Part shown: positions 1-64,000 of the stretch, piece after piece
Layout: each line of letters opens with the position of its first letter
How positions within the stretch are numbered: position 1 is the first letter of the stretch
Program-made: the position numbers and the translations under genes
NCBI GenBank assembly: GCA_021604525.1
Contig: BQJD01000006.1
Location: forward strand, 62,001-126,000
Source of the DNA: a marine bacterium B5-7
GTDB lineage: Bacteria; Pseudomonadota; Gammaproteobacteria; Arenicellales; CAJQKF01
Length of the DNA stretch: 64,000 nucleotides
Direction: 5' to 3'
The notes under the pieces: generated by a model
The model's database searches: none
Told to the model about the DNA's origin: nothing
What the model saw: the letters and a program-made list of their open reading frames with translations, nothing else

Positions 1-2
1 TC

Positions 3-125
3 GACGCTCAGTTGGTGGTTTTCACTGGCAAGCCATGGTCCGGCCGGTCCGCTCCCGAAGATGAAGATGTCATTAACAACCGGAAACATCGTTGGAAGCG
101 GAACTGGTACGACGAAGGTGCGTGA
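3..125 (+). CDS. C-terminal end of an unidentified protein (5' end outside window)
   Basis: An open frame enters from the left edge and stops at TGA 123-125, giving about 40 residues. They begin with a hydrophobic strand (LVVFTGKP) and end in a charged tail rich in Arg, Lys and Trp (NNRKHRWKRNWYDEGA). The composition is protein-like, and no better frame covers this stretch. The short strand followed by a Trp-rich charged tail recalls the end of some glycosyltransferase-type proteins, but that is only an impression. The next gene starts 67 bases downstream on the same strand. Confidence 0.4.
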   Translation, partial: DAQLVVFTGKPWSGRSAPEDEDVINNRKHRWKRNWYDEGA

Positions 126-192
126 AGCAACACAAAAACTAGAGTAGCCCGAAACGGGTGCCCTGGACCGAATGCATAAAAGGAGATTTCCG

Positions 193-672
193 ATGACCGA
201 CCAACCCAAAGTTCGCACCTGCCTTTGGTATGACAACCAGGCGCTGCCAGCAGTGGAGTTCTACTGTTCACTGCTGCCTGATAGCCGGATCGATCGCGTT
301 GGCTACTATCCGCAGGGGCAGGAGATTTACGAACCCGGCACAGTGCTCCTTGTCGAGTTTACGCTTGCCGGTACACCCTATCAGGCGCTTAACGGTGGGC
401 CGTACTTCACGCTCGATGAGGCAGCATCGATCTCGATCAGCACACAGGATCAAGTCGAGACGGACCGGTTGTGGAATGCGCTTATCGCCGATGGTGGCGC
501 CGAAAGCCAATGTGGTTGGCTGAAGGATAAGTTCGGTCTGTCCTGGCAAATCATCCCCAGGCGGGTGGTTGAACTGATTACGGGACCGAATGCCGCGATT
601 GTTTGGCCCGTCCTGATGCAGATGAAGAAGATTGACATTGCATCACTTGAAGCCGCGGCAGCCAATGGTTGA
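193..672 (+). CDS. VOC-superfamily protein, PhnB / 3-demethylubiquinone methyltransferase-like type
   Basis: The 159-residue protein opens with RTCLWYDNQALPAVEFYCSL, the usual start of PhnB-like VOC proteins, and later has the family signature GWLKDKFGLSWQIIP. The fold is a pair of beta-alpha-beta-beta-beta modules. Members are annotated as 3-demethylubiquinone methyltransferase domains but have no proven methyltransferase activity, so the substrate is unknown. I chose ATG 193 because AGGAG at 181-185 lies 7 bases before it; an in-frame ATG at 172 has no ribosome site. A second VOC gene follows 114 bases downstream on the same strand, but they are different subfamilies and not an obvious tandem copy. 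Confidence 0.85.
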   Translation: MTDQPKVRTCLWYDNQALPAVEFYCSLLPDSRIDRVGYYPQGQEIYEPGTVLLVEFTLAGTPYQALNGGPYFTLDEAASISISTQDQVETDRLWNALIADGGAESQCGWLKDKFGLSWQIIPRRVVELITGPNAAIVWPVLMQMKKIDIASLEAAAANG

Positions 673-786
673 AAGAGCCGATTCGGTTGGGCAACGATCA
701 TGCGGCTCGTAGTCAAAATCGAGTGCTATTCTTGCGCGGCGACCGTGTGTGACAAATGATATTTAGCAAGATTTGGAGGGAGTCAA

Positions 787-1206
787 ATGACAGTTTCGCT
801 CAATCACACCATTGTTGTCGCCCGGGACAATTCCGAAACGGCGAAGTTTTACACTGACGTTCTCGGCCTTGCGCCGCACAAAACGATGGGGCATTTTGCC
901 GTTGTGCAGGTCGATGACACGTCCCTGGACATTGTCGGAACCGATGAAGCCATAACGCAGCGACATTTTGCGTTCCTGGTCAGCGAACCAGAGTTTGATG
1001 CCATCTTCGAGCGCATCAAAAAACGTGAACTCACCTATTGGGCCGATCCTTCCCGAAAAGAACCTGGGCAAATCAATCAGTGGGATGATGGTCTCGGATT
1101 GTATTTCGATGATCCAAACGGTCACCTGTTAGAAATTATCACCCGTCCCTATGGCAGCGGCGACGCTGACGCCAAATACCCGAACCCACTCTTGCCAACA
1201 CAATGA
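787..1206 (+). CDS. VOC family protein (glyoxalase/bleomycin-resistance fold)
   Basis: A 139-residue single-domain VOC protein. The start (VSLNHTIVVARDNSETAKFY) and the end (GLGLYFDDPNGHLLEIITRP) match the metal-binding halves of the fold. His7 and the Glu in HLLEI are candidate metal ligands. The family includes dioxygenases, glyoxalases and antibiotic-binding proteins, and nothing here decides the substrate. A strong GGAGGG ribosome site sits just before ATG 787. The gene lies between another VOC gene and a LysR gene on the opposite strand, with about 200 bases of sequence showing nothing clear at 1207-1413. Confidence 0.85.
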   Translation: MTVSLNHTIVVARDNSETAKFYTDVLGLAPHKTMGHFAVVQVDDTSLDIVGTDEAITQRHFAFLVSEPEFDAIFERIKKRELTYWADPSRKEPGQINQWDDGLGLYFDDPNGHLLEIITRPYGSGDADAKYPNPLLPTQ

Positions 1207-1413
1207 GCAGCGTGCAGGTGCGGTCCGCTCTGGAATATGAAATCCCGAAGCTTACGTCGATTTGATATGACGTCTGGCAAGATATTCACGCCGACATTCT
1301 ACCAATCGCATTGAAGCAGAATCGCACCTTAAGTTTGCCGATGACGACGTTGTTACGTAAGCCATCGATTCGATGTTGTCAGGAGCAGATTCGAATCGCC
1401 GCCACACGGATAG

Positions 1414-2352
1414 TCAGACTGCAGGGCCGATAGCCGGTTCGTCCACCTGGCCGGCGGCTTCCTCAAGCAACCAGTTTCGAAACGCGGCAATGAACGGCTC
1501 ATCGGCACGGCTTTCGAGACACACCGCGTAAAATGAAAACTCCGCCTTGATTTTCAGATCGAATGGCGCCACCAGGCGACCGGCATCAATGTCACTCTGG
1601 GCCAGTGCGGTGCGCCCCAGAACGACTCCGGCACCGGCCACGGCCACATTCAAGGCATCGTCGGCAATATTGAAATGCAGCCCCTCGCGCGTGCCATCGG
1701 GATTATCGACCCCGGCAGCTTTCAACCAGGTTGGCCAATCGGCGAGATCAAACAAACCGATGTGGGTATCGTCATGTATCAACGTATAGCTGGCAAGGTC
1801 GGATGGGTGTTGCAGCCCTGGAGATTTATCCAGTAACGCCGGCGCACATAATGGCGTTACGTATTCGTCGAACAATTTTACCGAGCGGCAGGCGTCATAT
1901 TGCCCGCGTCCGAACCTGAAGGCGATATCGACATCGTCGTGGACGAGATCTGCCAGTTGCATTGTCGCCGAGATACGCGCATCGATTTCCGGATGCCGGG
2001 CAATAAAACGGTACAAGCGCGGCACCAGCCATTTCGCGGTTAACGCAGGACCGGCGGATATGGTGAGTACATTTCCAGCGCGAGAACGCTTTAAGCGACG
2101 CATGGCCTGGGACAGTCGCTCGAAACCCTCGCGAATGCCAGGCTCGATCAGCGCGCCTTCGCGGCTGAGTTCAACCGCGCGATTAAGGCGCTTGAACAGC
2201 TTTATGCCGAGGAGATCCTCGAGTTGGCGAATCTGATAGCTGAGTGCTGCCGGCGTCACATTCAATTCGGCCGCGGCTTTTTGGAAGCTCATGTGACGGG
2301 CGGCGGCTTCAAATGCCTTGAGGCTATTCAGTGGTGGCAATCGGTCAATCAT
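1414..2352 (-). CDS. LysR-family transcriptional regulator, GcvA-like
   Basis: 312 residues. The N-terminal winged helix-turn-helix (about residues 7-65) carries the GcvA-like signature PPLNSLKAFEAAARHMSF and AAELNVTPAALSYQIRQLE. A periplasmic-binding-like effector domain fills residues 90-300. GcvA-like regulators commonly control a neighbouring divergent gene and themselves. Here the divergent partner is the small ORF at 2540, and the spacer holds an inverted repeat at 2378-2397 suitable as an operator. The RND efflux genes lie beyond it. The effector is unknown. A second regulator of the same subfamily is at 38962-39849. Confidence 0.92.
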   Translation of the reverse strand: MIDRLPPLNSLKAFEAAARHMSFQKAAAELNVTPAALSYQIRQLEDLLGIKLFKRLNRAVELSREGALIEPGIREGFERLSQAMRRLKRSRAGNVLTISAGPALTAKWLVPRLYRFIARHPEIDARISATMQLADLVHDDVDIAFRFGRGQYDACRSVKLFDEYVTPLCAPALLDKSPGLQHPSDLASYTLIHDDTHIGLFDLADWPTWLKAAGVDNPDGTREGLHFNIADDALNVAVAGAGVVLGRTALAQSDIDAGRLVAPFDLKIKAEFSFYAVCLESRADEPFIAAFRNWLLEEAAGQVDEPAIGPAV

Positions 2353-2377
2353 GGTCAGACAAGGAAATTTAAACTGA

Positions 2378-2397
2378 AAACGAATAATAACTCGTTT
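2378..2397. promoter_or_regulatory. Candidate LysR operator (AAACGA-N8-TCGTTT)
   Basis: A perfect 6-base inverted repeat with an A+T-rich centre (ATAATAAC) lies 26 bases upstream of the LysR start, between it and the divergent small ORF. Its core GAATAAT..CTC is shared with the palindrome in front of the second GcvA-like regulator. Binding is inferred, not shown. Confidence 0.45.
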
Positions 2398-2539
2398 GTC
2401 AGGGTCCTTGTAACCTCTTAGATTAACTGTACTGAACTGGCGTCCACATTATTCGTACACGCCGGTTTTCGTTAAACCGCTTTATTCGACGTTGCCGTAG
2501 ATGACGTTGTTGAAAAGCGCCACCGAGATGAGGTGTCCC

Positions 2540-2758
2540 ATGAACCAGAACCGTCACGCATTCCACCCCGAAATAACCGAACATTACCTTAATATTGGCA
2601 GTGCCGAGCGCTCCGCGGTTTTCATGTCGATGCTGATTGCACTGGTCAAATGGTTGAAACCTGTCCGCAAAGCCATTGGTGAATTCGCACCGGTTAGCCG
2701 CCGCTGCAATTCAGAGCGACGGGCAACAGCGGCTAGTGATTATCGGTGTGCGGCATAG
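2540..2758 (+). CDS. Small hypothetical protein divergent from a LysR regulator
   Basis: A 72-residue ORF starting at ATG 2540, preceded by GAGGTG with good spacing; the open frame extends to 2501 but without a better start. It has a short hydrophobic stretch ([12 protein letters not shown]) followed by a basic Arg/Lys-rich end, which resembles the general layout of DUF1127-like small proteins, although I cannot see the diagnostic motif. Its last 26 bases overlap the 3' end of the RND permease gene on the opposite strand. Its position opposite a GcvA-like regulator suggests it is the regulated target. It could also be a fortuitous ORF. Confidence 0.45.
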
Positions 2759-5700
2759 GCTTGGGATCGTTCGGGTGATTGGCGGATCGTCTTGCTACTC
2801 GTTCACGTCCGGATTGCACCAGGTAAAACAATGCAGGGATGAGTAGCACCCCGAACAGGGTAGCGGCCAGCATACCGCCGAATGCCGCCATGCCGATGGA
2901 GACCCGGCTGGCGGCGCCCGCGCCGCTGGCAAGCACCAAAGGCAGCACGCCGAGCAGGAACGCGATGGCCGTCATCATCACCGCCCGGAACCTCAACCTG
3001 GCACCATTTAATGTTGCATCCAGTATTGACTCACCCCTCTCGCGAAGTTCCTTTGAAAATTCGACAATCAATATGGCATTTTTCGATGCCAGTCCAATGA
3101 GCATGACCAGCCCCACCTGAGTGTAAACATTGACCGGCATGCCTGTTATACCGACGGTCAGCAAGGCGCCAAGAATTGCCACCGGCACAGACAGCAAGAC
3201 CGCCAGTGGAATACTCCAGCTTTCATATTGTGCCACCAGGAACAGATAGACGAAGATGAGCGACAGCAGCAGGATGACGGTGGTCTGTCCGGACGCCTTG
3301 ATCTCCTGATAAGACATTCCGGTCCACTCGAAACCGAAACTGTCCGGCAGGGTCTCGCTGGCAACGGCTTGCATGGATGTGATTGCATCGCCCGAACTTT
3401 TGCCGGCAGCCGCGTTGCCGTTGATGGTGGCGGAGCGGAACATATTGTAACGACTGATCGAGTCCGGACCTGAGACCGTATCGAAGCTGACCAGTGTCGA
3501 CAACGGCACCATCTCGCCCTGATTGTTGCGCACGAATAACTTGCCGATATCATCGGGGGCGTTGCGGTAGTCGGATTGCGCCTGAATCATGACCCGGTAG
3601 ACCCGCCCGGCCCGATTGAAGTCGTTGACGTACAGTCCGCCGAGCTGGGATTGCAGGGTCAGGAACACATCGTTGAGCGGCACGCCCAGTGTCTTCGCCT
3701 TGTCACGGTCGATGTCCAGCCAGATGCGCGGCGAGGTGGCCGAATAACTGGAAAACACCTGCACCAGATCGGGCGAGGAGTTGGCCGCAACCAGTAACGC
3801 ATTCATGGTCGATTCGAGATCGCGCGGGGTGCCGCCGCCGCGATCCTGTAGCACGAATTCGAAACCCGACGTGGCGCCAAGACCCGGTATCGGCGGCGGT
3901 ACGAACGGCATCATGCGGCCTTCAGGCAGCGTTGCCGCGATCACCCGCAGCTTACCCATGATGGATCGCAGGGTCAGATCCGGATCCTCGCGATTGTCCC
4001 AGTCGTCAAGAATACCGATGGTGAATGCGGAACTTGATGACTGTGATCCTTTGAGCATACTGAATCCCGGTACCGACATGACGTCGGTAACGCCTGGAAT
4101 CTCGAGTATGCGGTTCTCGAGATCGGTTAAAACAGCTTCGGTTCGATTCAGCGAGGCGCCGTCAGGAAGCGACAGGTCCACCATGAACGCGCCTTGATCC
4201 TCGCTGGGCACGAAGCCGGTTGGCAATACCCGAAACAGTTGGCCGATGCTTGCCAGCACCAAGGCGACAATCACCACCGCGATCAAGCCGCGTCTCACCA
4301 GGAATCCGGATATGCCCAGGTAACCGCCAGTAACTCTCGCGAAAAAGCGATCGAATGCGCCGTGCCAGCGGCTTTGTTCGCCTTTGGGTCTCAACAACAC
4401 CGCACACAGCGCGGGGCTAAGCGTCAACGCGTTGATTGACGAGATGACCACCGCCGCCGATATGGTGACCGCGAACTGACGATACAGCTCGCCGGTGATT
4501 CCCGGCATCATCGCCACTGGCACGAAGACCGCCAGCAGCACCAGGGTGGTTGCGACAATGGGACCGGACACTTCACCCATGGCGGCGGAGGTTGCTTCCA
4601 CCGGCGTTAACCCGTTTGCGATATGTCGCTGGGCATTCTCGACTACCACGATGGCATCGTCGACCACTATGCCGATGGCCAGTATCAGGGCAAACAGAAC
4701 AATGGTGTTGATAGAGAACCCGGCTACCAACAGCACGGCGAATGTGCCAATGAGAGACACTGGCACGGCGATGCCGGGGATCAGGGTGGAACGCCAGTCG
4801 CCGAGGAATACAAACACCACCAGCACCACCAGCAATATCGCCTGGATCAGTGTGACCATCACCTCCTTGATGGAGATGCGGACATAGCGGGTGGTGTCGT
4901 AGAGGATGCTGTAGTCAAGGTCCTGTGGAAATCGTTCGGCCAGTAAATCGAGCTCTGCGCGGACATTGTCGGCGACATCCAGCGCGTTGGCATCGGGAAG
5001 CTGATAGACCCCCATGACCACCGACGGTTTGCCGTTGAGTCGGCCGTAGGCGTTATACGAGGCGGAGCCGAGTTCAACCTTGGCCACATCACCAATCGTG
5101 ACTTTGGAACCGTCGGCATTGACGCGAATCATCACATCGCGAAACTCGTCCGCCTCGGCCAGTCGTCCACGCGTGACGACGTTATAAGTGAATACCTGAC
5201 CATCGCTCAGTGGCGGTGCACCGATCTGGCCGGCAGCCACCTGCACGTTCTGTTCGTTGAGCGCGGCGGCGACATCGCCGGCGGTAATGCCGAGGCTGGC
5301 CATGCGCTGGGGATCGAGCCATATACGCATGCTGTAGGGCAGCTCGCCCAGAATCGATGCTTCACCCACTCCATTGACCCGCGATAGCGCGTCGCGCAGA
5401 TTGATGGCTGCATAGTTGGACAGGAATACTCCGTCGTAGGTACCGTTCGGCGAAGTCAGATTAATCACCAGCACCATGTCGGTCGATGATTTGCGTGTCA
5501 CTACGCCTTGACGGACCACATCCTCCGGCAGTTTGGCAGTGGCCGCAGCGACCCGGTTTTGAACGTTGACGGCTGCCAGATCGGCATCGGTGCCGGTTTC
5601 GAAAGTGACGGTGATAGTCATCGAACCGTCATTTGCTGACTGCGAGCTCATGTAGATCATGTCCTCGACGCCGTTGATCTCGGCTTCAAGGGGTGCCGCG

Positions 5701-5885
5701 ACAGTCTCCTCGACAACTTCGGCGTTGGCGCCCGGATAGATCGCGCTGACTTTTACCGTCGGCGGGGTAATTTGAGGAAACTGGGCGATTGGCAGGAAAT
5801 TGGCGCTCAACGCGCCGACAAGTGTAATGAAGATTGATATGACGAAGGCGAACTTCGGACGATGGATGAAAAACTGACTGAACAT
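2733..5885 (-). CDS. RND efflux transporter, inner-membrane permease (HAE1/AcrB type)
   Basis: 1050 residues, the normal length of the AcrB/MexB family. It begins with the typical cytoplasmic start and first membrane helix ([20 protein letters not shown]) and the following [14 protein letters not shown]. The TM4 proton-relay pair is present in [14 protein letters not shown]. Twelve membrane helices and two large periplasmic porter/docking domains can be traced. As a trimer it would export hydrophobic or amphiphilic compounds with proton influx. It lies 10 bases downstream of the adaptor gene, so the two are co-transcribed. No outer-membrane channel gene is nearby, so it must borrow a TolC-like protein. 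Confidence 0.95.
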
Positions 5886-5895
5886 CCTTAAGTCC

Positions 5896-7053
5896 CTAGC
5901 GTTCGACTACGCTGACAGGCGAACCGGGTCGCGCCTTCTGCAGACCCTGGACGATGACTTTTTCACCCTCCTTAAGACCGGATTTTATCTGCCACAGTTC
6001 GCCCACGCGCTGACCGGTTTCAACGGTACGCTGGCTAACCATATTGTCATCACCAACCACCAGCACTGCTTGGCCCGCCTGGGTGGTGAGAATGGTTGCC
6101 TGGGGTACGGCGAGGACGCTTTGGTCGCCATTGCCAGCGAGGATGACGCTGACAAATTGCCCTGGTCGCAGCAACTCGTCGGGGTTGGGAAACTCGGCCC
6201 GGATCGTCAAGGTGCCGGTACCGGTGTCGATCTCGTTGGCGATCAGTTCGATTCGTCCCGGATACGGGTAATCGCTATTGTCCGTCAGACGCAGACGTGG
6301 CGCGATGGCCGGCGCACTGTCGGCCTCCTGGCCGCGCAGTTTTTGTTGTTCCCGATATCTCAGATACTCGACGTCGCTAACGGTGAAATGCACCTGGATT
6401 GGATCGAGTTGCAACACGGTCGCCAAAACGCCGCTGTCAGGCCCCACCAGATTGCCTGCATCGACTTTGGTTTCGCTTATGCGGCCGTTAAGGGGTGAGA
6501 CGATGTGAGTTCGGTCAAGATCGAGTTCTGCCTTTTCCAGTGCGGCCTGACTGCCTTGCAACGCTGCTTGTGCCATTTGTGCTGTGGCGCGTGCTTCGTC
6601 GGCATTTTGTTCACTGACGTTACCACTCGCCTCAAGTTTTTCGATCCGTTTCAGACTGATCGATGCCTCGTTGGCTCGTGCTTTATCGGATTCCACTTTT
6701 GCTTTGGCTTGATCGACCAGTGCCTGATAGGTATCACGTTCGATCTCGTACAGGACATCACCACTATTTACCGCGCCGCCTTCTTCAAAGCTGCGTTGCT
6801 CAAGAATTCCGCTGACCTGGGCACGTATATCAACTCGCGCCGGCGAGGTCACCCTGCCGATAAATTCGCGCTGTACCGTGAGCGTGGTTGGTTCGACGGT
6901 GTATACCGACACGCTGGGTGGCGGTGTCTCGATGGGAGCGGGTGGTTCAGAACAGGCGGTAACGGTCAGTGCCAGAATCATGACGGCGACCGGTCGGGAT
7001 GCGAGCTGAATCATGATGGTTGAGAATCCGGTGTTATGGTTTGTTTTACCCAT
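5896..7053 (-). CDS. RND efflux periplasmic adaptor (membrane fusion) lipoprotein
   Basis: 385 residues from ATG 7053. A second in-frame ATG at 7014 gives a tighter lipoprotein signal peptide with lipobox VTAC, so that may be the true start; neither has a clear ribosome site. After the lipidated Cys come a beta-barrel/lipoyl half motif ([21 protein letters not shown]), an alpha-hairpin rich in Ala/Glu/Gln ([17 protein letters not shown]), the second lipoyl half ([20 protein letters not shown]) and a membrane-proximal domain. It links the permease to an outer-membrane channel. The order adaptor-permease is that of the acrAB/mexAB operons. Confidence 0.93.
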
Positions 7054-7245
7054 AGTGTAGCCGAAGAAGCTTGCCGCCCGAGAGCTCAGCTCCGTTCCTC
7101 GCGACGGCAGACAGGCTACCGGCGTCTTTATCCGCGATGCCTTAGCGGTTTGCCGGAATAATCGGAATTTCTCTACATCAAAAGAACCTCATCGTTTAGG
7201 GAATCATCCACATCCAGACTCGTCCGGTATCCGGTGTAATCACAG

Positions 7246-8028
7246 TTATTCCATGAACCAGCCGTGGCTGACGACAAGTGATTGACCGGTTAATGCGTTT
7301 GTCGGGAACGAAGCAAACAAATGGGCGATTTCTGCCACGTCTTCGACCGTGGTGAATTCCTTATCCACCGTTTCGCCAAGCATGACATTGTTGACCACAT
7401 CAGCTTCGGAAATTCCAAGTTCCTTGGCCTGCTCCGGTATTTGTTTTTCCACAAGCGGTGTTTTAACGAACCCCGGGCAGATGACATTGGCGCGTACGCC
7501 ATGGGCTGCTCCTTCTTTGGATATCACCCGCGCCAGACCCAGCAATCCGTGCTTGGCGGTCACATAGGCGGACTTCAGCGGCGATGCTTCTTTTGAATGT
7601 ACCGATCCCATCAAGATGATCGAACCGGAACCAGCCTTGTACATGTGCGGCAGGCAGGCTTTTGTCGTAAGAAAAGCTCCGTCGAGATGGATGGACAGGA
7701 GTTTTTTCCAATCTCCGAATGGAAAATCTTCAATCTTGTGGACGATCTGGATACCGGCATTCGACACCAATACATCCACCTTGCCCCAGGTATCAATGAC
7801 GGTCTGGATGCCGGCGTTTACGGCCGCTTCATCGGTCACATTCATCTCAAGTCCGATGGCCTTGCCAGGGCCAGTTGCGGTCAACTCATCTGCGGTCTTC
7901 TGTGCGTCGCCCATCCTCAAATCCGCGATGGCAACAAGAGCGCCGTCGGTAATGAAACGTTCGGCGATGGAACGTCCGATACCACGAGCCGATCCGGTGA
8001 TGATGCAAACTTTATCTTTGAGGTTCAT
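7246..8028 (-). CDS. bdhA: D-3-hydroxybutyrate dehydrogenase (SDR family)
   Basis: 260 residues, a classical short-chain dehydrogenase. The NAD-binding TGSARGIG is at residues 11-18, the NAG motif is at SNAG, and the catalytic Ser-Tyr-Lys is in GSVHS and AYVTAKHG. The extended loop after PGFVKTPLV ([12 protein letters not shown]) and the C-terminal SHGWFME are typical of 3-hydroxybutyrate dehydrogenases. It interconverts acetoacetate and D-3-hydroxybutyrate with NAD in the cytoplasm. GGAG lies 8 bases before the ATG. It sits downstream of, and in the same direction as, a patatin-like lipase gene, a pairing frequent in bacteria that store or use polyhydroxybutyrate. Confidence 0.92.
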
Positions 8029-8083
8029 ATTAAATTCTCCGAGGTATGAGTGGTTAAGATGTGAAAGGCGATATCGTTGAAAG

Positions 8084-9244
8084 TCATGATTGTTTATCCT
8101 GATTACGGGTCAGATCAAAAACCTTGAAACCCCGTTGTGATCGTGTCCGGTTCGTCCACGCTTTGGTTTTCAGTCCGCGGTGGACATCGTTGCGTCCGAG
8201 TTCCCAGTGTTCTTCAACTGACTGCCGGGAAAATTCATAGTCCTTGCTAGCTGTTTCATACCGCGCGTCGCGCCGGATGATATGAGCCACGGTAACCGAC
8301 TCTTCACGGCTCAGATTCCGTAGCCGTCGCACCTCATCGTCAATGAGTTCCGGTGGAAGGCGATCGATCAGTTTTCGTGTAGCGTAACGTAGTTCGTGGA
8401 GCAATCTGACATGATCCGAGTTGAAGCGTGTGCGGCTTGAAAAACGAATATCCTTTTCGCGTTCGGTAGTTTCGGCAATATTGCGTGGCAATGTCCCAGT
8501 AGCGCTGAACACATCGACCTGAAATATGCACATGTCCTTGTCGGTGCCGGCATATTCCATGATGTAATTGAGCGGTGTGTTGGAAACGAGACCACCGTCC
8601 CAGTAGTAGCGGCCATCAATCTTGACCGGTGGGAAGCCGGGCGGCAGAGCACCGGAGGCCAGGATATGACGTGCCGTGATCTGATCGGCATGCGTGTCGA
8701 AATAGGCGAAGTTTCCGTTTTCGATATCCACCGCTCCAACGCTGAGGCGCGGCGCTGAAGCCGAATGCAGAAAATCAAAATCCACCAGGGTGTTCAATGT
8801 CCTGATCAGTGGCGCCGTATCGTAGAAACTCACCTGTGCAGGATCCTGCCCGACACCGAAGAACGGCACATATGACCTCGGCGAAAAAAAACCTGGTATG
8901 CCGAACATGGCAGCGGCCGAAGCGTTGGCTTCGTTGAAAATTACGCGCATGGAAGGATCATCGAACGGATAGATTGCGGTGAGTCCTGCTGATGCTGTTT
9001 CCCAAAATTTGCGAAGTCTCGAGATGCGGTCCTTTTTCGGATTTCCGGCAATCAGTACGCCATTGATCGCTCCGATCGATATGCCTGCGATCCAGTCCGG
9101 TTCTATACCCGCTTCGTTGAGTGCTTCGTATGCGCCTGCCTGGTAAGCACCAAGCGCACCGCCCCCCTGCAAGACGAGGACAACAGACTCATCCGGTATC
9201 GCTGTATCAGTGGGAACGTTGGAAAGATCTGACTTCACTTCCAT
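8084..9244 (-). CDS. Patatin-like phospholipase with DUF3734-type C-terminus
   Basis: 386 residues from ATG 9244; an upstream in-frame ATG at 9319 would add 25 residues unlike the family start. The patatin catalytic dyad is visible: oxyanion loop [10 protein letters not shown], nucleophile elbow GISIG, and the Asp in [13 protein letters not shown]. The C-terminal third (after about residue 270), rich in Arg and Glu and ending in KVFDLT, fits the DUF3734 extension. It probably hydrolyses acyl esters of phospholipids at the membrane or granule surface. The neighbouring bdhA suggests a link with hydroxybutyrate metabolism, which is inference. Confidence 0.88.
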
Positions 9245-9345
9245 GGCATGGGCCTCAGCCTGGACGACTTTAATGAGACTATAAAAACAGCTTTCAATGT
9301 CAATGTACCTCTCATGCACGGGTGGCTAACCGTGAGAAAATATCA

Positions 9346-9369
9346 AAGCGGGGCCGTTTGGCCCCGCTT
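9346..9369 (-). terminator. Rho-independent terminator of the yfdX gene
   Basis: A 10-base perfect stem, AAGCGGGGCC with GGCCCCGCTT, and a 4-base loop lie 23 bases past the yfdX stop. Read on the minus strand, it is followed by a T-rich stretch (TTTGATATTTT). It separates the YfdX gene from the patatin gene. Confidence 0.8.
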
Positions 9370-9391
9370 CTTTGCATCGTGTGATAGTCTG

Positions 9392-10051
9392 TTAACTGGA
9401 GGCACCCTGTGTCGGAACTTCATCCATATTGAAGGACTGGACGACGACGGAATCCTCAATGGCCTTCAAGGCCAGATTGGCTTCGTAGTATTTACCTTCA
9501 CCAATCAACTTGATCGCATCTTCGATATGCCCAATGCTCGCTTTGGACGGAATGAAAGCGGCGGACAGATTTACATCGATATCCGCGAGTTTCAGGGTTT
9601 CGAGCGCCTTATCCTTGTCGCCCTTCGCCAGATGATCGTTAGCTTTGCCGATTGTTACCTGCTTTTCCGGTGTCGGAACGAAATCCTCGCTCAAGGTCAT
9701 CGAGGTATCGAAAGGAACGTAGCTGTCATCCTTGAGGGTGGGAGTAACGTTTGCAACGGCAAAGTCCTTCACCGAATCGTTCACCACCTTAAAGTCAGCC
9801 ATGGCATCGTTAACCAACTTCCCGGCGATCTCGGGCGTTCCGTTGAAAATTGCCAGACGGGCGGCACGAGTCTCACCCAAGGCCTTATGTGCTTCATCAA
9901 GGGTTTTGATGATATTTTTGCTTTCAGCCTGTTTGGCCGAATCGGCTTGTGTCGTTGTCTCCGCTGCGTAGACGTATTCGACAGCGCCAAGTGTTGAACC
10001 GGTCATAAGGGTTGCCAGCGCAACGGCTAGAATTTTAGATTTTCCGTTCAT
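9392..10051 (-). CDS. YfdX-family periplasmic protein
   Basis: 219 residues starting at ATG 10051 (AAGGTG upstream); the open frame runs further but without a ribosome site. A Sec signal peptide is clear (KSKILAVALATLMTGSTLGA, with cleavage near VYAAE). The mature part is helical and contains the YfdX hallmarks LDEAHKALGETRAARLAIF, and DKALETLKLADIDVNLSAAF. E. coli YfdX is an EvgA-activated periplasmic protein linked to acid and drug stress; its biochemical role is unsettled. Here the gene lies 110 bases downstream of a histidine kinase gene on the same strand, which suggests control by that two-component system. It ends in a strong terminator. Confidence 0.9.
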   Translation of the reverse strand: MNGKSKILAVALATLMTGSTLGAVEYVYAAETTTQADSAKQAESKNIIKTLDEAHKALGETRAARLAIFNGTPEIAGKLVNDAMADFKVVNDSVKDFAVANVTPTLKDDSYVPFDTSMTLSEDFVPTPEKQVTIGKANDHLAKGDKDKALETLKLADIDVNLSAAFIPSKASIGHIEDAIKLIGEGKYYEANLALKAIEDSVVVQSFNMDEVPTQGASS

Positions 10052-10161
10052 GATTTTCACCTTCTGATACTCGGTCCGGGATGGACCGTTGAAGGAAATT
10101 ATAGTGAGGCAACCTTGTGTGGATTTTTCGCGAGCTTTACAAATTTGACAAGTTTCATGCG

Positions 10162-11541
10162 TCAAGTGACAGTCTGTGGCACGGAGTTGAAGCGGAGCCG
10201 GACAACAAGGCCAGGCTGGTTGTCATCCAGTTCAAGTGTTGCGCTATGGCGTTCGGCTATGGCTGCTACCAATGCCAGGCCCAAACCGGTGCCGGGAGTA
10301 GAACGGTTTCGGTTGAGGCGATGAAACGGTTCCAGGACGTCTTTCCGTTTTTCCAAAGGGATACCCGGGCCGTTGTCAGAAACGGTGACGATGGTCTCGC
10401 AGTTTTCGTCCCCGCTTACAACCAGCTTTATCTGGCTGCCTTGCGGACAATGGCGTAAAGCATTTTCAATCAGGTTTGCGAATAATTGTTTAAGCATCCG
10501 CTGATCACCCAGGATTGTGGATGATCCTTCATCGGATAAATCCATAACAAGATGATAGCCCGCGTCTTCGGCAACAGGAGCGTAAGCTTCTACTGTCTCC
10601 TCGATGATGTCTGCTGCTGAAATCACCTGAAAGGTGTCTGTACCTGTTTCCGAACGCAACTTGGAAATGCGCAGCGTGGCATCAAATATGTCTGCCAATC
10701 CAACGAGCTGCGACGCCGCAGTCTCCACTTTCTCACGGAGAAGATCATTGTCTGCCAGCATCCTCTGGATGTCCTGCAAGAGAATCGACGCTCTGTTCAA
10801 GGGTGAACGAAGGTCATGTGCGATAGCCTGCATCGTATACCGGTTCATTTGCATGGATTCGGACAGGCGATCGAGCTGCAGGTTCATCAGGGAGGACGCT
10901 CGCTCGATCTGCTCGCCGGATCCATCGAGCGGTATTCGTGCCGAAGAGTCACCTGCGGCAACAGCCTCAAGCGTTTGTACTATGCGTGCCAGTCGAAGTA
11001 GTGTCTTGCGGCTGGTCATGTAAGCCAGGACGATGCGAAGCAGGAATACAATGAGCGCGGCAACTCCAGTCGTGAAGACAATAATACGTAATACACGTTG
11101 AATGGGTGCGGTACTGCGACCTATGACAAGCGTAGCGCCTGATGCCAGACGGTTGCTTTCGACAAGATAGTCACCATAAGGCTCAGGTAGCAGCCCATGA
11201 AAGACCATGCGCATCCATCCCGCATGGGGTGGGGGCTGCTTCAGATTACCGGCCAGTTTCTTTCCGTTCGGGCCAAAAAGGGCAAAAATATGCGTGGAGG
11301 ATGTTTTTATTCGAGCATTCAGGAAACCTATATTGGCAATTGCATCCAGACCGTCACTGGATTCGATTTCCTTAAGCAACATGACCTCTTCCGTAATCAG
11401 ATTCTGCATTTCGCCAATCATGGCTTTCTGTACGATCTGATAGATCCCTGCTGTGACAAGCACCAGGACAACCAGGAAGACGGCTCCATGGATAAAGGCA
11501 TCGCGGAATGCCCTGCCGGAAGTGACGCCGCCGCTAAACAT
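10162..11541 (-). CDS. Membrane sensor histidine kinase
   Basis: 459 residues. Two membrane helices (about 17-37 and 150-174) flank a periplasmic sensor loop of about 110 residues containing many Met and a Pro-rich patch (KQPPPHAGW). A HAMP linker follows, then a HisKA dimerisation helix with phospho-acceptor His242 in AIAHDLRSPLN, and a HATPase domain (N box NLIENALRHCP, G1 DNGPGIP, G2 GTGLGLALV). The ATG overlaps the end of the response regulator gene by 8 bases, so the two are translated together. The downstream YfdX gene is the likely target or a partner. The signal sensed is unknown. Confidence 0.93.
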   Translation of the reverse strand: MFSGGVTSGRAFRDAFIHGAVFLVVLVLVTAGIYQIVQKAMIGEMQNLITEEVMLLKEIESSDGLDAIANIGFLNARIKTSSTHIFALFGPNGKKLAGNLKQPPPHAGWMRMVFHGLLPEPYGDYLVESNRLASGATLVIGRSTAPIQRVLRIIVFTTGVAALIVFLLRIVLAYMTSRKTLLRLARIVQTLEAVAAGDSSARIPLDGSGEQIERASSLMNLQLDRLSESMQMNRYTMQAIAHDLRSPLNRASILLQDIQRMLADNDLLREKVETAASQLVGLADIFDATLRISKLRSETGTDTFQVISAADIIEETVEAYAPVAEDAGYHLVMDLSDEGSSTILGDQRMLKQLFANLIENALRHCPQGSQIKLVVSGDENCETIVTVSDNGPGIPLEKRKDVLEPFHRLNRNRSTPGTGLGLALVAAIAERHSATLELDDNQPGLVVRLRFNSVPQTVT

Positions 11542-12205
11542 GCATGCTGTATCCGCTGTTGCGGCTGGTATGAATCAGCGGGGTATCAAACGGTTTGTCG
11601 ACCTTGGCTCTCAGGCGGCTGATGTGAGTTTCCACTACCGTTGTTTGCGGATCGAAGTTAAAATCCCATACCTGCTCCAAAAGCATGGTCCTGGTTACGA
11701 TCCGGCCGGCATTACGCATCAGGATCTCGAGTAGCGCGAACTCCCTGGCTTGAAGATCGATCGTTTTTCCGGCGCGTTTTGCTGTTCGCGCCAACAGGTC
11801 AAGCTCCAGATCATGAACGATGAGAACGGTGTTCTGCAGTGTGGCTGCCGGGCGGCGTGACAACGCCACAACCCGGGCCAGGAATTCAGAGAAATGGAAC
11901 GGCTTGACAAGATAATCGTCAGCACCTGCCATGAGGCCATCGACACGTTCGCCAATATCGGCCATCGCTGTCAGGAACAGGACCGGTGTTTTGTGGTCGG
12001 CCGCACGAAGGCCTTTCACTACGGAAAGACCATCCATCCCGGGCATCATGCGGTCGAGGACGATCACATCACATTTATTGTAAAGGCAATATGCAAAGGC
12101 ATCCCGACCATCGGCGAAACACTCGACTGAATAACCGTTTTCGACCAATCCCTTTTTCAGGAAATCACTGGTCGTTAAATCGTCTTCGGCAATAATGATT
12201 TTCAT
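11534..12205 (-). CDS. OmpR/PhoB-type response regulator
   Basis: 223 residues from ATG 12205; the frame is open to 12274, but the receiver domain starts exactly at MKIIIAEDD. The acidic pair is DD8-9, the phospho-acceptor is Asp51 in VIVLDRMMPG, and the switch Thr and Lys are in LFLTAMAD and YLVKPFHF. The C-terminal winged helix has the usual LTAREF-like QAREFALLEILMRN and VETHISRLRAKVD. It is the first gene of the regulator-kinase-yfdX group. The divergent DUF202 gene begins 232 bases away and may share the control region. Confidence 0.94.
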   Translation of the reverse strand: MKIIIAEDDLTTSDFLKKGLVENGYSVECFADGRDAFAYCLYNKCDVIVLDRMMPGMDGLSVVKGLRAADHKTPVLFLTAMADIGERVDGLMAGADDYLVKPFHFSEFLARVVALSRRPAATLQNTVLIVHDLELDLLARTAKRAGKTIDLQAREFALLEILMRNAGRIVTRTMLLEQVWDFNFDPQTTVVETHISRLRAKVDKPFDTPLIHTSRNSGYSMHV

Positions 12206-12436
12206 GTTGATATATTTCTTGTCCCGTCGCGTCCCAAGCTGGGTCCAGTCATCAAGATTGACAACAGGTTTCACATAAATGTTAATGATCTGGCAACATC
12301 GGTAAATCGCTTTTCAATCTGATTCGATATGATACCGATGGCCACAGCTTCTCCATTAATACCTTGTTTGCCGAATTGATGTTGTTGGGGTACAGATCAA
12401 GGCTACTATTCAAGATTACTATTTATAGAGGTTTTA

Positions 12437-12757
12437 ATGATCAAAAATTATACTGATCATGCTGCGAACGAACGCACATTTCTTGCCTGGGTCAGGACTG
12501 CGATTGCCGTAGTAGGTTTTGGAATGGCTGCAGCAAGCCTCAGCCGTACCGAAACCGATGTCTGGTCAGGAGTTCTGTTGCTGGTTACCGCAATTATTGT
12601 AATTATCGTTGCTTACGTCAGGATGCGGTGGCTGCGGGCTCGTATCATCAGCGATGAAGAACTGGACGATAGTTCACTCGCTCATGATGCACTGATGGTT
12701 CTCCTGATTATCGCGCTGATTGCCATGCTGACAATGTTCAGCCTGCATGTGACCTGA
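12437..12757 (+). CDS. DUF202 / YidH-like small membrane protein
   Basis: 106 residues with the DUF202 opening (NERTFLAWVRTAIAVVGFGMA) and three membrane helices (about 22-40, 45-65 and 84-104). GAGG lies 7 bases before the ATG. Function is not established; similar domains occur in YidH/YidG and in vacuolar transporter chaperones. It diverges from the two-component genes. Confidence 0.85.
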   Translation: MIKNYTDHAANERTFLAWVRTAIAVVGFGMAAASLSRTETDVWSGVLLLVTAIIVIIVAYVRMRWLRARIISDEELDDSSLAHDALMVLLIIALIAMLTMFSLHVT

Positions 12758-13166
12758 TTGTTACCATCTCCATCATATTGATTATCTTCTAAATGACTGT
12801 TGTAGCGGTCATATAAGATTATGTGACTCCTAAAACGGTCATTTTGCATAAGCAGGTCAATCCGCGAGGGAAATAGTTCATTTGCATTATCTCAAAGCGT
12901 CCTGCATGCCAGTTTGATGATTTTGCTGATCCAGCATCCCAAACGTCCAGCATATGCCATTGGCTGATGTCTCAAGCCAGGCTCATATTGTCGCTTGCTG
13001 GCGACTTGTTGGAACTCGACATAAACTGTAAATCATCCAAAGATCGTATAGGTCAGGGAGACATGACTGGCGATGCTGAGTGAATGTATCGTACCTCGCC
13101 GAAAGTCTCCGCTTTGACTATAGAATGAACGTTGGGCGATTAACTTCATGTTGAAGGAATTCGAAT
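12758..13166. other. Intergenic region without a recognisable gene
   Basis: About 400 A+T-rich bases between the DUF202 gene and pcaD. CGGTCAT occurs at 12816 and a related CGGTCATTTT at 12835. I see no ORF with a ribosome site and no RNA gene. It presumably carries the promoter of the pca group. Confidence 0.5.
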
Positions 13167-13961
13167 ATGCAGTTTATAAAATTGGGCGATCAGGTGATGC
13201 ACTACCGCATGCGCGGGGAAGGCGCACAAACGACCCTGGTGTTTGCAAACTCCCTTGGAACCGATTTGAGATTGTGGGATCGGTTGGCACCCGCCTTCGA
13301 TGGCAATTTTTGTGTGTTGTGCTATGACAAGCGTGGTCATGGGTTATCGTCGGCGCCACCGCCGCCCTATAGCCTGGCCGATCATCGGGACGATCTGATT
13401 AATCTGCTGGACGCACTCGGGATAGCCGACATAGTGCTTTGCGGCGACTCGGTCGGCGGATTGATCGTGCAGGCGATAGCAGAACGCCAGCCAGACAGGG
13501 TAAAGGCGCTCGTCCTTTGCGACACGGCCGCCCGTATCGGTGATGAGGCCACCTGGAACAGTCGCATTGAAGCAGCGAGAAACGGCGGCGTCGAAGCCCT
13601 GGCCGATGCCACCATGGAGCGCTGGTTCAGTGAGGCGTTCCGTCGCCGCAATACGGATGAAATCCAGATTTGGCGTAATATGCTGGTACGAACCCCGCTT
13701 GACGGCTTCATCGGTACCATGATGGCGCTTCGCGATGCCGATCAAACGGCTGCAACGGGGGCATTCGATTTGCCCGCGCTGGTGGTGGTCGGCAGTGAAG
13801 ATGGCTCGACGCCGCCAGCAGTGGTGCGGGAGTTGGCCAACTTGATCGATAATTCAGAATTCCACGTGATAGCCGAAGCCGGTCATTTGCCCTGTGTCGA
13901 TCAACCCGGGAAACTTCAGGAAGTGATGACCGGTTTTTTTCGCAAACACCAACTGATGTAA
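13167..13961 (+). CDS. pcaD: 3-oxoadipate enol-lactonase (alpha/beta hydrolase)
   Basis: 264 residues, the usual PcaD length. The alpha/beta-hydrolase core shows the oxyanion segment FANSLGTDLRLWD, the family motif YDKRGHGLS, the nucleophile Ser in GDSVGG and the catalytic His in EAGHLPCVDQP. PcaD opens the enol-lactone of 3-oxoadipate in protocatechuate/catechol degradation. AAGGA precedes ATG 13167. The gene is followed by pcaF and a dehydrogenase on the same strand. Upstream pca genes (pcaGH, pcaB, pcaC) and pcaIJ are not in the window, so the substrate range could differ. Confidence 0.88.
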   Translation: MQFIKLGDQVMHYRMRGEGAQTTLVFANSLGTDLRLWDRLAPAFDGNFCVLCYDKRGHGLSSAPPPPYSLADHRDDLINLLDALGIADIVLCGDSVGGLIVQAIAERQPDRVKALVLCDTAARIGDEATWNSRIEAARNGGVEALADATMERWFSEAFRRRNTDEIQIWRNMLVRTPLDGFIGTMMALRDADQTAATGAFDLPALVVVGSEDGSTPPAVVRELANLIDNSEFHVIAEAGHLPCVDQPGKLQEVMTGFFRKHQLM

Positions 13962-14048
13962 TGCGGGGACAGGCCAGGTTACCTGTAGCGAGTTGTAAAT
14001 CCGCTGCCCTGGCTGTCGATAAACCCCATAGTTAAGGAGTATGAATCC

Positions 14049-15254
14049 ATGTCGGAAGCGTTTATCTGCGACTACATACGAACCCCGATAGGACGCTTCG
14101 CCGGTGCCCTGTCATCGGTACGCGCCGATGACCTCGGTGCGGTGCCGTTACGCGCCTTGATGGAGCGTCACATGAGTCTCGACTGGGGTGCAGTCGATGA
14201 TCTGTACTACGGCTGCGCAAATCAAGCGGGAGAAGACAACCGCAATGTCGGTCGCATGTCGGCACTGCTTGCCGGTCTGCCGGTCAGCCTGCCGGCAGCC
14301 ACCATCAATCGCCTGTGCGGATCGGGGATGGATGCGATCTTGACTGCTGCGCGGGCGATTCGTGCCGGTGAGGCGAATCTGATGATCGCCGGCGGAGTTG
14401 AAAGCATGTCGCGGGCGCCGTTCGTCATGCCCAAGGCGGCTGCCGCGTTTTCGCGTAATGCCGAGATTTACGACACCACCATCGGCTGGCGTTTCATCAA
14501 TCCGGTGATGCGTGCGCAGTACGGTGTCGATTCCATGCCCGAAACGGCCGAGAACGTGGCCGAGCAGTTTTCCATATCCCGTGCCGACCAGGATGCATTT
14601 GCCGCACGCTCCCAGGAACGCGCGGTCGCCGCACAACAAAATGGTCGATTGGCTGAAGAGATAGCACAGGTCGTTATTCCACAACGCAAGGGTGACCCGG
14701 TCATCGTCGAAACCGACGAGCATCCCCGCGCCGGCACAACGGTCGATAAACTCGCAAAACTGGCGACACCGTTTCGCGACGGCGGCACGGTAACTGCCGG
14801 CAATGCCAGCGGTGTCAACGACGGTGCGGCGGCTCTGCTGATTGCATCCGCGTCCGCGGTCGAACGCTATAGCCTGAAACCCCTGGCACGTGTGATGGGT
14901 GGTGCCACCGCTGGCATCGAACCGCGCATCATGGGCTTCGGACCCGCACCCGCAACCCGTAAATTGGTGGAGCGTTTGAACATGTCGATAAACGACTTCG
15001 ACGTAATAGAACTGAACGAGGCGTTCGCGAGCCAATCTCTGGCAGTGTTACGCGATCTTGCCCTGGCGGACGATGCCGAGCAGGTTAATCCTAACGGCGG
15101 CGCCATTGCACTTGGCCATCCACTAGGTATGTCCGGTGCCCGACTTACCGGTACCGCGGCGCTGGAATTGACGCTGACGGGTGGTCGTTATGCCCTTGCT
15201 ACCATGTGTATCGGCGTCGGTCAGGGTATAGCCATCGCCCTTGAGAAAGTTTGA
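14049..15254 (+). CDS. pcaF: 3-oxoadipyl-CoA thiolase (acetyl-CoA acyltransferase)
   Basis: 401 residues, the size of the PcaF/PaaJ thiolases. The start EAFICDYIRTPIGRFAGALS is typical of this branch. The active-site nucleophile is in INRLCGSGMDA, the His in ALGHPLGMSGAR and the second Cys in ATMCIGVGQG. It cleaves 3-oxoadipyl-CoA to succinyl-CoA and acetyl-CoA. TAAGGAG lies upstream of ATG 14049. The neighbouring pcaD supports the beta-ketoadipate assignment over a general beta-oxidation thiolase, which would usually sit beside a fadB-like gene. Confidence 0.9.
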   Translation: MSEAFICDYIRTPIGRFAGALSSVRADDLGAVPLRALMERHMSLDWGAVDDLYYGCANQAGEDNRNVGRMSALLAGLPVSLPAATINRLCGSGMDAILTAARAIRAGEANLMIAGGVESMSRAPFVMPKAAAAFSRNAEIYDTTIGWRFINPVMRAQYGVDSMPETAENVAEQFSISRADQDAFAARSQERAVAAQQNGRLAEEIAQVVIPQRKGDPVIVETDEHPRAGTTVDKLAKLATPFRDGGTVTAGNASGVNDGAAALLIASASAVERYSLKPLARVMGGATAGIEPRIMGFGPAPATRKLVERLNMSINDFDVIELNEAFASQSLAVLRDLALADDAEQVNPNGGAIALGHPLGMSGARLTGTAALELTLTGGRYALATMCIGVGQGIAIALEKV

Positions 15255-15263
15255 GTTCTGTCC

Positions 15264-16064
15264 ATGGCTGTTATCGGTGTATTTGGACTGGGTGAAGCAG
15301 GTAGCCGGATCAGTGCAGATCTCGCCCACAAAGGTGTTACGGTATTCGGATACGATCCGGCGCCAGTTGATGACCCAGCCGGTGTAACACGGGTGGCGCA
15401 GGCGGTCGATGCGGTGACAAATGCCGACTTCGTTCTGGGAATCACCTCGGCTGCTGACGCGACCGTTGCCCTTGAACAGGCAGTGTTGAAAATTCCGGCC
15501 GGGGCAATCTACGCCGATTTTTCAACCGCTGCACCGACTCTTAAAAAAAGCCTTGCCACAACCGCACTTTCTCACGGTATTGAATTTGTCGATGTCGCAC
15601 TGATGGCGCCAGTACCGGGCAAAGGTATCACCACGCCGGTTGGAATATCCGGTAGCGGCTGCAAACAATTTGCCCAGGTATTCGCGGCATTCGGTATGCC
15701 GGTGGAAGTCATCAGCGATCAGGCCGGCGATGCAGCGCTTCGCAAGCTGCTTCGAAGTGTCATGATGAAAGGTCTCGCAGCCCTGCTGATCGAAGCCATG
15801 CGCGCCGGTAACGCGGCTGGTGTTGGCGACTGGTTATGGCGCAATATGGTCGACCAATTGAGCGTTGCCGACAGCCCGTTGCTGTCGCGACTGGTGTCCG
15901 GCACCAAGGATCACGCACGACGCCGGCTGCACGAAATGGAAGCCGCAGAGGAATTGCTAGGCGATCTCGGTATCGATCCGGTAATGACGCGCTCAACGGT
16001 TGAGTCATTAAGACGCATGCTTCATGAAGACTTGCCCGAGGTGCCAGATCAACCGGTTGGTTGA
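15264..16064 (+). CDS. NAD(P)-dependent 6-phosphogluconate/3-hydroxyisobutyrate dehydrogenase-like protein (DUF1932 C-terminus)
   Basis: 266 residues. A Rossmann domain opens with VIGVFGLGEAGSRIS, and YADFSTAAPTLKK follows the cofactor site. VALMAPVPGKG replaces the usual substrate loop of beta-hydroxyacid dehydrogenases. The helical C-terminal domain (about 180-255) fits DUF1932. The start lies 9 bases after pcaF, so the two are one transcript. Proteins of this type occur in aromatic-acid catabolic clusters, but the substrate cannot be read from the sequence. Confidence 0.8.
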   Translation: MAVIGVFGLGEAGSRISADLAHKGVTVFGYDPAPVDDPAGVTRVAQAVDAVTNADFVLGITSAADATVALEQAVLKIPAGAIYADFSTAAPTLKKSLATTALSHGIEFVDVALMAPVPGKGITTPVGISGSGCKQFAQVFAAFGMPVEVISDQAGDAALRKLLRSVMMKGLAALLIEAMRAGNAAGVGDWLWRNMVDQLSVADSPLLSRLVSGTKDHARRRLHEMEAAEELLGDLGIDPVMTRSTVESLRRMLHEDLPEVPDQPVG

Positions 16065-16236
16065 ATCGCACCTGTGCAGGGGTTTGCTTCTGTTGGAAAT
16101 TCCATCAACCGGATTTAAAGTTTGGACTAGGTGACTGGCTGGTTGTATGAGCGATTATCCTGTCGGAAACTTTATAAATGCGAACATTGTTCACCCGATA
16201 TTTCTGACTGTATGTATAACGATGGCGGAGCCATGA

Positions 16237-18474
16237 ATGCGAAATATATTTAAGCGTAAACAAGATAAAAAGTTGCATCTGTGCATCATTTGTGGACGTG
16301 ACAATAGATATAACTACATTCGTCATACAGTCGAATATGCTTTACCTGTCTTCGACACCATCCATATCATGGATACAGGCAGTACCGATAGAACACATGA
16401 ATTATCGTCGATATCACCAGATATAAATTATTTTGGCTGGGACCGGTGGGAGTATGGTTGGGGTGACGCTTATGATCGTGTCCGTCAGGATGTGCCAAAA
16501 GGGGACTGGTTTTTGTATCTGGATTCGGACGAGATGCCATCAAAATACCTGTTGGATCATATTTCAGATTCCGTGTCCAGGATCGATTCCGAGGGTTATG
16601 GTCAAGCACGTATCCCGAACGTGCTTCATATGGATGGCATCAGGACAGGCGATCCGGCTGATCGCTTGCCGCGTACCCCCGAGGAATTTAAACAAAAGCA
16701 TTGCTGGACGAAATCCATAATTTGCAAGAACGGACCTTGGCTGCAAGTTAGAAATAACGGTATGCATGCCGGCTATCATAATGTTGAACAGGCGTGTATT
16801 TTTTTGCCACTGTATTACTGTCATCACAAGTACACATCACAAGTACACGCCTCGATTTCCATTTGTTCGTTTCTACTTCCTGAATCCTACAGCATTCCCG
16901 TGGATCGTGAAGAAAACCGTGCGTTACGAAGACTGGCTGAACGATTTAAGATAAGTAATACGAACCATCTGGTTGATTTGCTGCAGAATAATCCACCTAA
17001 AGAGTTTATTGAGGTGATCCAGGGTTGGCGGGAAAGCGATCTTGGCACATGCCGACATTGGTATGACTGGTACAAACAGGATTTTGCCGTTGGCGACCAT
17101 GCATTACGTTTGTGTGATGAAGAATGCTGTAGCTATGAATACAGTCGTTACTCTTGTGTCGAGCTTAAGGCAGGTTCTATACCCCGATTGATGGATGATT
17201 GGAAATTGAAGTCTGACAACGGTCACTACTTCTTCAGATCTGATAAAAAGTCACAAACCATGGAGTGTAATGAAACGGCCGCTGCGATAATGGCGTTAGT
17301 CGACGGTGAACGAAGTATCGCTGACATTGTTTATAACTTCTCTGACTCCTTTGCCGACTCATTAGACAAGATAGGCGATGATACAAAAAGTGTTGTGCGT
17401 GATTTGTCCCGTCAAGGTGTTATTGCGGTTCAGACACCGGAGTCGGCAATTAACCCAGCTGTGGCAACAGAGATAAACCGGGCGGTTGCCAATGAGCTCA
17501 AGTACTGGCACGAACAAGGTGGATGGGATATCACAAATCTGCGTAACGAGACCAAAAGACGAAACTTGATCGAGGTTACATTCAACAACGGCCAAGTAGC
17601 CATCAACTGGAACGGTAGTGAATCTGGTCGCTGCAAAAATTTACAAGCATACTTTCAGCAAATAGCAATGGATGCGTCAGATATGGCAGTAACCTTTGCA
17701 TTAAATCCGCATGATTCGGTTCATGGAAATTCAGACTTCCCGGTACTGGGGTTTTCCAGACGTAGCAGAGGTCAGGAAACAGCAGTGTTGATTCCAGATA
17801 TTTACTTTATAAATGGCTATTCAACACTCCGAATGCGTGTCAGGGAAGCTGCGACTCGCATTCGCTGGCAAGACAAAATAGACTCGGCAATCTGGCGTGG
17901 ATCCCCAACAGGCCGTGCAAACAATGCAGAAAATTGGCAAGAAAATCTCCGGGTTCGCCTATGTCTTTATGCCCGCGAGAATCCTGAATGCATCGATGCG
18001 AAGTTAACTTCGTTTGCACAGTCTACTGTTGAGGCAAGTCAGTTGATGCAACATGCAAACATTAATGGTGATCGTGTGCCGGAACATAAACAAATGTTCT
18101 TTAAATATATATTGAATGTCGATGGAAACAGTTCGTCATGGGGTGGGACTTTTTGGAAGCTGCTTTCGAATTCTGTGATGGTGCATATCCTCGACGATCG
18201 CAGAGATTCGAATCCACAACACGACACATACGGCCTTATGCGATACAGCCAGTGGTATCACCATTGGCTTGAAAAAGATAAGCATTATCTGAGTTGCAAG
18301 GTACAGGATCTAGTCAGCACGCTTCAGTGGGCAAAGGAACATCAGTCAGAGTGCGAGACTATTGCGAAAGAGGCAACGGTGTTTGTCAATCAGTATTTGA
18401 CAGACGAAACTGGCAGAGCTTATTGCGCCGAATTGTTTCGTGCCATGACATCAATAAATTCGGGCAGGGTTTAA
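16237..18474 (+). CDS. Three-domain glycosyltransferase: GT2-like, PqqD-like, GT90/CAP10-like
   Basis: 745 residues. Residues 12-210 look like a GT-A domain: LCIICGRDNRYNYIRHTVEY, DTGSTDRT at 46-53 and the DxD-type YLDSDEM at 95-100. About residues 307-397 resemble a PqqD domain (a small winged-helix peptide-binding module): SIPRLMDDWKLK, ECNETAAAIMALVDGERS, VRDLSRQGVI. Residues about 470-735 match the CAP10/GT90 pattern: DKIDSAIWRGSPTG, PEHKQMFFKYILNVDGNSSS and HILDDRRDS. No membrane helix is visible, so it is probably cytoplasmic. It is more A+T rich than its pca neighbours and stands alone on its strand, suggesting transfer. A role in glycosylating a surface polymer or a peptide is inference. 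Confidence 0.75.
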   Translation: MRNIFKRKQDKKLHLCIICGRDNRYNYIRHTVEYALPVFDTIHIMDTGSTDRTHELSSISPDINYFGWDRWEYGWGDAYDRVRQDVPKGDWFLYLDSDEMPSKYLLDHISDSVSRIDSEGYGQARIPNVLHMDGIRTGDPADRLPRTPEEFKQKHCWTKSIICKNGPWLQVRNNGMHAGYHNVEQACIFLPLYYCHHKYTSQVHASISICSFLLPESYSIPVDREENRALRRLAERFKISNTNHLVDLLQNNPPKEFIEVIQGWRESDLGTCRHWYDWYKQDFAVGDHALRLCDEECCSYEYSRYSCVELKAGSIPRLMDDWKLKSDNGHYFFRSDKKSQTMECNETAAAIMALVDGERSIADIVYNFSDSFADSLDKIGDDTKSVVRDLSRQGVIAVQTPESAINPAVATEINRAVANELKYWHEQGGWDITNLRNETKRRNLIEVTFNNGQVAINWNGSESGRCKNLQAYFQQIAMDASDMAVTFALNPHDSVHGNSDFPVLGFSRRSRGQETAVLIPDIYFINGYSTLRMRVREAATRIRWQDKIDSAIWRGSPTGRANNAENWQENLRVRLCLYARENPECIDAKLTSFAQSTVEASQLMQHANINGDRVPEHKQMFFKYILNVDGNSSSWGGTFWKLLSNSVMVHILDDRRDSNPQHDTYGLMRYSQWYHHWLEKDKHYLSCKVQDLVSTLQWAKEHQSECETIAKEATVFVNQYLTDETGRAYCAELFRAMTSINSGRV

Positions 18475-18568
18475 TGGTTACCAGAACCTGGAGTTAATCG
18501 CGCGATGAGGTCATGCATTCGAAATTAACGGTCCATTATTTGAAATTGTCACACTGTGTGCTGTGTCT

Positions 18569-19270
18569 TTATCGCTTATTGTGAGTCCCTATCTTCATCA
18601 TCTGATTTCCACCGCGCTGAAACTCGTAATCGACGGTCACTATGTCAACTTCAAGGTTTTTCCTTTGCAGGGTTTCAATAATTCGTTGCAGATGTTCCGA
18701 TTCAACACCATCGAGGTCGAGCAACGGAAATATCCTGACCTCATTTGCTACCCTGCATAGCTCATGAACGGCTGCCAGGTGGAAGTCGAACGTCAGGTGG
18801 TGGCTATACAAAAACAGCAGATGCGAACATAACGCCAGGCTGAATTGTTGCTTGACAAACGGTAACTCGGGCAATGCCGCGTTGAGATAACGTCCGCACT
18901 CAAGTCCATTATTGAAATCCTTCAGGAACAGATTCATCGCACGCATTCGTTTGCTTTCGAGTTCATCTACAGATTTAATGCTGTTCCATACGAAATCGTT
19001 TGCATGATTGCGAACCTGAATCATGATGCCATCGCGAACGTCTTGTATGCGTCGTTCTATTCCGCGAGCGCTGAACTGATATAGCGGATCGATGGATATG
19101 ACCTTGCCGTCGCGCATGGTCAATTCGGCATTGAAGCTTGCCGGCCCGTCGCCGCAGCCGAGGATGGAACTGGCAAGATCGGATTCATCGAGCGCGAACA
19201 TCGCCCGGTATTCATCGAGATCGCGACCCCATGGAATGATATCGGCGAGACGGATAACGCGCTTGCTCAT
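18569..19270 (-). CDS. SAM-dependent methyltransferase-like protein of unknown substrate
   Basis: 233 residues from ATG 19270; a TTG at 19294 directly after the racemase stop is the alternative start. ILGCGDGPASFNAEL resembles the SAM-binding motif I, and a carboxylate strand follows at VISIDPLYQF. The middle has SLALCSHLLFLYSHH and then EVRIFPLLDLDG, as in class I methyltransferase cores, though the order is loose. The protein is cytoplasmic and has no signal peptide. It lies 24 bases downstream of the racemase gene and is probably co-transcribed. It ends about 95 bases from the convergent glycosyltransferase gene. Confidence 0.65.
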   Translation of the reverse strand: MSKRVIRLADIIPWGRDLDEYRAMFALDESDLASSILGCGDGPASFNAELTMRDGKVISIDPLYQFSARGIERRIQDVRDGIMIQVRNHANDFVWNSIKSVDELESKRMRAMNLFLKDFNNGLECGRYLNAALPELPFVKQQFSLALCSHLLFLYSHHLTFDFHLAAVHELCRVANEVRIFPLLDLDGVESEHLQRIIETLQRKNLEVDIVTVDYEFQRGGNQMMKIGTHNKR

Positions 19271-19294
19271 TGCAGTTGTACGATCAACACTCAA

Positions 19295-20053
19295 TCAATG
19301 GGCTTTGGTTTCATCCAGTGCAAGCTCAAAGGCCGCATCGGCATGGGCTATGGTGGTATTGATGAAGGTGATTCCATCGACAATAAAACTGGCATCGTCG
19401 CGGTGTTCGGGAAATGCCAACGGTAACTCCGTACAGGCAAGGCATACCGCCAGCGATTCCTGCGATGCATTGGCAGACCTCGCGGCGTCAAGTATCCACT
19501 GTCGGGCAACATCGACTTCGCCGTGGTACAAAGATCCGTCAATCAATTCGGCCAACTCGTCGATTGCCGTGTCATCGATTGGATCGGCCACATTGATTCC
19601 ATGTGCTGACAATGCATCATGGTACATGGGACTCCTTATCGTTACCGGTGTGCCAAGTATCATGGCCCGACCCATGCCAAGCTGAATGATGGTATCGGCT
19701 GTCGTATCGAGAATACTCAACACATGAAAATCGAGATTGCGCGTGATTGAATTAAAACGCGAGTGGGGTGTATTGCTGGCAATCAGTCCAAAGTCGGCAC
19801 CGGCTAAACGGAGTCGCTGGAAGGCCTCGTTAAAAACTGCATCGAAGGAACGCCAGGAATCATCATCACCCTGAATACCGCGTAGTTGGCGTGTCTCGGC
19901 GATGTTTACCGATTCGATGACCATAGGTGGTGTCGGACTTGGCTCGCTACCTCCCTGTTTGCGATGACGGTCATTGCAGCGGCTGCATAAATAGCGGTAA
20001 TAGTCGATTGTCGACGGCCAGGCCAGACCGCCGATAATGCCAATTTTTTTCAT
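19295..20053 (-). CDS. Aspartate/glutamate racemase family protein
   Basis: 252 residues with the family start KKIGIIGGLAWPSTIDYYR. Racemases of this family use two cysteines. The second is present at Cys207 (LACTELPLA), but the first position is Ser93 (IASNTPH) instead of Cys. E. coli YgeA, as I recall, has Thr here and is stereo-selective, so this enzyme may also be one-sided or act on another amino acid. The start is the ATG at 20053. It precedes the methyltransferase-like gene on the same strand. Convergent or divergent neighbours give no pathway clue. Confidence 0.85.
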   Translation of the reverse strand: MKKIGIIGGLAWPSTIDYYRYLCSRCNDRHRKQGGSEPSPTPPMVIESVNIAETRQLRGIQGDDDSWRSFDAVFNEAFQRLRLAGADFGLIASNTPHSRFNSITRNLDFHVLSILDTTADTIIQLGMGRAMILGTPVTIRSPMYHDALSAHGINVADPIDDTAIDELAELIDGSLYHGEVDVARQWILDAARSANASQESLAVCLACTELPLAFPEHRDDASFIVDGITFINTTIAHADAAFELALDETKAH

Positions 20054-20180
20054 CGGAAATAATTAAGTGTGCCGGTCTGCTCGCAGCGACAATTGATCAT
20101 GCCGTAGTTGACTGCCAGCGAAACTAAAGTGCGAGATAAAAAGTATCGACTATGGGCCGATAAAAAGAATTATTCGCTAT

Positions 20181-20609
20181 TCAGCCACTGATATATTGTT
20201 GCAGTTGGTCTATGAGGACTTTTTGCTCATCGATAGTAATCTTCACAAGATCGCCGATGGACAATACGCCAACAACCTTTTCCTCCTCGACAACCGGCAG
20301 GTGACGGGCACGCTTGTCGCTCATCAGCTTCATGCATTCTTCGACCGAATGGCCGGGGGATGCGCATAACACCCGGGCGGTCATGATGTCTCGCACCGGT
20401 GTATTGTGCGATGCTTTTCCCTCGAGAATAACCTTGCGAGCATAGTCGCGCTCTGAAATGATACCGACCAACTGCTCGCCCTCCATGACCAACAACGCGC
20501 CGACTCCCTTCTCGGCCATCATTTTCACCGCATCCAAAACTGAATCGCCCGGCTCGACAGCCCAGACTTGTGACCCTTTGTTTTTTAATATCTGGCTAAC
20601 CATTGTCAT
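20181..20609 (-). CDS. CBS-domain protein (tandem CBS pair)
   Basis: 142 residues made only of two CBS motifs: VWAVEPGDSVLDAVKMMAEKG with LVGIISERDYARKV, then CASPGHSVEECMKLM with HLPVVEEEKVVGVLSIGDLVK. Such pairs bind adenine nucleotides and act as regulatory modules; the partner is unknown. AAGGAG precedes two close ATGs (20615 and 20609); 20609 has the better spacing of about 9 bases. The frame is open back to 20690, but that extension is Cys/Ser-rich and looks non-coding. Confidence 0.88.
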   Translation of the reverse strand: MTMVSQILKNKGSQVWAVEPGDSVLDAVKMMAEKGVGALLVMEGEQLVGIISERDYARKVILEGKASHNTPVRDIMTARVLCASPGHSVEECMKLMSDKRARHLPVVEEEKVVGVLSIGDLVKITIDEQKVLIDQLQQYISG

Positions 20610-20912
20610 ATGCATTGACTCCTTCGCATTGCTTGAACAAGATGATCGCTGATGACAAGCATAGCACTGAAAACAGGAAAATGTCCTCATCCGGGTGGTA
20701 GGCGCGATGTTACTGGATCTTGTCTCAATCCAACGAATTCCGATTTTCGACTACAGGCGATTGATGCCCTGTTTCATGTCGTGGTGGCGACCGGTTACAC
20801 TCAAACTCGTTTGATCTTTAATCACGATGCCTTTTATACATCGTGACTGGAATTTTTAGCTGATCGAAATCACGAAAATTACAGCCAGCGTACATATGAG
20901 TTCAATTCGATC

Positions 20913-21860
20913 GTGGCCATAATCAATGTCGTTGCCAATGTAATTGTACCGGTGTTCGGAGTTCTCGGTGTCGGCTACGCTGTTGCCTGGCGGGAGTGGT
21001 TCAACGTCGATGCGACACGCGGGCTGGCTTTTTACACCATGCGTGTGGCGATACCGGCGATGCTGTTTCGCGCCATGTCGATTACCGATCTGCCAGCGTA
21101 TTTTCCATATCGCTTTGTTGCATGCTACTTCCTCGCAGCCGGTTTCATGTTCCTGTTGGGAACGTTGTTGTCCAGAAGACTGTTCTATTTGCCTCCAGCC
21201 GAGCGAGCGTTATTCGCATTTGGGTGCAGCTACTCCAACCTGGTACTGGTTGGTATTCCGCTGGTGCTGACTGCCTGGGGGGACGACGCGGTTCTACCAT
21301 TGTTCACAATCGTTGCATTTAATACCGTGATCCTTTTCACGCCGTTGACGATGATGCTCGAAGCAGATCGCCATCATCGCCTGCCACTAATCAAGCAGAT
21401 TGGCGCGGCGTTGCTCGGACTGATACGCAACCAGTACATCACCAGTATTCTGGCCGGCCTCGCGGTTAATCTGCTGGGGCTTCCCTGGCCTGTCGCGCTT
21501 GAATCGATACTTAAGATGATTGCAGCTTCCGCTACACCGTGTGCGCTGTTTTGCATGGGCGCGACGTTGGCGCGTCAGCGTATCGCCGGCGAGATCAGGG
21601 CCGCTTCCCTGATTTCATTGGTCAAGCTGATTCTCTTCCCCGCGAGCGTCTGGTTGCTTGGACATTACCTGCTCGGGATTGATAACGACTGGTTGGTGGT
21701 GGCCGTTACGATCGCCGCCATGCCGACGGGCATTAACATCTACCTGTTCGCCGAGCAGTACCAGAAAGGAATTGCCCTGGCTACGACGACAACCGTATTG
21801 AGTACGTTGTTCGCGGTGGCAACAGTGACTGTTGCACTCACGCTTTTAGGTGCCGGTTAG
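20913..21860 (+). CDS. AEC-family (auxin efflux carrier-like) transporter
   Basis: 315 residues with about ten hydrophobic helices and the usual break in the middle. The start VVANVIVPVFGVLGVGYAVAWR and the C-terminal half with SATPCALFCMGATLARQRI and IAAMPTGINIYLFAEQYQ are characteristic of the family, which exports carboxylates such as malonate or malate. GTG 20913 is the likely start, since no ATG precedes the first helix. It stands alone between the CBS gene and the amidohydrolase gene. The substrate is unknown. Confidence 0.88.
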   Translation: MAIINVVANVIVPVFGVLGVGYAVAWREWFNVDATRGLAFYTMRVAIPAMLFRAMSITDLPAYFPYRFVACYFLAAGFMFLLGTLLSRRLFYLPPAERALFAFGCSYSNLVLVGIPLVLTAWGDDAVLPLFTIVAFNTVILFTPLTMMLEADRHHRLPLIKQIGAALLGLIRNQYITSILAGLAVNLLGLPWPVALESILKMIAASATPCALFCMGATLARQRIAGEIRAASLISLVKLILFPASVWLLGHYLLGIDNDWLVVAVTIAAMPTGINIYLFAEQYQKGIALATTTTVLSTLFAVATVTVALTLLGAG

Positions 21861-21909
21861 TGTGCGATTGTTTCGTCGGTAAATGGTGTGGCAGTTATTG
21901 CAGGATGTT

Positions 21910-22878
21910 TCATATCGGACTGTTCGACTTCAATGGTTCAGCCAGGGTGCCGACATGTACGCCGATGCATTCGGCCAGTGCGTCGAGATCGTAGCCGCCT
22001 TCGAGTAACGATATGATCCGGCCTTCGGCACTGGCATCGGCAAGGGCCATCATTTCAAGAGTCATCCATCGATAGAAGTCGGTGCCGAGGTTGATATCCC
22101 CGAGAGGATCGTTGGCATGGGCATCGAAACCCGCTGAGATTAATATGGCATTTGCTTTAAAAGCGCGGGCTGCCGGTAAAATCAAGCGCTCGAATGCTTC
22201 GCGATACTCCCTCTCGCCGTCGCCGGCTGACATGGGGCAATTCAATGTGGCACCTTTTCCGGCACCGGTGCCGCTTTCCGACCAGGCACCGGTGCCGGGA
22301 TACCAGGGATATTGGTGTGTACTGATGTAGAAAACCGAAGGATCGGATTCAAAGGCGTGCTGGGTTCCGTTACCATGGTGAACGTCCCAATCGAGGATCA
22401 GAATTTTATCGAGGCCATGGTGACGTTGCAGGTAGCGGGCAACGATAGCCACATTGTTAAACAGGCAGAATCCCATGGCACTGTTATTCTCGGCGTGGTG
22501 TCCGGGCGGGCGAATCATGGCAAAGCCGTTATCCGAGCGTCCGCCTATTACGGCATCTGCCAGAGACAGGGCGCCACCAGCGGCCAACAGAGCGATATCA
22601 AATGACGATGAACTTACCGCTACATCAGGCGTATCGATATAACGCTGGCCTTCACGACATGCCTGGCGGGCACGTTCGACGTAGCTGTGATCATGTATCG
22701 TCTCGATCCAGGTTTGATCGCAAGGGGCAGCTTCAACATGATGCAGTTGGTCAAACCATGAAGCTGTCTTGAGATGTTCAGCCACGTGGGACAACCGGGC
22801 CGGGCGCTCCGGATGGCCGGCGCCGGTATCATGATCAAGGTAACGGGGGTCGTAGAGGATTGCAGTTGTCATCGGCAC
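21910..22878 (-). CDS. Histone-deacetylase-superfamily amidohydrolase
   Basis: 322 residues covering a full arginase/deacetylase fold. Zinc and catalytic residues are visible in RPPGHHAENNSAMGFCLFNN, DWDVHHGNGTQ and ISAGFDAHANDPLG, and the C-terminal LLEGGYDLDAL carries the transition-state Gly-Tyr. GAGHPERPARL at the N-terminus is standard. Bacterial members deacetylate polyamines or small amides, or hydrolyse acetoin-pathway substrates. It is convergent with the AEC transporter gene; no partner gene shows which substrate applies. Confidence 0.9.
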   Translation of the reverse strand: MPMTTAILYDPRYLDHDTGAGHPERPARLSHVAEHLKTASWFDQLHHVEAAPCDQTWIETIHDHSYVERARQACREGQRYIDTPDVAVSSSSFDIALLAAGGALSLADAVIGGRSDNGFAMIRPPGHHAENNSAMGFCLFNNVAIVARYLQRHHGLDKILILDWDVHHGNGTQHAFESDPSVFYISTHQYPWYPGTGAWSESGTGAGKGATLNCPMSAGDGEREYREAFERLILPAARAFKANAILISAGFDAHANDPLGDINLGTDFYRWMTLEMMALADASAEGRIISLLEGGYDLDALAECIGVHVGTLAEPLKSNSPI

Positions 22879-23011
22879 ATTATAGCCCGCTAGTGATGCC
22901 GGTTTTGCAGGTTTGTGGACTTAAGGTCCGGCACATTGCCTTACAGACTATTGACACCGTTTCGCTTGTCAACGGCCTGGCAGTCGACTTGGTCATGGTC
23001 AACATCAAGAT

Positions 23012-24494
23012 ATGGCATTGGATACTGTACCGCTTACGGTAGTGATTGCTCTAACCGATCATCGTGGTCGGGCAGAACGCGCCATCAAGGCGTGGAATGA
23101 GCAACTTATCCACGCCAAAAAATCACGCTATTACTCCTGCACGACGGTTCCATGGACAACCTCGAGGCACAGTTGTCGTCCCACCTGAAAGACCATGATC
23201 AAATCGTTTGTTTGCCTGGACTAACAGAAATAGCGCTCTACGATCAGGGTGTAAGACGGGCAACTACCCATTGGGTCTTTATCAGCGAACCGCACGTAGA
23301 GGTTGCCTCTGATGCGATTGAAGAGATGATGTGTTATCTCGAAGAAAGCGGGCTTGACGGTGCAGCGTGTTACAGCATCGGCAGTGTAGACAACAACTTC
23401 GTTGCCCGTCTCGAAGACAGCGTATTTGCTGATGATTTGAACATCAAGGGTCAACCCGATCATTGGAATAAAATCGTATTGAAGGGGTGCTGCATACACA
23501 AATCTGCATTCCTTGACGCAGGTGGATTCATTCCACGGTACGGGCACTTTAGCGAACCATCGCTCGGGGCAAGGCTGCATGATTGTGGCTACCGGATTGG
23601 ACTGTGCGACCACTCACGAAGTTTTCATTATGGTTGCCGTCGTTTATGCAACCTGGTACAACAGCAGATCGAATATGGTTATTGCGAAATGCTTTGCTGT
23701 ACGCTGCTGGATGAGGAATTTGAAGCGCGATACTTCGCCTTAATGGACGCGGTGAGACGCACTTCCAGTGTGCCATTTCGTTGGGTGTTGTTATTGATGA
23801 AACGTTCGATCAGGCGATCGCCCGGAACCCTTCGAGTACTGGCCATGCAGTCAGGTCCCTGGCGTCGATCAGGATATTACTTTGGTCATGTGAAATTCGC
23901 GCTCTACTACCTGGTAATACATCTATTAAGGATCCGCCCGATAATTGCGCGAAAGTATCTTCCAGAATGTGGCATACCGCAAATCACTGGGGTCGCGACC
24001 GGTTTCTTTTTGGTTACTTTCGTCAAATTTCAGATCAAGGCTTTGGCGACGCAGGCCAGGGGATGGTTACCGCAAGTCAGCTTGGCTCCCACAACAGTAT
24101 TGGGTTTTATAATCTCGAGAGAAATGATTCTGGCTCGTTTCGCTGGACTTGTGGCGGCGCCCTGGTCCTGTTGCCGTTAGCGGCAGGCAAGTTAAGGATT
24201 GAGACCTGTTTCGCTTCGCTTCGATCATATGGATCAAGCGAAAGAGTCGTTTTGATGATTGGCGACAGACGAATCGAACACCATATGGTCGATGGCAATA
24301 GGCTGGAATTCGATGTGAATATTAAGGCATGCAAAGTAATGACACCCTTGTTCATACTTGCTTCGACAATCCGGCCAGTCGATGACAAGATCATCGGAAG
24401 TCGAGACAAACGTGAGCTTGGTGTAGCATTAACTGCAATACATTGGCAGCTTCTGTCTGCTGACAGCGACAGTATATTGCCAAGTCAATCTTAA
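23012..24494 (+). pseudogene. Glycosyltransferase family 2-like gene broken by two frameshifts
   Basis: ATG 23012 opens a GT2 start (LTVVIALTDHRGRAERAIKAWNEQ), which then runs out of frame at an A6 run (23117-23122). One more A would continue directly into TLLLLHDGSMDNLEAQL and the open frame that ends at 24180. That frame holds VFISEPHVEV, GCCIHKSAFLDAGGF and GARLHDCGYRIG, typical of GT-A domains. A second shift somewhere in 23940-24110 leads to a beta-rich C-terminal segment (GFYNLERNDSGSFRWT) ending at 24494. Both shifts equal loss of one base. The ancestral protein would be about 490 residues. Either a decayed gene or homopolymer sequencing errors; it heads a surface-glycan-like group. 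Confidence 0.7.
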
Positions 24495-24599
24495 GATTCG
24501 AATCAATACCCTTTATTAGCCAGATTGCAGAAAATTGATGAACCGGAACTTTATATCCGGGGCGAATGCCATCGGCTGATGAAGTACAATTGCCGCGCA

Positions 24600-25307
24600 A
24601 TGATCACCATCAATCAACAACAGTACAGTGCATTTGTCTCGTCAGCGCGGGTCATACAGCAGAGCCGGGAATTTGGCGCGAATGTCTGGCTGACAGCGGA
24701 TGACAGGATAATCAAGGCATTTCATCGTCAGCGCGGCTTTATTGCCAATCGTCTGTGGTCGTATGCACGTCGTTTTACGAGTCATGCGTCCCGCCTGGAA
24801 CGACGTGGTATTCGCAGCGTCAAGGTCGAAGAAATGTATCGTTGTCCTGAAGTCGGTTCGGAGCTGGTCATATATAAAAGGCTTCCCGGAAAAAGCCTTC
24901 GAGAGCTTGAACCTAATTCGAATGAAGAGTCACAAGCCTTTGATGCGCTACCCGGGTATCTGGCGAAGCTGCACTGCCATGGTATTCACTTTCGAGGTAT
25001 ACATCTCGGCAATATCCTGTATGACGGTGAAACGGGATTCGCATTGATCGATGTGGGTTTTATGCGGTTTTATCCATGGCCGCTCGGCATCATCGAACGA
25101 GCTACTGCGTTTCGGAAAATTCTCGCCTATCCTGAAGATCGCGAGCGAATTGTTCGCGTTGGTTTGCAGCCGTTTATGCAAGGTTATGTCGACGCCGCCG
25201 GGTTGAGTGTGCATCGTGCGCGTCGATTCATGGAGCGCTGTGAGTCAAACACGTTGCCCGCTAATTCTCAAAACCACAATAATGACTCTGAAAAAAGATA
25301 CGGATGA
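24600..25307 (+). CDS. InaA/WaaP-type lipopolysaccharide kinase family protein
   Basis: 235 residues from ATG 24600, which matches the usual family N-terminus; a TTG at 24525 would add 25 residues. The protein-kinase-like fold shows the ATP-binding Lys in RIIKAFHRQRG, the Glu region in LVIYKRLPGKSLRELE, the catalytic loop GIHFRGIHLGNILYD and the metal site ALIDVGFMRFYPWPL. Members phosphorylate heptose or Kdo in LPS cores, or have unknown substrates. It overlaps or abuts the following methyltransferase gene by one base and lies downstream of the broken glycosyltransferase, consistent with cell-surface glycan assembly. Confidence 0.8.
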   Translation: MITINQQQYSAFVSSARVIQQSREFGANVWLTADDRIIKAFHRQRGFIANRLWSYARRFTSHASRLERRGIRSVKVEEMYRCPEVGSELVIYKRLPGKSLRELEPNSNEESQAFDALPGYLAKLHCHGIHFRGIHLGNILYDGETGFALIDVGFMRFYPWPLGIIERATAFRKILAYPEDRERIVRVGLQPFMQGYVDAAGLSVHRARRFMERCESNTLPANSQNHNNDSEKRYG

Positions 25308-25308
25308 T

Positions 25309-26028
25309 ATGACACATCAAGACGATTCCTATATTGGTACCCGTGAACGATTCAATAATGAAACGGTCGCACGTGAATACGTTCTCAAGAAAAATACACT
25401 GAATTCATCGAAGAACCGTCGCGAGATGGCGCGCATAATCGAGGGACTTGAAGGTCTGGCAGCGGGTAGCCGGGTTCTCGATCTTCCCTGTGGTTCAGGT
25501 CGTCTTGAACCGATGTTGCTCGAGAAAGGTTATCGGGTCGTAGCCGCCGATTATTCACAGCCGATGATCGAGGTGGCCACTGTTTATCTTGACGACATCA
25601 CGATCAAACCCGGCATTGAAAGTTCTTCACATGGCGATCCTCATTCACCGGCACCTGCCGAGATCGTATTTGAACAGCAGGACGTATTGAACACCACGTT
25701 CGAGGACAACGCATTTGATGCCATTATATGCAATCGACTGCTGCATCATTATCCTGAAGCAGCGACACGTCGCGCAGTGCTTGCCGAACTACGCCGTATT
25801 TGTCGCGACCGACTAATCGTGTCCTACTACGATAATTACGCCTTGAGTGCCTTGAAGTTTCATTTGATGAATCGACTGAAAGGCATTACACCCAACGACC
25901 GGATTCCAATTGCCGGACAGGTATTTCAGGCTGACTATCAAGCCAGTGGATTTACCTGCATCAAGACATTACCGGTTCGTTATGGCATATCGCCGCAGAC
26001 CTATCTGGTTTTACGGCCGGTGAACTGA
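25309..26028 (+). CDS. Class I SAM-dependent methyltransferase
   Basis: 239 residues from ATG 25309, one base after the kinase stop; ATG 25282 inside the kinase gene is an alternative. Motif I is VLDLPCGSGRLEPML, followed by VVAADYSQPMIEVA. The post-I region FDAIICNRLLHHYP is typical of small-molecule or lipid methyltransferases. There is no membrane segment. Pairing with an InaA-type kinase is common in LPS-related clusters, so a sugar or lipid acceptor is likely, but this is inference. The next gene starts 2 bases after its stop. Confidence 0.85.
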   Translation: MTHQDDSYIGTRERFNNETVAREYVLKKNTLNSSKNRREMARIIEGLEGLAAGSRVLDLPCGSGRLEPMLLEKGYRVVAADYSQPMIEVATVYLDDITIKPGIESSSHGDPHSPAPAEIVFEQQDVLNTTFEDNAFDAIICNRLLHHYPEAATRRAVLAELRRICRDRLIVSYYDNYALSALKFHLMNRLKGITPNDRIPIAGQVFQADYQASGFTCIKTLPVRYGISPQTYLVLRPVN

Positions 26029-26030
26029 GT

Positions 26031-26966
26031 ATGGCTGAAAAAACATTACCGTATCTTTCCAACGAGTGTCTCGAATCCCTGGGTATTACCACAAGCGACG
26101 TTATTGAAATGATGGAAAAGCTGATTCTGGGTGCAGCCGCAGGTACCGTCTGGAATGCACCCAAGGCCGTGTTGATGCCCGGGGATAATCGCTACCTGAT
26201 GGCAACGTTATCAGCCGCGGAGGATCCGCCATATATGGCAGTCAAATCTCTTGCCTTGAATCCGTCCAACCCGTCGCGTGGCATACCACAGATCAATTCA
26301 GTGGTTGCACTACATGATGCCGACACCGGCGTGCCACTGGCGATCATTGAAGGCAACTGGGTCACGGCGGTGCGTACTGCAGGATTAAGCGCCGTCGCTG
26401 CGCGTCACCTGGCAAACAAGGAATCATCTGTTGCAGCATTCATTGGCTGCGGTCATCAAGCCGATAGTCATCTCGATGCTTTTCGTCAGATGTTTCCACT
26501 AACCGAAGTACGCGCCATGGGTCGTGGCAAAGCGAACCGCGATCGGTTCCTTGAAATTGCCAGAGGACATAACCTGAAAACGGTCGCCTGCGATGATGCG
26601 CAAACAGTGGTCAAAGGCGCTGATATCATTGTTACCTCGGTTACGCTTAACTATGAAACCGAAGCGTTTATAGACGCCCGCTGGCTGAAGAAAGGCGCGT
26701 TTACAGCGATTACCGATCTCGCTATTCCGTGGATCGATGACAGCATGTCGGCTTTCGATCGAATCGTCATTGACGACCTCGAACAGGAGCGCGCCATGGC
26801 TAAACCGATGGTTGCAAAGGACTTGATTGAAGGCGATATAACGGGTCTTGTCAGCGGTACGCTAACTCCCCGACAACATCGCGACGACAAGATCGCATTC
26901 GTGTTTCGGGGATTGGCGCTGGGTGATCTCGCCCTCGCCGCACTTGCCTGGGAGCGTTATCAGTAA
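26031..26966 (+). CDS. Ornithine cyclodeaminase / mu-crystallin family protein
   Basis: 311 residues. The family layout is clear: substrate domain with MAVKSLALNPSNPSRGIPQ and LHDADTGVPLAIIEGNWVTA, the conserved RTAGLSAVAARHLA, and an NAD domain with AAFIGCGHQADSHLDAF and IIVTSVT. Relatives include ornithine cyclodeaminase, alanine dehydrogenase, and the enzymes making diaminopropionate or opine-like amino acids. It begins 2 bases after the methyltransferase stop and is surely in the same transcript. This raises the possibility that it supplies an amino-acid decoration for the glycan, which is speculative. Confidence 0.88.
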   Translation: MAEKTLPYLSNECLESLGITTSDVIEMMEKLILGAAAGTVWNAPKAVLMPGDNRYLMATLSAAEDPPYMAVKSLALNPSNPSRGIPQINSVVALHDADTGVPLAIIEGNWVTAVRTAGLSAVAARHLANKESSVAAFIGCGHQADSHLDAFRQMFPLTEVRAMGRGKANRDRFLEIARGHNLKTVACDDAQTVVKGADIIVTSVTLNYETEAFIDARWLKKGAFTAITDLAIPWIDDSMSAFDRIVIDDLEQERAMAKPMVAKDLIEGDITGLVSGTLTPRQHRDDKIAFVFRGLALGDLALAALAWERYQ

Positions 26967-27009
26967 GCAACCTGACTGTAATCCGATCGGCTGGTAATAA
27001 GTCGCATAC

Positions 27010-27936
27010 TTATCGATCTGTTAAATCATCGGTCCTGGACACAACTGCCACGGCGACCGGTGATAACCGTTGCTGCAAGAGAATTCCACTGACAATCAGT
27101 GCCAGGCCAACCCAGGTGGCGCCGATGATTTCCTCGCCGACGATGACGGCAATCACCACCAGTGAAGCGAACGGCGTCAGATAGATCAGGTTGCCGACCT
27201 CTGCGGTACTGTGCGAGTAGCGCAACGCCTTCAACCAGAAGATGAAGGCAAGACCCATCTCCACCAGGCCGATATAAACGCTGCCGAACAGTCCCTTGGG
27301 GTTGGGGATTTCAAATTGACCGGTCAGGCCGCAGTACAACGCAACATAGAATAGACCGAAGCAAAAGTTCACCAGCAAGCGATTGACCGGGTCGCGTTCA
27401 TCACGGCTGCTGTACAACCAGTACAACGCCCACACGATAGTGCTAGCGAGTGCCAGGGCAACCCCGAGTGGATCGGTTAACCGGAACGACAGAGGATTAC
27501 CGTGGGTGGCAATAACAACAACGCCGGTGAAGCTGACTGCCAATGCCAGGTAAGCACTGGCACGAATGGGTTGGCGAAACAGGATCGCCGACAATACCAC
27601 CAACACAACCGGCCAGGTGAAATTCAGCGGCTGTGCTTCCTGTGCCGGTAGCAGGTCATAAGCAGCAAACAAAATGACGTAATATAAAAAAGGATTGAGA
27701 CTGCCAAGAACTGCAGAGCGCACCACATCTTTTGTGTTCCACTCGCGCAGATTTTTGACTGCACCGCTACCGATTGAGACCACACCAAGAAATAGTGTGG
27801 CGGTCAACGCGCTGTAGAATACCAGCGCAGCGCTATTAAGGTGTGCAAGACTCAACTTGAAGGCGGCTGCGACCGTACTCCAGCACAGTACCGCCAGCAG
27901 CGCGAACAGGTAGGCTTTTCTTTGGTCCTTAACCAT
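27010..27936 (-). CDS. DMT-superfamily (EamA) transporter
   Basis: 308 residues from ATG 27936, preceded by AAGGA; the frame is open to 28143, but that 69-residue extension is basic and unlike the family. Ten membrane helices form two EamA repeats, the first beginning AYLFALLAVLCWSTVAAAFK and the second near GVALALASTIVWALYWLYS. Such proteins export amino acids, metabolites or small drugs. It lies 92 bases downstream of the radical SAM gene on the same strand. The substrate is unknown. Confidence 0.9.
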   Translation of the reverse strand: MVKDQRKAYLFALLAVLCWSTVAAAFKLSLAHLNSAALVFYSALTATLFLGVVSIGSGAVKNLREWNTKDVVRSAVLGSLNPFLYYVILFAAYDLLPAQEAQPLNFTWPVVLVVLSAILFRQPIRASAYLALAVSFTGVVVIATHGNPLSFRLTDPLGVALALASTIVWALYWLYSSRDERDPVNRLLVNFCFGLFYVALYCGLTGQFEIPNPKGLFGSVYIGLVEMGLAFIFWLKALRYSHSTAEVGNLIYLTPFASLVVIAVIVGEEIIGATWVGLALIVSGILLQQRLSPVAVAVVSRTDDLTDR

Positions 27937-28028
27937 TACCCGATCCTTCAATACCTGACTGCTTGCCGATGCATGAGAAAATCGATTGTAGCAGTCCCGT
28001 ATTGCTCGGCGGGCGAGCTTGAACGGAA

Positions 28029-29126
28029 TCAGTTCAAATGAAGTGGTATTCGTTGTCGGCCGAACTTTCCGGGCCTGGCCTCGAAGCGTCCCGGAGTGAT
28101 GCTGCCGCAATTCACGCAACGCGCATCGACATCCAGATTCCATTCGCCGAGCTTATACCAGTCGCGCTCGATCAGGCGGCTGTTACAGTTTGCGCACCAG
28201 GTGCTGCCGCCATCACTATCATGGACGTTGCCGGTATAGGCGTAGCGTATACCATTGTCCATGGCGATTCGGCGTGCGCGGGTCAGAGTGGATGTGGGTG
28301 TAGACGGAATATCGCGCATCTTGAAGTCCGGATGAAATGCGCTAAAGTGCATCGGTACATCTTCGCCGAGTTCGCGTGCAACCCAGTGACACATGGCGTC
28401 TATTTCATCCGAACTATCGTTTTGTCCCGGTATCAGTAACGTGGTGAGCTCGAGCCAGGTATCCGTCTGGTGATGCACATACATCAAGGTATCAAGCACA
28501 TCGTTGAGCTGTGCTCCGCAGATATTCCGATAGAAACGATTGGTGAAGCCCTTCAAGTCGATATTGGCAGCGTCCATCCTGGCAAAAAACTCCTTCCGTG
28601 GTGCATCGCAAATATATCCGGCTGTCACTGCAACCGAATAAATTCCCGACTCGTGGGCAGCGTCGGCAACGTCCATTGCATACTCATGGAAAATGACCGG
28701 GTCGTTGTAAGTGAAGGCGATGCTTCGGCAATGATGTGTCCGCGCCGCATCGGCCAGGATGTCGGGCGTCGCTGCAGCGCCGAGGGTATCAATCTCGCGG
28801 GATTTACTGATGTCCCAGTTCTGGCAGAATTTGCAGGCGAGATTGCAGCCGGCAGTGCCGAAGGACAGCACCGGTGTACCCGGCAAAAAGTGGTTGAGCG
28901 GCTTTTTCTCGATCGGGTCGATGCAAAACCCGCTTGATCGACCCCACGTGGTCAGAACGATGGCATTGTCTTGCCGTTGCCGCACAAAACACAGGCCGCG
29001 TTGGCCTTCACGAAGACGGCAAAAACGGGGACACTGGTCACACTGCACCCGGCCGTCTTCGAGCGTGTGCCAGTGCCGGGTCGCGACATTGCCGGTAGTG
29101 TCAGGGTCGGTCATCCTGGTGTTCAT
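28029..29126 (-). CDS. amrS: AmmeMemoRadiSam system radical SAM enzyme
   Basis: 365 residues. An N-terminal zinc-finger-like region (CDQCPRFCRLREGQRGLCFVR) precedes the radical SAM cluster motif CNLACKFC in SFGTAGCNLACKFCQNWD. The domain resembles pyruvate-formate-lyase activases. A C-terminal Cys-rich end (CANCNSRLIE and CVNCGS) is typical of AmrS. The reaction is unknown; AmrS always co-occurs with the Memo and AMMECR1 proteins. Those two are encoded as one fused gene starting 166 bases away on the opposite strand, so the pair shares a divergent control region. Confidence 0.93.
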   Translation of the reverse strand: MNTRMTDPDTTGNVATRHWHTLEDGRVQCDQCPRFCRLREGQRGLCFVRQRQDNAIVLTTWGRSSGFCIDPIEKKPLNHFLPGTPVLSFGTAGCNLACKFCQNWDISKSREIDTLGAAATPDILADAARTHHCRSIAFTYNDPVIFHEYAMDVADAAHESGIYSVAVTAGYICDAPRKEFFARMDAANIDLKGFTNRFYRNICGAQLNDVLDTLMYVHHQTDTWLELTTLLIPGQNDSSDEIDAMCHWVARELGEDVPMHFSAFHPDFKMRDIPSTPTSTLTRARRIAMDNGIRYAYTGNVHDSDGGSTWCANCNSRLIERDWYKLGEWNLDVDARCVNCGSITPGRFEARPGKFGRQRIPLHLN

Positions 29127-29292
29127 GTATCACTTATCCAGTCGTTCCTCTTGGGCAAAGGCGTTAGCAAACCGTGTCAGCATCACTATCTTTAAATGGT
29201 GTTGTATCATGATCATTCAACTCGACACTTCATATTAATGCCAGTTTAAGACAGGTTCCAGCTTTCCGAGGCAGCCCAATCAGAGACAAGAC

Positions 29293-30666
29293 ATGTCAGT
29301 GAACAAATCGCATCTATCAATCAGGCAACCCGCGGTGGCGGGGATGTTCTATCCATCCGACCCCCAAGTCCTTGAACTCAGGGTTCGCGAATTGGTTGCT
29401 GGCGGACGACCATCAAATCTGGTGCCGCGGGCGTTAATTGTTCCCCATGCCGGTTATATGTATTCCGGGCAGATTGCCGGCAGTGGTTATCGAGTGCTGA
29501 AGAATCTCGACCGCCCAATCAGGCGAGTGTATCTCCTTGGGCCGGCGCATCGTGTTTACACCCGTGGTGTTGCGGTGCCATCGGTAGATAGCTTCATGAC
29601 GCCGCTGGGTGAGATCAGGCTTGATCGTGATGCAATTAACCGGCTTGAAAACCACTTTGATTTTATCGTTGCCAGCGACGAATCCCATGCCGATGAACAT
29701 AGCCTTGAAGTCCACTTGCCGTTTATCAAATCAATGCTTGGCGAGTTTCGGCTGGTGCCACTGGTGGTGGGCGATATCGATCCAGCCCGTCTTGTTCCAT
29801 TGATGGACGACATACTCAAAGAGGACGATGCACTGCTGATAGTCAGCAGCGATCTCAGCCATTATCACTCTGCCGGTGAGGCGCGGTTGATCGATGCACA
29901 AACGGTCAGCATCATGGAGCAACTTCAATGGCGCGACCTCAATCCAGAGCGTGCGTGTGGATGCGTGCCGGTGGCCGCATTATTAAAAAGTGCTGCTGAT
30001 CATGGTCTGCAGGCCACCGCGCTTGACGTGCGTAACTCCGCTGATACCGCCGGACCGTCCGATCGGGTAGTTGGTTACGCCAGCCTGGTGGTACACGCAC
30101 CTGCCAACAACCTCGATGTCACAATCCGTCATCGATTGCTGGATCTTGCGCGCAGAGCTATTGCCCAAAAACTTGAGACCGGCCACAGCCTGTCCGTCGA
30201 CCACGATCGATGGTCGCCGATTTGTCTTCGCCTTGCCGCGACATTCATAACACTGATGCAACACGGTTCGTTACGCGGCTGCATCGGCACGCTTGATCCA
30301 GAAGAGCCGCTTGTTGATAGCGTTGCCAGCAATGCAGTTCGCGCCGCACTGAATGATCCAAGATTTCCGTCGTTAACCCGTGATGAGCTTGACCACGTCA
30401 AGATATCGATCTCGGTACTCGGGCCGACTTCGCCCATGCGCTTTGAATCTGAAGCTGATTTGTTGTCGCAACTGCAACCGGGTATAGACGGTCTTGTTCT
30501 CATCCATGAACATCATCGCGGTACATTCCTTCCCAGCGTATGGGAGAGTCTGACAACGGCCGAAGCGTTTTTACGCGCACTTAAACAAAAGGCCGGACTG
30601 CCTGACGACTTTTGGGCGAATGACATTGTAATCGAGCGTTATACAACCGAGTATTTCAGCGAATAA
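29293..30666 (+). CDS. AmmeMemoRadiSam proteins B and A fused (Memo-AMMECR1)
   Basis: 457 residues joining two system components. Residues 10-270 are Memo: AVAGMFYPSDP, VPHAGYMYSG, LGPAHRVYTRG, EHSLEVHLPF and SSDLSHYH, with the His residues that would bind metal. Residues about 280-457 are AMMECR1: THTR-like LRLAATFITL, the hallmark LRGCIGTLDP, FPSLTRDELDHVKISISVL and WESLTTAEAFLRALKQKAGL. In many bacteria these are separate genes. The fusion indicates that both parts act together. The role is unknown, with oxidative modification of a macromolecule or small molecule under the AmrS radical suggested in the literature. Confidence 0.93.
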   Translation: MSVNKSHLSIRQPAVAGMFYPSDPQVLELRVRELVAGGRPSNLVPRALIVPHAGYMYSGQIAGSGYRVLKNLDRPIRRVYLLGPAHRVYTRGVAVPSVDSFMTPLGEIRLDRDAINRLENHFDFIVASDESHADEHSLEVHLPFIKSMLGEFRLVPLVVGDIDPARLVPLMDDILKEDDALLIVSSDLSHYHSAGEARLIDAQTVSIMEQLQWRDLNPERACGCVPVAALLKSAADHGLQATALDVRNSADTAGPSDRVVGYASLVVHAPANNLDVTIRHRLLDLARRAIAQKLETGHSLSVDHDRWSPICLRLAATFITLMQHGSLRGCIGTLDPEEPLVDSVASNAVRAALNDPRFPSLTRDELDHVKISISVLGPTSPMRFESEADLLSQLQPGIDGLVLIHEHHRGTFLPSVWESLTTAEAFLRALKQKAGLPDDFWANDIVIERYTTEYFSE

Positions 30667-30730
30667 CGTGACTATGTCGTGAAGTGCGATTGAATCGTAT
30701 TAATAGAATCCAACATTTCCTGATCCATAG

Positions 30731-33547
30731 ATGTCCACAATACACGATGAGCCCGTCCTCACAGAGGTTCTTGAGCCCACTCTCATTGATTCCTATGCCG
30801 ATCACCCGTTGATGGTCGGACGTGAAGCGGCGCTCGGTTTCAGTCGCTTTCTGGTTCGTAATCTGAAGTCCGATCGCGAGCTTGGGCAGTGGATTCTTGA
30901 TCATCCGGCGAGTCGTGAATTTACCTCAGGAGTCATCGCCGACAGCGCACGTAAAATTCTTGACGGCAGCTCGGATAGTGATTCCCTGTATGTGGCCTTG
31001 CGGGTTGCCCGGCGACGCCTGATCAGCCTGATCGCGTGGGCTGATCTTACCGGCGTGTACGTTCTTGAAGACACCATGGCCGCGGTTTCGGAACTCGCCG
31101 ACTGCTTGATCGGCGCGGCGCTTGATCATCTTTATGATGACAACTGTCGCCGGTTTGGTCGGCCTATGGGTGCGCTAAGCGGCGAGCCCGTTGGCATGGT
31201 GGTGCTCGGTCTTGGCAAGCTGGGTGGCCGCGAACTTAATTTTTCATCCGATGTGGATCTGATTTTCGTTTTCCCTGAACCTGGCGAAACCGATGGCGCG
31301 AAGACACTCAGCAACGAGGAATTCTTCGTTAGGCTTGGCCGAAAGCTGGTGAAGTTTCTGGACGAGCCATCGCGGGACGGCTTTGTTTTTCGCACCGATA
31401 TGCGACTTCGGCCGAATGGCGATGTCGGCCCGTTGGCGCTGTCGTTCGATGCCATGGAACACTATTACCAGGCCCATGGACGCGATTGGGAACGTTACGC
31501 ACTGATCAAGGCTCGGGTCATTGCGGGCGATCATCAACGCGGCGTGGAGTTCATGAAATCGTTGCGTCCATTCGTGTATCGAAAATACATGGACTTCTCC
31601 GCATTTGAATCCATACGCAAGATGAAGTTGTTAATCGATCGAGAGCTAAAGCGCAAGGGTCGCCAGGGTGACGTCAAACTGGGTCGTGGCGGCATCAGGG
31701 AAGTGGAATTTATCGTTCAGAGTCATCAACTCATTCGCGGCGGTCGTGAACCGGCATTGCAGACGTCCAGACTCATCGAGGCGATGAATGCACTGGTCGA
31801 TCTTCACGTCCTTACGGTTGGTGAACGCGACTCACTCATGGATGCCTATCGGTTCCTGCGTAATACCGAACACCGCTTGCAGATGGTTGACGACCAGCAG
31901 ACCCAGCAACTGCCGAAGGATGACCTTGACCGCGAGGCATTGGGGCAGTCCATGGGTTACTCCAACTGGTCTGAATTTCAGGCGGCGCTGGCCGAGCATA
32001 GAGACCTGGTGCAATCACATTTTTCCCGGTTGTTTCAAACGGAAGAAAGTGATGACGAAGGTGATATGGATGAACTGAACGACGTATGGCTGGCGACACG
32101 CAGCGATAATTTCTGCCAGCAGGTGCTCGCAAAAATTGGCTTTACTGACGCTGAACGCAGCCTGCAACTGGTGCGAGGAATACGTAGTGGTCGGGTCTAC
32201 CAGGGCTTTTCGAAAAATGGTCGCGATCGGCTCGACCGCATGCTGCCGAGGGCGCTGGCCGAGATATCGGCTACCCGCTCGCCTGACCAAAGCCTGGTTC
32301 GCCTGATCAGTATTATCGAGGGAATTGGCAAGCGATCGGCATACTTCGCGCTGCTGGCAGAAAACCAGTTGGCGCTTAAACAACTGATCCAGCTTATTGC
32401 TTCAAGCGCCTGGATCGCACACTGGATAGGCCGGCATCCGGTGATACTGGATGAACTCCTTGACCCGATTGCCGATGCCGACCTGCTTTCGCCGAATCAA
32501 ATTAAGCAAGAGCTCGGGCGACGTCTGAATAGTAGCGACGATGACATGGAAGCGCAGATGGATCTGATGCGTGAATTTAAAAATGGCTACCTGTTGAGGA
32601 TCGCCGCGCGTTCTATTGCCGGCCTGGTGGAACCTGGTGCGGCAAGACGTGGCTTAAGTGATCTCGCCGATGTCATCGTCGGCTGTTCGGTAGACATCGG
32701 TCAGGTATCGCTGACGACCAAAGTGCGTGAACAGGTGGCGGATATAAAAGATCAGCTCATGTTCGGTGTAGTCGGTTACGGCAAGCTGGGTGGACGCGAG
32801 TTGTCTTACACTTCCGATCTCGATCTTGTTTTCCTTTACGACAGCGAGCCCCTGGTCGATGCCGTCAAGGATTCGGTACTTAGCTATTACTTCAGTCGTC
32901 TGGTGCAGCGAATCATGTTGATACTGAGTACCACTACGCGCGCCGGTGTTTTGTATGAAACCGATATCAGGCTGCGTCCCAGCGGCCGATCCGGCACCAT
33001 GGTCAGTTCCGTCAAGGCATTCACTGATTACCAACATCAGCAGGCATGGACCTGGGAGCACCAGGCACTGGTTCGTGCTCGTATGGTAGTCGGCAGCGAT
33101 ACACTCATCGAGCGCTTTGAACAGGTACGTCGCAACATCCTCTGCCAACCTCGTGAAGACGCTGCGTTGAAGCAGGACATCGTGAAAATGCGCAAACGTA
33201 TGTCCGAAGCCAACAGCCAAAGCAACAGGGATGAGTTTGATCTGAAGCTGGGTGAGGGGGGTATCGTCGATATTGAATTTGTATCCCAGTACTTTGTACT
33301 CGCCAATGCCGCGAATTATCCGCAGGTCATCGAACCACGCGGTACCATGGAGATACTCGAGTCGATAGCCGCAGCCGGTTTGCTGGACGCCGCCGATTGT
33401 GAAGTCCTGGTAAGTGCCTACCGTGAGTATCTGGCGCGTGAGCTGACCCTGAAACTCGAGGAACAAAGCGCGCGGATACCGATCAACGAACTTGTCGATA
33501 TGCGCGAACGGGTTGTCATCCTGCGTAACCGTATCCTTGGTGGATAA
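30731..33547 (+). CDS. glnE: Bifunctional glutamine synthetase adenylyltransferase/deadenylase
   Basis: 938 residues, the standard GlnE length. Two nucleotidyltransferase domains are visible: GLGKLGGRELNFSSDVDLIF near residue 160 (the deadenylylating half) and GYGKLGGRELSYTSDLDLVF near 682 (the adenylylating half), each with the DxD pair. The first is followed by RTDMRLRPNGDVGPLA and the second by ETDIRLRPSGRSGTMV, the paired hallmark. GlnE modifies glutamine synthetase in response to PII proteins and glutamine. ATG 30731 has no strong ribosome site. No glnA, glnB or glnD is in the window. A 3-base-spaced shadow ORF is ignored. Confidence 0.96.
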   Translation: MSTIHDEPVLTEVLEPTLIDSYADHPLMVGREAALGFSRFLVRNLKSDRELGQWILDHPASREFTSGVIADSARKILDGSSDSDSLYVALRVARRRLISLIAWADLTGVYVLEDTMAAVSELADCLIGAALDHLYDDNCRRFGRPMGALSGEPVGMVVLGLGKLGGRELNFSSDVDLIFVFPEPGETDGAKTLSNEEFFVRLGRKLVKFLDEPSRDGFVFRTDMRLRPNGDVGPLALSFDAMEHYYQAHGRDWERYALIKARVIAGDHQRGVEFMKSLRPFVYRKYMDFSAFESIRKMKLLIDRELKRKGRQGDVKLGRGGIREVEFIVQSHQLIRGGREPALQTSRLIEAMNALVDLHVLTVGERDSLMDAYRFLRNTEHRLQMVDDQQTQQLPKDDLDREALGQSMGYSNWSEFQAALAEHRDLVQSHFSRLFQTEESDDEGDMDELNDVWLATRSDNFCQQVLAKIGFTDAERSLQLVRGIRSGRVYQGFSKNGRDRLDRMLPRALAEISATRSPDQSLVRLISIIEGIGKRSAYFALLAENQLALKQLIQLIASSAWIAHWIGRHPVILDELLDPIADADLLSPNQIKQELGRRLNSSDDDMEAQMDLMREFKNGYLLRIAARSIAGLVEPGAARRGLSDLADVIVGCSVDIGQVSLTTKVREQVADIKDQLMFGVVGYGKLGGRELSYTSDLDLVFLYDSEPLVDAVKDSVLSYYFSRLVQRIMLILSTTTRAGVLYETDIRLRPSGRSGTMVSSVKAFTDYQHQQAWTWEHQALVRARMVVGSDTLIERFEQVRRNILCQPREDAALKQDIVKMRKRMSEANSQSNRDEFDLKLGEGGIVDIEFVSQYFVLANAANYPQVIEPRGTMEILESIAAAGLLDAADCEVLVSAYREYLARELTLKLEEQSARIPINELVDMRERVVILRNRILGG

Positions 33548-33728
33548 TATGGCTACGGCGCTTGAGGCTGAAGAAAAATTTACGATTTTGACGTATTCTG
33601 TTCACTTGCGAAGTGATGTATGGCAGGCGCATAAACATTCAATCGATTTAACTTTCTATCGCATCACTATTCCGTCTTATGCATGGACGGAAAAACCTGA
33701 CCTTTGACAATACAAAAACGGGCAAATC

Positions 33729-35000
33729 ATGAAACAGGAAACAATGGCTATCCACGGCGGTTTCGCGGGAGACCCCACCACTCACGCCGTCGCGGTTCCG
33801 GTCTATCAGACCACCTCATATTATTTTGACGATACCCAACACGGCGCCGACTTGTTCGATCTGAAGGTGATGGGGAATATATATACCCGCATCATGAACC
33901 CGACCACTGCGGTGTTGGAAGAGCGTGTCGCAATGATGGAAGGCGGTATCGCCGGGTTAGGCATGGCATCGGGCATGGCGGCAATAACCGCGACCGTGCA
34001 GACCCTGGCACGCGCCGGCGACAACATCATCAGTGTCAGTCAGCTTTATGGCGGCACCTATAATCTGTTCGCCCACACCCTGCCGCAAATGGGTATCGAA
34101 TGCCGCATGTTCGATTGCGACGATCCGACAGCCATTGAATCGCTGATAGACAATCAAACCAAGCTGGTGTTCTGTGAGTCAATCGGCAACCCGGCTGGTA
34201 ATATTGCCGACATCGGCGCAATGTGCGAGATCGCCCACCGGCACGGAATTCCGGTTGTTGTCGACAATACGGTGGCGACGCCCTACTTGTGGCGGCCCAT
34301 CGAAGACGGCGCTGACATCATCATTCATTCGCTGACCAAGTACATGGGCGGCCACGGAAATTCGATCGGAGGCGTCATCGTCGATTCCGGCAAGTTCGAT
34401 TGGAAGGATAACCCCCGTTTCCCGCAATTCAACGAACCGGATCCGTCATATCACGGTGTGGTTTACGTCGACGCCCTGGGCCCGGCAGCTTTCATCGGCC
34501 GAGCCCGCGTGGTGCCGTTGCGTAATACCGGCGCCGCGCTGTCGCCTTTCAACTCCTTCCTGATTTTACAGGGGATCGAGACCCTGCCACTGCGCATGGA
34601 TCGCCATGTTGAAAACGCCCAGGCGGTTGCCGAGTATTTGAAAGCGCAGCAAGCGGTTACCTGGGTTCGTTATGCCGGTCTTGCCGATAGCCCGTACTTT
34701 GATCTTGCACAAAAATATACCGATGGGCGACCCTCGGCGATCCTGAGCTTTGGCTTGAGTGGTGGCCGCGAGGCGGGTGCGCGGTTTATCGATGCCTTAC
34801 AAATGATCAAGAGATTGGTAAACATCGGCGACGCCAAGAGCCTGGCCTGTCATCCGGCCACCACTACCCATCGTCAGCTTGGAGCGGATGAGCTGGCCAC
34901 GGCCGGTGTATCCGAGGACATGGTTCGACTGTCGGTGGGCATCGAAAATCTGGAAGACATCATCGCCGATATCGAACAGGCGCTGGCTGCTGCTGCTTAA
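33729..35000 (+). CDS. metY: O-acetylhomoserine sulfhydrylase (Cys/Met metabolism PLP enzyme)
   Basis: 423 residues, which suits the O-acetylhomoserine aminocarboxypropyltransferase branch rather than the shorter gamma-synthases (about 385). Family hallmarks are TMAIHGGFAGDPTTHAVAVP, the tetramer/PLP segment YTRIMNPTTAVLEERVA, the phosphate-contacting GMASGMAAI and the PLP Lys (about 204) in SLTKYMGGHG. SLACHPATTTHRQL and VRLSVGIENLEDI close the protein. It makes homocysteine from O-acetylhomoserine and sulfide. Upstream (33548-33728) I see no SAM riboswitch fold. A bidirectional terminator follows at 35071. Confidence 0.95.
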   Translation: MKQETMAIHGGFAGDPTTHAVAVPVYQTTSYYFDDTQHGADLFDLKVMGNIYTRIMNPTTAVLEERVAMMEGGIAGLGMASGMAAITATVQTLARAGDNIISVSQLYGGTYNLFAHTLPQMGIECRMFDCDDPTAIESLIDNQTKLVFCESIGNPAGNIADIGAMCEIAHRHGIPVVVDNTVATPYLWRPIEDGADIIIHSLTKYMGGHGNSIGGVIVDSGKFDWKDNPRFPQFNEPDPSYHGVVYVDALGPAAFIGRARVVPLRNTGAALSPFNSFLILQGIETLPLRMDRHVENAQAVAEYLKAQQAVTWVRYAGLADSPYFDLAQKYTDGRPSAILSFGLSGGREAGARFIDALQMIKRLVNIGDAKSLACHPATTTHRQLGADELATAGVSEDMVRLSVGIENLEDIIADIEQALAAAA

Positions 35001-35070
35001 GAAACCCCTGTTTAAGCTTGAAGTTCGTTTGGCACAGGGACGTGCCAAAATTTCATGAGCGTAGTGATAG

Positions 35071-35118
35071 AAAAACACGGGCAAGCAATGGATGTGATTT
35101 TTGCTTATCCGTGTTTTT
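35071..35118. terminator. Bidirectional terminator between metY and moeA
   Basis: Arms of 18 bases, AAAAACACGG..AAGCAA and TTGCTT..CCGTGTTTTT, pair with two non-canonical steps across a 12-base loop. A-runs on one side and T-runs on the other make it work for both converging genes. A smaller hairpin (TTTGGCAC/GTGCCAAA) lies at 35028-35049 just before it. Confidence 0.75.
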
Positions 35119-35150
35119 ATGAATTTCCCGGATCGAATTATCGAGGGCCT

Positions 35151-36419
35151 TTAAATCAGTCCGGCGAACGGTTCCACGATCACTTTCGTGCCCTCGTCGA
35201 TATTGCCCTCATTGGCATCAAGAAAAATGAAGCAGTTGGATGCGCTCATGGATTTTAGTATCCCTGATCCCTGGTCGCCCGTCGTTCGAACCTCAAGGGT
35301 TCCGTCGGCGCTCTGGCTTAGGTGACCGCGCTGAAATTCGGCTCGGCCCGGACGTTTTTTAATGCGCCCGATCAGTGATGCATGAAAGCGCAGACTCGGC
35401 GACGGGCTCTCGCCCGACAGCCGTATCAGTGCGGGCCTGACGAACTGGTAGAAGGTTACCATCACCGAAACCGGATTGCCGGGCAGACCGAAGAAGGGTG
35501 TCTCAAGGACGTTGCCGAAGGCCATCGGCCGACCTGGCTTCATCGCCATTTTCCAGAAGTTGACTTCGCCGAGTTCGTCGAGAGTCGACTTGATGAAGTC
35601 TGCTTCGCCGACTGACGCGCCAGCCGAGGTTATTAACATGTCGGCGCATCGTGCGCCGCTTAAAAACGCCTCGCGAATCGCCTCGGGATCGTCGCTAATA
35701 ACACCCAGATCGACGATATCCATGTCCATGCGCTTGAGCATGCCGTACAAGGTGTAGCGATTGCTATCATAGACATCGCCGAGTTCAAGGGTCTGGCCGA
35801 CCGAGCGAAGTTCATCGCCGTTTGAGAAAAATGCAATCCGGGGTCTGCGCCAGACATCGACTTCACTGGTCCCGACAGACGCCAGCATGCCCAGATCAGC
35901 CGGTGTCACCCGTTGACCGGCAGGCAGCGCCACTGAACCGGCGGTCAGATCCTCACCGGCATGGCGAACATTGTTGCCGGATTTTTGCGGCAATGTGATC
36001 CGCACCACATCGCCTTCGCATTCAGTCCTTTCCTGCATTTCGACAGTATCGGTACCCGCAGGCATCACCGCGCCGGTCATGATGCGCACGCACTCGCCTG
36101 TGCCGACATCGCCATCGAATCGGCGGCCGGCAAACGACGAGCCGATCAGCTTGAAGGTGGCAATGCCATCATCGGGCAGACCTGCGCTCGAGAACGCATA
36201 GCCGTCCATCGCGCTATTGGTGTGCATGGGCACATCGTTGGGCGAGATCACATCGCGTGCCAGTACACGACCGAGGGCGTCACGGATTGCCACCCGTTCA
36301 CGCTCGGCTATGGGTACGATTGATTCACAGATACGCTCCAACGCCACATCAATCGGTAGCAGGGCGGGTTCGACATCATCGGCGCAGTTCGGCGCCATTT
36401 CGATTTTATCTGCGGTCAT
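35151..36419 (-). CDS. moeA: Molybdopterin molybdotransferase
   Basis: 422 residues with the MoeA domain order. Visible pieces are the N-terminal VALERICESIVPI and the NSAMDGYAF loop with its conserved Asp, GECVRIMTGAVMPAGTDTVEMQE, the central domain YDSNRYTLYGMLKRM with SAGASVGEADF, and FFGLPGNPVSVMVTF. It inserts molybdate into adenylylated molybdopterin. It starts 2 bases after moaC ends on the same strand, forming a two-gene cofactor operon. Other mo genes lie outside the window. Confidence 0.95.
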   Translation of the reverse strand: MTADKIEMAPNCADDVEPALLPIDVALERICESIVPIAERERVAIRDALGRVLARDVISPNDVPMHTNSAMDGYAFSSAGLPDDGIATFKLIGSSFAGRRFDGDVGTGECVRIMTGAVMPAGTDTVEMQERTECEGDVVRITLPQKSGNNVRHAGEDLTAGSVALPAGQRVTPADLGMLASVGTSEVDVWRRPRIAFFSNGDELRSVGQTLELGDVYDSNRYTLYGMLKRMDMDIVDLGVISDDPEAIREAFLSGARCADMLITSAGASVGEADFIKSTLDELGEVNFWKMAMKPGRPMAFGNVLETPFFGLPGNPVSVMVTFYQFVRPALIRLSGESPSPSLRFHASLIGRIKKRPGRAEFQRGHLSQSADGTLEVRTTGDQGSGILKSMSASNCFIFLDANEGNIDEGTKVIVEPFAGLI

Positions 36420-36421
36420 GT

Positions 36422-36913
36422 TTACTCTGGGGATGGTCGCGTCCAGTGGCCGGACTTGCCACCGGTTTTCTCGATCAATTGTATATTGCTGATCGTCATG
36501 CCGCGATCAACGGCTTTGCACATGTCATAGATAGTGGCGAGTCCTGCCTGAACAGCAATGATCGCTTCCATTTCCACGCCGGTTCGCTCACGGGTTTCGG
36601 TGGTGACAGTGCAATGTATTGCCGACGGTGATACGTCGTGAGCGAACTCCACCGCAACCCGGGTCAGCATTAACGGGTGGCAAAGTGGTATCAGATCGGC
36701 AGTTTTTTTTGCGGCCATGATCGCCGCGATGCGGGCAATGCCGAGTACATCGCCTTTTTTATGATCGCCCTTGATGATCATATCAAGGGTTTTGGAGTTC
36801 ATCAGAATCGAGCCGCGTGCGACCGCCTTGCGCGCAGTCACGTCCTTGGTGCCGACATCGACCATGTGGGCTGCGCCATGATCGTCGAAATGGGTTAGTT
36901 TGTCACCGTTCAT
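36422..36913 (-). CDS. moaC: Cyclic pyranopterin monophosphate synthase
   Basis: 163 residues from ATG 36913, which gives the normal MoaC start ([16 protein letters not shown]); the frame is open to 36976 with a non-family extension. The active-site pieces are [28 protein letters not shown] and [11 protein letters not shown], which bring the conserved His, Glu and Lys. MoaC converts the MoaA product to cyclic pyranopterin monophosphate. It is the first gene of the moaC-moeA pair. Confidence 0.95.
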
Positions 36914-37102
36914 GTGGGTATCGTACGGGTATCTTCTCAGAATTTGCCGCGCATTGAACGCGACTCGAATTACCACATCAACTATATCAGTTCGGTGCGT
37001 TTAAACGAATCCGGAATCAGCGGCGGTGATATCGAAAATCTGGATGGCCTTTGAATTTCTGTACAATAGTTCGCACCTGAAAAGTATCTGGAAAAATTTT
37101 TA

Positions 37103-37693
37103 ATGTCACTAGTCGAATCAACCATGCTGGAACTCGGTGCGAAAGCACCCGCGTTCACCCTGCCAAATACCAACATCGCTTATGGCGGAGAACATGTGTC
37201 TCTCGAAGACTGTGCCGATGCGCCGGCTGTGCTCATCGCCTTCATCTGCAATCACTGTCCTTATGTGGTCCATATCAAGGAGAGTTTCAGTGCATTTGCC
37301 CGCGATTATGCCGACAAAGGGCTCGCTGTTATTGCCATCAGCGCCAACGACGCCGATGGGTATCCCGCCGATGGACCCGAGGCAATGACTGCAGACAGTC
37401 GTCAATTCGGTTACACATTTCCTTATCTCCATGATGAAGACCAGCACATTGCCAAGGCCTATCATGCAGCCTGTACGCCCGATCTTTTCCTGTTTAATCA
37501 AGATCGCAAGCTGGTATATCGCGGTCAATACGATGATTCGCGTCCTTCCAACGGTATCGAAGTCAGCGGTGGCGATCTGGCGGCGGCGGCTGATGCCGTG
37601 CTGTCAGGCGGCACGGTTTCTCTCGATCAAAAGCCCAGCATAGGCTGCAGCATCAAATGGAAGCCTGGTAACGAGCCTGATAGTCAGGGATAA
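37103..37693 (+). CDS. Thioredoxin-fold (redoxin/AhpC-type) protein
   Basis: 196 residues. A peroxiredoxin-like core starts at LELGAKAPAFTLPNT and carries a CxxC in FICNHCPYVVHIKES, followed by VIAISANDADGYP and the cis-Pro region ACTPDLFLFN. CNHCPYV is typical of a cytoplasmic thioredoxin-family group whose partner is not known. No signal peptide is seen. The Kef-type antiporter gene begins 17 bases downstream, so the two are probably co-transcribed. A redox-linked control of the antiporter is conceivable but unproven. Confidence 0.88.
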   Translation: MSLVESTMLELGAKAPAFTLPNTNIAYGGEHVSLEDCADAPAVLIAFICNHCPYVVHIKESFSAFARDYADKGLAVIAISANDADGYPADGPEAMTADSRQFGYTFPYLHDEDQHIAKAYHAACTPDLFLFNQDRKLVYRGQYDDSRPSNGIEVSGGDLAAAADAVLSGGTVSLDQKPSIGCSIKWKPGNEPDSQG

Positions 37694-37710
37694 ACGTACT
37701 TTTTTAGAAC

Positions 37711-38880
37711 ATGTCCGATGACAACCTGGTTTTCTCGATATTCCTGATTTTCTCCGGCGCGGCGCTATTCGCAACAATAGCGTTATATGCTCGTCAGGCT
37801 ATGCTGGTAGCCTACATCGCACTCGGCGCCCTGACCGGACCATCGGCGCTTAAGCTGGTTGACGACGCCGCGCTGATCGAGCAGATATCGGAAATCGGGA
37901 TTATTTTTCTGCTTTATCTGCTTGGTCTGAACCTGTATCCGCAAAAGTTGCTGCAGCTTTTTCGGGAAACGACCCTGGTGACTCTGGCAAGCTCGCTGGC
38001 ATTTTGCGCGGTCGGCATTGGCGTGGGCCTCGCCTTCGGCATGAGTACCACCGATGCGGTGCTGATCGGTACCGCCACCATGTTTTCCAGTACAATCGTC
38101 GCGCTGAAACTCCTGCCGACGACAGTATTGCACCATCGTCATACGGGTGAGGTGATTATCAGCGTGTTGCTGCTACAGGATCTGGTCGCCATTTTGGCCA
38201 TGCTTGGAATCGAGGCAATGTCCCAGGGCGAAGTCCCGCTATCGCAAACCGTAATGACCATTCTGGCTCTGCCGGTTCTGGTAATCGTTGCCTGGATCGG
38301 TGAGCGTTTTATATTGATCAAGCTGTTTATCAGGTTTGATCGAATACAGGAATATGTTTTTCTGTTGGCGCTCGGCTGGTGTCTTGGAATTGCCCAGGCG
38401 GGGCACGCCATGGGGCTCTCCTACGAGATCGGCGCATTTATTGCTGGCGTTGCCGTCGCCACCAGTCCCATCGCCCGGCATATTGCCGAGAGCCTCAAGC
38501 CGCTTCGGGATTTTTTTCTGGTGATGTTTTTCTTCGCACTCGGTGCCGGTTTTGACTTTTCCGCCTTTGAATCCATTGTGCTACCGGCCGTGGTACTGGC
38601 GGTGGCGATGATTGCAGTCAAACCCGTGGTATTTCGCTTCCTGCTGGTGCGACTGGCGGAAACGCCCCGACTGGCCTGGGAAACCGGCGCGCGCCTCGGA
38701 CAGATGAGCGAGTTTTCGCTGTTACTGGTATTCGTTGCCGTGGAGGCAGGCGTGATGGGTATCAAGGCAGCGTCCCTGGTTCAGTTAGCCACCATCCTGA
38801 CTTTTGTCGCCTCATCCTATCTGGTGGTGATGCGCTACCCGACACCTATCGCCTTGTCCGATAAATTGCGCCGCGACTAA
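37711..38880 (+). CDS. Cation:proton antiporter, CPA2/Kef type (membrane domain only)
   Basis: 389 residues and about twelve helices, typical of CPA2 transporters without the C-terminal TrkA-N/RCK domain. Landmarks are VAYIALGALTGPSALKLV, GIIFLLYLLGLNLYPQKL, SSTIVALKLLPT, the helix with LLQDLVAI that carries the conserved Gln-Asp, and LSYEIGAFIAGVAVATSP. Kef-like proteins exchange K+ or Na+ for protons. The gene follows the thioredoxin-like gene by 17 bases and ends convergently with the second LysR gene, 81 bases away. Confidence 0.9.
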   Translation: MSDDNLVFSIFLIFSGAALFATIALYARQAMLVAYIALGALTGPSALKLVDDAALIEQISEIGIIFLLYLLGLNLYPQKLLQLFRETTLVTLASSLAFCAVGIGVGLAFGMSTTDAVLIGTATMFSSTIVALKLLPTTVLHHRHTGEVIISVLLLQDLVAILAMLGIEAMSQGEVPLSQTVMTILALPVLVIVAWIGERFILIKLFIRFDRIQEYVFLLALGWCLGIAQAGHAMGLSYEIGAFIAGVAVATSPIARHIAESLKPLRDFFLVMFFFALGAGFDFSAFESIVLPAVVLAVAMIAVKPVVFRFLLVRLAETPRLAWETGARLGQMSEFSLLLVFVAVEAGVMGIKAASLVQLATILTFVASSYLVVMRYPTPIALSDKLRRD

Positions 38881-38961
38881 TCGGGTATACGCAGTGATGC
38901 GCCATCACCGTCAGCAAACGCGGCCATTTTCTCCATGATGACCTGCCGCAAAACTTAAGTG

Positions 38962-39849
38962 TCAGGCGTATTTTGTCTCAGCGAGAATGAATTCCCGGAA
39001 TGCCTTGACGGCGGGTTTTTCAAGCGCCTTTTCAAGGTAGACGAGGAAGTAGGCGGGCGCGGGGCCGTCATCGCCGGCGAACGGTGCAATGAGTGCGCCG
39101 CTGGCGATCTCGGCTGACATCATCGATACCGGTCCAAGGAACACGCCATGACCTTCGATAGCCGCGCTCACTAATGAATTGGGGTCACCGACCACCGGTC
39201 CGCGGCGGGCAGCCGAATCGTCAAGGCCGGCGGCGACCAGCCATTCAATCCATTCCTGCCGAACCTGATCGTGCAGCAGCACTTGTTTCGTCAGGTCGGA
39301 GATTTCCCGCAGCGGGTTGGGCCCTTGCAGCAATTTCGGACTGCACAGCGGCATCGTCACGGCATCCATGAGGCGTTCAGAGCAGCAGTCGTTCCAGCTA
39401 CCGAGCCCCCAACGAATCGCCAGGTCGATATCGTCGCGGGCGAGGTCAACCAGGTGTACCGAGTGATGGATGCGCAAATCCACATCCTGATGCAATTCCC
39501 AAAACCTGCCGAGACGTGTCGCCAACCAGCGAGTGCCGAAAGTGGGTGTCACGCTGACCGTGAGCGCAGCGCGTTCCTGGCTATCGCGAATTCGACAGGC
39601 CACCTCATTGATTCGGTCGAGCGCCTCGGCGATAACCGGATAAAGCTGTGAGCCGGCTTCGGTCAGGGTCAACTGTTTGCCGCCGCGTTGAAATAGTGGT
39701 TTGCCGAACCAGTCTTCCAACTGGCGGACCTGGTGACTGATCGCCGTGGGTGTGACAGCGAGGCTGTCGGCGGCACGGGTGAAGTTCAAATGATGTGCGC
39801 CGGCTTCAAATGCACGGAGTGCGTTGAGTGGTGGAAGTCGGCGTTTCAT
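38962..39849 (-). CDS. LysR-family transcriptional regulator, GcvA-like (second copy)
   Basis: 295 residues with the same subfamily signature as the regulator at 1414: PPLNALRAFEAGAHHLNFTRAA and LAVTPTAISHQVRQLEDWFG. The effector domain includes WGLGSWNDCCSERLMD, with a Cys-Cys pair in the region where the first regulator has GRGQYDACRS. A palindrome lies immediately before its start, and a divergent small ORF follows 102 bases beyond it. Effector and targets are unknown. Its neighbours on that side form the decaying island. Confidence 0.92.
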   Translation of the reverse strand: MKRRLPPLNALRAFEAGAHHLNFTRAADSLAVTPTAISHQVRQLEDWFGKPLFQRGGKQLTLTEAGSQLYPVIAEALDRINEVACRIRDSQERAALTVSVTPTFGTRWLATRLGRFWELHQDVDLRIHHSVHLVDLARDDIDLAIRWGLGSWNDCCSERLMDAVTMPLCSPKLLQGPNPLREISDLTKQVLLHDQVRQEWIEWLVAAGLDDSAARRGPVVGDPNSLVSAAIEGHGVFLGPVSMMSAEIASGALIAPFAGDDGPAPAYFLVYLEKALEKPAVKAFREFILAETKYA

Positions 39850-39866
39850 GATGAGAATTATTCATC
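39850..39866. promoter_or_regulatory. Candidate GcvA-like operator (GATGA-N7-TCATC)
   Basis: A near-perfect palindrome with A+T-rich centre (GAATTAT) sits directly at the 5' end of the LysR gene. Read in reverse, it contains GAATAATTCTC, close to GAATAATAACTC in the operator candidate before the first GcvA-like gene. Autoregulation is the likely use, by inference. Confidence 0.45.
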
Positions 39867-39968
39867 TATCCGGTGAAAAAGCATCGTTTGAATCATCCTC
39901 GATACATGCTGAAAATACAACCCTGTTGAAGAGAAGTTGTTAAACCGTAGACGAGAGAGGGCTGAGAA

Positions 39969-40178
39969 ATGATTGAAGCAATGATGCAGGGAATCGCCCG
40001 TGCCGGTGGCGTTGAAGTACTCGCTGGACGGGCTATATTGGAACCCCGCCAACAGCAACCGAAACGACCCGGAAAAATCCGTATTGTAACGGCGAAGCTG
40101 TTGGCAGCGGCTTCGAGCAGGTTGTGTGCATGGTCGACCCGCCTGATGCAGCCGACGCCACGTTACCTCACCGACTGA
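39969..40178 (+). CDS. Small basic hypothetical protein divergent from the second LysR
   Basis: A 69-residue ORF (MIEAMMQGIARAGG start) with a GAGGG-like site upstream. It is rich in Arg, Ala and Gln and has no signal peptide. Its last third shares 55 alignable bases with 44239-44293. It could be the target of the divergent LysR gene, or a remnant: the reverse strand of the shared part reads as a plausible coding segment (DHAHNLLEAAAN). I do not recognise it. Confidence 0.35.
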   Translation: MIEAMMQGIARAGGVEVLAGRAILEPRQQQPKRPGKIRIVTAKLLAAASSRLCAWSTRLMQPTPRYLTD

Positions 40179-40229
40179 CAGGCTATTGTCGCACTGATCC
40201 GGATTATTATAGTCTGGATCAGTGTTGGC

Positions 40230-41132
40230 TCATGGGGTACGCAAGCAGCGAGATAGATCCGGACTCGGCCCATAGGAAAATAATAATACCGCGGCCACCT
40301 TGAGGACGTCGGTATTACTCATGTCGCCCAGCCTCGGCAACAGAAAAATCATGAAAGTTACGATAAAGTAGTAATTAAGACTGGATGAATACCGTATTGA
40401 TGGACAGTCCCTTTTCAGCGTGTACGCTCGATTTTTCGACCAGCCGGGATTCCGGCAGGATATAGTCCTGATAGAGAGTCTCGCGCTTGTTTCTGGATAC
40501 CTTGAGTTCCTTGAATCCTTCCAGGAAATACTTGAACCGGTCTTTGAACTGATGTTCATGAGCGCCCGCTATCTTTAAAAGTTCGGTTATATTGTGAAGA
40601 TTGGCGCGGTATATAAAGTATCCGAACAGATAGAACACTGCGATAATGGCGAAGGCGACTGGAGATAAGTAGGTAATGTACGCCCCGGATACCAGGATCA
40701 TGACGAATGCGGCACCCCCGTTGGCCAGATTTTTTGAAGTTTCAAGGACAATGTCCGTGCTGGTATGGAGCGTCGAGTAAATCCGTGATTTGCCCATTTG
40801 CTCGAAACGAATCAAGGCCATTCGTCTGAGTTTGTCCGCTACATCCACGTATGCAGCAAACATGGCGCGTTCAGACAGAGCGATGGTACGTGACGTGGAA
40901 AAATGACTGGCCAGACTGTGCCTCCCAATAAAAGCAGAAACATGAGCAGGTAACGAAGATTGAGATCATCTCTTCCCATCGCGCTGGCGGCGGCGTTTAT
41001 AACAATGATCATGGCGCCCTGCAGCAAACCTGCGACCACTGCCGCGAATACCACGCGCATGCAGGTTGTCTTGTCCTGGCTGACGAGTAGCCGATACAAA
41101 CCGAAGCGGTCAAGATCCATGACTGGCCTCAT
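40230..41132 (-). pseudogene. Remnant of a cyclic-peptide/siderophore ABC exporter (SyrD/PvdE type)
   Basis: Three overlapping frames on the minus strand read through one membrane domain: FGLYRLLVSQDKTTCMRVVFAAVV from 41132, then IALSERAMFAAYVDVADKLRR and RIYSTLHTSTDIVLETSKN, then YYFIVTFMIFLLPRLG. Two frameshifts separate them (about 40900 and 40385). The sequence stops at 40230, before any ATP-binding domain, so at least half of the usual 550-residue protein is missing. Such exporters carry cyclic peptides or pyoverdine precursors across the inner membrane. It is not functional as it stands. Confidence 0.75.
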
Positions 41133-41187
41133 CGTGAGTCGTGGGTGATAGCTTCATTGATACAAGCCATGGCGGCGTCAATCTGAC

Positions 41188-41964
41188 ATGGCGTCAACCA
41201 TACACCCGAGTAGCGTTATTTCTGCAGAAGCCAGAATCGGCGATGATTGTGTGGTAGGGCCGTTTGTAGTCATCGACGATGGCACTGTTATCGGGGACGG
41301 CAATTATATCGGTCACGGTACCCACATCCGGTCTGGCAGTCGTATCGGGCATGGAAATACCTTCTCCAGTCACTGTTGCATCGGCTATGAGCCCCAGAAT
41401 ATTCGAATCGATGCGGTTAACCAGGGTAGTGCTGTCATAGGCAATGGAAACACCTTCCGCGAATTCTGTACCGTGCATCGCAGCACCGAACGCGACGCCA
41501 CCGTGGTCGGTAATAATGGGTTTTTTATGGTTAACAGCCATATCGCCCACGATTGCACGGTCGGCGACCGGGTCATCATGACCAACAATTCGGTACTCGC
41601 CGGCTTCGTTGACCTGAGCGATCATGCCGTGCTCTCGGCTTACGTGGCGATTCACCAGTTCTGCCGTGTTGGAAAGTACGCAATGGTCGGCGCTTACTCC
41701 AAAATCGTGCAGGATGTTGTCCCCTTTACCCTCGTGGACGGGAACCCTGCGCGGGTCTACGGGACCAATATCGTCGGGCTGCGACGCGCATCTTTCTCGA
41801 GCCTGGAAAGAAGCACTATCAAGAAAGCGATTAAAACCGTATACGGCGGGTTAGGCAACATCAAAGGCGCCCTTGAAACGCTCGAAGCCGAGTACGCTGA
41901 CGATGATATGATCATGGAGATAGTCCGGTTCATTGCCGAGTCGAAACGCGGCATTATTCGATAA
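41188..41964 (+). CDS. LpxA-like acyl-ACP-UDP-GlcNAc O-acyltransferase, stand-alone copy
   Basis: 258 residues against 262 in E. coli LpxA. A left-handed beta-helix of hexapeptide repeats (residues 1-190) includes NSHIAHDCTVGDR, where His121 matches the catalytic His125 of E. coli, and VHQFC-like AIHQFCRVGKYAMVG. The C-terminal helices begin after NIVGLRRASFS. LpxA adds the first acyl chain in lipid A synthesis. lpxA is normally next to fabZ and lpxB; here it is alone, beside a broken exporter. It may be a second copy with other acyl specificity or a related enzyme for another UDP-sugar. Confidence 0.85.
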   Translation: MASTIHPSSVISAEARIGDDCVVGPFVVIDDGTVIGDGNYIGHGTHIRSGSRIGHGNTFSSHCCIGYEPQNIRIDAVNQGSAVIGNGNTFREFCTVHRSTERDATVVGNNGFFMVNSHIAHDCTVGDRVIMTNNSVLAGFVDLSDHAVLSAYVAIHQFCRVGKYAMVGAYSKIVQDVVPFTLVDGNPARVYGTNIVGLRRASFSSLERSTIKKAIKTVYGGLGNIKGALETLEAEYADDDMIMEIVRFIAESKRGIIR

Positions 41965-42230
41965 GCCTCAGCACTGTGGCCAGTGATGTCGGTTTCGCCT
42001 TCACCGGCGGAGGAGTATTCAGGGTGCGGCGGTATATCCGACTGACCCGCCAACGCAGGTAACAAACGTATGCTGTTGGACTCATTACTGCTTTATCCGC
42101 TCGCAGCGATGTGCCGCAAATTCGTGGCGTTGGCTTTTAAAGAATCCCGGAGTGATTAGCTCCGTGATAAAGAAGGTGCGTCCTCAAAGGATGTATCTAT
42201 TCGTTCCGTAAAATAAATGAGGAGACGGCT

Positions 42231-42515
42231 ATGGAAAATTTGGTACCACTGATAATTCAATTGGTAAGCGGTGCGGCAGGTGGAAATATCGCTGGTTCTT
42301 TAATGAAGAATTTATCGTTGGGAACCCTTGGTAATTCTCTGGTGGGCATTCTGGGTGGTGGTATTGGTGGTCAACTCCTTGGGATGTTGGGTATTTCTAC
42401 TGGCGTTGGTGACATGGATATTGGCAGTATCGTTGGAAGCATTGCTGGTGGGGGTGTCGGTGGTGGCGTATTGCTGGCAGTTGTTGGTGCTGTTAAAAAA
42501 GCACTCAACAAATAG
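42231..42515 (+). CDS. Small glycine-rich membrane protein of unknown function
   Basis: 94 residues, starting at an ATG with GGAG 8 bases upstream. It is hydrophobic throughout and has glycine-zipper-like runs (GGGIGGQLLGML and GSIAGGGVGGGV), suggesting two membrane helices that pack tightly. A short basic end (VKKALNK) closes it. I do not recognise a family. A 59-base palindrome follows its stop codon. Confidence 0.7.
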   Translation: MENLVPLIIQLVSGAAGGNIAGSLMKNLSLGTLGNSLVGILGGGIGGQLLGMLGISTGVGDMDIGSIVGSIAGGGVGGGVLLAVVGAVKKALNK

Positions 42516-42521
42516 ATAGCT

Positions 42522-42580
42522 AACATAACAATCTGTCAGGGGCGCCGCAAAAAAACGCGGCGCCTCTCGATTGTTATGTT
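42522..42580. terminator. 59-base nested palindrome, probable terminator-like hairpin
   Basis: An outer 12-base perfect stem (AACATAACAATC with GATTGTTATGTT) encloses an inner 11-base stem (AGGGGCGCCGC with GCGGCGCCTCT, one G-T step) and an A-rich 8-base loop. It lies just after the small membrane protein gene and overlaps the upstream side of the glutaredoxin gene. No long T-run follows, so other roles (attachment-site-like element, small element) remain possible. Confidence 0.6.
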
Positions 42581-42591
42581 TGGTGTTAATA

Positions 42592-43020
42592 GTGAAAATT
42601 TCACTCGTTCTTCTACTGCTGTTCTACTCTGTCGTCGTCGACGCCGAGGTCTATAAATGGATCGATGATACCGGCCGGGTGCACTATAGCGACTCGACGA
42701 TCAGTGCTGAAAAAGCAGAACGAGTAAATTTGAATATAAACTCGTACGAAAATGTAACCTATGAAAGAAGTAGTGCGAGCGAGAATGCGCCTTCTGAGAA
42801 AGTTGTTATGTTTAGCACGAGCTGGTGCGTTTACTGTAAGAAAGCGAGAGAATATTTTCGTAAGAATAAGATAGATTTCGTAGATTACGACATCGAAAAA
42901 GACGCTCGGGCGAGGAAGGTGTACAAACGACTCGGTGGAAAAGGGGTGCCGGTAATCCTTGTAGGGGAGAGACGTATGAACGGATTTAGCGTGTCGGGCT
43001 TTGAACGTATCTACCAGTAA
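42592..43020 (+). CDS. DUF4124-glutaredoxin exported protein
   Basis: About 142 residues from GTG 42592; earlier TTG/GTG codons lie inside the palindrome. A signal peptide (KISLVLLLLFYSVVVDA) is followed by the DUF4124 signature EVYKWIDDTGRVHYSD and a glutaredoxin domain: TSWCVYCKKAREYF with its CxxC, KNKIDFVDYDIEKD and GVPVILVGERRMNGFS. Placed in the periplasm, it may handle disulfides or glutathione adducts. The 115 bases around CVYC occur again at 46317, where the rest of the copy has decayed. Confidence 0.8.
   Translation: MKISLVLLLLFYSVVVDAEVYKWIDDTGRVHYSDSTISAEKAERVNLNINSYENVTYERSSASENAPSEKVVMFSTSWCVYCKKAREYFRKNKIDFVDYDIEKDARARKVYKRLGGKGVPVILVGERRMNGFSVSGFERIYQ
42819..42933 (+). repeat. 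Glutaredoxin segment, copy 1 of a direct duplication
   Basis: 115 bases coding SWCVYCKKAREYF..KRL align without gaps to 46317-46431, with about 11 mismatches by hand count. This copy lies in an intact gene. Confidence 0.85.
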
Positions 43021-43132
43021 TCATTTGTGTAGGCCGGTATCAAACGTGTTCACATAACAAGCCATTCCAGTGAATGCCTGAGTCGGCGGACCGCTGCTGC
43101 GCTGCAGATCAAAGTAATTTTAGGGAAAACTT

Positions 43133-44110
43133 GTGAAAGCGATCGTATACGAAAGATACGGCTCACCGGATGTTCTTCAGCTCAAAGAAGTGGAAAAACC
43201 TGCACCCCTGAACGATGAAATCCTGATAAAAGTTCACGCGGCGGAAGCAACGAAGGCAGACTGTGAACTGCGAAGTTTTAATTTTGCTGTGAAGTGGTTT
43301 TGGCTGCCTCTGCGAATTGCGATGGGGCTCAGAAAACCGAAGAGACAAATACTGGGGGGATATTTTGCAGGGGAAGTCGAATCTGTCGGCAAAGACGTTT
43401 CAAGATTCAAGAGGGGTGATCAAGTATTCGGGTCTACCAAACTTCGGATGGGTGCATATGGCGAGTATGTCTGCTTGCCGCACAGCTATACGATTGTGCC
43501 GAAGCCGAATAATTTGAGCTTTGAAGAGGCGGCAGCAGTGCCTTTGGGTGGCCTGAATGCACTGCACTTTTTAAGGAAAGCGAATATCCGTAACGGTGAA
43601 AAAATTTTGATTAACGGCGCAGGTGGAAGCATCGGCACGTTTGCGGTGCAGATTGCCAAAGTAATGGACGCCGAAGTGACAGCCGTCGACAGTACGATCA
43701 AGGAAGAAATGCTACGCCGGATAGGCGCTGATTATTTCTTCGACTACACCAAACAAAAGTTCACCCAAAGCGGCGAAACCTATGATGTGATATTTGACAT
43801 GGTCGCCAGTAGTTCCTATTCCGAATGTGTTAATGCGCTCAAACCCAAGGGGCGCTACCTGATGGCAAATCCGCGCATGTCTGACATGCTACGTTCCGTC
43901 TTTACATCCATGTTTACTGATAAGACCGTAATTTTTGTATTTGCCGGAGAAAAGGAAGAAGAATTACTTGCACTCAAAAAAATGATCGAAGAGGGCAAGT
44001 TGAAATCTATAGTCGATAAAATCTATCCGCTTGAACAAGCTGCCGAAGCTCATCGAAGAGTTGAGACCGAGCAAAGATTGGGAACTATCGTAATCTCTGT
44101 GGGAAACTAG
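43133..44110 (+). CDS. Zinc-type alcohol dehydrogenase-like (MDR) NAD(P)H reductase
   Basis: 325 residues starting with GTG (KAIVYERYGSPDVLQLKEVEKP). The catalytic GroES-like domain lacks the structural-zinc cysteines, and the Rossmann motif is INGAGGSIGTFAVQIAK, as in quinone oxidoreductases and enoyl reductases. The end QRLGTIVISVGN-like segment is typical. It is A+T richer than the core genes. It lies between the glutaredoxin gene and a 370-base stretch without a gene. The substrate is probably a quinone or an enone; this is family knowledge only. Confidence 0.9.
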   Translation: MKAIVYERYGSPDVLQLKEVEKPAPLNDEILIKVHAAEATKADCELRSFNFAVKWFWLPLRIAMGLRKPKRQILGGYFAGEVESVGKDVSRFKRGDQVFGSTKLRMGAYGEYVCLPHSYTIVPKPNNLSFEEAAAVPLGGLNALHFLRKANIRNGEKILINGAGGSIGTFAVQIAKVMDAEVTAVDSTIKEEMLRRIGADYFFDYTKQKFTQSGETYDVIFDMVASSSYSECVNALKPKGRYLMANPRMSDMLRSVFTSMFTDKTVIFVFAGEKEEELLALKKMIEEGKLKSIVDKIYPLEQAAEAHRRVETEQRLGTIVISVGN

Positions 44111-44479
44111 CGGAAGTAATACCGACTGCGAATTACGAGCGTTTATAAATTCAGAACGACGCCCAGACATACTGTTGTACTTTCCGCTGGAGGCGGGCTA
44201 TGAGCGGTTTGAAGGCATTCCCGGCGTCGAATGACAGTGAGGTTGTTGACAGCTTCAAATAAATTGTGCACATGGTCGATCCATCTGTTGCAGGTGCCCG
44301 TTGCCGTGCCGCGATTGTGTGGTCAATATCAATTTGTCGGCCAATCATTTCCAGATATCCCCTGATCTCCTGGACAGTAGGCGACTTGATCTTGCCTCCG
44401 GTATGAGTCTTAATAAATGGTTCAATACGTTTTACATACCACCGAAGTCGAATACATGGTTAGGCTGCAGGAGGAAGCA
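44111..44479. other. Gene-free stretch with a segment related to 40094-40151
   Basis: No convincing ORF with a ribosome site. Bases 44239-44293 align with 40094-40151 after one 3-base gap, and nearly all differences are transitions, which suggests a decayed common element. A GTTAGGC at 44460 precedes the ribosome site of the next gene. Confidence 0.45.
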
Positions 44480-44866
44480 ATGAAACGCACATGGACAATC
44501 ATCGGTGTTGCTGATGTGGCTAGCAGTTTCAAGTGGTACCAGTCGCTCTTCGGCCAAGCGGAGACGGTTCCTGGCCATGACGACTTCGGGCAAATCGTCG
44601 ACTCAGATGGTACCGTCTTACTCTGCCTTCACGAATGAGGAGCTCACGAGCATCCCTCCTTGGCGAATCCCGATAACGGAACACCTGGCAACGGCCTCAT
44701 CTTGTTTTTCCGCGTAGACGATTTCGACATAGCCCTCTCAAGGGCACGGGCTCTCGTTACTGAGATCGAAGAGGAGCCACACATAAACCCGAATACAGGA
44801 ACTATGGAGTTCTCACTCCGAGACCCGGACGGGTACTGCGTCATGATCAGTGCGCTCTCTACGTAG
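44480..44866 (+). pseudogene. VOC (glyoxalase/bleomycin-resistance) gene interrupted by in-frame TGA
   Basis: ATG 44480 has a perfect AGGAGGA site. Codons 1-52 read RTWTIIGVADVASSFKWYQSL..LLCLHE; then TGA at 44636-44638 stops the frame. The same frame continues as GAHEHPSLANPDNG.. and FFRVDDFDIALSRA to TISALST at 44866, with the VOC end MEFSLRDPDGYCVMI. Relatives have Trp at this point (LHEWGxHEHP), so a TGG-to-TGA change explains the break. The whole would be 128 residues. The rest of the frame is well kept, so the mutation is recent, an assembly error, or the stop is read through. Confidence 0.8.
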
Positions 44867-44907
44867 AGCAGCGCAATCGAAAGCGCGAATAAGAAATAGC
44901 AATCCGG

Positions 44908-45105
44908 GTGGTGTATCGCAAGATTGATCAGGAGACAGGGCTAAAAGATTCAAACAATAGAGTTTCCTTTTTCATAGAAGAAGAATTTATACGGCATGAG
45001 AAATCAGGATTGGCTAGAGAAAAGCCTCAAACCGATGTTGATAAACTGACGAAAATATTCCAGGAATCTTTTGATGAAGTTTATGGAATCAAGCATTCGG
45101 CATGA
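44908..45105 (+). CDS. Small hypothetical protein
   Basis: 65 residues from GTG 44908, with charged, helical composition (NRVSFFIEEEFIRHEKSG, TKIFQESFDEVYG). No signal or membrane segment is visible, and no family is recognised. It could be a small soluble protein, or the end of a longer decayed gene, given that its neighbours on both sides are broken. Confidence 0.35.
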   Translation: MVYRKIDQETGLKDSNNRVSFFIEEEFIRHEKSGLAREKPQTDVDKLTKIFQESFDEVYGIKHSA

Positions 45106-45221
45106 CAATCGCAAGCTATCGAAAAATTACTTCGCTACACTCCGCAATTTCTAGTAGATGCGAAGCAATAGGCCGTTTCAATAACTACAATTTCGGCTAC
45201 GTCAATCAACAGGTGAAATAC

Positions 45222-45525
45222 ATGATCACCTGGTCCGAACGTCCGCAGGTTCAGCAATAGGGTACGAGAATGCCCAGAAGCGCATCCTGGAGGTTTTCAC
45301 CCAATGGGAAGCGCCCGAGAACTTCAAGATTGAGCTGTTCGTAATACGAGTCGGTGACTGGGGAGGTTATATAATGTTGGATTGCGACGATCCATTGGCG
45401 GTGCACAAGTTTGTTCGATGCTGCCTGCTTTTGAATTCGAGGCACGTCCCGTGGTACCGGTAATGGACGCTGTTAGAGTAGAACAGGAAGCGATGGACTT
45501 TCGTGATGACTTCAAACGCGAATGA
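45222..45525 (+). pseudogene. DUF3303 gene with two frameshifts
   Basis: Starts at ATG 45222 after AGGTG with MITWSERPQ and stops at TAG. A second frame then gives YENAQKRILEVFTQWEAPENF and RVGDWGGYIMLDCDDPLAVHKF, and a third frame gives CSMLPAFEFEARPVVPVMDAV up to TGA 45525. Together they cover the whole of a DUF3303 protein of about 95 residues. Both joins equal loss of one base. The function of DUF3303 is unknown. Confidence 0.75.
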
Positions 45526-45652
45526 AATATTAGATGATCAACCTGACGATGTGTTACAGCGGGCCCGAATTGAAGATGCTTTGGCATGTGAATCCTGGAA
45601 TCAAAGTGAACAGATTTGTCGTGGTTAGCCGCTGCGTTTACTCGTCGGATAA

Positions 45653-46306
45653 ATCTGTCACTGGGTCGGGGCCGATTCACTGAAGCCATCGACTCAAAAG
45701 CTCTGGGAGTCGCAGGATCGCCACAAAGGTGATCGGTGGCGCTTATTTTCTGCCGTCGCCAATGCAGTGAATGTTGAAAACGTGCTTTATCCGGGGTGCT
45801 TTGTTGATATAGCGCCATCATTCATATTCCCAAGCGTCGTCTACATTGATTGCGATAAGCGGACACCTGGTTTTTTTAGCGATGAAGTAGGCATTACGGA
45901 AATTATCTCAACGCACCAAGGGGCACCAAGGAATCCCAGGCTACAATTTTTTCATGCCGATTATCGGACCTCGCTAGACTTGAGTCTCCAACATTTTGAT
46001 CTTCTGGTCTCACTGTATGCAGGGTTCATATCTGAACATTGCACTCAGCATCTTCGAATCGGAGGTTTTCTACTGGTTAATCCCAGCCATGGGGATGCAG
46101 CGATGGCATCGCTCGACTATCGATATGAGCTATTTGGAGTGGTCACGTCTCGAGATTCTCAATACCATGTAAGTACATCGAATCCAGAATCATATTTGAT
46201 TCCCAAGAAGCTCGTGCCAGTCACAACTGAACTGTTGCATCAAACCTGCCGAGGCGTGGCGTATACCAAGTCACCGTTTGCATATCTGTTTAAGAGAGTT
46301 TGTTAG
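45653..46306 (+). pseudogene. Methyltransferase-like remnant lacking a start codon
   Basis: The frame is open from a TAA at 45650. The protein-like reading begins well upstream of the first start-like codon (GTG 45767): LWESQDRHKGDRWRLFSAVAN leads into VENVLYPGCFVDIAPSF, FPSVVYIDCDKRTPGFFSDE and QFFHADYRTSLDLS, then FDLLVSLYAGFISEHC and IGGFLLVNPSHGDA. This looks like a Rossmann-type methyltransferase core. With the ATG missing, the gene has probably lost its 5' end. The methyltransferase reading is uncertain. Confidence 0.5.
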
Positions 46307-46316
46307 TTGAGGGGGC

Positions 46317-46431
46317 GAGCTGGTGCGTTTACTGTAAGAAAGCAAGAGAATATTTTCGTATCAACAACATAGATTTCGTAGAGCACAACATCGAAAAAGA
46401 TGCTCGGGCGAGAAAGGTGTACGAACGACTC
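46317..46431 (+). repeat. Glutaredoxin segment, copy 2 of a direct duplication
   Basis: Gap-free partner of 42819-42933 (about 104 of 115 bases identical by hand count), lying 3.5 kb downstream in the same direction at the right edge of the decaying island. Confidence 0.85.
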
Positions 46432-46515
46432 AGTGTGAAAAGGGTGCTGACAAGCCCAAGATCTTTAGTCCACTTTCAGTGGTTAGGCTTTCGGTGGTTG
46501 AACTGGCTTATCGAT
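46317..46515 (+). pseudogene. Decayed second copy of the DUF4124-glutaredoxin gene
   Basis: The reading SWCVYCKKAREYF..NNIDFVEHNIEKDARARKVYERL repeats residues of the gene at 42592. After the aligned segment it degenerates: the cis-Pro/TVP-type region of the intact copy is replaced by VKRVLTSPRSLVHFQWLGFRW, which still recalls GFSVSGF. The signal peptide and DUF4124 part are absent. The open frame continues to 46653, into the 3' end of fghA on the other strand. Confidence 0.7.
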
Positions 46516-46554
46516 CATTCGTTGCCGCGTGAAGGTATCCGGGCCAGTGCAGGT

Positions 46555-47397
46555 TCACAAGCGCTTAAATGCCTCGGCATGAAAACGAATGTGGTCGCCG
46601 ATAAAGGTCGCGATGAAGTAGTAGCTATGATCGTAGTTCAGATGCATTCGTAAGCGCACCTTTTGGCCACCCCGTTCACAGGCGTCGACGAAACGTTCGG
46701 GCATCAGTTCACGCTCTAAAAAGTCGTCCTTGCTACCTTGATCGATCAGGATCGTGCCCTTGGTTCGCGCCCCGGATTCAACCAGGGCGGTGGCGTCGTA
46801 GGCCTCCCAGAGCTTGCGATTCTCACCAAGATAGCCGGTGAGCGCTTTCTGGCCCCAGGGACATTGTGAGGGTGCGCAGATGGGGGCGAACGCCGATACC
46901 GATCGGTAGATGTCAGGATGTTTCAATGCGATCGTCAGTGCGCCGTGACCTCCCATGGAATGCCCGCAGATACCCTGTCTATCGACATCAGCGGCAAATG
47001 AATCGAATATCAGCCCGGGTAGCTCCTGGCTGATATAGCTGTACATCCGATAGTTCTTTGACCACGGATCCACCGTGGCATCGACATAAAAACCGGCGCC
47101 GCTACCGAAATCGTAATCGTCATCCTCACCCTCGATTCCGGCTCCCCGGGGGCTGGTATCCGGCGCGACCAGCATGATGCCGTGCTCGGCGGCGTAGCGT
47201 TGCGCCCCAGCCTTGTGGATGAAGTTTTCCTCGGTGCAGGTTAATCCGGACAGGTACCACAAGACCGGAACGGGACCGTCATCCGACGCCGGTGGCGTAT
47301 AGACGGCAAAGCGCATGGCTGTACCGGTTGCAGACGATTGATGCTTATAGATCCCTTGGGTACCGTCGAAGCAACGGTTTTCGCTGATAACTTCCAT
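46555..47397 (-). CDS. fghA: S-formylglutathione hydrolase
   Basis: 280 residues, the usual length of esterase D enzymes. Landmarks are YLSGLTCTEENFIHKAGAQRYA, APDTSPRGAGIEGEDDDYDFG, the nucleophile Ser in CGHSMGGHGA and the His near DHSYYFIATFIGDH. It hydrolyses S-formylglutathione to formate and glutathione. It starts 6 bases after frmA ends and so is co-transcribed with it. It ends next to the decayed glutaredoxin copy on the other strand. Confidence 0.95.
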   Translation of the reverse strand: MEVISENRCFDGTQGIYKHQSSATGTAMRFAVYTPPASDDGPVPVLWYLSGLTCTEENFIHKAGAQRYAAEHGIMLVAPDTSPRGAGIEGEDDDYDFGSGAGFYVDATVDPWSKNYRMYSYISQELPGLIFDSFAADVDRQGICGHSMGGHGALTIALKHPDIYRSVSAFAPICAPSQCPWGQKALTGYLGENRKLWEAYDATALVESGARTKGTILIDQGSKDDFLERELMPERFVDACERGGQKVRLRMHLNYDHSYYFIATFIGDHIRFHAEAFKRL

Positions 47398-47403
47398 GGC
47401 TGT

Positions 47404-48513
47404 TTAGAAATTCACCACGCTGCGGATGGATTCACCGGAATGCATCAGGTCGAATGCCTTGTTGATGTCGTCGAGCGGCATCTGATGCGTGATCAGGTCG
47501 TCGATGTTGATCTTGCCCTCCATGTACCAGTCGACGATCTTCGGCACGTCGGTGCGGCCGCGCGCGCCACCGAACGCGGTGCCTCGCCAGGAACGGCCGG
47601 TGACCAACTGGAACGGCCGGGTACGAATTTCCTGACCGGCGCCGGCGACACCGATGATGATCGATTCGCCCCAGCCCTTGTGGCAGCATTCCAGCGCCTG
47701 ACGCATTACATCGACATTGCCGATGCATTCGAAGCTGTAGTCGGCACCACCCTTGGTGAGGCTGACGAGGTAAGCCACCAGGTCGTCTTCGACTTCACTC
47801 GGATTAACGAAATGGGTCATGCCGAATTGGGTTGCCATCGTCTCGCGTCCCGGATTCAGATCCACACCGACGATCATGTTGGCGCCGGCCAGTCTCGCAC
47901 CCTGGATCACGTTGAGGCCGATACCGCCGAGGCCGAAGACCACCACGTTATCGCCCGGCTTGACCTTGGCTGTGTTGATTACCGCACCAATGCCGGTGGT
48001 CACGCCGCAGCCGATGTAACAGACCTTGTCGAACGGCGCATCTTCGCGAATTTTTGCCAGGGCAATTTCCGGCAGCACGGTATGGTTGGCGAATGTCGAG
48101 GTGCCCATGTAGTGGAACAGCCGGTCGTTGCCGAGACTGAAGCGACTGCTGCCATCGGGCATGACGCCGCGCCCCTGGGTTTCGCGAATGGCCTGGCATA
48201 AATTGGTTTTGCCGCTGGTGCAGTATTCGCACTGCCGGCATTCCGGGGTATACAGGGGAATGACGTGATCGCCTTTTTTAAGACTGGTTACACCTTCACC
48301 CACATCGACCACAACCCCGGCGCCTTCATGCCCCAGTATGGCCGGGAACAACCCTTCTGGATCAGCGCCGGAGCGGGTGAATTCGTCGGTATGACATATC
48401 CCGGTGGAGCGAATCTCGACCAGTACTTCACCCGCACGGGGTCCGTCGAGATTGACTGTTTCGATGCTTAATGGCTTGCCCGCTTCAAAAGCGACCGCGG
48501 CGCGTGTTTCCAT
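47404..48513 (-). CDS. frmA: S-(hydroxymethyl)glutathione dehydrogenase (class III alcohol dehydrogenase)
   Basis: 369 residues. The catalytic zinc site is [16 protein letters not shown] and [14 protein letters not shown]; structural-zinc cysteines are in [17 protein letters not shown]; the NAD motif is [33 protein letters not shown] and the C-terminal [11 protein letters not shown] are class III features. It oxidises the formaldehyde-glutathione adduct. AAGGAG precedes the ATG. No frmR-type repressor is adjacent; control is not visible. Confidence 0.95.
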
Positions 48514-48584
48514 GTGTGCTCCTTGAATGTTTTGCAGTGTTATGATTAACGATCAGTCACTGATGATAACGAGAGTGCTTGACA

Positions 48585-48826
48585 GTGAAAAGGACGATCG
48601 TTCTGTTGTGTGGAGTCATCGCCCCTGGAGTAACGAGACAAACTGTTCAGGCTGCGGAATTTCCGGTCAGCTTCGAAACGCTCGAATGTAACGACGAAAG
48701 CGGTTTCGTATCGGTGAACATTGAACGGATTTACCGGCTGTGGCGCTGATCGATGAAATCAAGGCGTATGCCGCCGCACGTCGTGGATCACTGACCCGTG
48801 GCAGCACAATTATCATTGAGGATTGA
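48585..48826 (+). other. Possible small frameshifted gene in the frmA-cytochrome gap
   Basis: GTG 48585 opens a 54-codon frame with a signal-like start (KRTIVLLCGVIAPG) that ends at TGA 48749. An overlapping frame then reads VALIDEIKAYAAARRGSLTRGS to TGA 48826. The two joined make a plausible short secreted protein, and the shift equals loss of one base. No family is recognised. The rest of 48514-48956 shows nothing. Confidence 0.3.
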
Positions 48827-48956
48827 TTGCGGTCATCTTTATCGCCAATCACCCGGGTGATTGCTAAAGGCGCTGTGCTAGAGTTTTAATGCAGGTGGCT
48901 TGAGCCTTTTCATTGACCACCCATATCGATTTTTCATCGACCTTTGAGGTGACCCA

Positions 48957-50135
48957 ATGACCTTCATGGACATGAATAAACAACCTTCCTGCAGCACCTT
49001 CTTTAGCGCTGTAATCGTTGCCGTAACGATGCTGGCAAGCGCGACGGTTGCAGCCGAGTCGACCCGGGAATCCATGCGTCTGGTGTATGCTGCGTTGTCG
49101 GAATTGTTGCCCGCTGCGTTCAATGAGTCCAGTTTTGAATCCGAGTCATCTACAGAGCGCCTGGCCTCGGCGCTAGAAGTGTTGGAAAACTCCGCCGAGG
49201 CACTGGTTGAGCATGTCGGCGAGAGCCCGACCGAGGTATCTGCCGAGTTCATGGGTCTGGCCCGTTCCTTCGAGAATAACGTTGCCTTGCTGCGGCAGAG
49301 CTTCGATTATCACCGCTATAACGAGTTCAATTATCTGCTGCTCGATCTGACCCATAACTGTGTCAGTTGTCATTCACGTCTGCCTGCCGACAGCGGTCCA
49401 CCATTTGCAACGGATCTGGTAGAGCAGGTCGATGACGAGTTCTATACCGATGTCGACCGCGCCCAGCTTCTTTTTGCTATCCGCCGTTTTGATGAAGCCC
49501 TGAGTACGCTTGAGTCAATTATTCGAGATCTGGATATCGAGCCGATCGAACTGGAACTGGACGGCGTCTTGTTTGACTATCTTGCAAATGGTATTACCGT
49601 GACGCGTGATGTTGAAAGGATTCAGAAGACCTTGGCGGATCTTAAGGAACGAAACGATTTGCCGTATTACATGTCGCGTTACGCAGGCCTGTGGTCGGAG
49701 CATCTCGACGCACTGCAAGCTGATTTAATCGAGGTGCCGAATTTGTCGAAGGCCCGTGATTTGTTTCGACAATCGTTAAATTTATCGCCTATTCCCTCAA
49801 GCCAGGTTCGCATGGTGTACGACCTGGTGGTATCGGCAATGTTGCGACGATTACTGGAGCAACAAACACTACAGGGCGTTGACCTGGCCGAGGTCTACTG
49901 GATGCTCGGGGTCATCTCTATCCGCACCGTCAACCCGCGTCCGGGCGTGCCGCATACCGAGTTGCTTCTTGAATCGGCTATCCGTGCCGCACCGGGCTCG
50001 GAGTATGCGCGTCTTGCTTATGCATTGCTGGAGGAATACAACCGTGTCAGTTTTGCCGGCATTCCCACCGCCGAATTACCGGAGCCGGTGCTCAATCTGC
50101 ATGAACTCGCGAAATTGGCGGGTGTGTCCAAATAA
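48957..50135 (+). CDS. Exported CxxCH (monohaem c-type cytochrome-like) protein with helical repeats
   Basis: 392 residues from ATG 48957 (GAGGTG upstream). A signal peptide (VIVAVTMLASATVAA) leads to a helical domain with one haem site, NCVSCHSRL, at 134-141. The remainder is all-helical, with repeats such as YTDVDRAQLLFAIRRFDEAL and TELLLESAIRAAPGSEYARLAY, like TPR-type arrays. It should be periplasmic and could be a redox-linked scaffold. It is not a recognised family to me. rmuC follows 39 bases downstream, then two channel genes, all on the same strand. Confidence 0.7.
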   Translation: MTFMDMNKQPSCSTFFSAVIVAVTMLASATVAAESTRESMRLVYAALSELLPAAFNESSFESESSTERLASALEVLENSAEALVEHVGESPTEVSAEFMGLARSFENNVALLRQSFDYHRYNEFNYLLLDLTHNCVSCHSRLPADSGPPFATDLVEQVDDEFYTDVDRAQLLFAIRRFDEALSTLESIIRDLDIEPIELELDGVLFDYLANGITVTRDVERIQKTLADLKERNDLPYYMSRYAGLWSEHLDALQADLIEVPNLSKARDLFRQSLNLSPIPSSQVRMVYDLVVSAMLRRLLEQQTLQGVDLAEVYWMLGVISIRTVNPRPGVPHTELLLESAIRAAPGSEYARLAYALLEEYNRVSFAGIPTAELPEPVLNLHELAKLAGVSK

Positions 50136-50174
50136 CTTTCATCGTGGCTTTGCCAGGGACCGGGTGAATCGATA

Positions 50175-51539
50175 ATGGCCGATTTTGATCATGATTTTGT
50201 CACATGGTTTCACGAAGCCTCGCCTGAAACGCTGGCTGTCCTCGCTACAGTGGCGCTGATTATTGGTTTACTGTTGTTGATTGTGTGGCGTCTCGGTACG
50301 GTACTGCGCCGCGCCGAAACCTTGCAACGTGAAGAATACCGGCGCTGGCGGGAAGAGGCCGGTCGCGACGCGGTTGATCTGCGCGACGATATTGCCAGTG
50401 TTCAACAAAGTGCAAGCCAGTTGCTGGTGACCAGTGTGGCTGAGCTCGGTCGTGGCCAGCGCGATGGTCTTATCGGTCTGGAACAGCGAATTGCGCATCA
50501 GGTCGAGCGCAGCGAATTCCATCAGGACACATTGCGCCAGGAAATTGAGCGTCGTCTGTCGGGCTTTCAGGGTACCGTCGACAAACGCCTTGATGACATG
50601 CGACGGGTGGTCGACGATACGCTGCAGACAACCCTTGAAAGGCGCTTGGGTGAATCGTTCCGCCAAGTGAGTGATCAGCTTGAGGCAGTGCAAAAAGGTC
50701 TCGGTGAGATGCAGACGCTGGCAACCGGTGTGGGCGACCTCAAGCGTGCCTTGGGCAATGTCAAGATTCGTGGTACCTGGGGTGAAGTACAGCTTGGCGC
50801 ATTACTGGAAGAGATTTTGACACTGGGTCAGTTTGAACGGAATGTACGTATCGGTCCGTCGTCCGACAGCGTGGTCGAGTACGCCGTGCGATTACCGGCT
50901 GCCGATGGTGAAGGACTGTGGATGCCGATCGATTCGAAGTTCCCCCAGGAGGATTATTTACGGCTGCAGCAGGCCGCCGATGCCGGCGATCCCGCCGAGG
51001 TTGCCTCAGCCTCGGCAGCATTGGCACGTAGCCTCAAGCAGTCGGCCCGAGAGATCGCCGACAAGTATCTCGATCCGCCGCGTACCACCGACTTTGCCTT
51101 GATGTTCCTACCGACCGAAGGACTGTACGCAGAGTCGTTGCGACACAGTGGGCTGGTTGAAACTCTGCAGCGCGAGTGTCGCGTGGTGGTTGCCGGCCCG
51201 ACATCCCTGGCGGCTATTTTAAACAGTTTGCGCATGGGGTTTCGCACGTTGGCCATTGAGAAGCGTTCCAGCGAAGTGTGGCGTGTTCTGGCAGCGGTGA
51301 AGAGCGAGTTCGAGCGTTTTGGCGAACATCTCGTCCGGGTGCGTCGGCAACTCGACAGCGCGGCAAAATCCATCGACCAAACCGGCACCCGGACCCGTGC
51401 CATGGCTCGCAAACTGGACCAGGTGGAAACACTGCCCGAAGACGATGCGCGGGCATTATTCGAATTCGATGATGTCAAAGTCGATGATATGATTCCTGGT
51501 ATGAAATCGGGGGAGCCAAACCCTGATAACAATAAATAG
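50175..51539 (+). CDS. rmuC: DNA recombination protein RmuC homologue
   Basis: 454 residues. A single membrane helix (about 19-38) is followed by a long coiled coil rich in Glu, Arg and Gln (residues 45-175), and then the RmuC nuclease-like core: RGTWGEVQLGALLEEIL, LWMPIDSKFPQEDYLRLQ, ALMFLPTEGLYAESLR and GPTSLAAILNSLRMGF. E. coli RmuC limits inversion at repeats and, from recent reports, can cut DNA of incoming elements; the mechanism is unsettled. A GGGACCGGG site lies upstream. The gene is followed by the first MscS gene. Confidence 0.92.
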   Translation: MADFDHDFVTWFHEASPETLAVLATVALIIGLLLLIVWRLGTVLRRAETLQREEYRRWREEAGRDAVDLRDDIASVQQSASQLLVTSVAELGRGQRDGLIGLEQRIAHQVERSEFHQDTLRQEIERRLSGFQGTVDKRLDDMRRVVDDTLQTTLERRLGESFRQVSDQLEAVQKGLGEMQTLATGVGDLKRALGNVKIRGTWGEVQLGALLEEILTLGQFERNVRIGPSSDSVVEYAVRLPAADGEGLWMPIDSKFPQEDYLRLQQAADAGDPAEVASASAALARSLKQSAREIADKYLDPPRTTDFALMFLPTEGLYAESLRHSGLVETLQRECRVVVAGPTSLAAILNSLRMGFRTLAIEKRSSEVWRVLAAVKSEFERFGEHLVRVRRQLDSAAKSIDQTGTRTRAMARKLDQVETLPEDDARALFEFDDVKVDDMIPGMKSGEPNPDNNK

Positions 51540-51599
51540 TCTGTCAATTCTGGCAAAATACACCACTAGATCTAAATACGGTATACGGGAGGGTGAGGG

Positions 51600-53588
51600 A
51601 TGTTTGAATTTTTAGAGGCGAATGCAGTCGCTTTACAACAGAGCATCAAGGCACTCCTTGCCGCACTCCCGGGTCTGCCCGCGCAAATTGCCACAATACT
51701 TTCATCTACAGCGCCCACGGGTAGCGCAGTCTGGCATCTGATGTGGTTGGCGGTTGGCTGTATTATTGCGCTGGCAGGTTACTTTATTGCTCGATTTATC
51801 GATCAATGGGGCAAGCGACAGTTCAAGAACCTGTTTAATCCGCAACCAGCCGATCGTGCTGAAAAGATCTTCTATCTACTGGCCCGGGCAGTCTTGCAGA
51901 CGGTCGTGGTGGTGGTCATGTTCGCTGTCGGTGCATTGCTGGCTTTACTGATTCAGCGTGATCCCATATCGCTGAATACCATGTTGATGGTGGTGGCTAT
52001 TGCCTCGGTGGCGCGTTTCGGACGGGTCATCTTCATGAACCTGCTGGCGCCGGATACCCCCAGTCATCGACTGCTCGCCTTTGATGACAACACGGCCAGC
52101 AGCTTGGCACGTATTCTCATTATCACCTTTGGTGTTGCCTACGCAAATAACCTGATATTCCGCTGGTTAGGTACGTTGGGACTCGATGAGACCGGCAAGA
52201 TATTCGGCGCAGTTCTGACCATGGTGTTCGCCATTGTCATGTTGTGCTGGATATCCATTAGCTATCGTCGCGAAATTGCAGTTGCTATTCGTGGTGGTGA
52301 AACATCATTGACTTCGGCACCGGTACTGATACTCACCCGATTCTGGCACGTCATTGCAGTCGGTTATTTTCTCATTGCCGGTGCTGTGACTATCGTTCGT
52401 CTATTACTCGGCATGCCGTCAGCAGCCGGCCTGGTGGGAGCGCCGGTACTCGGGTTGCTGGTAGGTATTGTCGTCTACGCAATTCTGCTTACCATTGTCG
52501 ATCGGGTTGGCAAGCGCAAATCTGCCGATGATGAGCCGGTCAAAGGCATGCAGAGGGTCGATACGGCGAGCGCGTCGATGCGTGACCTGGTAGAACGTCT
52601 CGCCTCGGTCGCCGCAATCCTCGTTGCAGTGGGATTCACGCTATGGCGTTGGGGCATTGACCTGTCGGCGGATGCCGCGGCCGCGAATATTTTCAAGGTG
52701 GCCATGGTCTTATTGGCGGGCTGGTTCGGTAATCGTGCCATCACCGTGTGGATCAACCGCAAGATTGAACTGGAAGGCGGCATCGACACTGCTGAACCGG
52801 GGGAGGAAGGGCCGGGTCATGGAGGCGTTTCGCGCATTGCCATGCTGTTGTCGCTGTTCCGCAAGTTTTTATCGATCACGGTGCTGGTCATCGTTGCCAT
52901 GATTGCACTGTCGGAACTCGGCATCGATGTGGCACCATTGTTTGCCAGTGCCGGTATTGTCGGTCTTGCCATCGGCTTTGGCGCCCAGGCCCTGGTGCGC
53001 GATATTTTCTCGGGTGCCTTTTTCCTGATGGACGATGCTTTCAGGATTGGAGAATACATTGATGTCGGTAGCGTTAAAGGTACGGTCGAGAAGATCTCGG
53101 TGCGCTCGATGCAGTTACGCCATCACATGGGTGCCCTGCACACCATACCGTTTGGCGAGATCAGCCATCTGACCAATTACTCACGCGACTGGGTGATGAT
53201 GAAGCTGAAGCTGCGGGTTACCTACGATACTGATATCGACAAGGTGCGCAAGCTCATCAAGAAACTCGGTCAGGATTTGCTGCAGGATCCCGAGGTCGGC
53301 GACAAATTCATGCAGCCTTTGAAATCCCAGGGCGTGTACTCCATGGAAGATGAATCGGCGCTGATCATCCGTGTCAAGTTCATGACCAAACCGGGTGACC
53401 AGTTCCAGACACGCAAGGTGGTATACGGAGCGGTTCGAGAACTGTTTGAACGCGAAGGTATCAAGATTGCCAAGCATCGCGAGGTGGTCGTTCGCGTCGC
53501 CGATGATGAAGCTGGATCTGACGACGCGCACACACTCGGTGGTGCTGCGGCGATTGCCACACAAAACCGTGAGGAGCCATCCTCGTAA
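51600..53588 (+). CDS. Mechanosensitive channel, MscS superfamily (large form)
   Basis: 662 residues, more than twice the E. coli MscS length (286). About eight hydrophobic helices precede the pore helix; the core has GLAIGFGAQALVRDIFSGAFFL, then DDAFRIGEYIDVGSVKGTVE, MGALHTIPFGEISHLTNYS and the C-terminal vestibule (RVKFMTKPGDQFQTRK). A GGAGGGTGAGGG site precedes the ATG. Such channels open under membrane tension and release solutes on osmotic downshock. It overlaps the next MscS-type gene by one base (TAATG). Confidence 0.92.
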   Translation: MFEFLEANAVALQQSIKALLAALPGLPAQIATILSSTAPTGSAVWHLMWLAVGCIIALAGYFIARFIDQWGKRQFKNLFNPQPADRAEKIFYLLARAVLQTVVVVVMFAVGALLALLIQRDPISLNTMLMVVAIASVARFGRVIFMNLLAPDTPSHRLLAFDDNTASSLARILIITFGVAYANNLIFRWLGTLGLDETGKIFGAVLTMVFAIVMLCWISISYRREIAVAIRGGETSLTSAPVLILTRFWHVIAVGYFLIAGAVTIVRLLLGMPSAAGLVGAPVLGLLVGIVVYAILLTIVDRVGKRKSADDEPVKGMQRVDTASASMRDLVERLASVAAILVAVGFTLWRWGIDLSADAAAANIFKVAMVLLAGWFGNRAITVWINRKIELEGGIDTAEPGEEGPGHGGVSRIAMLLSLFRKFLSITVLVIVAMIALSELGIDVAPLFASAGIVGLAIGFGAQALVRDIFSGAFFLMDDAFRIGEYIDVGSVKGTVEKISVRSMQLRHHMGALHTIPFGEISHLTNYSRDWVMMKLKLRVTYDTDIDKVRKLIKKLGQDLLQDPEVGDKFMQPLKSQGVYSMEDESALIIRVKFMTKPGDQFQTRKVVYGAVRELFEREGIKIAKHREVVVRVADDEAGSDDAHTLGGAAAIATQNREEPSS

Positions 53589-56500
53589 TGCCTCAGTCTG
53601 GCTTGGTCGACAGGCCCGAGACCGCTACCAGCATCAGTCGAAATCAGCCCGGGACACGCCGCTTTCTACGAAGCGGCGTCAGGGTGACTATTGCCGTTTT
53701 ATTGCTGACCTTCACCGGGAGTCTTGCTGCGCAACTTAACCTGCCAGGCTTATCGCCGGAAAGTGCGCACCAAAATGAGCCGGCGGACAATAGTGAGGCA
53801 TCCACAGCCGAAAATCCCAAGCTCATCGAGGCCCGCAAGCAGCTGACCGAGGTGAAAGCGCGGATTGACCATCTCAGCGAAATCATTGCCGGCGCTGATG
53901 AACGCATGGACGAGTTACGTCGTCGCCTCGGTTCCGGTGAGGATCTTGCCGGGCTGGAGTCAATTGATCTTGAGGTTTTAACCAGCACGGAGCTTGATAA
54001 TCTGGTGAATAACCAGCGTATGTTGATAGAAGGTCATCAAAAACGGATACTCGATCTCAATAATCAACTGAACGCATTGCTTAAGGAAACCGCCCAGGCG
54101 GACCCGGGAAAAACCGTGAGCAAGATTCGAGCAAAGCAACCGAAATCTGGCAAGGGACAGACGATAGAGGATTCCGAGCAGCGAAACGGTAGTGTTGTAG
54201 ATGAACAACCTGAGTACATGTCAGATACGCTCACTGACGTAAACGAAAAGCTCGCACAACGGGAAGCGGAATTATCAAGCCTGCTTCTTTCCAATAGCGA
54301 AAAGTTGAATACCCTGGCTACCCTTGAGCGTGACTTCGAACAACGGATGCTTGAGCAGCGGCAGGATTTTTTGGAGCGCGCCAGTCAGCGTTTGCGAAAT
54401 CTTCGTGAGGCACAAGTGAAGCAGTCGATTGACAGTGCCCGTGAAACCCGACGTGAAAGAGTATTCGAACCGCAGGTCGTACGTAAACTGGACGATCAAA
54501 TCGTCCAGGCAGAGGAGTATCTCGCCAAGGCTCTTACTCAAAGTGGTGACATCGCCGAGAAACTTCAGGATATGCGTTCACGTCTCGGTAAAATCCGCGA
54601 TGATTTCACTACTACAAAGACCCGTGTCGAAGTGGTCGGAGCCAGCCCTGCCGTGGGTCGGCTGTTACGTCGCCGACTTGACGAACTACCGTCCAATACA
54701 GGTTATAAGCGGGATGCCAAGGAGCGTCACGAAAAAATCAACAAGGCCATCGATCTGCAAATAGATATCGACGAGGCGTTGCGTGACGGCGGCGATGTGC
54801 AGACCGAAGTACAAAAACTTATCGACCCGATTCAAAATACACTTGATGCGAAGTCCATAGCAACACTGCGGGACACGCTGACCGAGACAGTTACCAAAGC
54901 AAGACAGATAGTAACCGAGCTGCATGGACAGTATGGGGCGATTGCGGCGCGGTTGACCGAGCTGGATCAGGCTGAAAAACAATTGATCATCCAGTCGCGT
55001 GAATACGTAACCTTCATTGAAAGCGAGTTGATGACCATACCCAGCGGACCGGTTCTGCATCGTATTCCTCTCGACGATTGGACCCAGGCGATATCTGGTT
55101 TATTCGATCCCGATCGCTGGAAATCATTGGCAGTGGATATCTGGAATGCCCTAATTTCCTACCAGATGTTTGTGTTTGTCACCATCATACTGTCTGTGTT
55201 GGCATTTGCGTCTCGCCCAAGGGCGCGCCTGAAAATTGCCCGGATGGGGAATTTAACCCGCAAGATCAGAACCGACAGTATGTCGCTTACTTTCGCGACA
55301 ATGTTCGATACGCTGTTGTTGGCGTCGGCTCCAGCGCTGCTGCTTGGTGGATTTGGCTGGATCATTCGCCAGGCCTCAATCTCGGATTTATCGACATCCG
55401 TTGGTGGTGCGTTATTGCGCGCCAGCATGTTAGTGCTGTTTCTTGGCTATACTGTTTATATGGTGCGGCCCAATGGGCTCGCTACACGCCATTTCAAATG
55501 GACAGAGGATACCTGTCGCCACTTCGCCAGCAACCTGCGCTGGTTCGTGCCAACCATCGTTATTACGGTGGCCCTGAATCGATTTATGTTTTACTCAGGT
55601 GTGTCCGACTTTATTCTGTTCAGTCGGATTCTTATTCTGTTATCCGTTCTGCTGGTGACAGTATTTCTATGGCGGGTGGGTTCGAGAGCAGGGAATCGAG
55701 ACGTTACAAACGATGAGGTGACGCAGATGAGCGATCCTCTGGCGGCGCATCATCGATCGTTTTGGTTGTATGTGTTGATCGGTCTTATCTCAATCGTTGC
55801 AGTGATGTCGTATTTTGGCTATCACTATACGGCGATGCGGCTGGATACCTATATCGGCTGGACCATCTTGCTGCTGATCGCACTCATGCAACTCAACAGC
55901 CTGTTGCTCAGGTGGTCAGCGCTGGTACAACGCAGACTACGTTTCAACGAGATCGTCAAACGTCGAGAAGAGGCACGTGCCGCACGTACCGCCGATTCTG
56001 ATGCGCCGATAGAATCCACCGATTCAAAGGCGGCCGATGAAAATGATCTTGATGTCGTTCGTCTCGGCGATCAGACACGGCGGCTGATAACAGCGATGCT
56101 GGTGTCATTGTGTGTTGCTGGTCTTTACCTCATCTGGCGCGATCTGTTTCCTGCATTGAGTTTTCTTGACGAGATCAAGATGCCTTTCTCGCGCGTGGTC
56201 ATCGAGGAGGGTGTCGAAAACCAGATCCCCGTGAGCCTGGTGGAATTTCTGTTCGGCATACTGGTATTTATCGCGACCATCATCGGCGCACGCAATCTGC
56301 CGGGGCTTCTTGAATTCGTGGTGTTACAGCGTCTGCCCATAGATGCCGGCGTGCGCTACGCCACCATCACCATCGCACGCTATCTTATCGTTGCTATCGG
56401 CATCGTTATCGGCTTCAGCATCATTGGCGCGGACTGGTCGAAACTGCAATGGCTGATTGCTGCCTTGGGGGTGGGTCTTGGTTTTGGTTTGCAGGAGATC

Positions 56501-57052
56501 GTTGCCAACTTCGTCAGTGGCATTATCCTGTTATTCGAGCGCCCCATCCGTGTCGGCGACATCATTACGTTGGGTGACACGGATGGCGTCGTAACACGAA
56601 TACGGATTCGTGCCACCACCATTCGCAACTGGGATCAGCGCGAACTGGTGGTGCCCAATAAGGAATTTATTACCGGCAGGTTACTTAACTGGACGCTTTC
56701 AGATCCGATTAATCGCATGGTCATTCTTGTCGGCATTGCCTATGGATCGGATGTCGACAAAGCATTGAAGATTCTTCTGGAGACCGCCGCGCGTCAACCG
56801 GCGGTACTTGACGAACCAAGACCCGTGGTGGTTTTTGAAGGATTTGGAGAAAGCTCACTGGATCTCAGCCTGCGCTGTTATATGTCAGGTCTTGATTCGC
56901 GGTTGGTTACACAAACCACGATTAACCTCGAGATTAACCAACGTTTCGCCGAGGCCGGCATCGAGATTCCTTTCGCTCAGCGGGATATTCATCTGCGCGG
57001 CGGCGAACCCCTTGAGATCGTCATGCGCAAACCGGGCGATGTAAATGAATGA
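53588..57052 (+). CDS. Very large MscS-family channel, MscK-like
   Basis: 1154 residues, close to E. coli MscK (1120). A basic start and hydrophobic segment (VTIAVLLLTFTGSLAA) act as an export signal; residues 75-460 form a long periplasmic coiled coil; about eleven membrane helices follow from residue 515. The pore and beta domain are clear: LIAALGVGLGFGLQEIVANF, LFERPIRVGDIITLGDTDG, NWDQRELVVPNKEFITGRL. MscK is opened by tension in the presence of K+. The one-base overlap with the previous channel gene shows they are translated together. Confidence 0.93.
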   Translation: MPQSGLVDRPETATSISRNQPGTRRFLRSGVRVTIAVLLLTFTGSLAAQLNLPGLSPESAHQNEPADNSEASTAENPKLIEARKQLTEVKARIDHLSEIIAGADERMDELRRRLGSGEDLAGLESIDLEVLTSTELDNLVNNQRMLIEGHQKRILDLNNQLNALLKETAQADPGKTVSKIRAKQPKSGKGQTIEDSEQRNGSVVDEQPEYMSDTLTDVNEKLAQREAELSSLLLSNSEKLNTLATLERDFEQRMLEQRQDFLERASQRLRNLREAQVKQSIDSARETRRERVFEPQVVRKLDDQIVQAEEYLAKALTQSGDIAEKLQDMRSRLGKIRDDFTTTKTRVEVVGASPAVGRLLRRRLDELPSNTGYKRDAKERHEKINKAIDLQIDIDEALRDGGDVQTEVQKLIDPIQNTLDAKSIATLRDTLTETVTKARQIVTELHGQYGAIAARLTELDQAEKQLIIQSREYVTFIESELMTIPSGPVLHRIPLDDWTQAISGLFDPDRWKSLAVDIWNALISYQMFVFVTIILSVLAFASRPRARLKIARMGNLTRKIRTDSMSLTFATMFDTLLLASAPALLLGGFGWIIRQASISDLSTSVGGALLRASMLVLFLGYTVYMVRPNGLATRHFKWTEDTCRHFASNLRWFVPTIVITVALNRFMFYSGVSDFILFSRILILLSVLLVTVFLWRVGSRAGNRDVTNDEVTQMSDPLAAHHRSFWLYVLIGLISIVAVMSYFGYHYTAMRLDTYIGWTILLLIALMQLNSLLLRWSALVQRRLRFNEIVKRREEARAARTADSDAPIESTDSKAADENDLDVVRLGDQTRRLITAMLVSLCVAGLYLIWRDLFPALSFLDEIKMPFSRVVIEEGVENQIPVSLVEFLFGILVFIATIIGARNLPGLLEFVVLQRLPIDAGVRYATITIARYLIVAIGIVIGFSIIGADWSKLQWLIAALGVGLGFGLQEIVANFVSGIILLFERPIRVGDIITLGDTDGVVTRIRIRATTIRNWDQRELVVPNKEFITGRLLNWTLSDPINRMVILVGIAYGSDVDKALKILLETAARQPAVLDEPRPVVVFEGFGESSLDLSLRCYMSGLDSRLVTQTTINLEINQRFAEAGIEIPFAQRDIHLRGGEPLEIVMRKPGDVNE

Positions 57053-57085
57053 GGCTGGTGTGGGGTCTTATCCTGAGGATCTTAA

Positions 57086-59227
57086 TCAAGCCGGATCGAG
57101 ATGGGCGTAGGCAAGCACCAGCCATTTAGCTCCGACGTTCTCGAAATTAACCTGAACCCGCGCATATTCACCAGCTCCCTCGAGATTGATGATGGTGCCT
57201 TGGCCAAACTTTTTATGCGCCACTCGCGCGCCGAGTCCAAGTTCGCCATTATTGCCAGTCACCGGTCGCGGTATCGCCGTGCTGGCGGCAACCCGTATCT
57301 GCCGAACCGATTCTTCCGGTACCTCGGAGAGAAATCGCGACGGCCTGGAATAATTTTCGCGCCCGTGTAACCGGCGAACTTCGGCGTAGGTCATATACAA
57401 AACGTTCATGGCCCGGGTCATGCCGACATAGCACAACCGCCGTTCTTCCTCGAGTCTTCCCGGTTCCTCGGTTGAACGCTGATGCGGGAACAATCCTTCC
57501 TCGAGACCACACATGAACACCAAGGGGAATTCAAGACCCTTGGCGGAATGCAGGCTCATCAACTGGACGCAGTCTTCCCATTCACCGGCTTGCTGGTCGC
57601 CGGCTTCCAGCGCTGCCTGAGAAAGGAAGGCGGTGAGTCGGTCCATTTCCTCCTCGGCAATATCGGGGTTGAAGGTGCGGGTCGCATTGACCAGTTCTTC
57701 GAGGTTTTCAATACGTGACTCGGCACGTTCACCCTTGTCTTTCTGGTGGTGTTCGATCAGGCCGCTGTTGCGCAATACGGTATCGGTCAGCTCGGGTAAA
57801 TCAAGGTGTCGGGTATCTTCATCCAACTGGCGAATCAGGTCGAGAAAGCGCATCAAGGCGCTGGCGGCTCGCGCCGGCAGCATATTGCGGCCACACAAGG
57901 TTTCCGCCGACTGCCACAGTGATAATCGGTGTTCGCGGGAATGTTGACGGATCATGTCGACGGTACGCGCACCGATACCACGGGTTGGAAGGTTCACCAC
58001 ACGTTCGAACGAGGGATCGGAATCCCTGTTGGCAACAAGCCGCAAGTAAGCCAGTGCGTCCTTGATCTCGGCACGCTCGAAAAAGCGCTGGCCGCCATAT
58101 ACCCGGTAAGGGATGCTGCGGTCGATCAGGTTTTGCTCGAATACCCGCGACTGCGCGTTGGAGCGATACAGTATCGCCACCGAGCGACGGGTGTTGCCTT
58201 CGCGTACCCAGTCCTCGATGCGATCAAGGACAAAGCGGGCCTCGTCGTTGTCGTTATAGGCGGCGTAGATTCGAATGGTGTCGCCTTCCTCTCCATCGGT
58301 CCACAGCTTCTTGCCGAGACGGCCTTCGTTGTGGGCAATCACCGCATTGGCGGCACTCAGAATAATGCTGGTAGATCGATAGTTTTGTTCCAGTCGAACC
58401 ACTCGGGCACCGGGAAAGTCGGTTTCAAATTGCAGAATGTTCTCGACCCGGGCGCCGCGCCAGCCGTAGATGGATTGATCGTCATCGCCGACCGCCATGA
58501 TGTTGTTACGCGGTTCGGCGAATAATCGCAACCAGCGATACTGAATGTTGTTGGTATCCTGGAATTCGTCCACCATGACGTGGCGGAAACGTTCGTGGTA
58601 GTGAGCGCGCAGGGGTTCGTTGTTCTGCAATAGTTCGGTCGAACGCAACATTAATTCGGCAAAATCAACCAGGCCGAGTCGCTGACAGGTATCTTCGTAG
58701 GTTCTGTAGACCCCCGCCATCTGCTCCGCCTGGTAGTCGTCGCTATCGCCGAGGCTCCGTGCCCGTCGGCCTTCTTCCTTGTGACTGTTGATAAACCACT
58801 GTACTTGTCGCGGCGGCCAGTAGCCTTCGTCGAGATTCATATCCTTCAACACACGGCGTACCAGCCGATACTGATCATCGCTGTCGAGAATCTCGAAGCC
58901 CTGGGGCAGGCCGGCTTCTTCATGGTGAGCGCGCAACAGTCGATGAGAGATACCGTGAAAGGTTCCCATCCACATGCCGCCGACCGGGTAGCCGAGCATG
59001 GTTTCGATTCGGCCACGCATCTCGCGCGCGGCCTTGTTGGTGAAGGTGACCGCCAGCACCGACATGGGTGAGACGTTCATGGCCTGAACCAGGAACGCGA
59101 TACGGTAGGTCAGCACCCGGGTCTTGCCGCTGCCGGCGCCGGCCAGTACCAGCATCGGACCGGGATCGGCGGACACCGCTTCGCGCTGTGCCGGGTTGAG
59201 ATCATCGAATATGTGCGATACGTCCAT
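57086..59227 (-). CDS. uvrD: DNA helicase II (UvrD/Rep family)
   Basis: 713 residues from ATG 59227, matching the family start VSHIFDDLNPAQREAV; the frame runs to 59275 with an unlikely extension. SF1A motifs are present: AGAGSGKTRVLTYR (Walker A), VMVDEFQDTN, VGDDDQSIYGWRGA, LEQNYRSTSII, MSLHSAKGLEFP and RLCYVGMTRAMN. It unwinds DNA in mismatch and nucleotide excision repair. The convergent MscK-like gene ends 33 bases away, and the gene runs towards folA-thyA on its own strand upstream. Confidence 0.95.
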   Translation of the reverse strand: MDVSHIFDDLNPAQREAVSADPGPMLVLAGAGSGKTRVLTYRIAFLVQAMNVSPMSVLAVTFTNKAAREMRGRIETMLGYPVGGMWMGTFHGISHRLLRAHHEEAGLPQGFEILDSDDQYRLVRRVLKDMNLDEGYWPPRQVQWFINSHKEEGRRARSLGDSDDYQAEQMAGVYRTYEDTCQRLGLVDFAELMLRSTELLQNNEPLRAHYHERFRHVMVDEFQDTNNIQYRWLRLFAEPRNNIMAVGDDDQSIYGWRGARVENILQFETDFPGARVVRLEQNYRSTSIILSAANAVIAHNEGRLGKKLWTDGEEGDTIRIYAAYNDNDEARFVLDRIEDWVREGNTRRSVAILYRSNAQSRVFEQNLIDRSIPYRVYGGQRFFERAEIKDALAYLRLVANRDSDPSFERVVNLPTRGIGARTVDMIRQHSREHRLSLWQSAETLCGRNMLPARAASALMRFLDLIRQLDEDTRHLDLPELTDTVLRNSGLIEHHQKDKGERAESRIENLEELVNATRTFNPDIAEEEMDRLTAFLSQAALEAGDQQAGEWEDCVQLMSLHSAKGLEFPLVFMCGLEEGLFPHQRSTEEPGRLEEERRLCYVGMTRAMNVLYMTYAEVRRLHGRENYSRPSRFLSEVPEESVRQIRVAASTAIPRPVTGNNGELGLGARVAHKKFGQGTIINLEGAGEYARVQVNFENVGAKWLVLAYAHLDPA

Positions 59228-59296
59228 CTGGCGATTATAACGGCGGATTAAATGACTGCCGCGATGGGCGCACATTAACCGATCAAATAATGTCGG

Positions 59297-59779
59297 TTAC
59301 GGGTTCAGTGGCGGTTTGATGCGTTCGAGTCGGCGATGCTCAATACGTGGATCTTCGGTATTGCGGAGCGATTCGACAATGCGCCATTCTTTCTCATCGA
59401 TTGCAGGGAAACGGACTGCGTTCGGCGCATCGATGCGATCCGGAACGATTGTCATGTCAATAACATCAAGGTATGGCATGGCCAGGGCATAAATTTGTGC
59501 GCCGCCGATGACCCAGGCGGGTTCGCCGGCGGCGCGCAGCGCATCTTCAATGGTGGTGAAATGTTCAACCTCGTCAATTGTTTGGCGACTGATGACCAGG
59601 CTGCGTCGACCGGGAAGCTGACGGCGGTTGATCGAGTCAAAGGTCTTGCGACCCATGATGATGCTTGAGCCCATGGTGATTCGTTTGAATCGTTTGAGAT
59701 CCTCGGAGTAGTGCCAAGGCAGCGATCCGCCGACACCAATAATATTGTCGGCGCCAACGGCAACGATGGCGCCGACCAT
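59297..59779 (-). CDS. folA: Dihydrofolate reductase
   Basis: 160 residues, the type I size. AVGADNIIGVGGSLPWHYSEDLKRF supplies the Met20-loop region and the substrate-binding Asp-type carboxylate, IIMGRKTFDSI the cofactor helix, and AWVIGGAQIYALAMP the NADPH diphosphate site. It reduces dihydrofolate, which the neighbouring thymidylate synthase produces. Its ATG shares one base with the thyA stop (TGATG), so translation is coupled. Confidence 0.95.
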   Translation of the reverse strand: MVGAIVAVGADNIIGVGGSLPWHYSEDLKRFKRITMGSSIIMGRKTFDSINRRQLPGRRSLVISRQTIDEVEHFTTIEDALRAAGEPAWVIGGAQIYALAMPYLDVIDMTIVPDRIDAPNAVRFPAIDEKEWRIVESLRNTEDPRIEHRRLERIKPPLNP

Positions 59780-60660
59780 CAGACCGCAACCTTGAAGGTG
59801 ATCGGCGGATAGGGATCGTAGTCAGCCAGTCGAAACGTGTCGAGCAGGGTGGATGTGTCCGCATTAAGCAGGTCGGTGAGATCGTTGAGGTCGGTAATAG
59901 CCGAATCAATGGTCAGTCGCGGCAGAGCGCGCGGCGTGCGTGTCAATTGTTCCTCAAGGCCTGGCACATGATTGTATTCAGCCATCGATCCATCGGCTTT
60001 GGCGGTGTAGATATGTGCATCGATCAGGGTATGCGCGAATATACCCGGCCGCATACCGCTCATATGAGCGAGAAGATGGAGCAGGAAGGCATAGCCGGCG
60101 ATGTTATACGGTACGCCGAGGGCGACGTCACAACTGCGTTGGGTCAGGTGCAGGCAGACTCTGGGTTGGCCGCTGTCATCGTTTTGCACGTTTACAACCC
60201 AGAAGGCATGGCATGGCGGCAGCTTGCTTTGTTGGGCATTACCGGGCGCCCAAGCCGATATCACCATGCGTCGGCTCATGGGATTTGAACGAAGTTGCGA
60301 CAACACCCACGCCACCTGATCGTTAAACGCCACGGTACCCGTGTCGCTATGTACCGGAAATTTCCGCCAGAAGTTTCCATAGGCACTGGGTACCAGTCCC
60401 TGATCGTCAGCCCACGGATTCCAGAAATTACAGCCATGTTTTTTTAACAGGCCGATATCGGTATTGCCGGATAGAAACCACAGATTTTCAACAACAATAT
60501 TCTTCCAGGAAATTTCCTTGGTAGTGAGCAATGGGAAGCCGTCATCCATATTGACTTCATAATTGATGTTGAAGGTAGAGAGTGTATCAACGCCGGTGCG
60601 GTTTTCCTTGCGTGTTCCCTTGGAGAGAACCTCACTTACGGTATCGAGATACTGTTTCAA
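59779..60660 (-). CDS. thyA: Thymidylate synthase
   Basis: 293 residues, slightly longer than E. coli ThyA (264). The catalytic Cys is in KLPPCHAFWVVNV, followed by LTQRSCDVALGVPYNIAGYAFLLHLLA and HIYTAKADGSM. The end PPITFKVAV carries the conserved C-terminal Val. The first part has RKENRTGVDTLSTF and FPLLTTKEISWKNIVVE, typical of the family. It methylates dUMP using methylenetetrahydrofolate. It is the upstream gene of the thyA-folA pair. Confidence 0.96.
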   Translation of the reverse strand: MKQYLDTVSEVLSKGTRKENRTGVDTLSTFNINYEVNMDDGFPLLTTKEISWKNIVVENLWFLSGNTDIGLLKKHGCNFWNPWADDQGLVPSAYGNFWRKFPVHSDTGTVAFNDQVAWVLSQLRSNPMSRRMVISAWAPGNAQQSKLPPCHAFWVVNVQNDDSGQPRVCLHLTQRSCDVALGVPYNIAGYAFLLHLLAHMSGMRPGIFAHTLIDAHIYTAKADGSMAEYNHVPGLEEQLTRTPRALPRLTIDSAITDLNDLTDLLNADTSTLLDTFRLADYDPYPPITFKVAV

Positions 60661-60721
60661 AGGTATTACTGTTCAGCTTGTGGTGAATAAGTATGTGTTT
60701 GCTCCGGGCAAAATCCGCATG

Positions 60722-61555
60722 CTATTGCGTGGTATTTTGCTCAAGATACTTGTTGAGTTTGTTGCGTAGCTTGTCACCCAGTTTTTCTGCCTGAACCTTG
60801 GCTTCAGCCTTGATCGCATCGTTTGCAGTATCGCGAAGTCGATTACGGACCTCGTCCATGATTTTGTACGTTAGTTTATTCAGAATCTGGTGGGCGATGT
60901 CTGAACGCGTGCCCTTTAGATTGCGTAACTGCAGGAAGTCGATCACCAGGGTGATTGGTTCACCAACCTCCTCGACCTCGATTTGCACGCGGGCGTCGAT
61001 CAATTCAAACAGTTCAATTTGCAGTACGGTTGCGTCCTTGTCGATACCTGATTTCTTGTCCCCGTCTTCGTTCTCGTCCCCGTTTTCGTCCTTCTTCTTG
61101 TCTTTGTCCTTGTTTGCGCCATTGGTTGAGTTAGTGGCAGTCTGTCCGGCGGCGGCTGCCTGCGGTCCTGCAAAAGCGGCGATATTGCCGCGAAGCACAT
61201 CGATGTTGGTTCGCTTGAGCGTCCCTTCGATGAGGATATCCGGTTGCACCGAATACACCCGAGTGATGACGTGGTCTCTGAACTTGATCTGCGCACCAAT
61301 TTCTGCGAAGCGAAGGGCCGGTCTGTCACTGAAGCCCGCTGGATTGGCAATCTCGAGGTCAAATATTTTGGCGCTGCCATCGGTGATGCTGATGTCGGCA
61401 GAATCGACCGTAACCGGGACGCCGGCCACTCGTGAACCGGTGCGCTCAATGCGCGCTTCCACAAGGTTGTCGAGCTGGGTCACGAAATACACGCCGACGG
61501 CGAGAATGATGAGAAGCAAAATGCTGGCGGCGACGATAAATCTGCGAAGAGTCAT
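60722..61555 (-). CDS. AsmA-like membrane-anchored periplasmic protein
   Basis: 277 residues. One N-terminal membrane helix (LRRFIVAASILLLIILAVGVYFV) anchors the protein. The following region (GVPVTVDSADISITDGSAKIFDLEIANPAGF) has the beta-strand pattern of AsmA/DUF748 domains, which shape or transport envelope lipids. A low-complexity linker of Lys, Asp, Glu and Asn (about residues 147-170) divides it from a C-terminal part with amphipathic helices (LRDTANDAIKAEAKVQAEKLGDKL). It lies between thyA and the penicillin-binding-protein gene on one strand. Confidence 0.6.
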   Translation of the reverse strand: MTLRRFIVAASILLLIILAVGVYFVTQLDNLVEARIERTGSRVAGVPVTVDSADISITDGSAKIFDLEIANPAGFSDRPALRFAEIGAQIKFRDHVITRVYSVQPDILIEGTLKRTNIDVLRGNIAAFAGPQAAAAGQTATNSTNGANKDKDKKKDENGDENEDGDKKSGIDKDATVLQIELFELIDARVQIEVEEVGEPITLVIDFLQLRNLKGTRSDIAHQILNKLTYKIMDEVRNRLRDTANDAIKAEAKVQAEKLGDKLRNKLNKYLEQNTTQ

Positions 61556-61615
61556 GTTATCCCTGGTCCTGAAACCATGATCACGAGAATGATAATTATG
61601 TGCCCCAAGCGATGT

Positions 61616-63100
61616 TCAGCCTTTCTCGGAGAAATAGCTTTCCACCAACTTGCGAGCCAAGAGGGTCGATTTGACATACCAGTAATCTTTGTTGATGCAA
61701 AGCACGGCGAATGCCAGTTTGCGCTCGCCGTCAGTGGCATAACCGACGAACCAGTCGTATTTTCCCTTGGGTGTGAAACCGGTCAGCGAGCCGGTTTTGC
61801 CGCCCACCTCAATATCGCCAAAGTTCTTGTCGAAACCCCGAAAGGATTTACGCGCCGAGCCGGAGATCACGGTTTGACGCATCAATTTGCGCATCTCACT
61901 GGCTGCCTTGGCTGAAATTACCCGGTGAGGTCGTGAGTCGTCGGATTCGTACAAAATGATACCGTGTTCATCGGTGACGGCATCAATCAGGCGCGCTGAC
62001 GGCATGACACCATCGTTGGCGATCGTGGCCGCGAGCATTGCGCCATGTATCGGACTCATGTTGGTACCGCGGGTGTAGCCGGCGGCAGTTTCGGCTACCG
62101 ACCAGGGTTCGGCAGGATCCATTTCGATGCTGCTCGCACCCACCGGCATATCGGCGTCGAGCGGGCCGTTAAAGTCAAAACGATCGGAATATTCCAGTAA
62201 CTTCTCGCCACCGACGGTGTAAAGGCCGAGCCGTGCAAAAGCAGCATTGGCGGACTTTGCATATGCCTCGCTCAGAGGTTCGTGTCGTGTCCATTTATTG
62301 TTTTGATGCTTCAGGACGTTTTTTTTATATAGCGTCGTGCGTTTGCCGTTATACGGAATCACTGTTGTTGCATCGGCCTTGCCAAGATCGATAGCAGCGG
62401 CCGCGGTCACGGTCTTGAACACGGATGCCGCCGGATAGGTCGACTGGAGATTCAGATTATGCTGACCATTGCCGTCGCGTTGAATATCCGCCATGGCAAG
62501 AATCTTGCCGGTCTCGGCATCCATGGCCACCGCCATGCCGTAGTCCGGCTGGTATTTGGCAAGTTCCGATTCAATTGCCGCCTGCAGGTCAGGATCAATA
62601 TTGTAGTAAAGGCGGTTACTTTCACCGGGTAGTTCGGGTGAAGAGATGACATCGGGAAGCGTGCCACTATCGAGATATTTTGCAACAATCCGCTGGATCC
62701 CGGCTTGATCGACTCCCCATATCTGGTCTCGTGAGTGTTCCACGGTTCCCATGGCCGCCGGCCAGAACAACACGATGGAGCAGGTCAGGAGGGCATTGGC
62801 GATGGTGAGTGCAAGCCTGTTGCCGCGGCGGTGAGGAACTTCGCGTACCCGTGGTGAGGGTCTGGATTGCCCGCGTTTGAAACGATTGCGAAACAGGCTG
62901 GATGCAAACGGTCGGGAAACACGTGGCTGATCAGACTGATTACCGCTGGCATGTTCGGATGTGCGAGTCTTCTTAAGACGCAACGCCGGGGTACGGTGCA
63001 GAGTCGACTTGGGCAGCTTGATGGTATCGGCGTTGCGCCCGCCGAACAGCGAACGTTTGCCGATTGATCCCTGCCATCTGGTCGTTTTACGGCGGAACAT
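61616..63100 (-). CDS. Penicillin-binding transpeptidase with a long basic cytoplasmic tail
   Basis: 494 residues. The transpeptidase motifs are SxxK (AASVFK, nucleophile Ser226), SxN (KSANAA, 283-285) and KTG (GGKTGSLT, 435-437). The N-terminal 93 residues hold about 26 Lys/Arg and only 4 acidic residues; the membrane helix follows at about 94-118. The usual large class B dimerisation domain is short, so only about 100 residues separate the helix and the catalytic domain. It could crosslink peptidoglycan or hydrolyse beta-lactams like YbgI-type relatives. The basic tail may bind anionic lipid, DNA or a partner. Confidence 0.82.
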   Translation of the reverse strand: MFRRKTTRWQGSIGKRSLFGGRNADTIKLPKSTLHRTPALRLKKTRTSEHASGNQSDQPRVSRPFASSLFRNRFKRGQSRPSPRVREVPHRRGNRLALTIANALLTCSIVLFWPAAMGTVEHSRDQIWGVDQAGIQRIVAKYLDSGTLPDVISSPELPGESNRLYYNIDPDLQAAIESELAKYQPDYGMAVAMDAETGKILAMADIQRDGNGQHNLNLQSTYPAASVFKTVTAAAAIDLGKADATTVIPYNGKRTTLYKKNVLKHQNNKWTRHEPLSEAYAKSANAAFARLGLYTVGGEKLLEYSDRFDFNGPLDADMPVGASSIEMDPAEPWSVAETAAGYTRGTNMSPIHGAMLAATIANDGVMPSARLIDAVTDEHGIILYESDDSRPHRVISAKAASEMRKLMRQTVISGSARKSFRGFDKNFGDIEVGGKTGSLTGFTPKGKYDWFVGYATDGERKLAFAVLCINKDYWYVKSTLLARKLVESYFSEKG

Positions 63101-63303
63101 ATCGATAAGAGGCGAAAGACCGGTTCGAATACTGTTTCGGGCATCAATGGTTTTACCACGAGCCCATGATCAGGAGCGCATTAAAGTGTCTCCATATCGT
63201 CAAATGACTAACGGCTGATTATCTCCGATGCATCTGCCACTGTAAACGTCGGTCCACAAGACTATCAAGCAGTTAATGATTTATCGTTAACCTTAAGACC
63301 AGC

Positions 63304-64000
63304 TTAGTTGGAAGCTTTTCGAAATTGCTCGATCAAGACATCGCGGGCCTGGTTGATGCGGGCGGCAAGATACGCCGAACCGCCACGATCGGGATGCATT
63401 TTCTGCATCAAACGGCGATGCGCTGCCTGTATTTCCTTGATTGATGCACCTTCTTCAAGCCCGAGTATCGCCAACGCGTCGACATCGCTGATGCGGTCAT
63501 CGACGGAACCGGCACCTGACCTGCCATCGCTACCGGCGGGTTCATCGGCGCGCCAATCGGTACCGTGGGTCTGGTCGATATATGCCTCAATCAAGGGTAC
63601 CGATTGCTGATCGGTGCCGGTGCAGGCATCGCGCAGTTCAAGTAATTGTGCAAGGTTCAGCGATGACAGCATCTGCCCCTTGAAATCACCCGCCAATATC
63701 TCGCCTTCGATTGCGCCGCTGTCGTGATCGAGGGTCATGGCGAGGTAGGCGGTGTTGACGTTCGACTGGCGGCCGGCGGCAGGCCCCCTGAACGCTTTGT
63801 ACTGGTTGAATGCACGCATAGCCATCAGGGCGCGCTGTATCCACGGTGCGGCGGCGCCGGCAATAGCGAATATCCACGGAATACGGCCTGCGACCACCAG
63901 AATCAGCAAGGTGGCCGCAGTGCCATAGATAATGACGTTACGAATGGCGGCCGAGCGTTGCGCCGGTGACGCCTTGCCGAGCCACGATGACAGGTACATC
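63304..64000 (-). CDS. Membrane-anchored J-domain protein (5' end outside window)
   Basis: At least 231 residues; the frame enters from the right edge, and the codon at 63999 is probably not the start, as related proteins have an earlier membrane helix. A hydrophobic helix (AATLLILVVAGRIPWIFAIAGAAA) is followed by a soluble part with low hydrophobicity, and then a C-terminal J domain: VDALAILGLEEGASIKEIQAAHR and the HPD triad in MQKMHPDRGG. It should stimulate an Hsp70 at the membrane, in the manner of DjlA-type proteins. No DnaK gene is in the window. 63101-63303 upstream of the PBP gene shows nothing. Confidence 0.85.
   Translation of the reverse strand, partial: MYLSSWLGKASPAQRSAAIRNVIIYGTAATLLILVVAGRIPWIFAIAGAAAPWIQRALMAMRAFNQYKAFRGPAAGRQSNVNTAYLAMTLDHDSGAIEGEILAGDFKGQMLSSLNLAQLLELRDACTGTDQQSVPLIEAYIDQTHGTDWRADEPAGSDGRSGAGSVDDRISDVDALAILGLEEGASIKEIQAAHRRLMQKMHPDRGGSAYLAARINQARDVLIEQFRKASN

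Follow-up and report, generated by a model that had tools for sequence, protein, structure and literature searches.

The window analyzed here is a stretch of 64,000 nucleotides from the genome of the marine bacterium B5-7, which belongs to the order Arenicellales. Located at positions 16237 to 18474 of its forward strand is a single, intact reading frame of 745 codons that opens with ATG and carries the sequence GGAG ~10 bases 5' of the start. The gene is A+T-rich, as had been stated in the earlier note on this DNA, with a GC content of 0.45 versus 0.53. The encoded protein begins with ATGCGAAATATA, and no hydrophobic segment was seen when the chain was inspected for one. Lying downstream on the opposite strand (18569-19294) is a gene for a 241-residue protein, the matches of which to methyltransferases all fall below threshold, and then a gene for an Asp/Glu racemase. 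No link between either of these and the finding described below is visible.

Domain architecture of the window protein

The polypeptide chain contains an N-terminal GT2-like (GT-A) domain, a PqqD-like RRE domain, and a C-terminal GT90 domain. This arrangement, which the earlier note had proposed, is borne out by Pfam profiles, sequence matches to PDB entries, and AlphaFold2 modeling, with the GT2 match falling just short of its cut-off. The core of the N-terminal domain extends from residues 13 to 108 (16273..16560, forward strand). The Glyco_tranf_2_4 profile (PF13704) aligns with residues 24-100 at 25.8 bits, just below the cut-off of 27.5, and in a phmmer search against the PDB residues 15-102 match GmaR with an E-value of 0.0019. 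The DSD motif formed by residues 96-98 (16522..16530, forward strand), as positioned by the GmaR alignment, is a candidate DxD metal/nucleotide-sugar site.

The C-terminal domain, at residues 519-735 (17791..18441, forward strand), is by its profile score a member of the GT90 (CAP10/POGLUT-like) family. Indeed, Glyco_transf_90 (PF05686) matches these residues with 55.7 bits against a cut-off of 24, the alignment spanning profile positions 123-317 of 396. Other GT90 chains (the relatives L057 and L023) are similar from near residue 465 onward, and the limits of ~465-735 thus differ slightly from the 470-735 suggested earlier. Residues 521-738 match Protein O-glucosyltransferase 2 (PDB code 9w47) at 1.6e-7, and the WRG motif at residues 553-555 (17893..17901, forward strand) aligns with the WRG of that enzyme. 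Both W553 and G559 are invariant in the GT90 alignment. Members of the GT90 family are best known as protein O-glucosyl- or xylosyltransferases and as fungal capsule enzymes. The window protein has the catalytic family and the WRG stretch in common with POGLUT and fungal CAP10, but it is bacterial, cytosolic as judged from its sequence, and linked in one chain with an RRE and a GT2-like domain.

The PqqD-like domain, a candidate leader-binding module, extends from residues ~315 to 400 (17179..17436, forward strand), close to the 307-397 originally given. PF05402 matches residues 339-396 with 28.0 bits, above the cut-off of 23.4, and the excised region scores 31.3 bits; by this measure the middle domain belongs to the family. 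An AlphaFold2 model of residues 307-404, calculated with 42 relatives, displays a winged-helix RRE fold with a pLDDT of 91.0 and a pTM of 0.77. The best Foldseek matches to this model in the PDB were TbiB1 with a leader peptide (5v1v/5v1u), a lasso B1 protein with its leader (6jx3), and PqqD (5sxy), with a probability of 1.00 for 5v1v, 6jx3, and 5sxy. For the full-length chain, modeled from an alignment of only five rows, the pLDDT was 44.

According to the earlier note, its proposal would fail if the middle region lacked a PqqD fold or if that fold belonged to the GT90 domain. Neither is the case, because the fold is confidently predicted and its best structural matches are RREs and PqqD. Assignment of the PqqD region to the GT90 domain is ruled out, as it folds alone and occurs with many other enzymes. 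A GT90 protein from a genome of the same genus (L058) carries no PqqD domain. As judged from the model, this is a genuine PqqD module that folds separately and lies outside of the GT90 domain. A role for the chain in PQQ biosynthesis or in an HPr-rel-A system is likewise ruled out: the score against the PQQ-biosynthesis PqqD equivalog TIGR03859 is 26.0 bits against a cut-off of 46, and no match of the protein to TIGR04353 (HPr-rel-A PqqD) was reported.

PqqD-linked enzymes in the source and related genomes

A search of the genome contigs with the whole window protein revealed no relatives. A search of the source genome (4.41 Mb in 119 contigs) with PF05402, however, yielded 11 domains, at least seven of which share a chain with other enzyme sequence or adjoin it (GT2, GT4, GT7-like, GT10, GT32, and GT90). 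In addition to the window protein, Pfam delineates a GT10-PqqD-PqqD-GT4 chain of 871 residues, an ankyrin-PhyH-GT7C-PqqD chain of 755 residues, a GT2-PqqD chain of 352 residues, and a GT32-PqqD chain of 319 residues. Two further PqqD chains are neighbors, one of 409 residues in which only PqqD is recognized and one of 849 residues with a Glyco_trans_1_2 domain. Found in related genomes are PqqD-sulfotransferase-GT90 (732 residues), PqqD-GT11-PqqD-GT90 (1115 residues), GT32-PqqD-GT2-GT25, PS_pyruv_trans-PqqD, PIG-L-PqqD, sulfotransferase-PqqD, GT10-PqqD, and 2OG-Fe(II) oxygenase-PqqD. The PqqD domains occur at varied positions in these chains, singly or doubled, and on unrelated enzyme folds. 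PqqD is what these chains have in common, and their catalytic parts belong to unrelated families; a docking tag shared by a set of tools would look like this.

Two GT2_4-PqqD chains from other genomes were compared with the window chain by BLASTP. The alignment with one (L103) covers the PqqD part only, and no significant alignment was obtained with the other (L093). Since the PqqD part was at most aligned, the window chain and the GT2_4-PqqD chains appear to be separate or very diverged fusions.

Fusions of RREs to glycosyltransferases, including those of the PF00535 family, have been noted since 2020, first by RRE-Finder (PMC7470986, 2020) and then by structure-based RRE mining (PMC12710340, 2025). 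The main text of neither report describes a substrate family, GT90, or a genome-wide repertoire, and such fusions have apparently been reported without any family of substrates.

Several of these loci deserve brief description. Contig C52 of genome G000 (L029 1-10000, L054 1-13689) contains a glycosylation island with two PqqD-fused chains, several GT4/GT2 chains, an asparagine-synthase-like gene, a radical SAM gene, and a 1090-residue GT2-GT25 chain, together with a protein that carries the leader described below and has a Thr/Pro-rich stretch near the far end. On the same contig is a 108-residue PqqD-like fragment (L054 12906-13232), probably a decayed or truncated gene, which resembles the start of the 1115-residue PqqD-GT11 chain of G003. 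The ankyrin-PhyH dioxygenase-GT7C-PqqD chains (L053 7884-10151, L104 371-4251) unite parts for hydroxylation and for glycosylation in a single tagged protein, and in G002 such a chain adjoins a sulfotransferase-PqqD chain.

A shared Tat-type leader and its association with PqqD

The earlier note had suggested a look at small ORFs near homologs. Small proteins near PqqD loci do indeed possess a common leader, and a query with one of them recovered 20 places in the source genome. The ~20 proteins, which are dispersed, display an N-terminal Tat-type RR motif followed by WxxPxxxxVxLPAHA and, after the predicted cleavage site, QT[S/T]. The consensus is xxxxRRKLLKxLxxGGGxAxxxxxLPxxWxKPVVESVxLPAHAQTTx, in which the W, P, L-P, and H-A positions are invariant over 19 rows; an example of the segment is LPEQWAKPVVESIVLPAHAQTT. 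Neither WxxP nor PAHA was found in ~20 further Tat signals encoded by the genome, and these elements are therefore not a general Tat feature. The RRE groups that include PqqD, FusE, McjB, and StsC are reported to bind a W/Y/LxxP/L/I recognition sequence (PMC12710340), a form that the WxxP of the leader fits at the level of sequence.

The mature parts of the leader proteins are mostly unrelated by eye and range from <10 to ~330 residues, with a median of 156. They are rich in Ser and Thr (20.6% versus 11.6% for the window proteins) and poor in Lys and Arg (3.6% versus 10.2%), and some are Thr/Pro-rich. In all of 88 leaders, the spacing between the W and the final A of AHA is 15, the search expression having permitted spacings of 12-17. 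Immediately following AHA are Q (85 of 88), T (77 of 88), and, at +3, S or T in every case (46 T and 42 S), with little conservation beyond. The same holds for loci fetched with a pattern ending at Q+1, all 56 of which have S (32) or T (24) at +3. An exchange between Ser and Thr with nothing else tolerated is as expected of an O-linked acceptor. From this pattern the residue at +3 is tentatively suggested as the glycan acceptor, at somewhat less than even odds; alternatively, it could belong to the cleavage or binding site. The open-access literature yielded no paper that describes these leaders or connects them with PqqD enzymes.

The link between leader and enzymes is statistical. Among the matches listed for 109 genomes of the order, 39 genomes contain the leader and 51 contain PF05402, and all 39 lie within the 51 (hypergeometric probability 3e-19, a statistic that ignores kinship). 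Counted by genus, again among the matches listed, the 13 leader-positive genera fall within the 18 PqqD-positive genera of 31, for which C(18,13)/C(31,13) is ~4e-5. Enzyme-fused PqqD domains, defined as those in open frames of at least 250 residues, were found at a distance of up to 5 kb from a leader gene nine times among the matches listed versus 0.77 expected (Poisson probability 1e-7, assuming uniform placement and ignoring kinship). All nine lie outside of the genome in which the leader was first noticed, and approximately eight are independent because G020 and G060 have one arrangement in common. For free PqqD proteins the corresponding numbers among the matches listed are three versus 1.0, which is not significant. 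About half of the leader-positive genomes show, among the matches listed, free PqqD proteins only; these could belong to an HprK-related system instead.

The leader is rare beyond the order, occurring in three additional genomes of those sampled from the class. In two of these, from two families, a PqqD gene lies within ~1 kb of a leader gene; in the third, the assembly of which is 81% complete, no PqqD was found. In the closest pair (L234 2012-3588), a leader protein terminating in a long poly-Thr tract is encoded 108 bases downstream of a GT2-PqqD gene, whose PqqD match is slightly under the Pfam cut-off. When named GTDB genomes were scanned, 56 leader loci emerged from metagenome assemblies of Gammaproteobacteria, including Arenicellales; the flanks retrieved for six of these contain a PqqD domain, in each case within 5 kb.

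Can these data be explained without contact between leader and PqqD? The leader might be an N-terminal sorting or processing signal, similar to PEP-CTERM, that is read by the export machinery. The PqqD enzymes would then produce a surface glycan, their genes would reside in the same cell-surface islands, and PqqD would bind another partner. The leader genes are mostly solitary, with no PqqD gene nearby, islands rich in ordinary glycosyltransferases house certain PqqD genes, and a processing signal would be expected to be conserved at its cleavage site. That WxxP matches the published recognition pattern (PMC12710340) and is missing from the other Tat signals, however, argues against this explanation, as does adjacency that is significant for enzyme-fused but not for free PqqD and that narrows to 108 bases. 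We thus consider it unlikely.

Two loci with free PqqD genes can be mentioned here. In L028 (6100-9738), a span of less than 4 kb holds a free PqqD gene, a sulfotransferase gene, and a leader protein; TPR proteins and an NRPS-like region are located close by. In the source genome, a separate cluster (L027 8489-10918, also L006 and L007) resembles the HPr-rel-A systems (TIGR04352/TIGR04353) in that it contains a free PqqD, an HprK-related kinase A, and a third gene, all below the NCBIfam cut-offs. The third gene is nucleotidyltransferase-like by eye and unmatched in NCBIfam. Possibly this cluster employs the WxxP leader or another one.

A proposed scheme for leader-guided glycosylation

On the basis of fold and motif, the PqqD domain of the window enzyme would act as an RRE and, in the cytosol, grip the WxxP leader of proteins whose genes lie elsewhere in the genome. 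As suggested by the domain families, the held substrate would be offered to the GT2-like and GT90 sites for the transfer of sugars onto Ser or Thr, with the acceptor being the residue at +3 past the predicted cleavage site (AHA/Q-T-[S/T]), the Ser/Thr-rich stretches beyond, or both. Other PqqD-tagged enzymes might extend, trim, fucosylate, sulfate, pyruvylate, or deacetylate the glycan. The RR motif and the AxA site suggest that the protein would subsequently be exported by Tat and that signal peptidase would remove the leader along with the signal peptide.

We assign a probability of roughly 0.6 to the window gene being part of such a toolkit, in which RREs would guide enzymes dispersed over the genome to the glycosylation of leader-tagged, Tat-type proteins. 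As no leader gene lies nearby, the proposed place of the gene in this scheme rests on its domain build; the general link between leader and PqqD is held with somewhat greater confidence. The fuller statement, namely that a shared Tat-type leader recruits dispersed RRE-tagged enzymes that build glycans, perhaps at the +3 residue, on many unrelated proteins prior to export, has about an even chance of being correct. The earlier note had raised the possibility of a two-step glycosylation enzyme directed by a peptide or protein held on it; such guidance has gained strong indirect support, and the picture was right in direction but too narrow. Its description of the gene as isolated and without a precursor is accurate locally but not genome-wide, given the PqqD-fused glycan enzymes and the ~20 leader proteins, all of which are dispersed.

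In terms of fold, PF05402 membership, and a candidate W/YxxP-type partner, the window domain is like PqqD, the lasso B1 proteins (TbiB1, FusE), and McjB. It differs from RiPP RREs in that it is fused to glycosyltransferases and that the candidate substrates are mostly whole Tat-type proteins encoded elsewhere rather than a small, clustered precursor. The window gene could nevertheless belong to a conventional RiPP pathway, in which PqqD would bind a short, unannotated precursor and the product would be a small, glycosylated natural product. PqqD domains do function in this manner in RiPPs, and certain leader proteins have mature parts of only 7-50 residues. No precursor, peptidase, or transporter was seen beside the window gene, however, most of the leader proteins have long mature parts, and the enzymes are dispersed rather than clustered, all of which makes such a pathway improbable. 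The window chain does not belong to a local RiPP cluster, as no precursor gene lies beside it; at other loci leader genes do adjoin PqqD-fused genes. The substrates are probably mostly whole exported proteins, from tens to ~300 residues, and not classic small RiPPs. That the protein is an ordinary surface-polysaccharide glycosyltransferase, with the winged helix only a structural or dimerisation module, is likewise improbable: GT2, GT4, GT10, GT11, and GT25 enzymes are common in surface polysaccharide synthesis and family names are silent on a protein acceptor, but the RRE-type domain recurs with many unrelated folds, at varied positions, and in step with the leader family, and GT90 is best known from enzymes of the kind noted above.

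Returning to leader-guided glycosylation, precedents exist for several of its features. PEP-CTERM provides an example of many dispersed exported proteins with one short signal, and PglL-type systems represent bacterial O-glycosylation of exported proteins. Here, by contrast, an N-terminal leader would be read by a soluble RRE, and tailoring would proceed stepwise in the cytosol rather than by bulk transfer in the periplasm. In the DUF2063-RRE systems with DUF2282 precursors, the substrates likewise bear an export signal, but it is of the Sec type and has no recognition motif (PMC12710340), whereas the leader described here is of the Tat type, with an RR motif and WxxP.

If the scheme is correct, bacteria would select whole exported proteins for glycosylation by RiPP-style leader recognition, and the enzymes and their substrates would be encoded at scattered sites of the genome. 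This would be an undescribed bacterial way of choosing proteins to glycosylate, and it would provide a short, portable tag for steering many glycosyltransferase families to a chosen protein. The near-invariant W and P, their fixed spacing, and the invariant Ser/Thr at +3 make the system directly testable.

A second type of leader was also observed. Tat-type proteins in L236 (2850-3065) and L243 (354-800) carry YTPPA, which also conforms to YxxP, and are encoded on contigs with PqqD-fused genes. By its sequence, YTPPA may define a parallel leader class.
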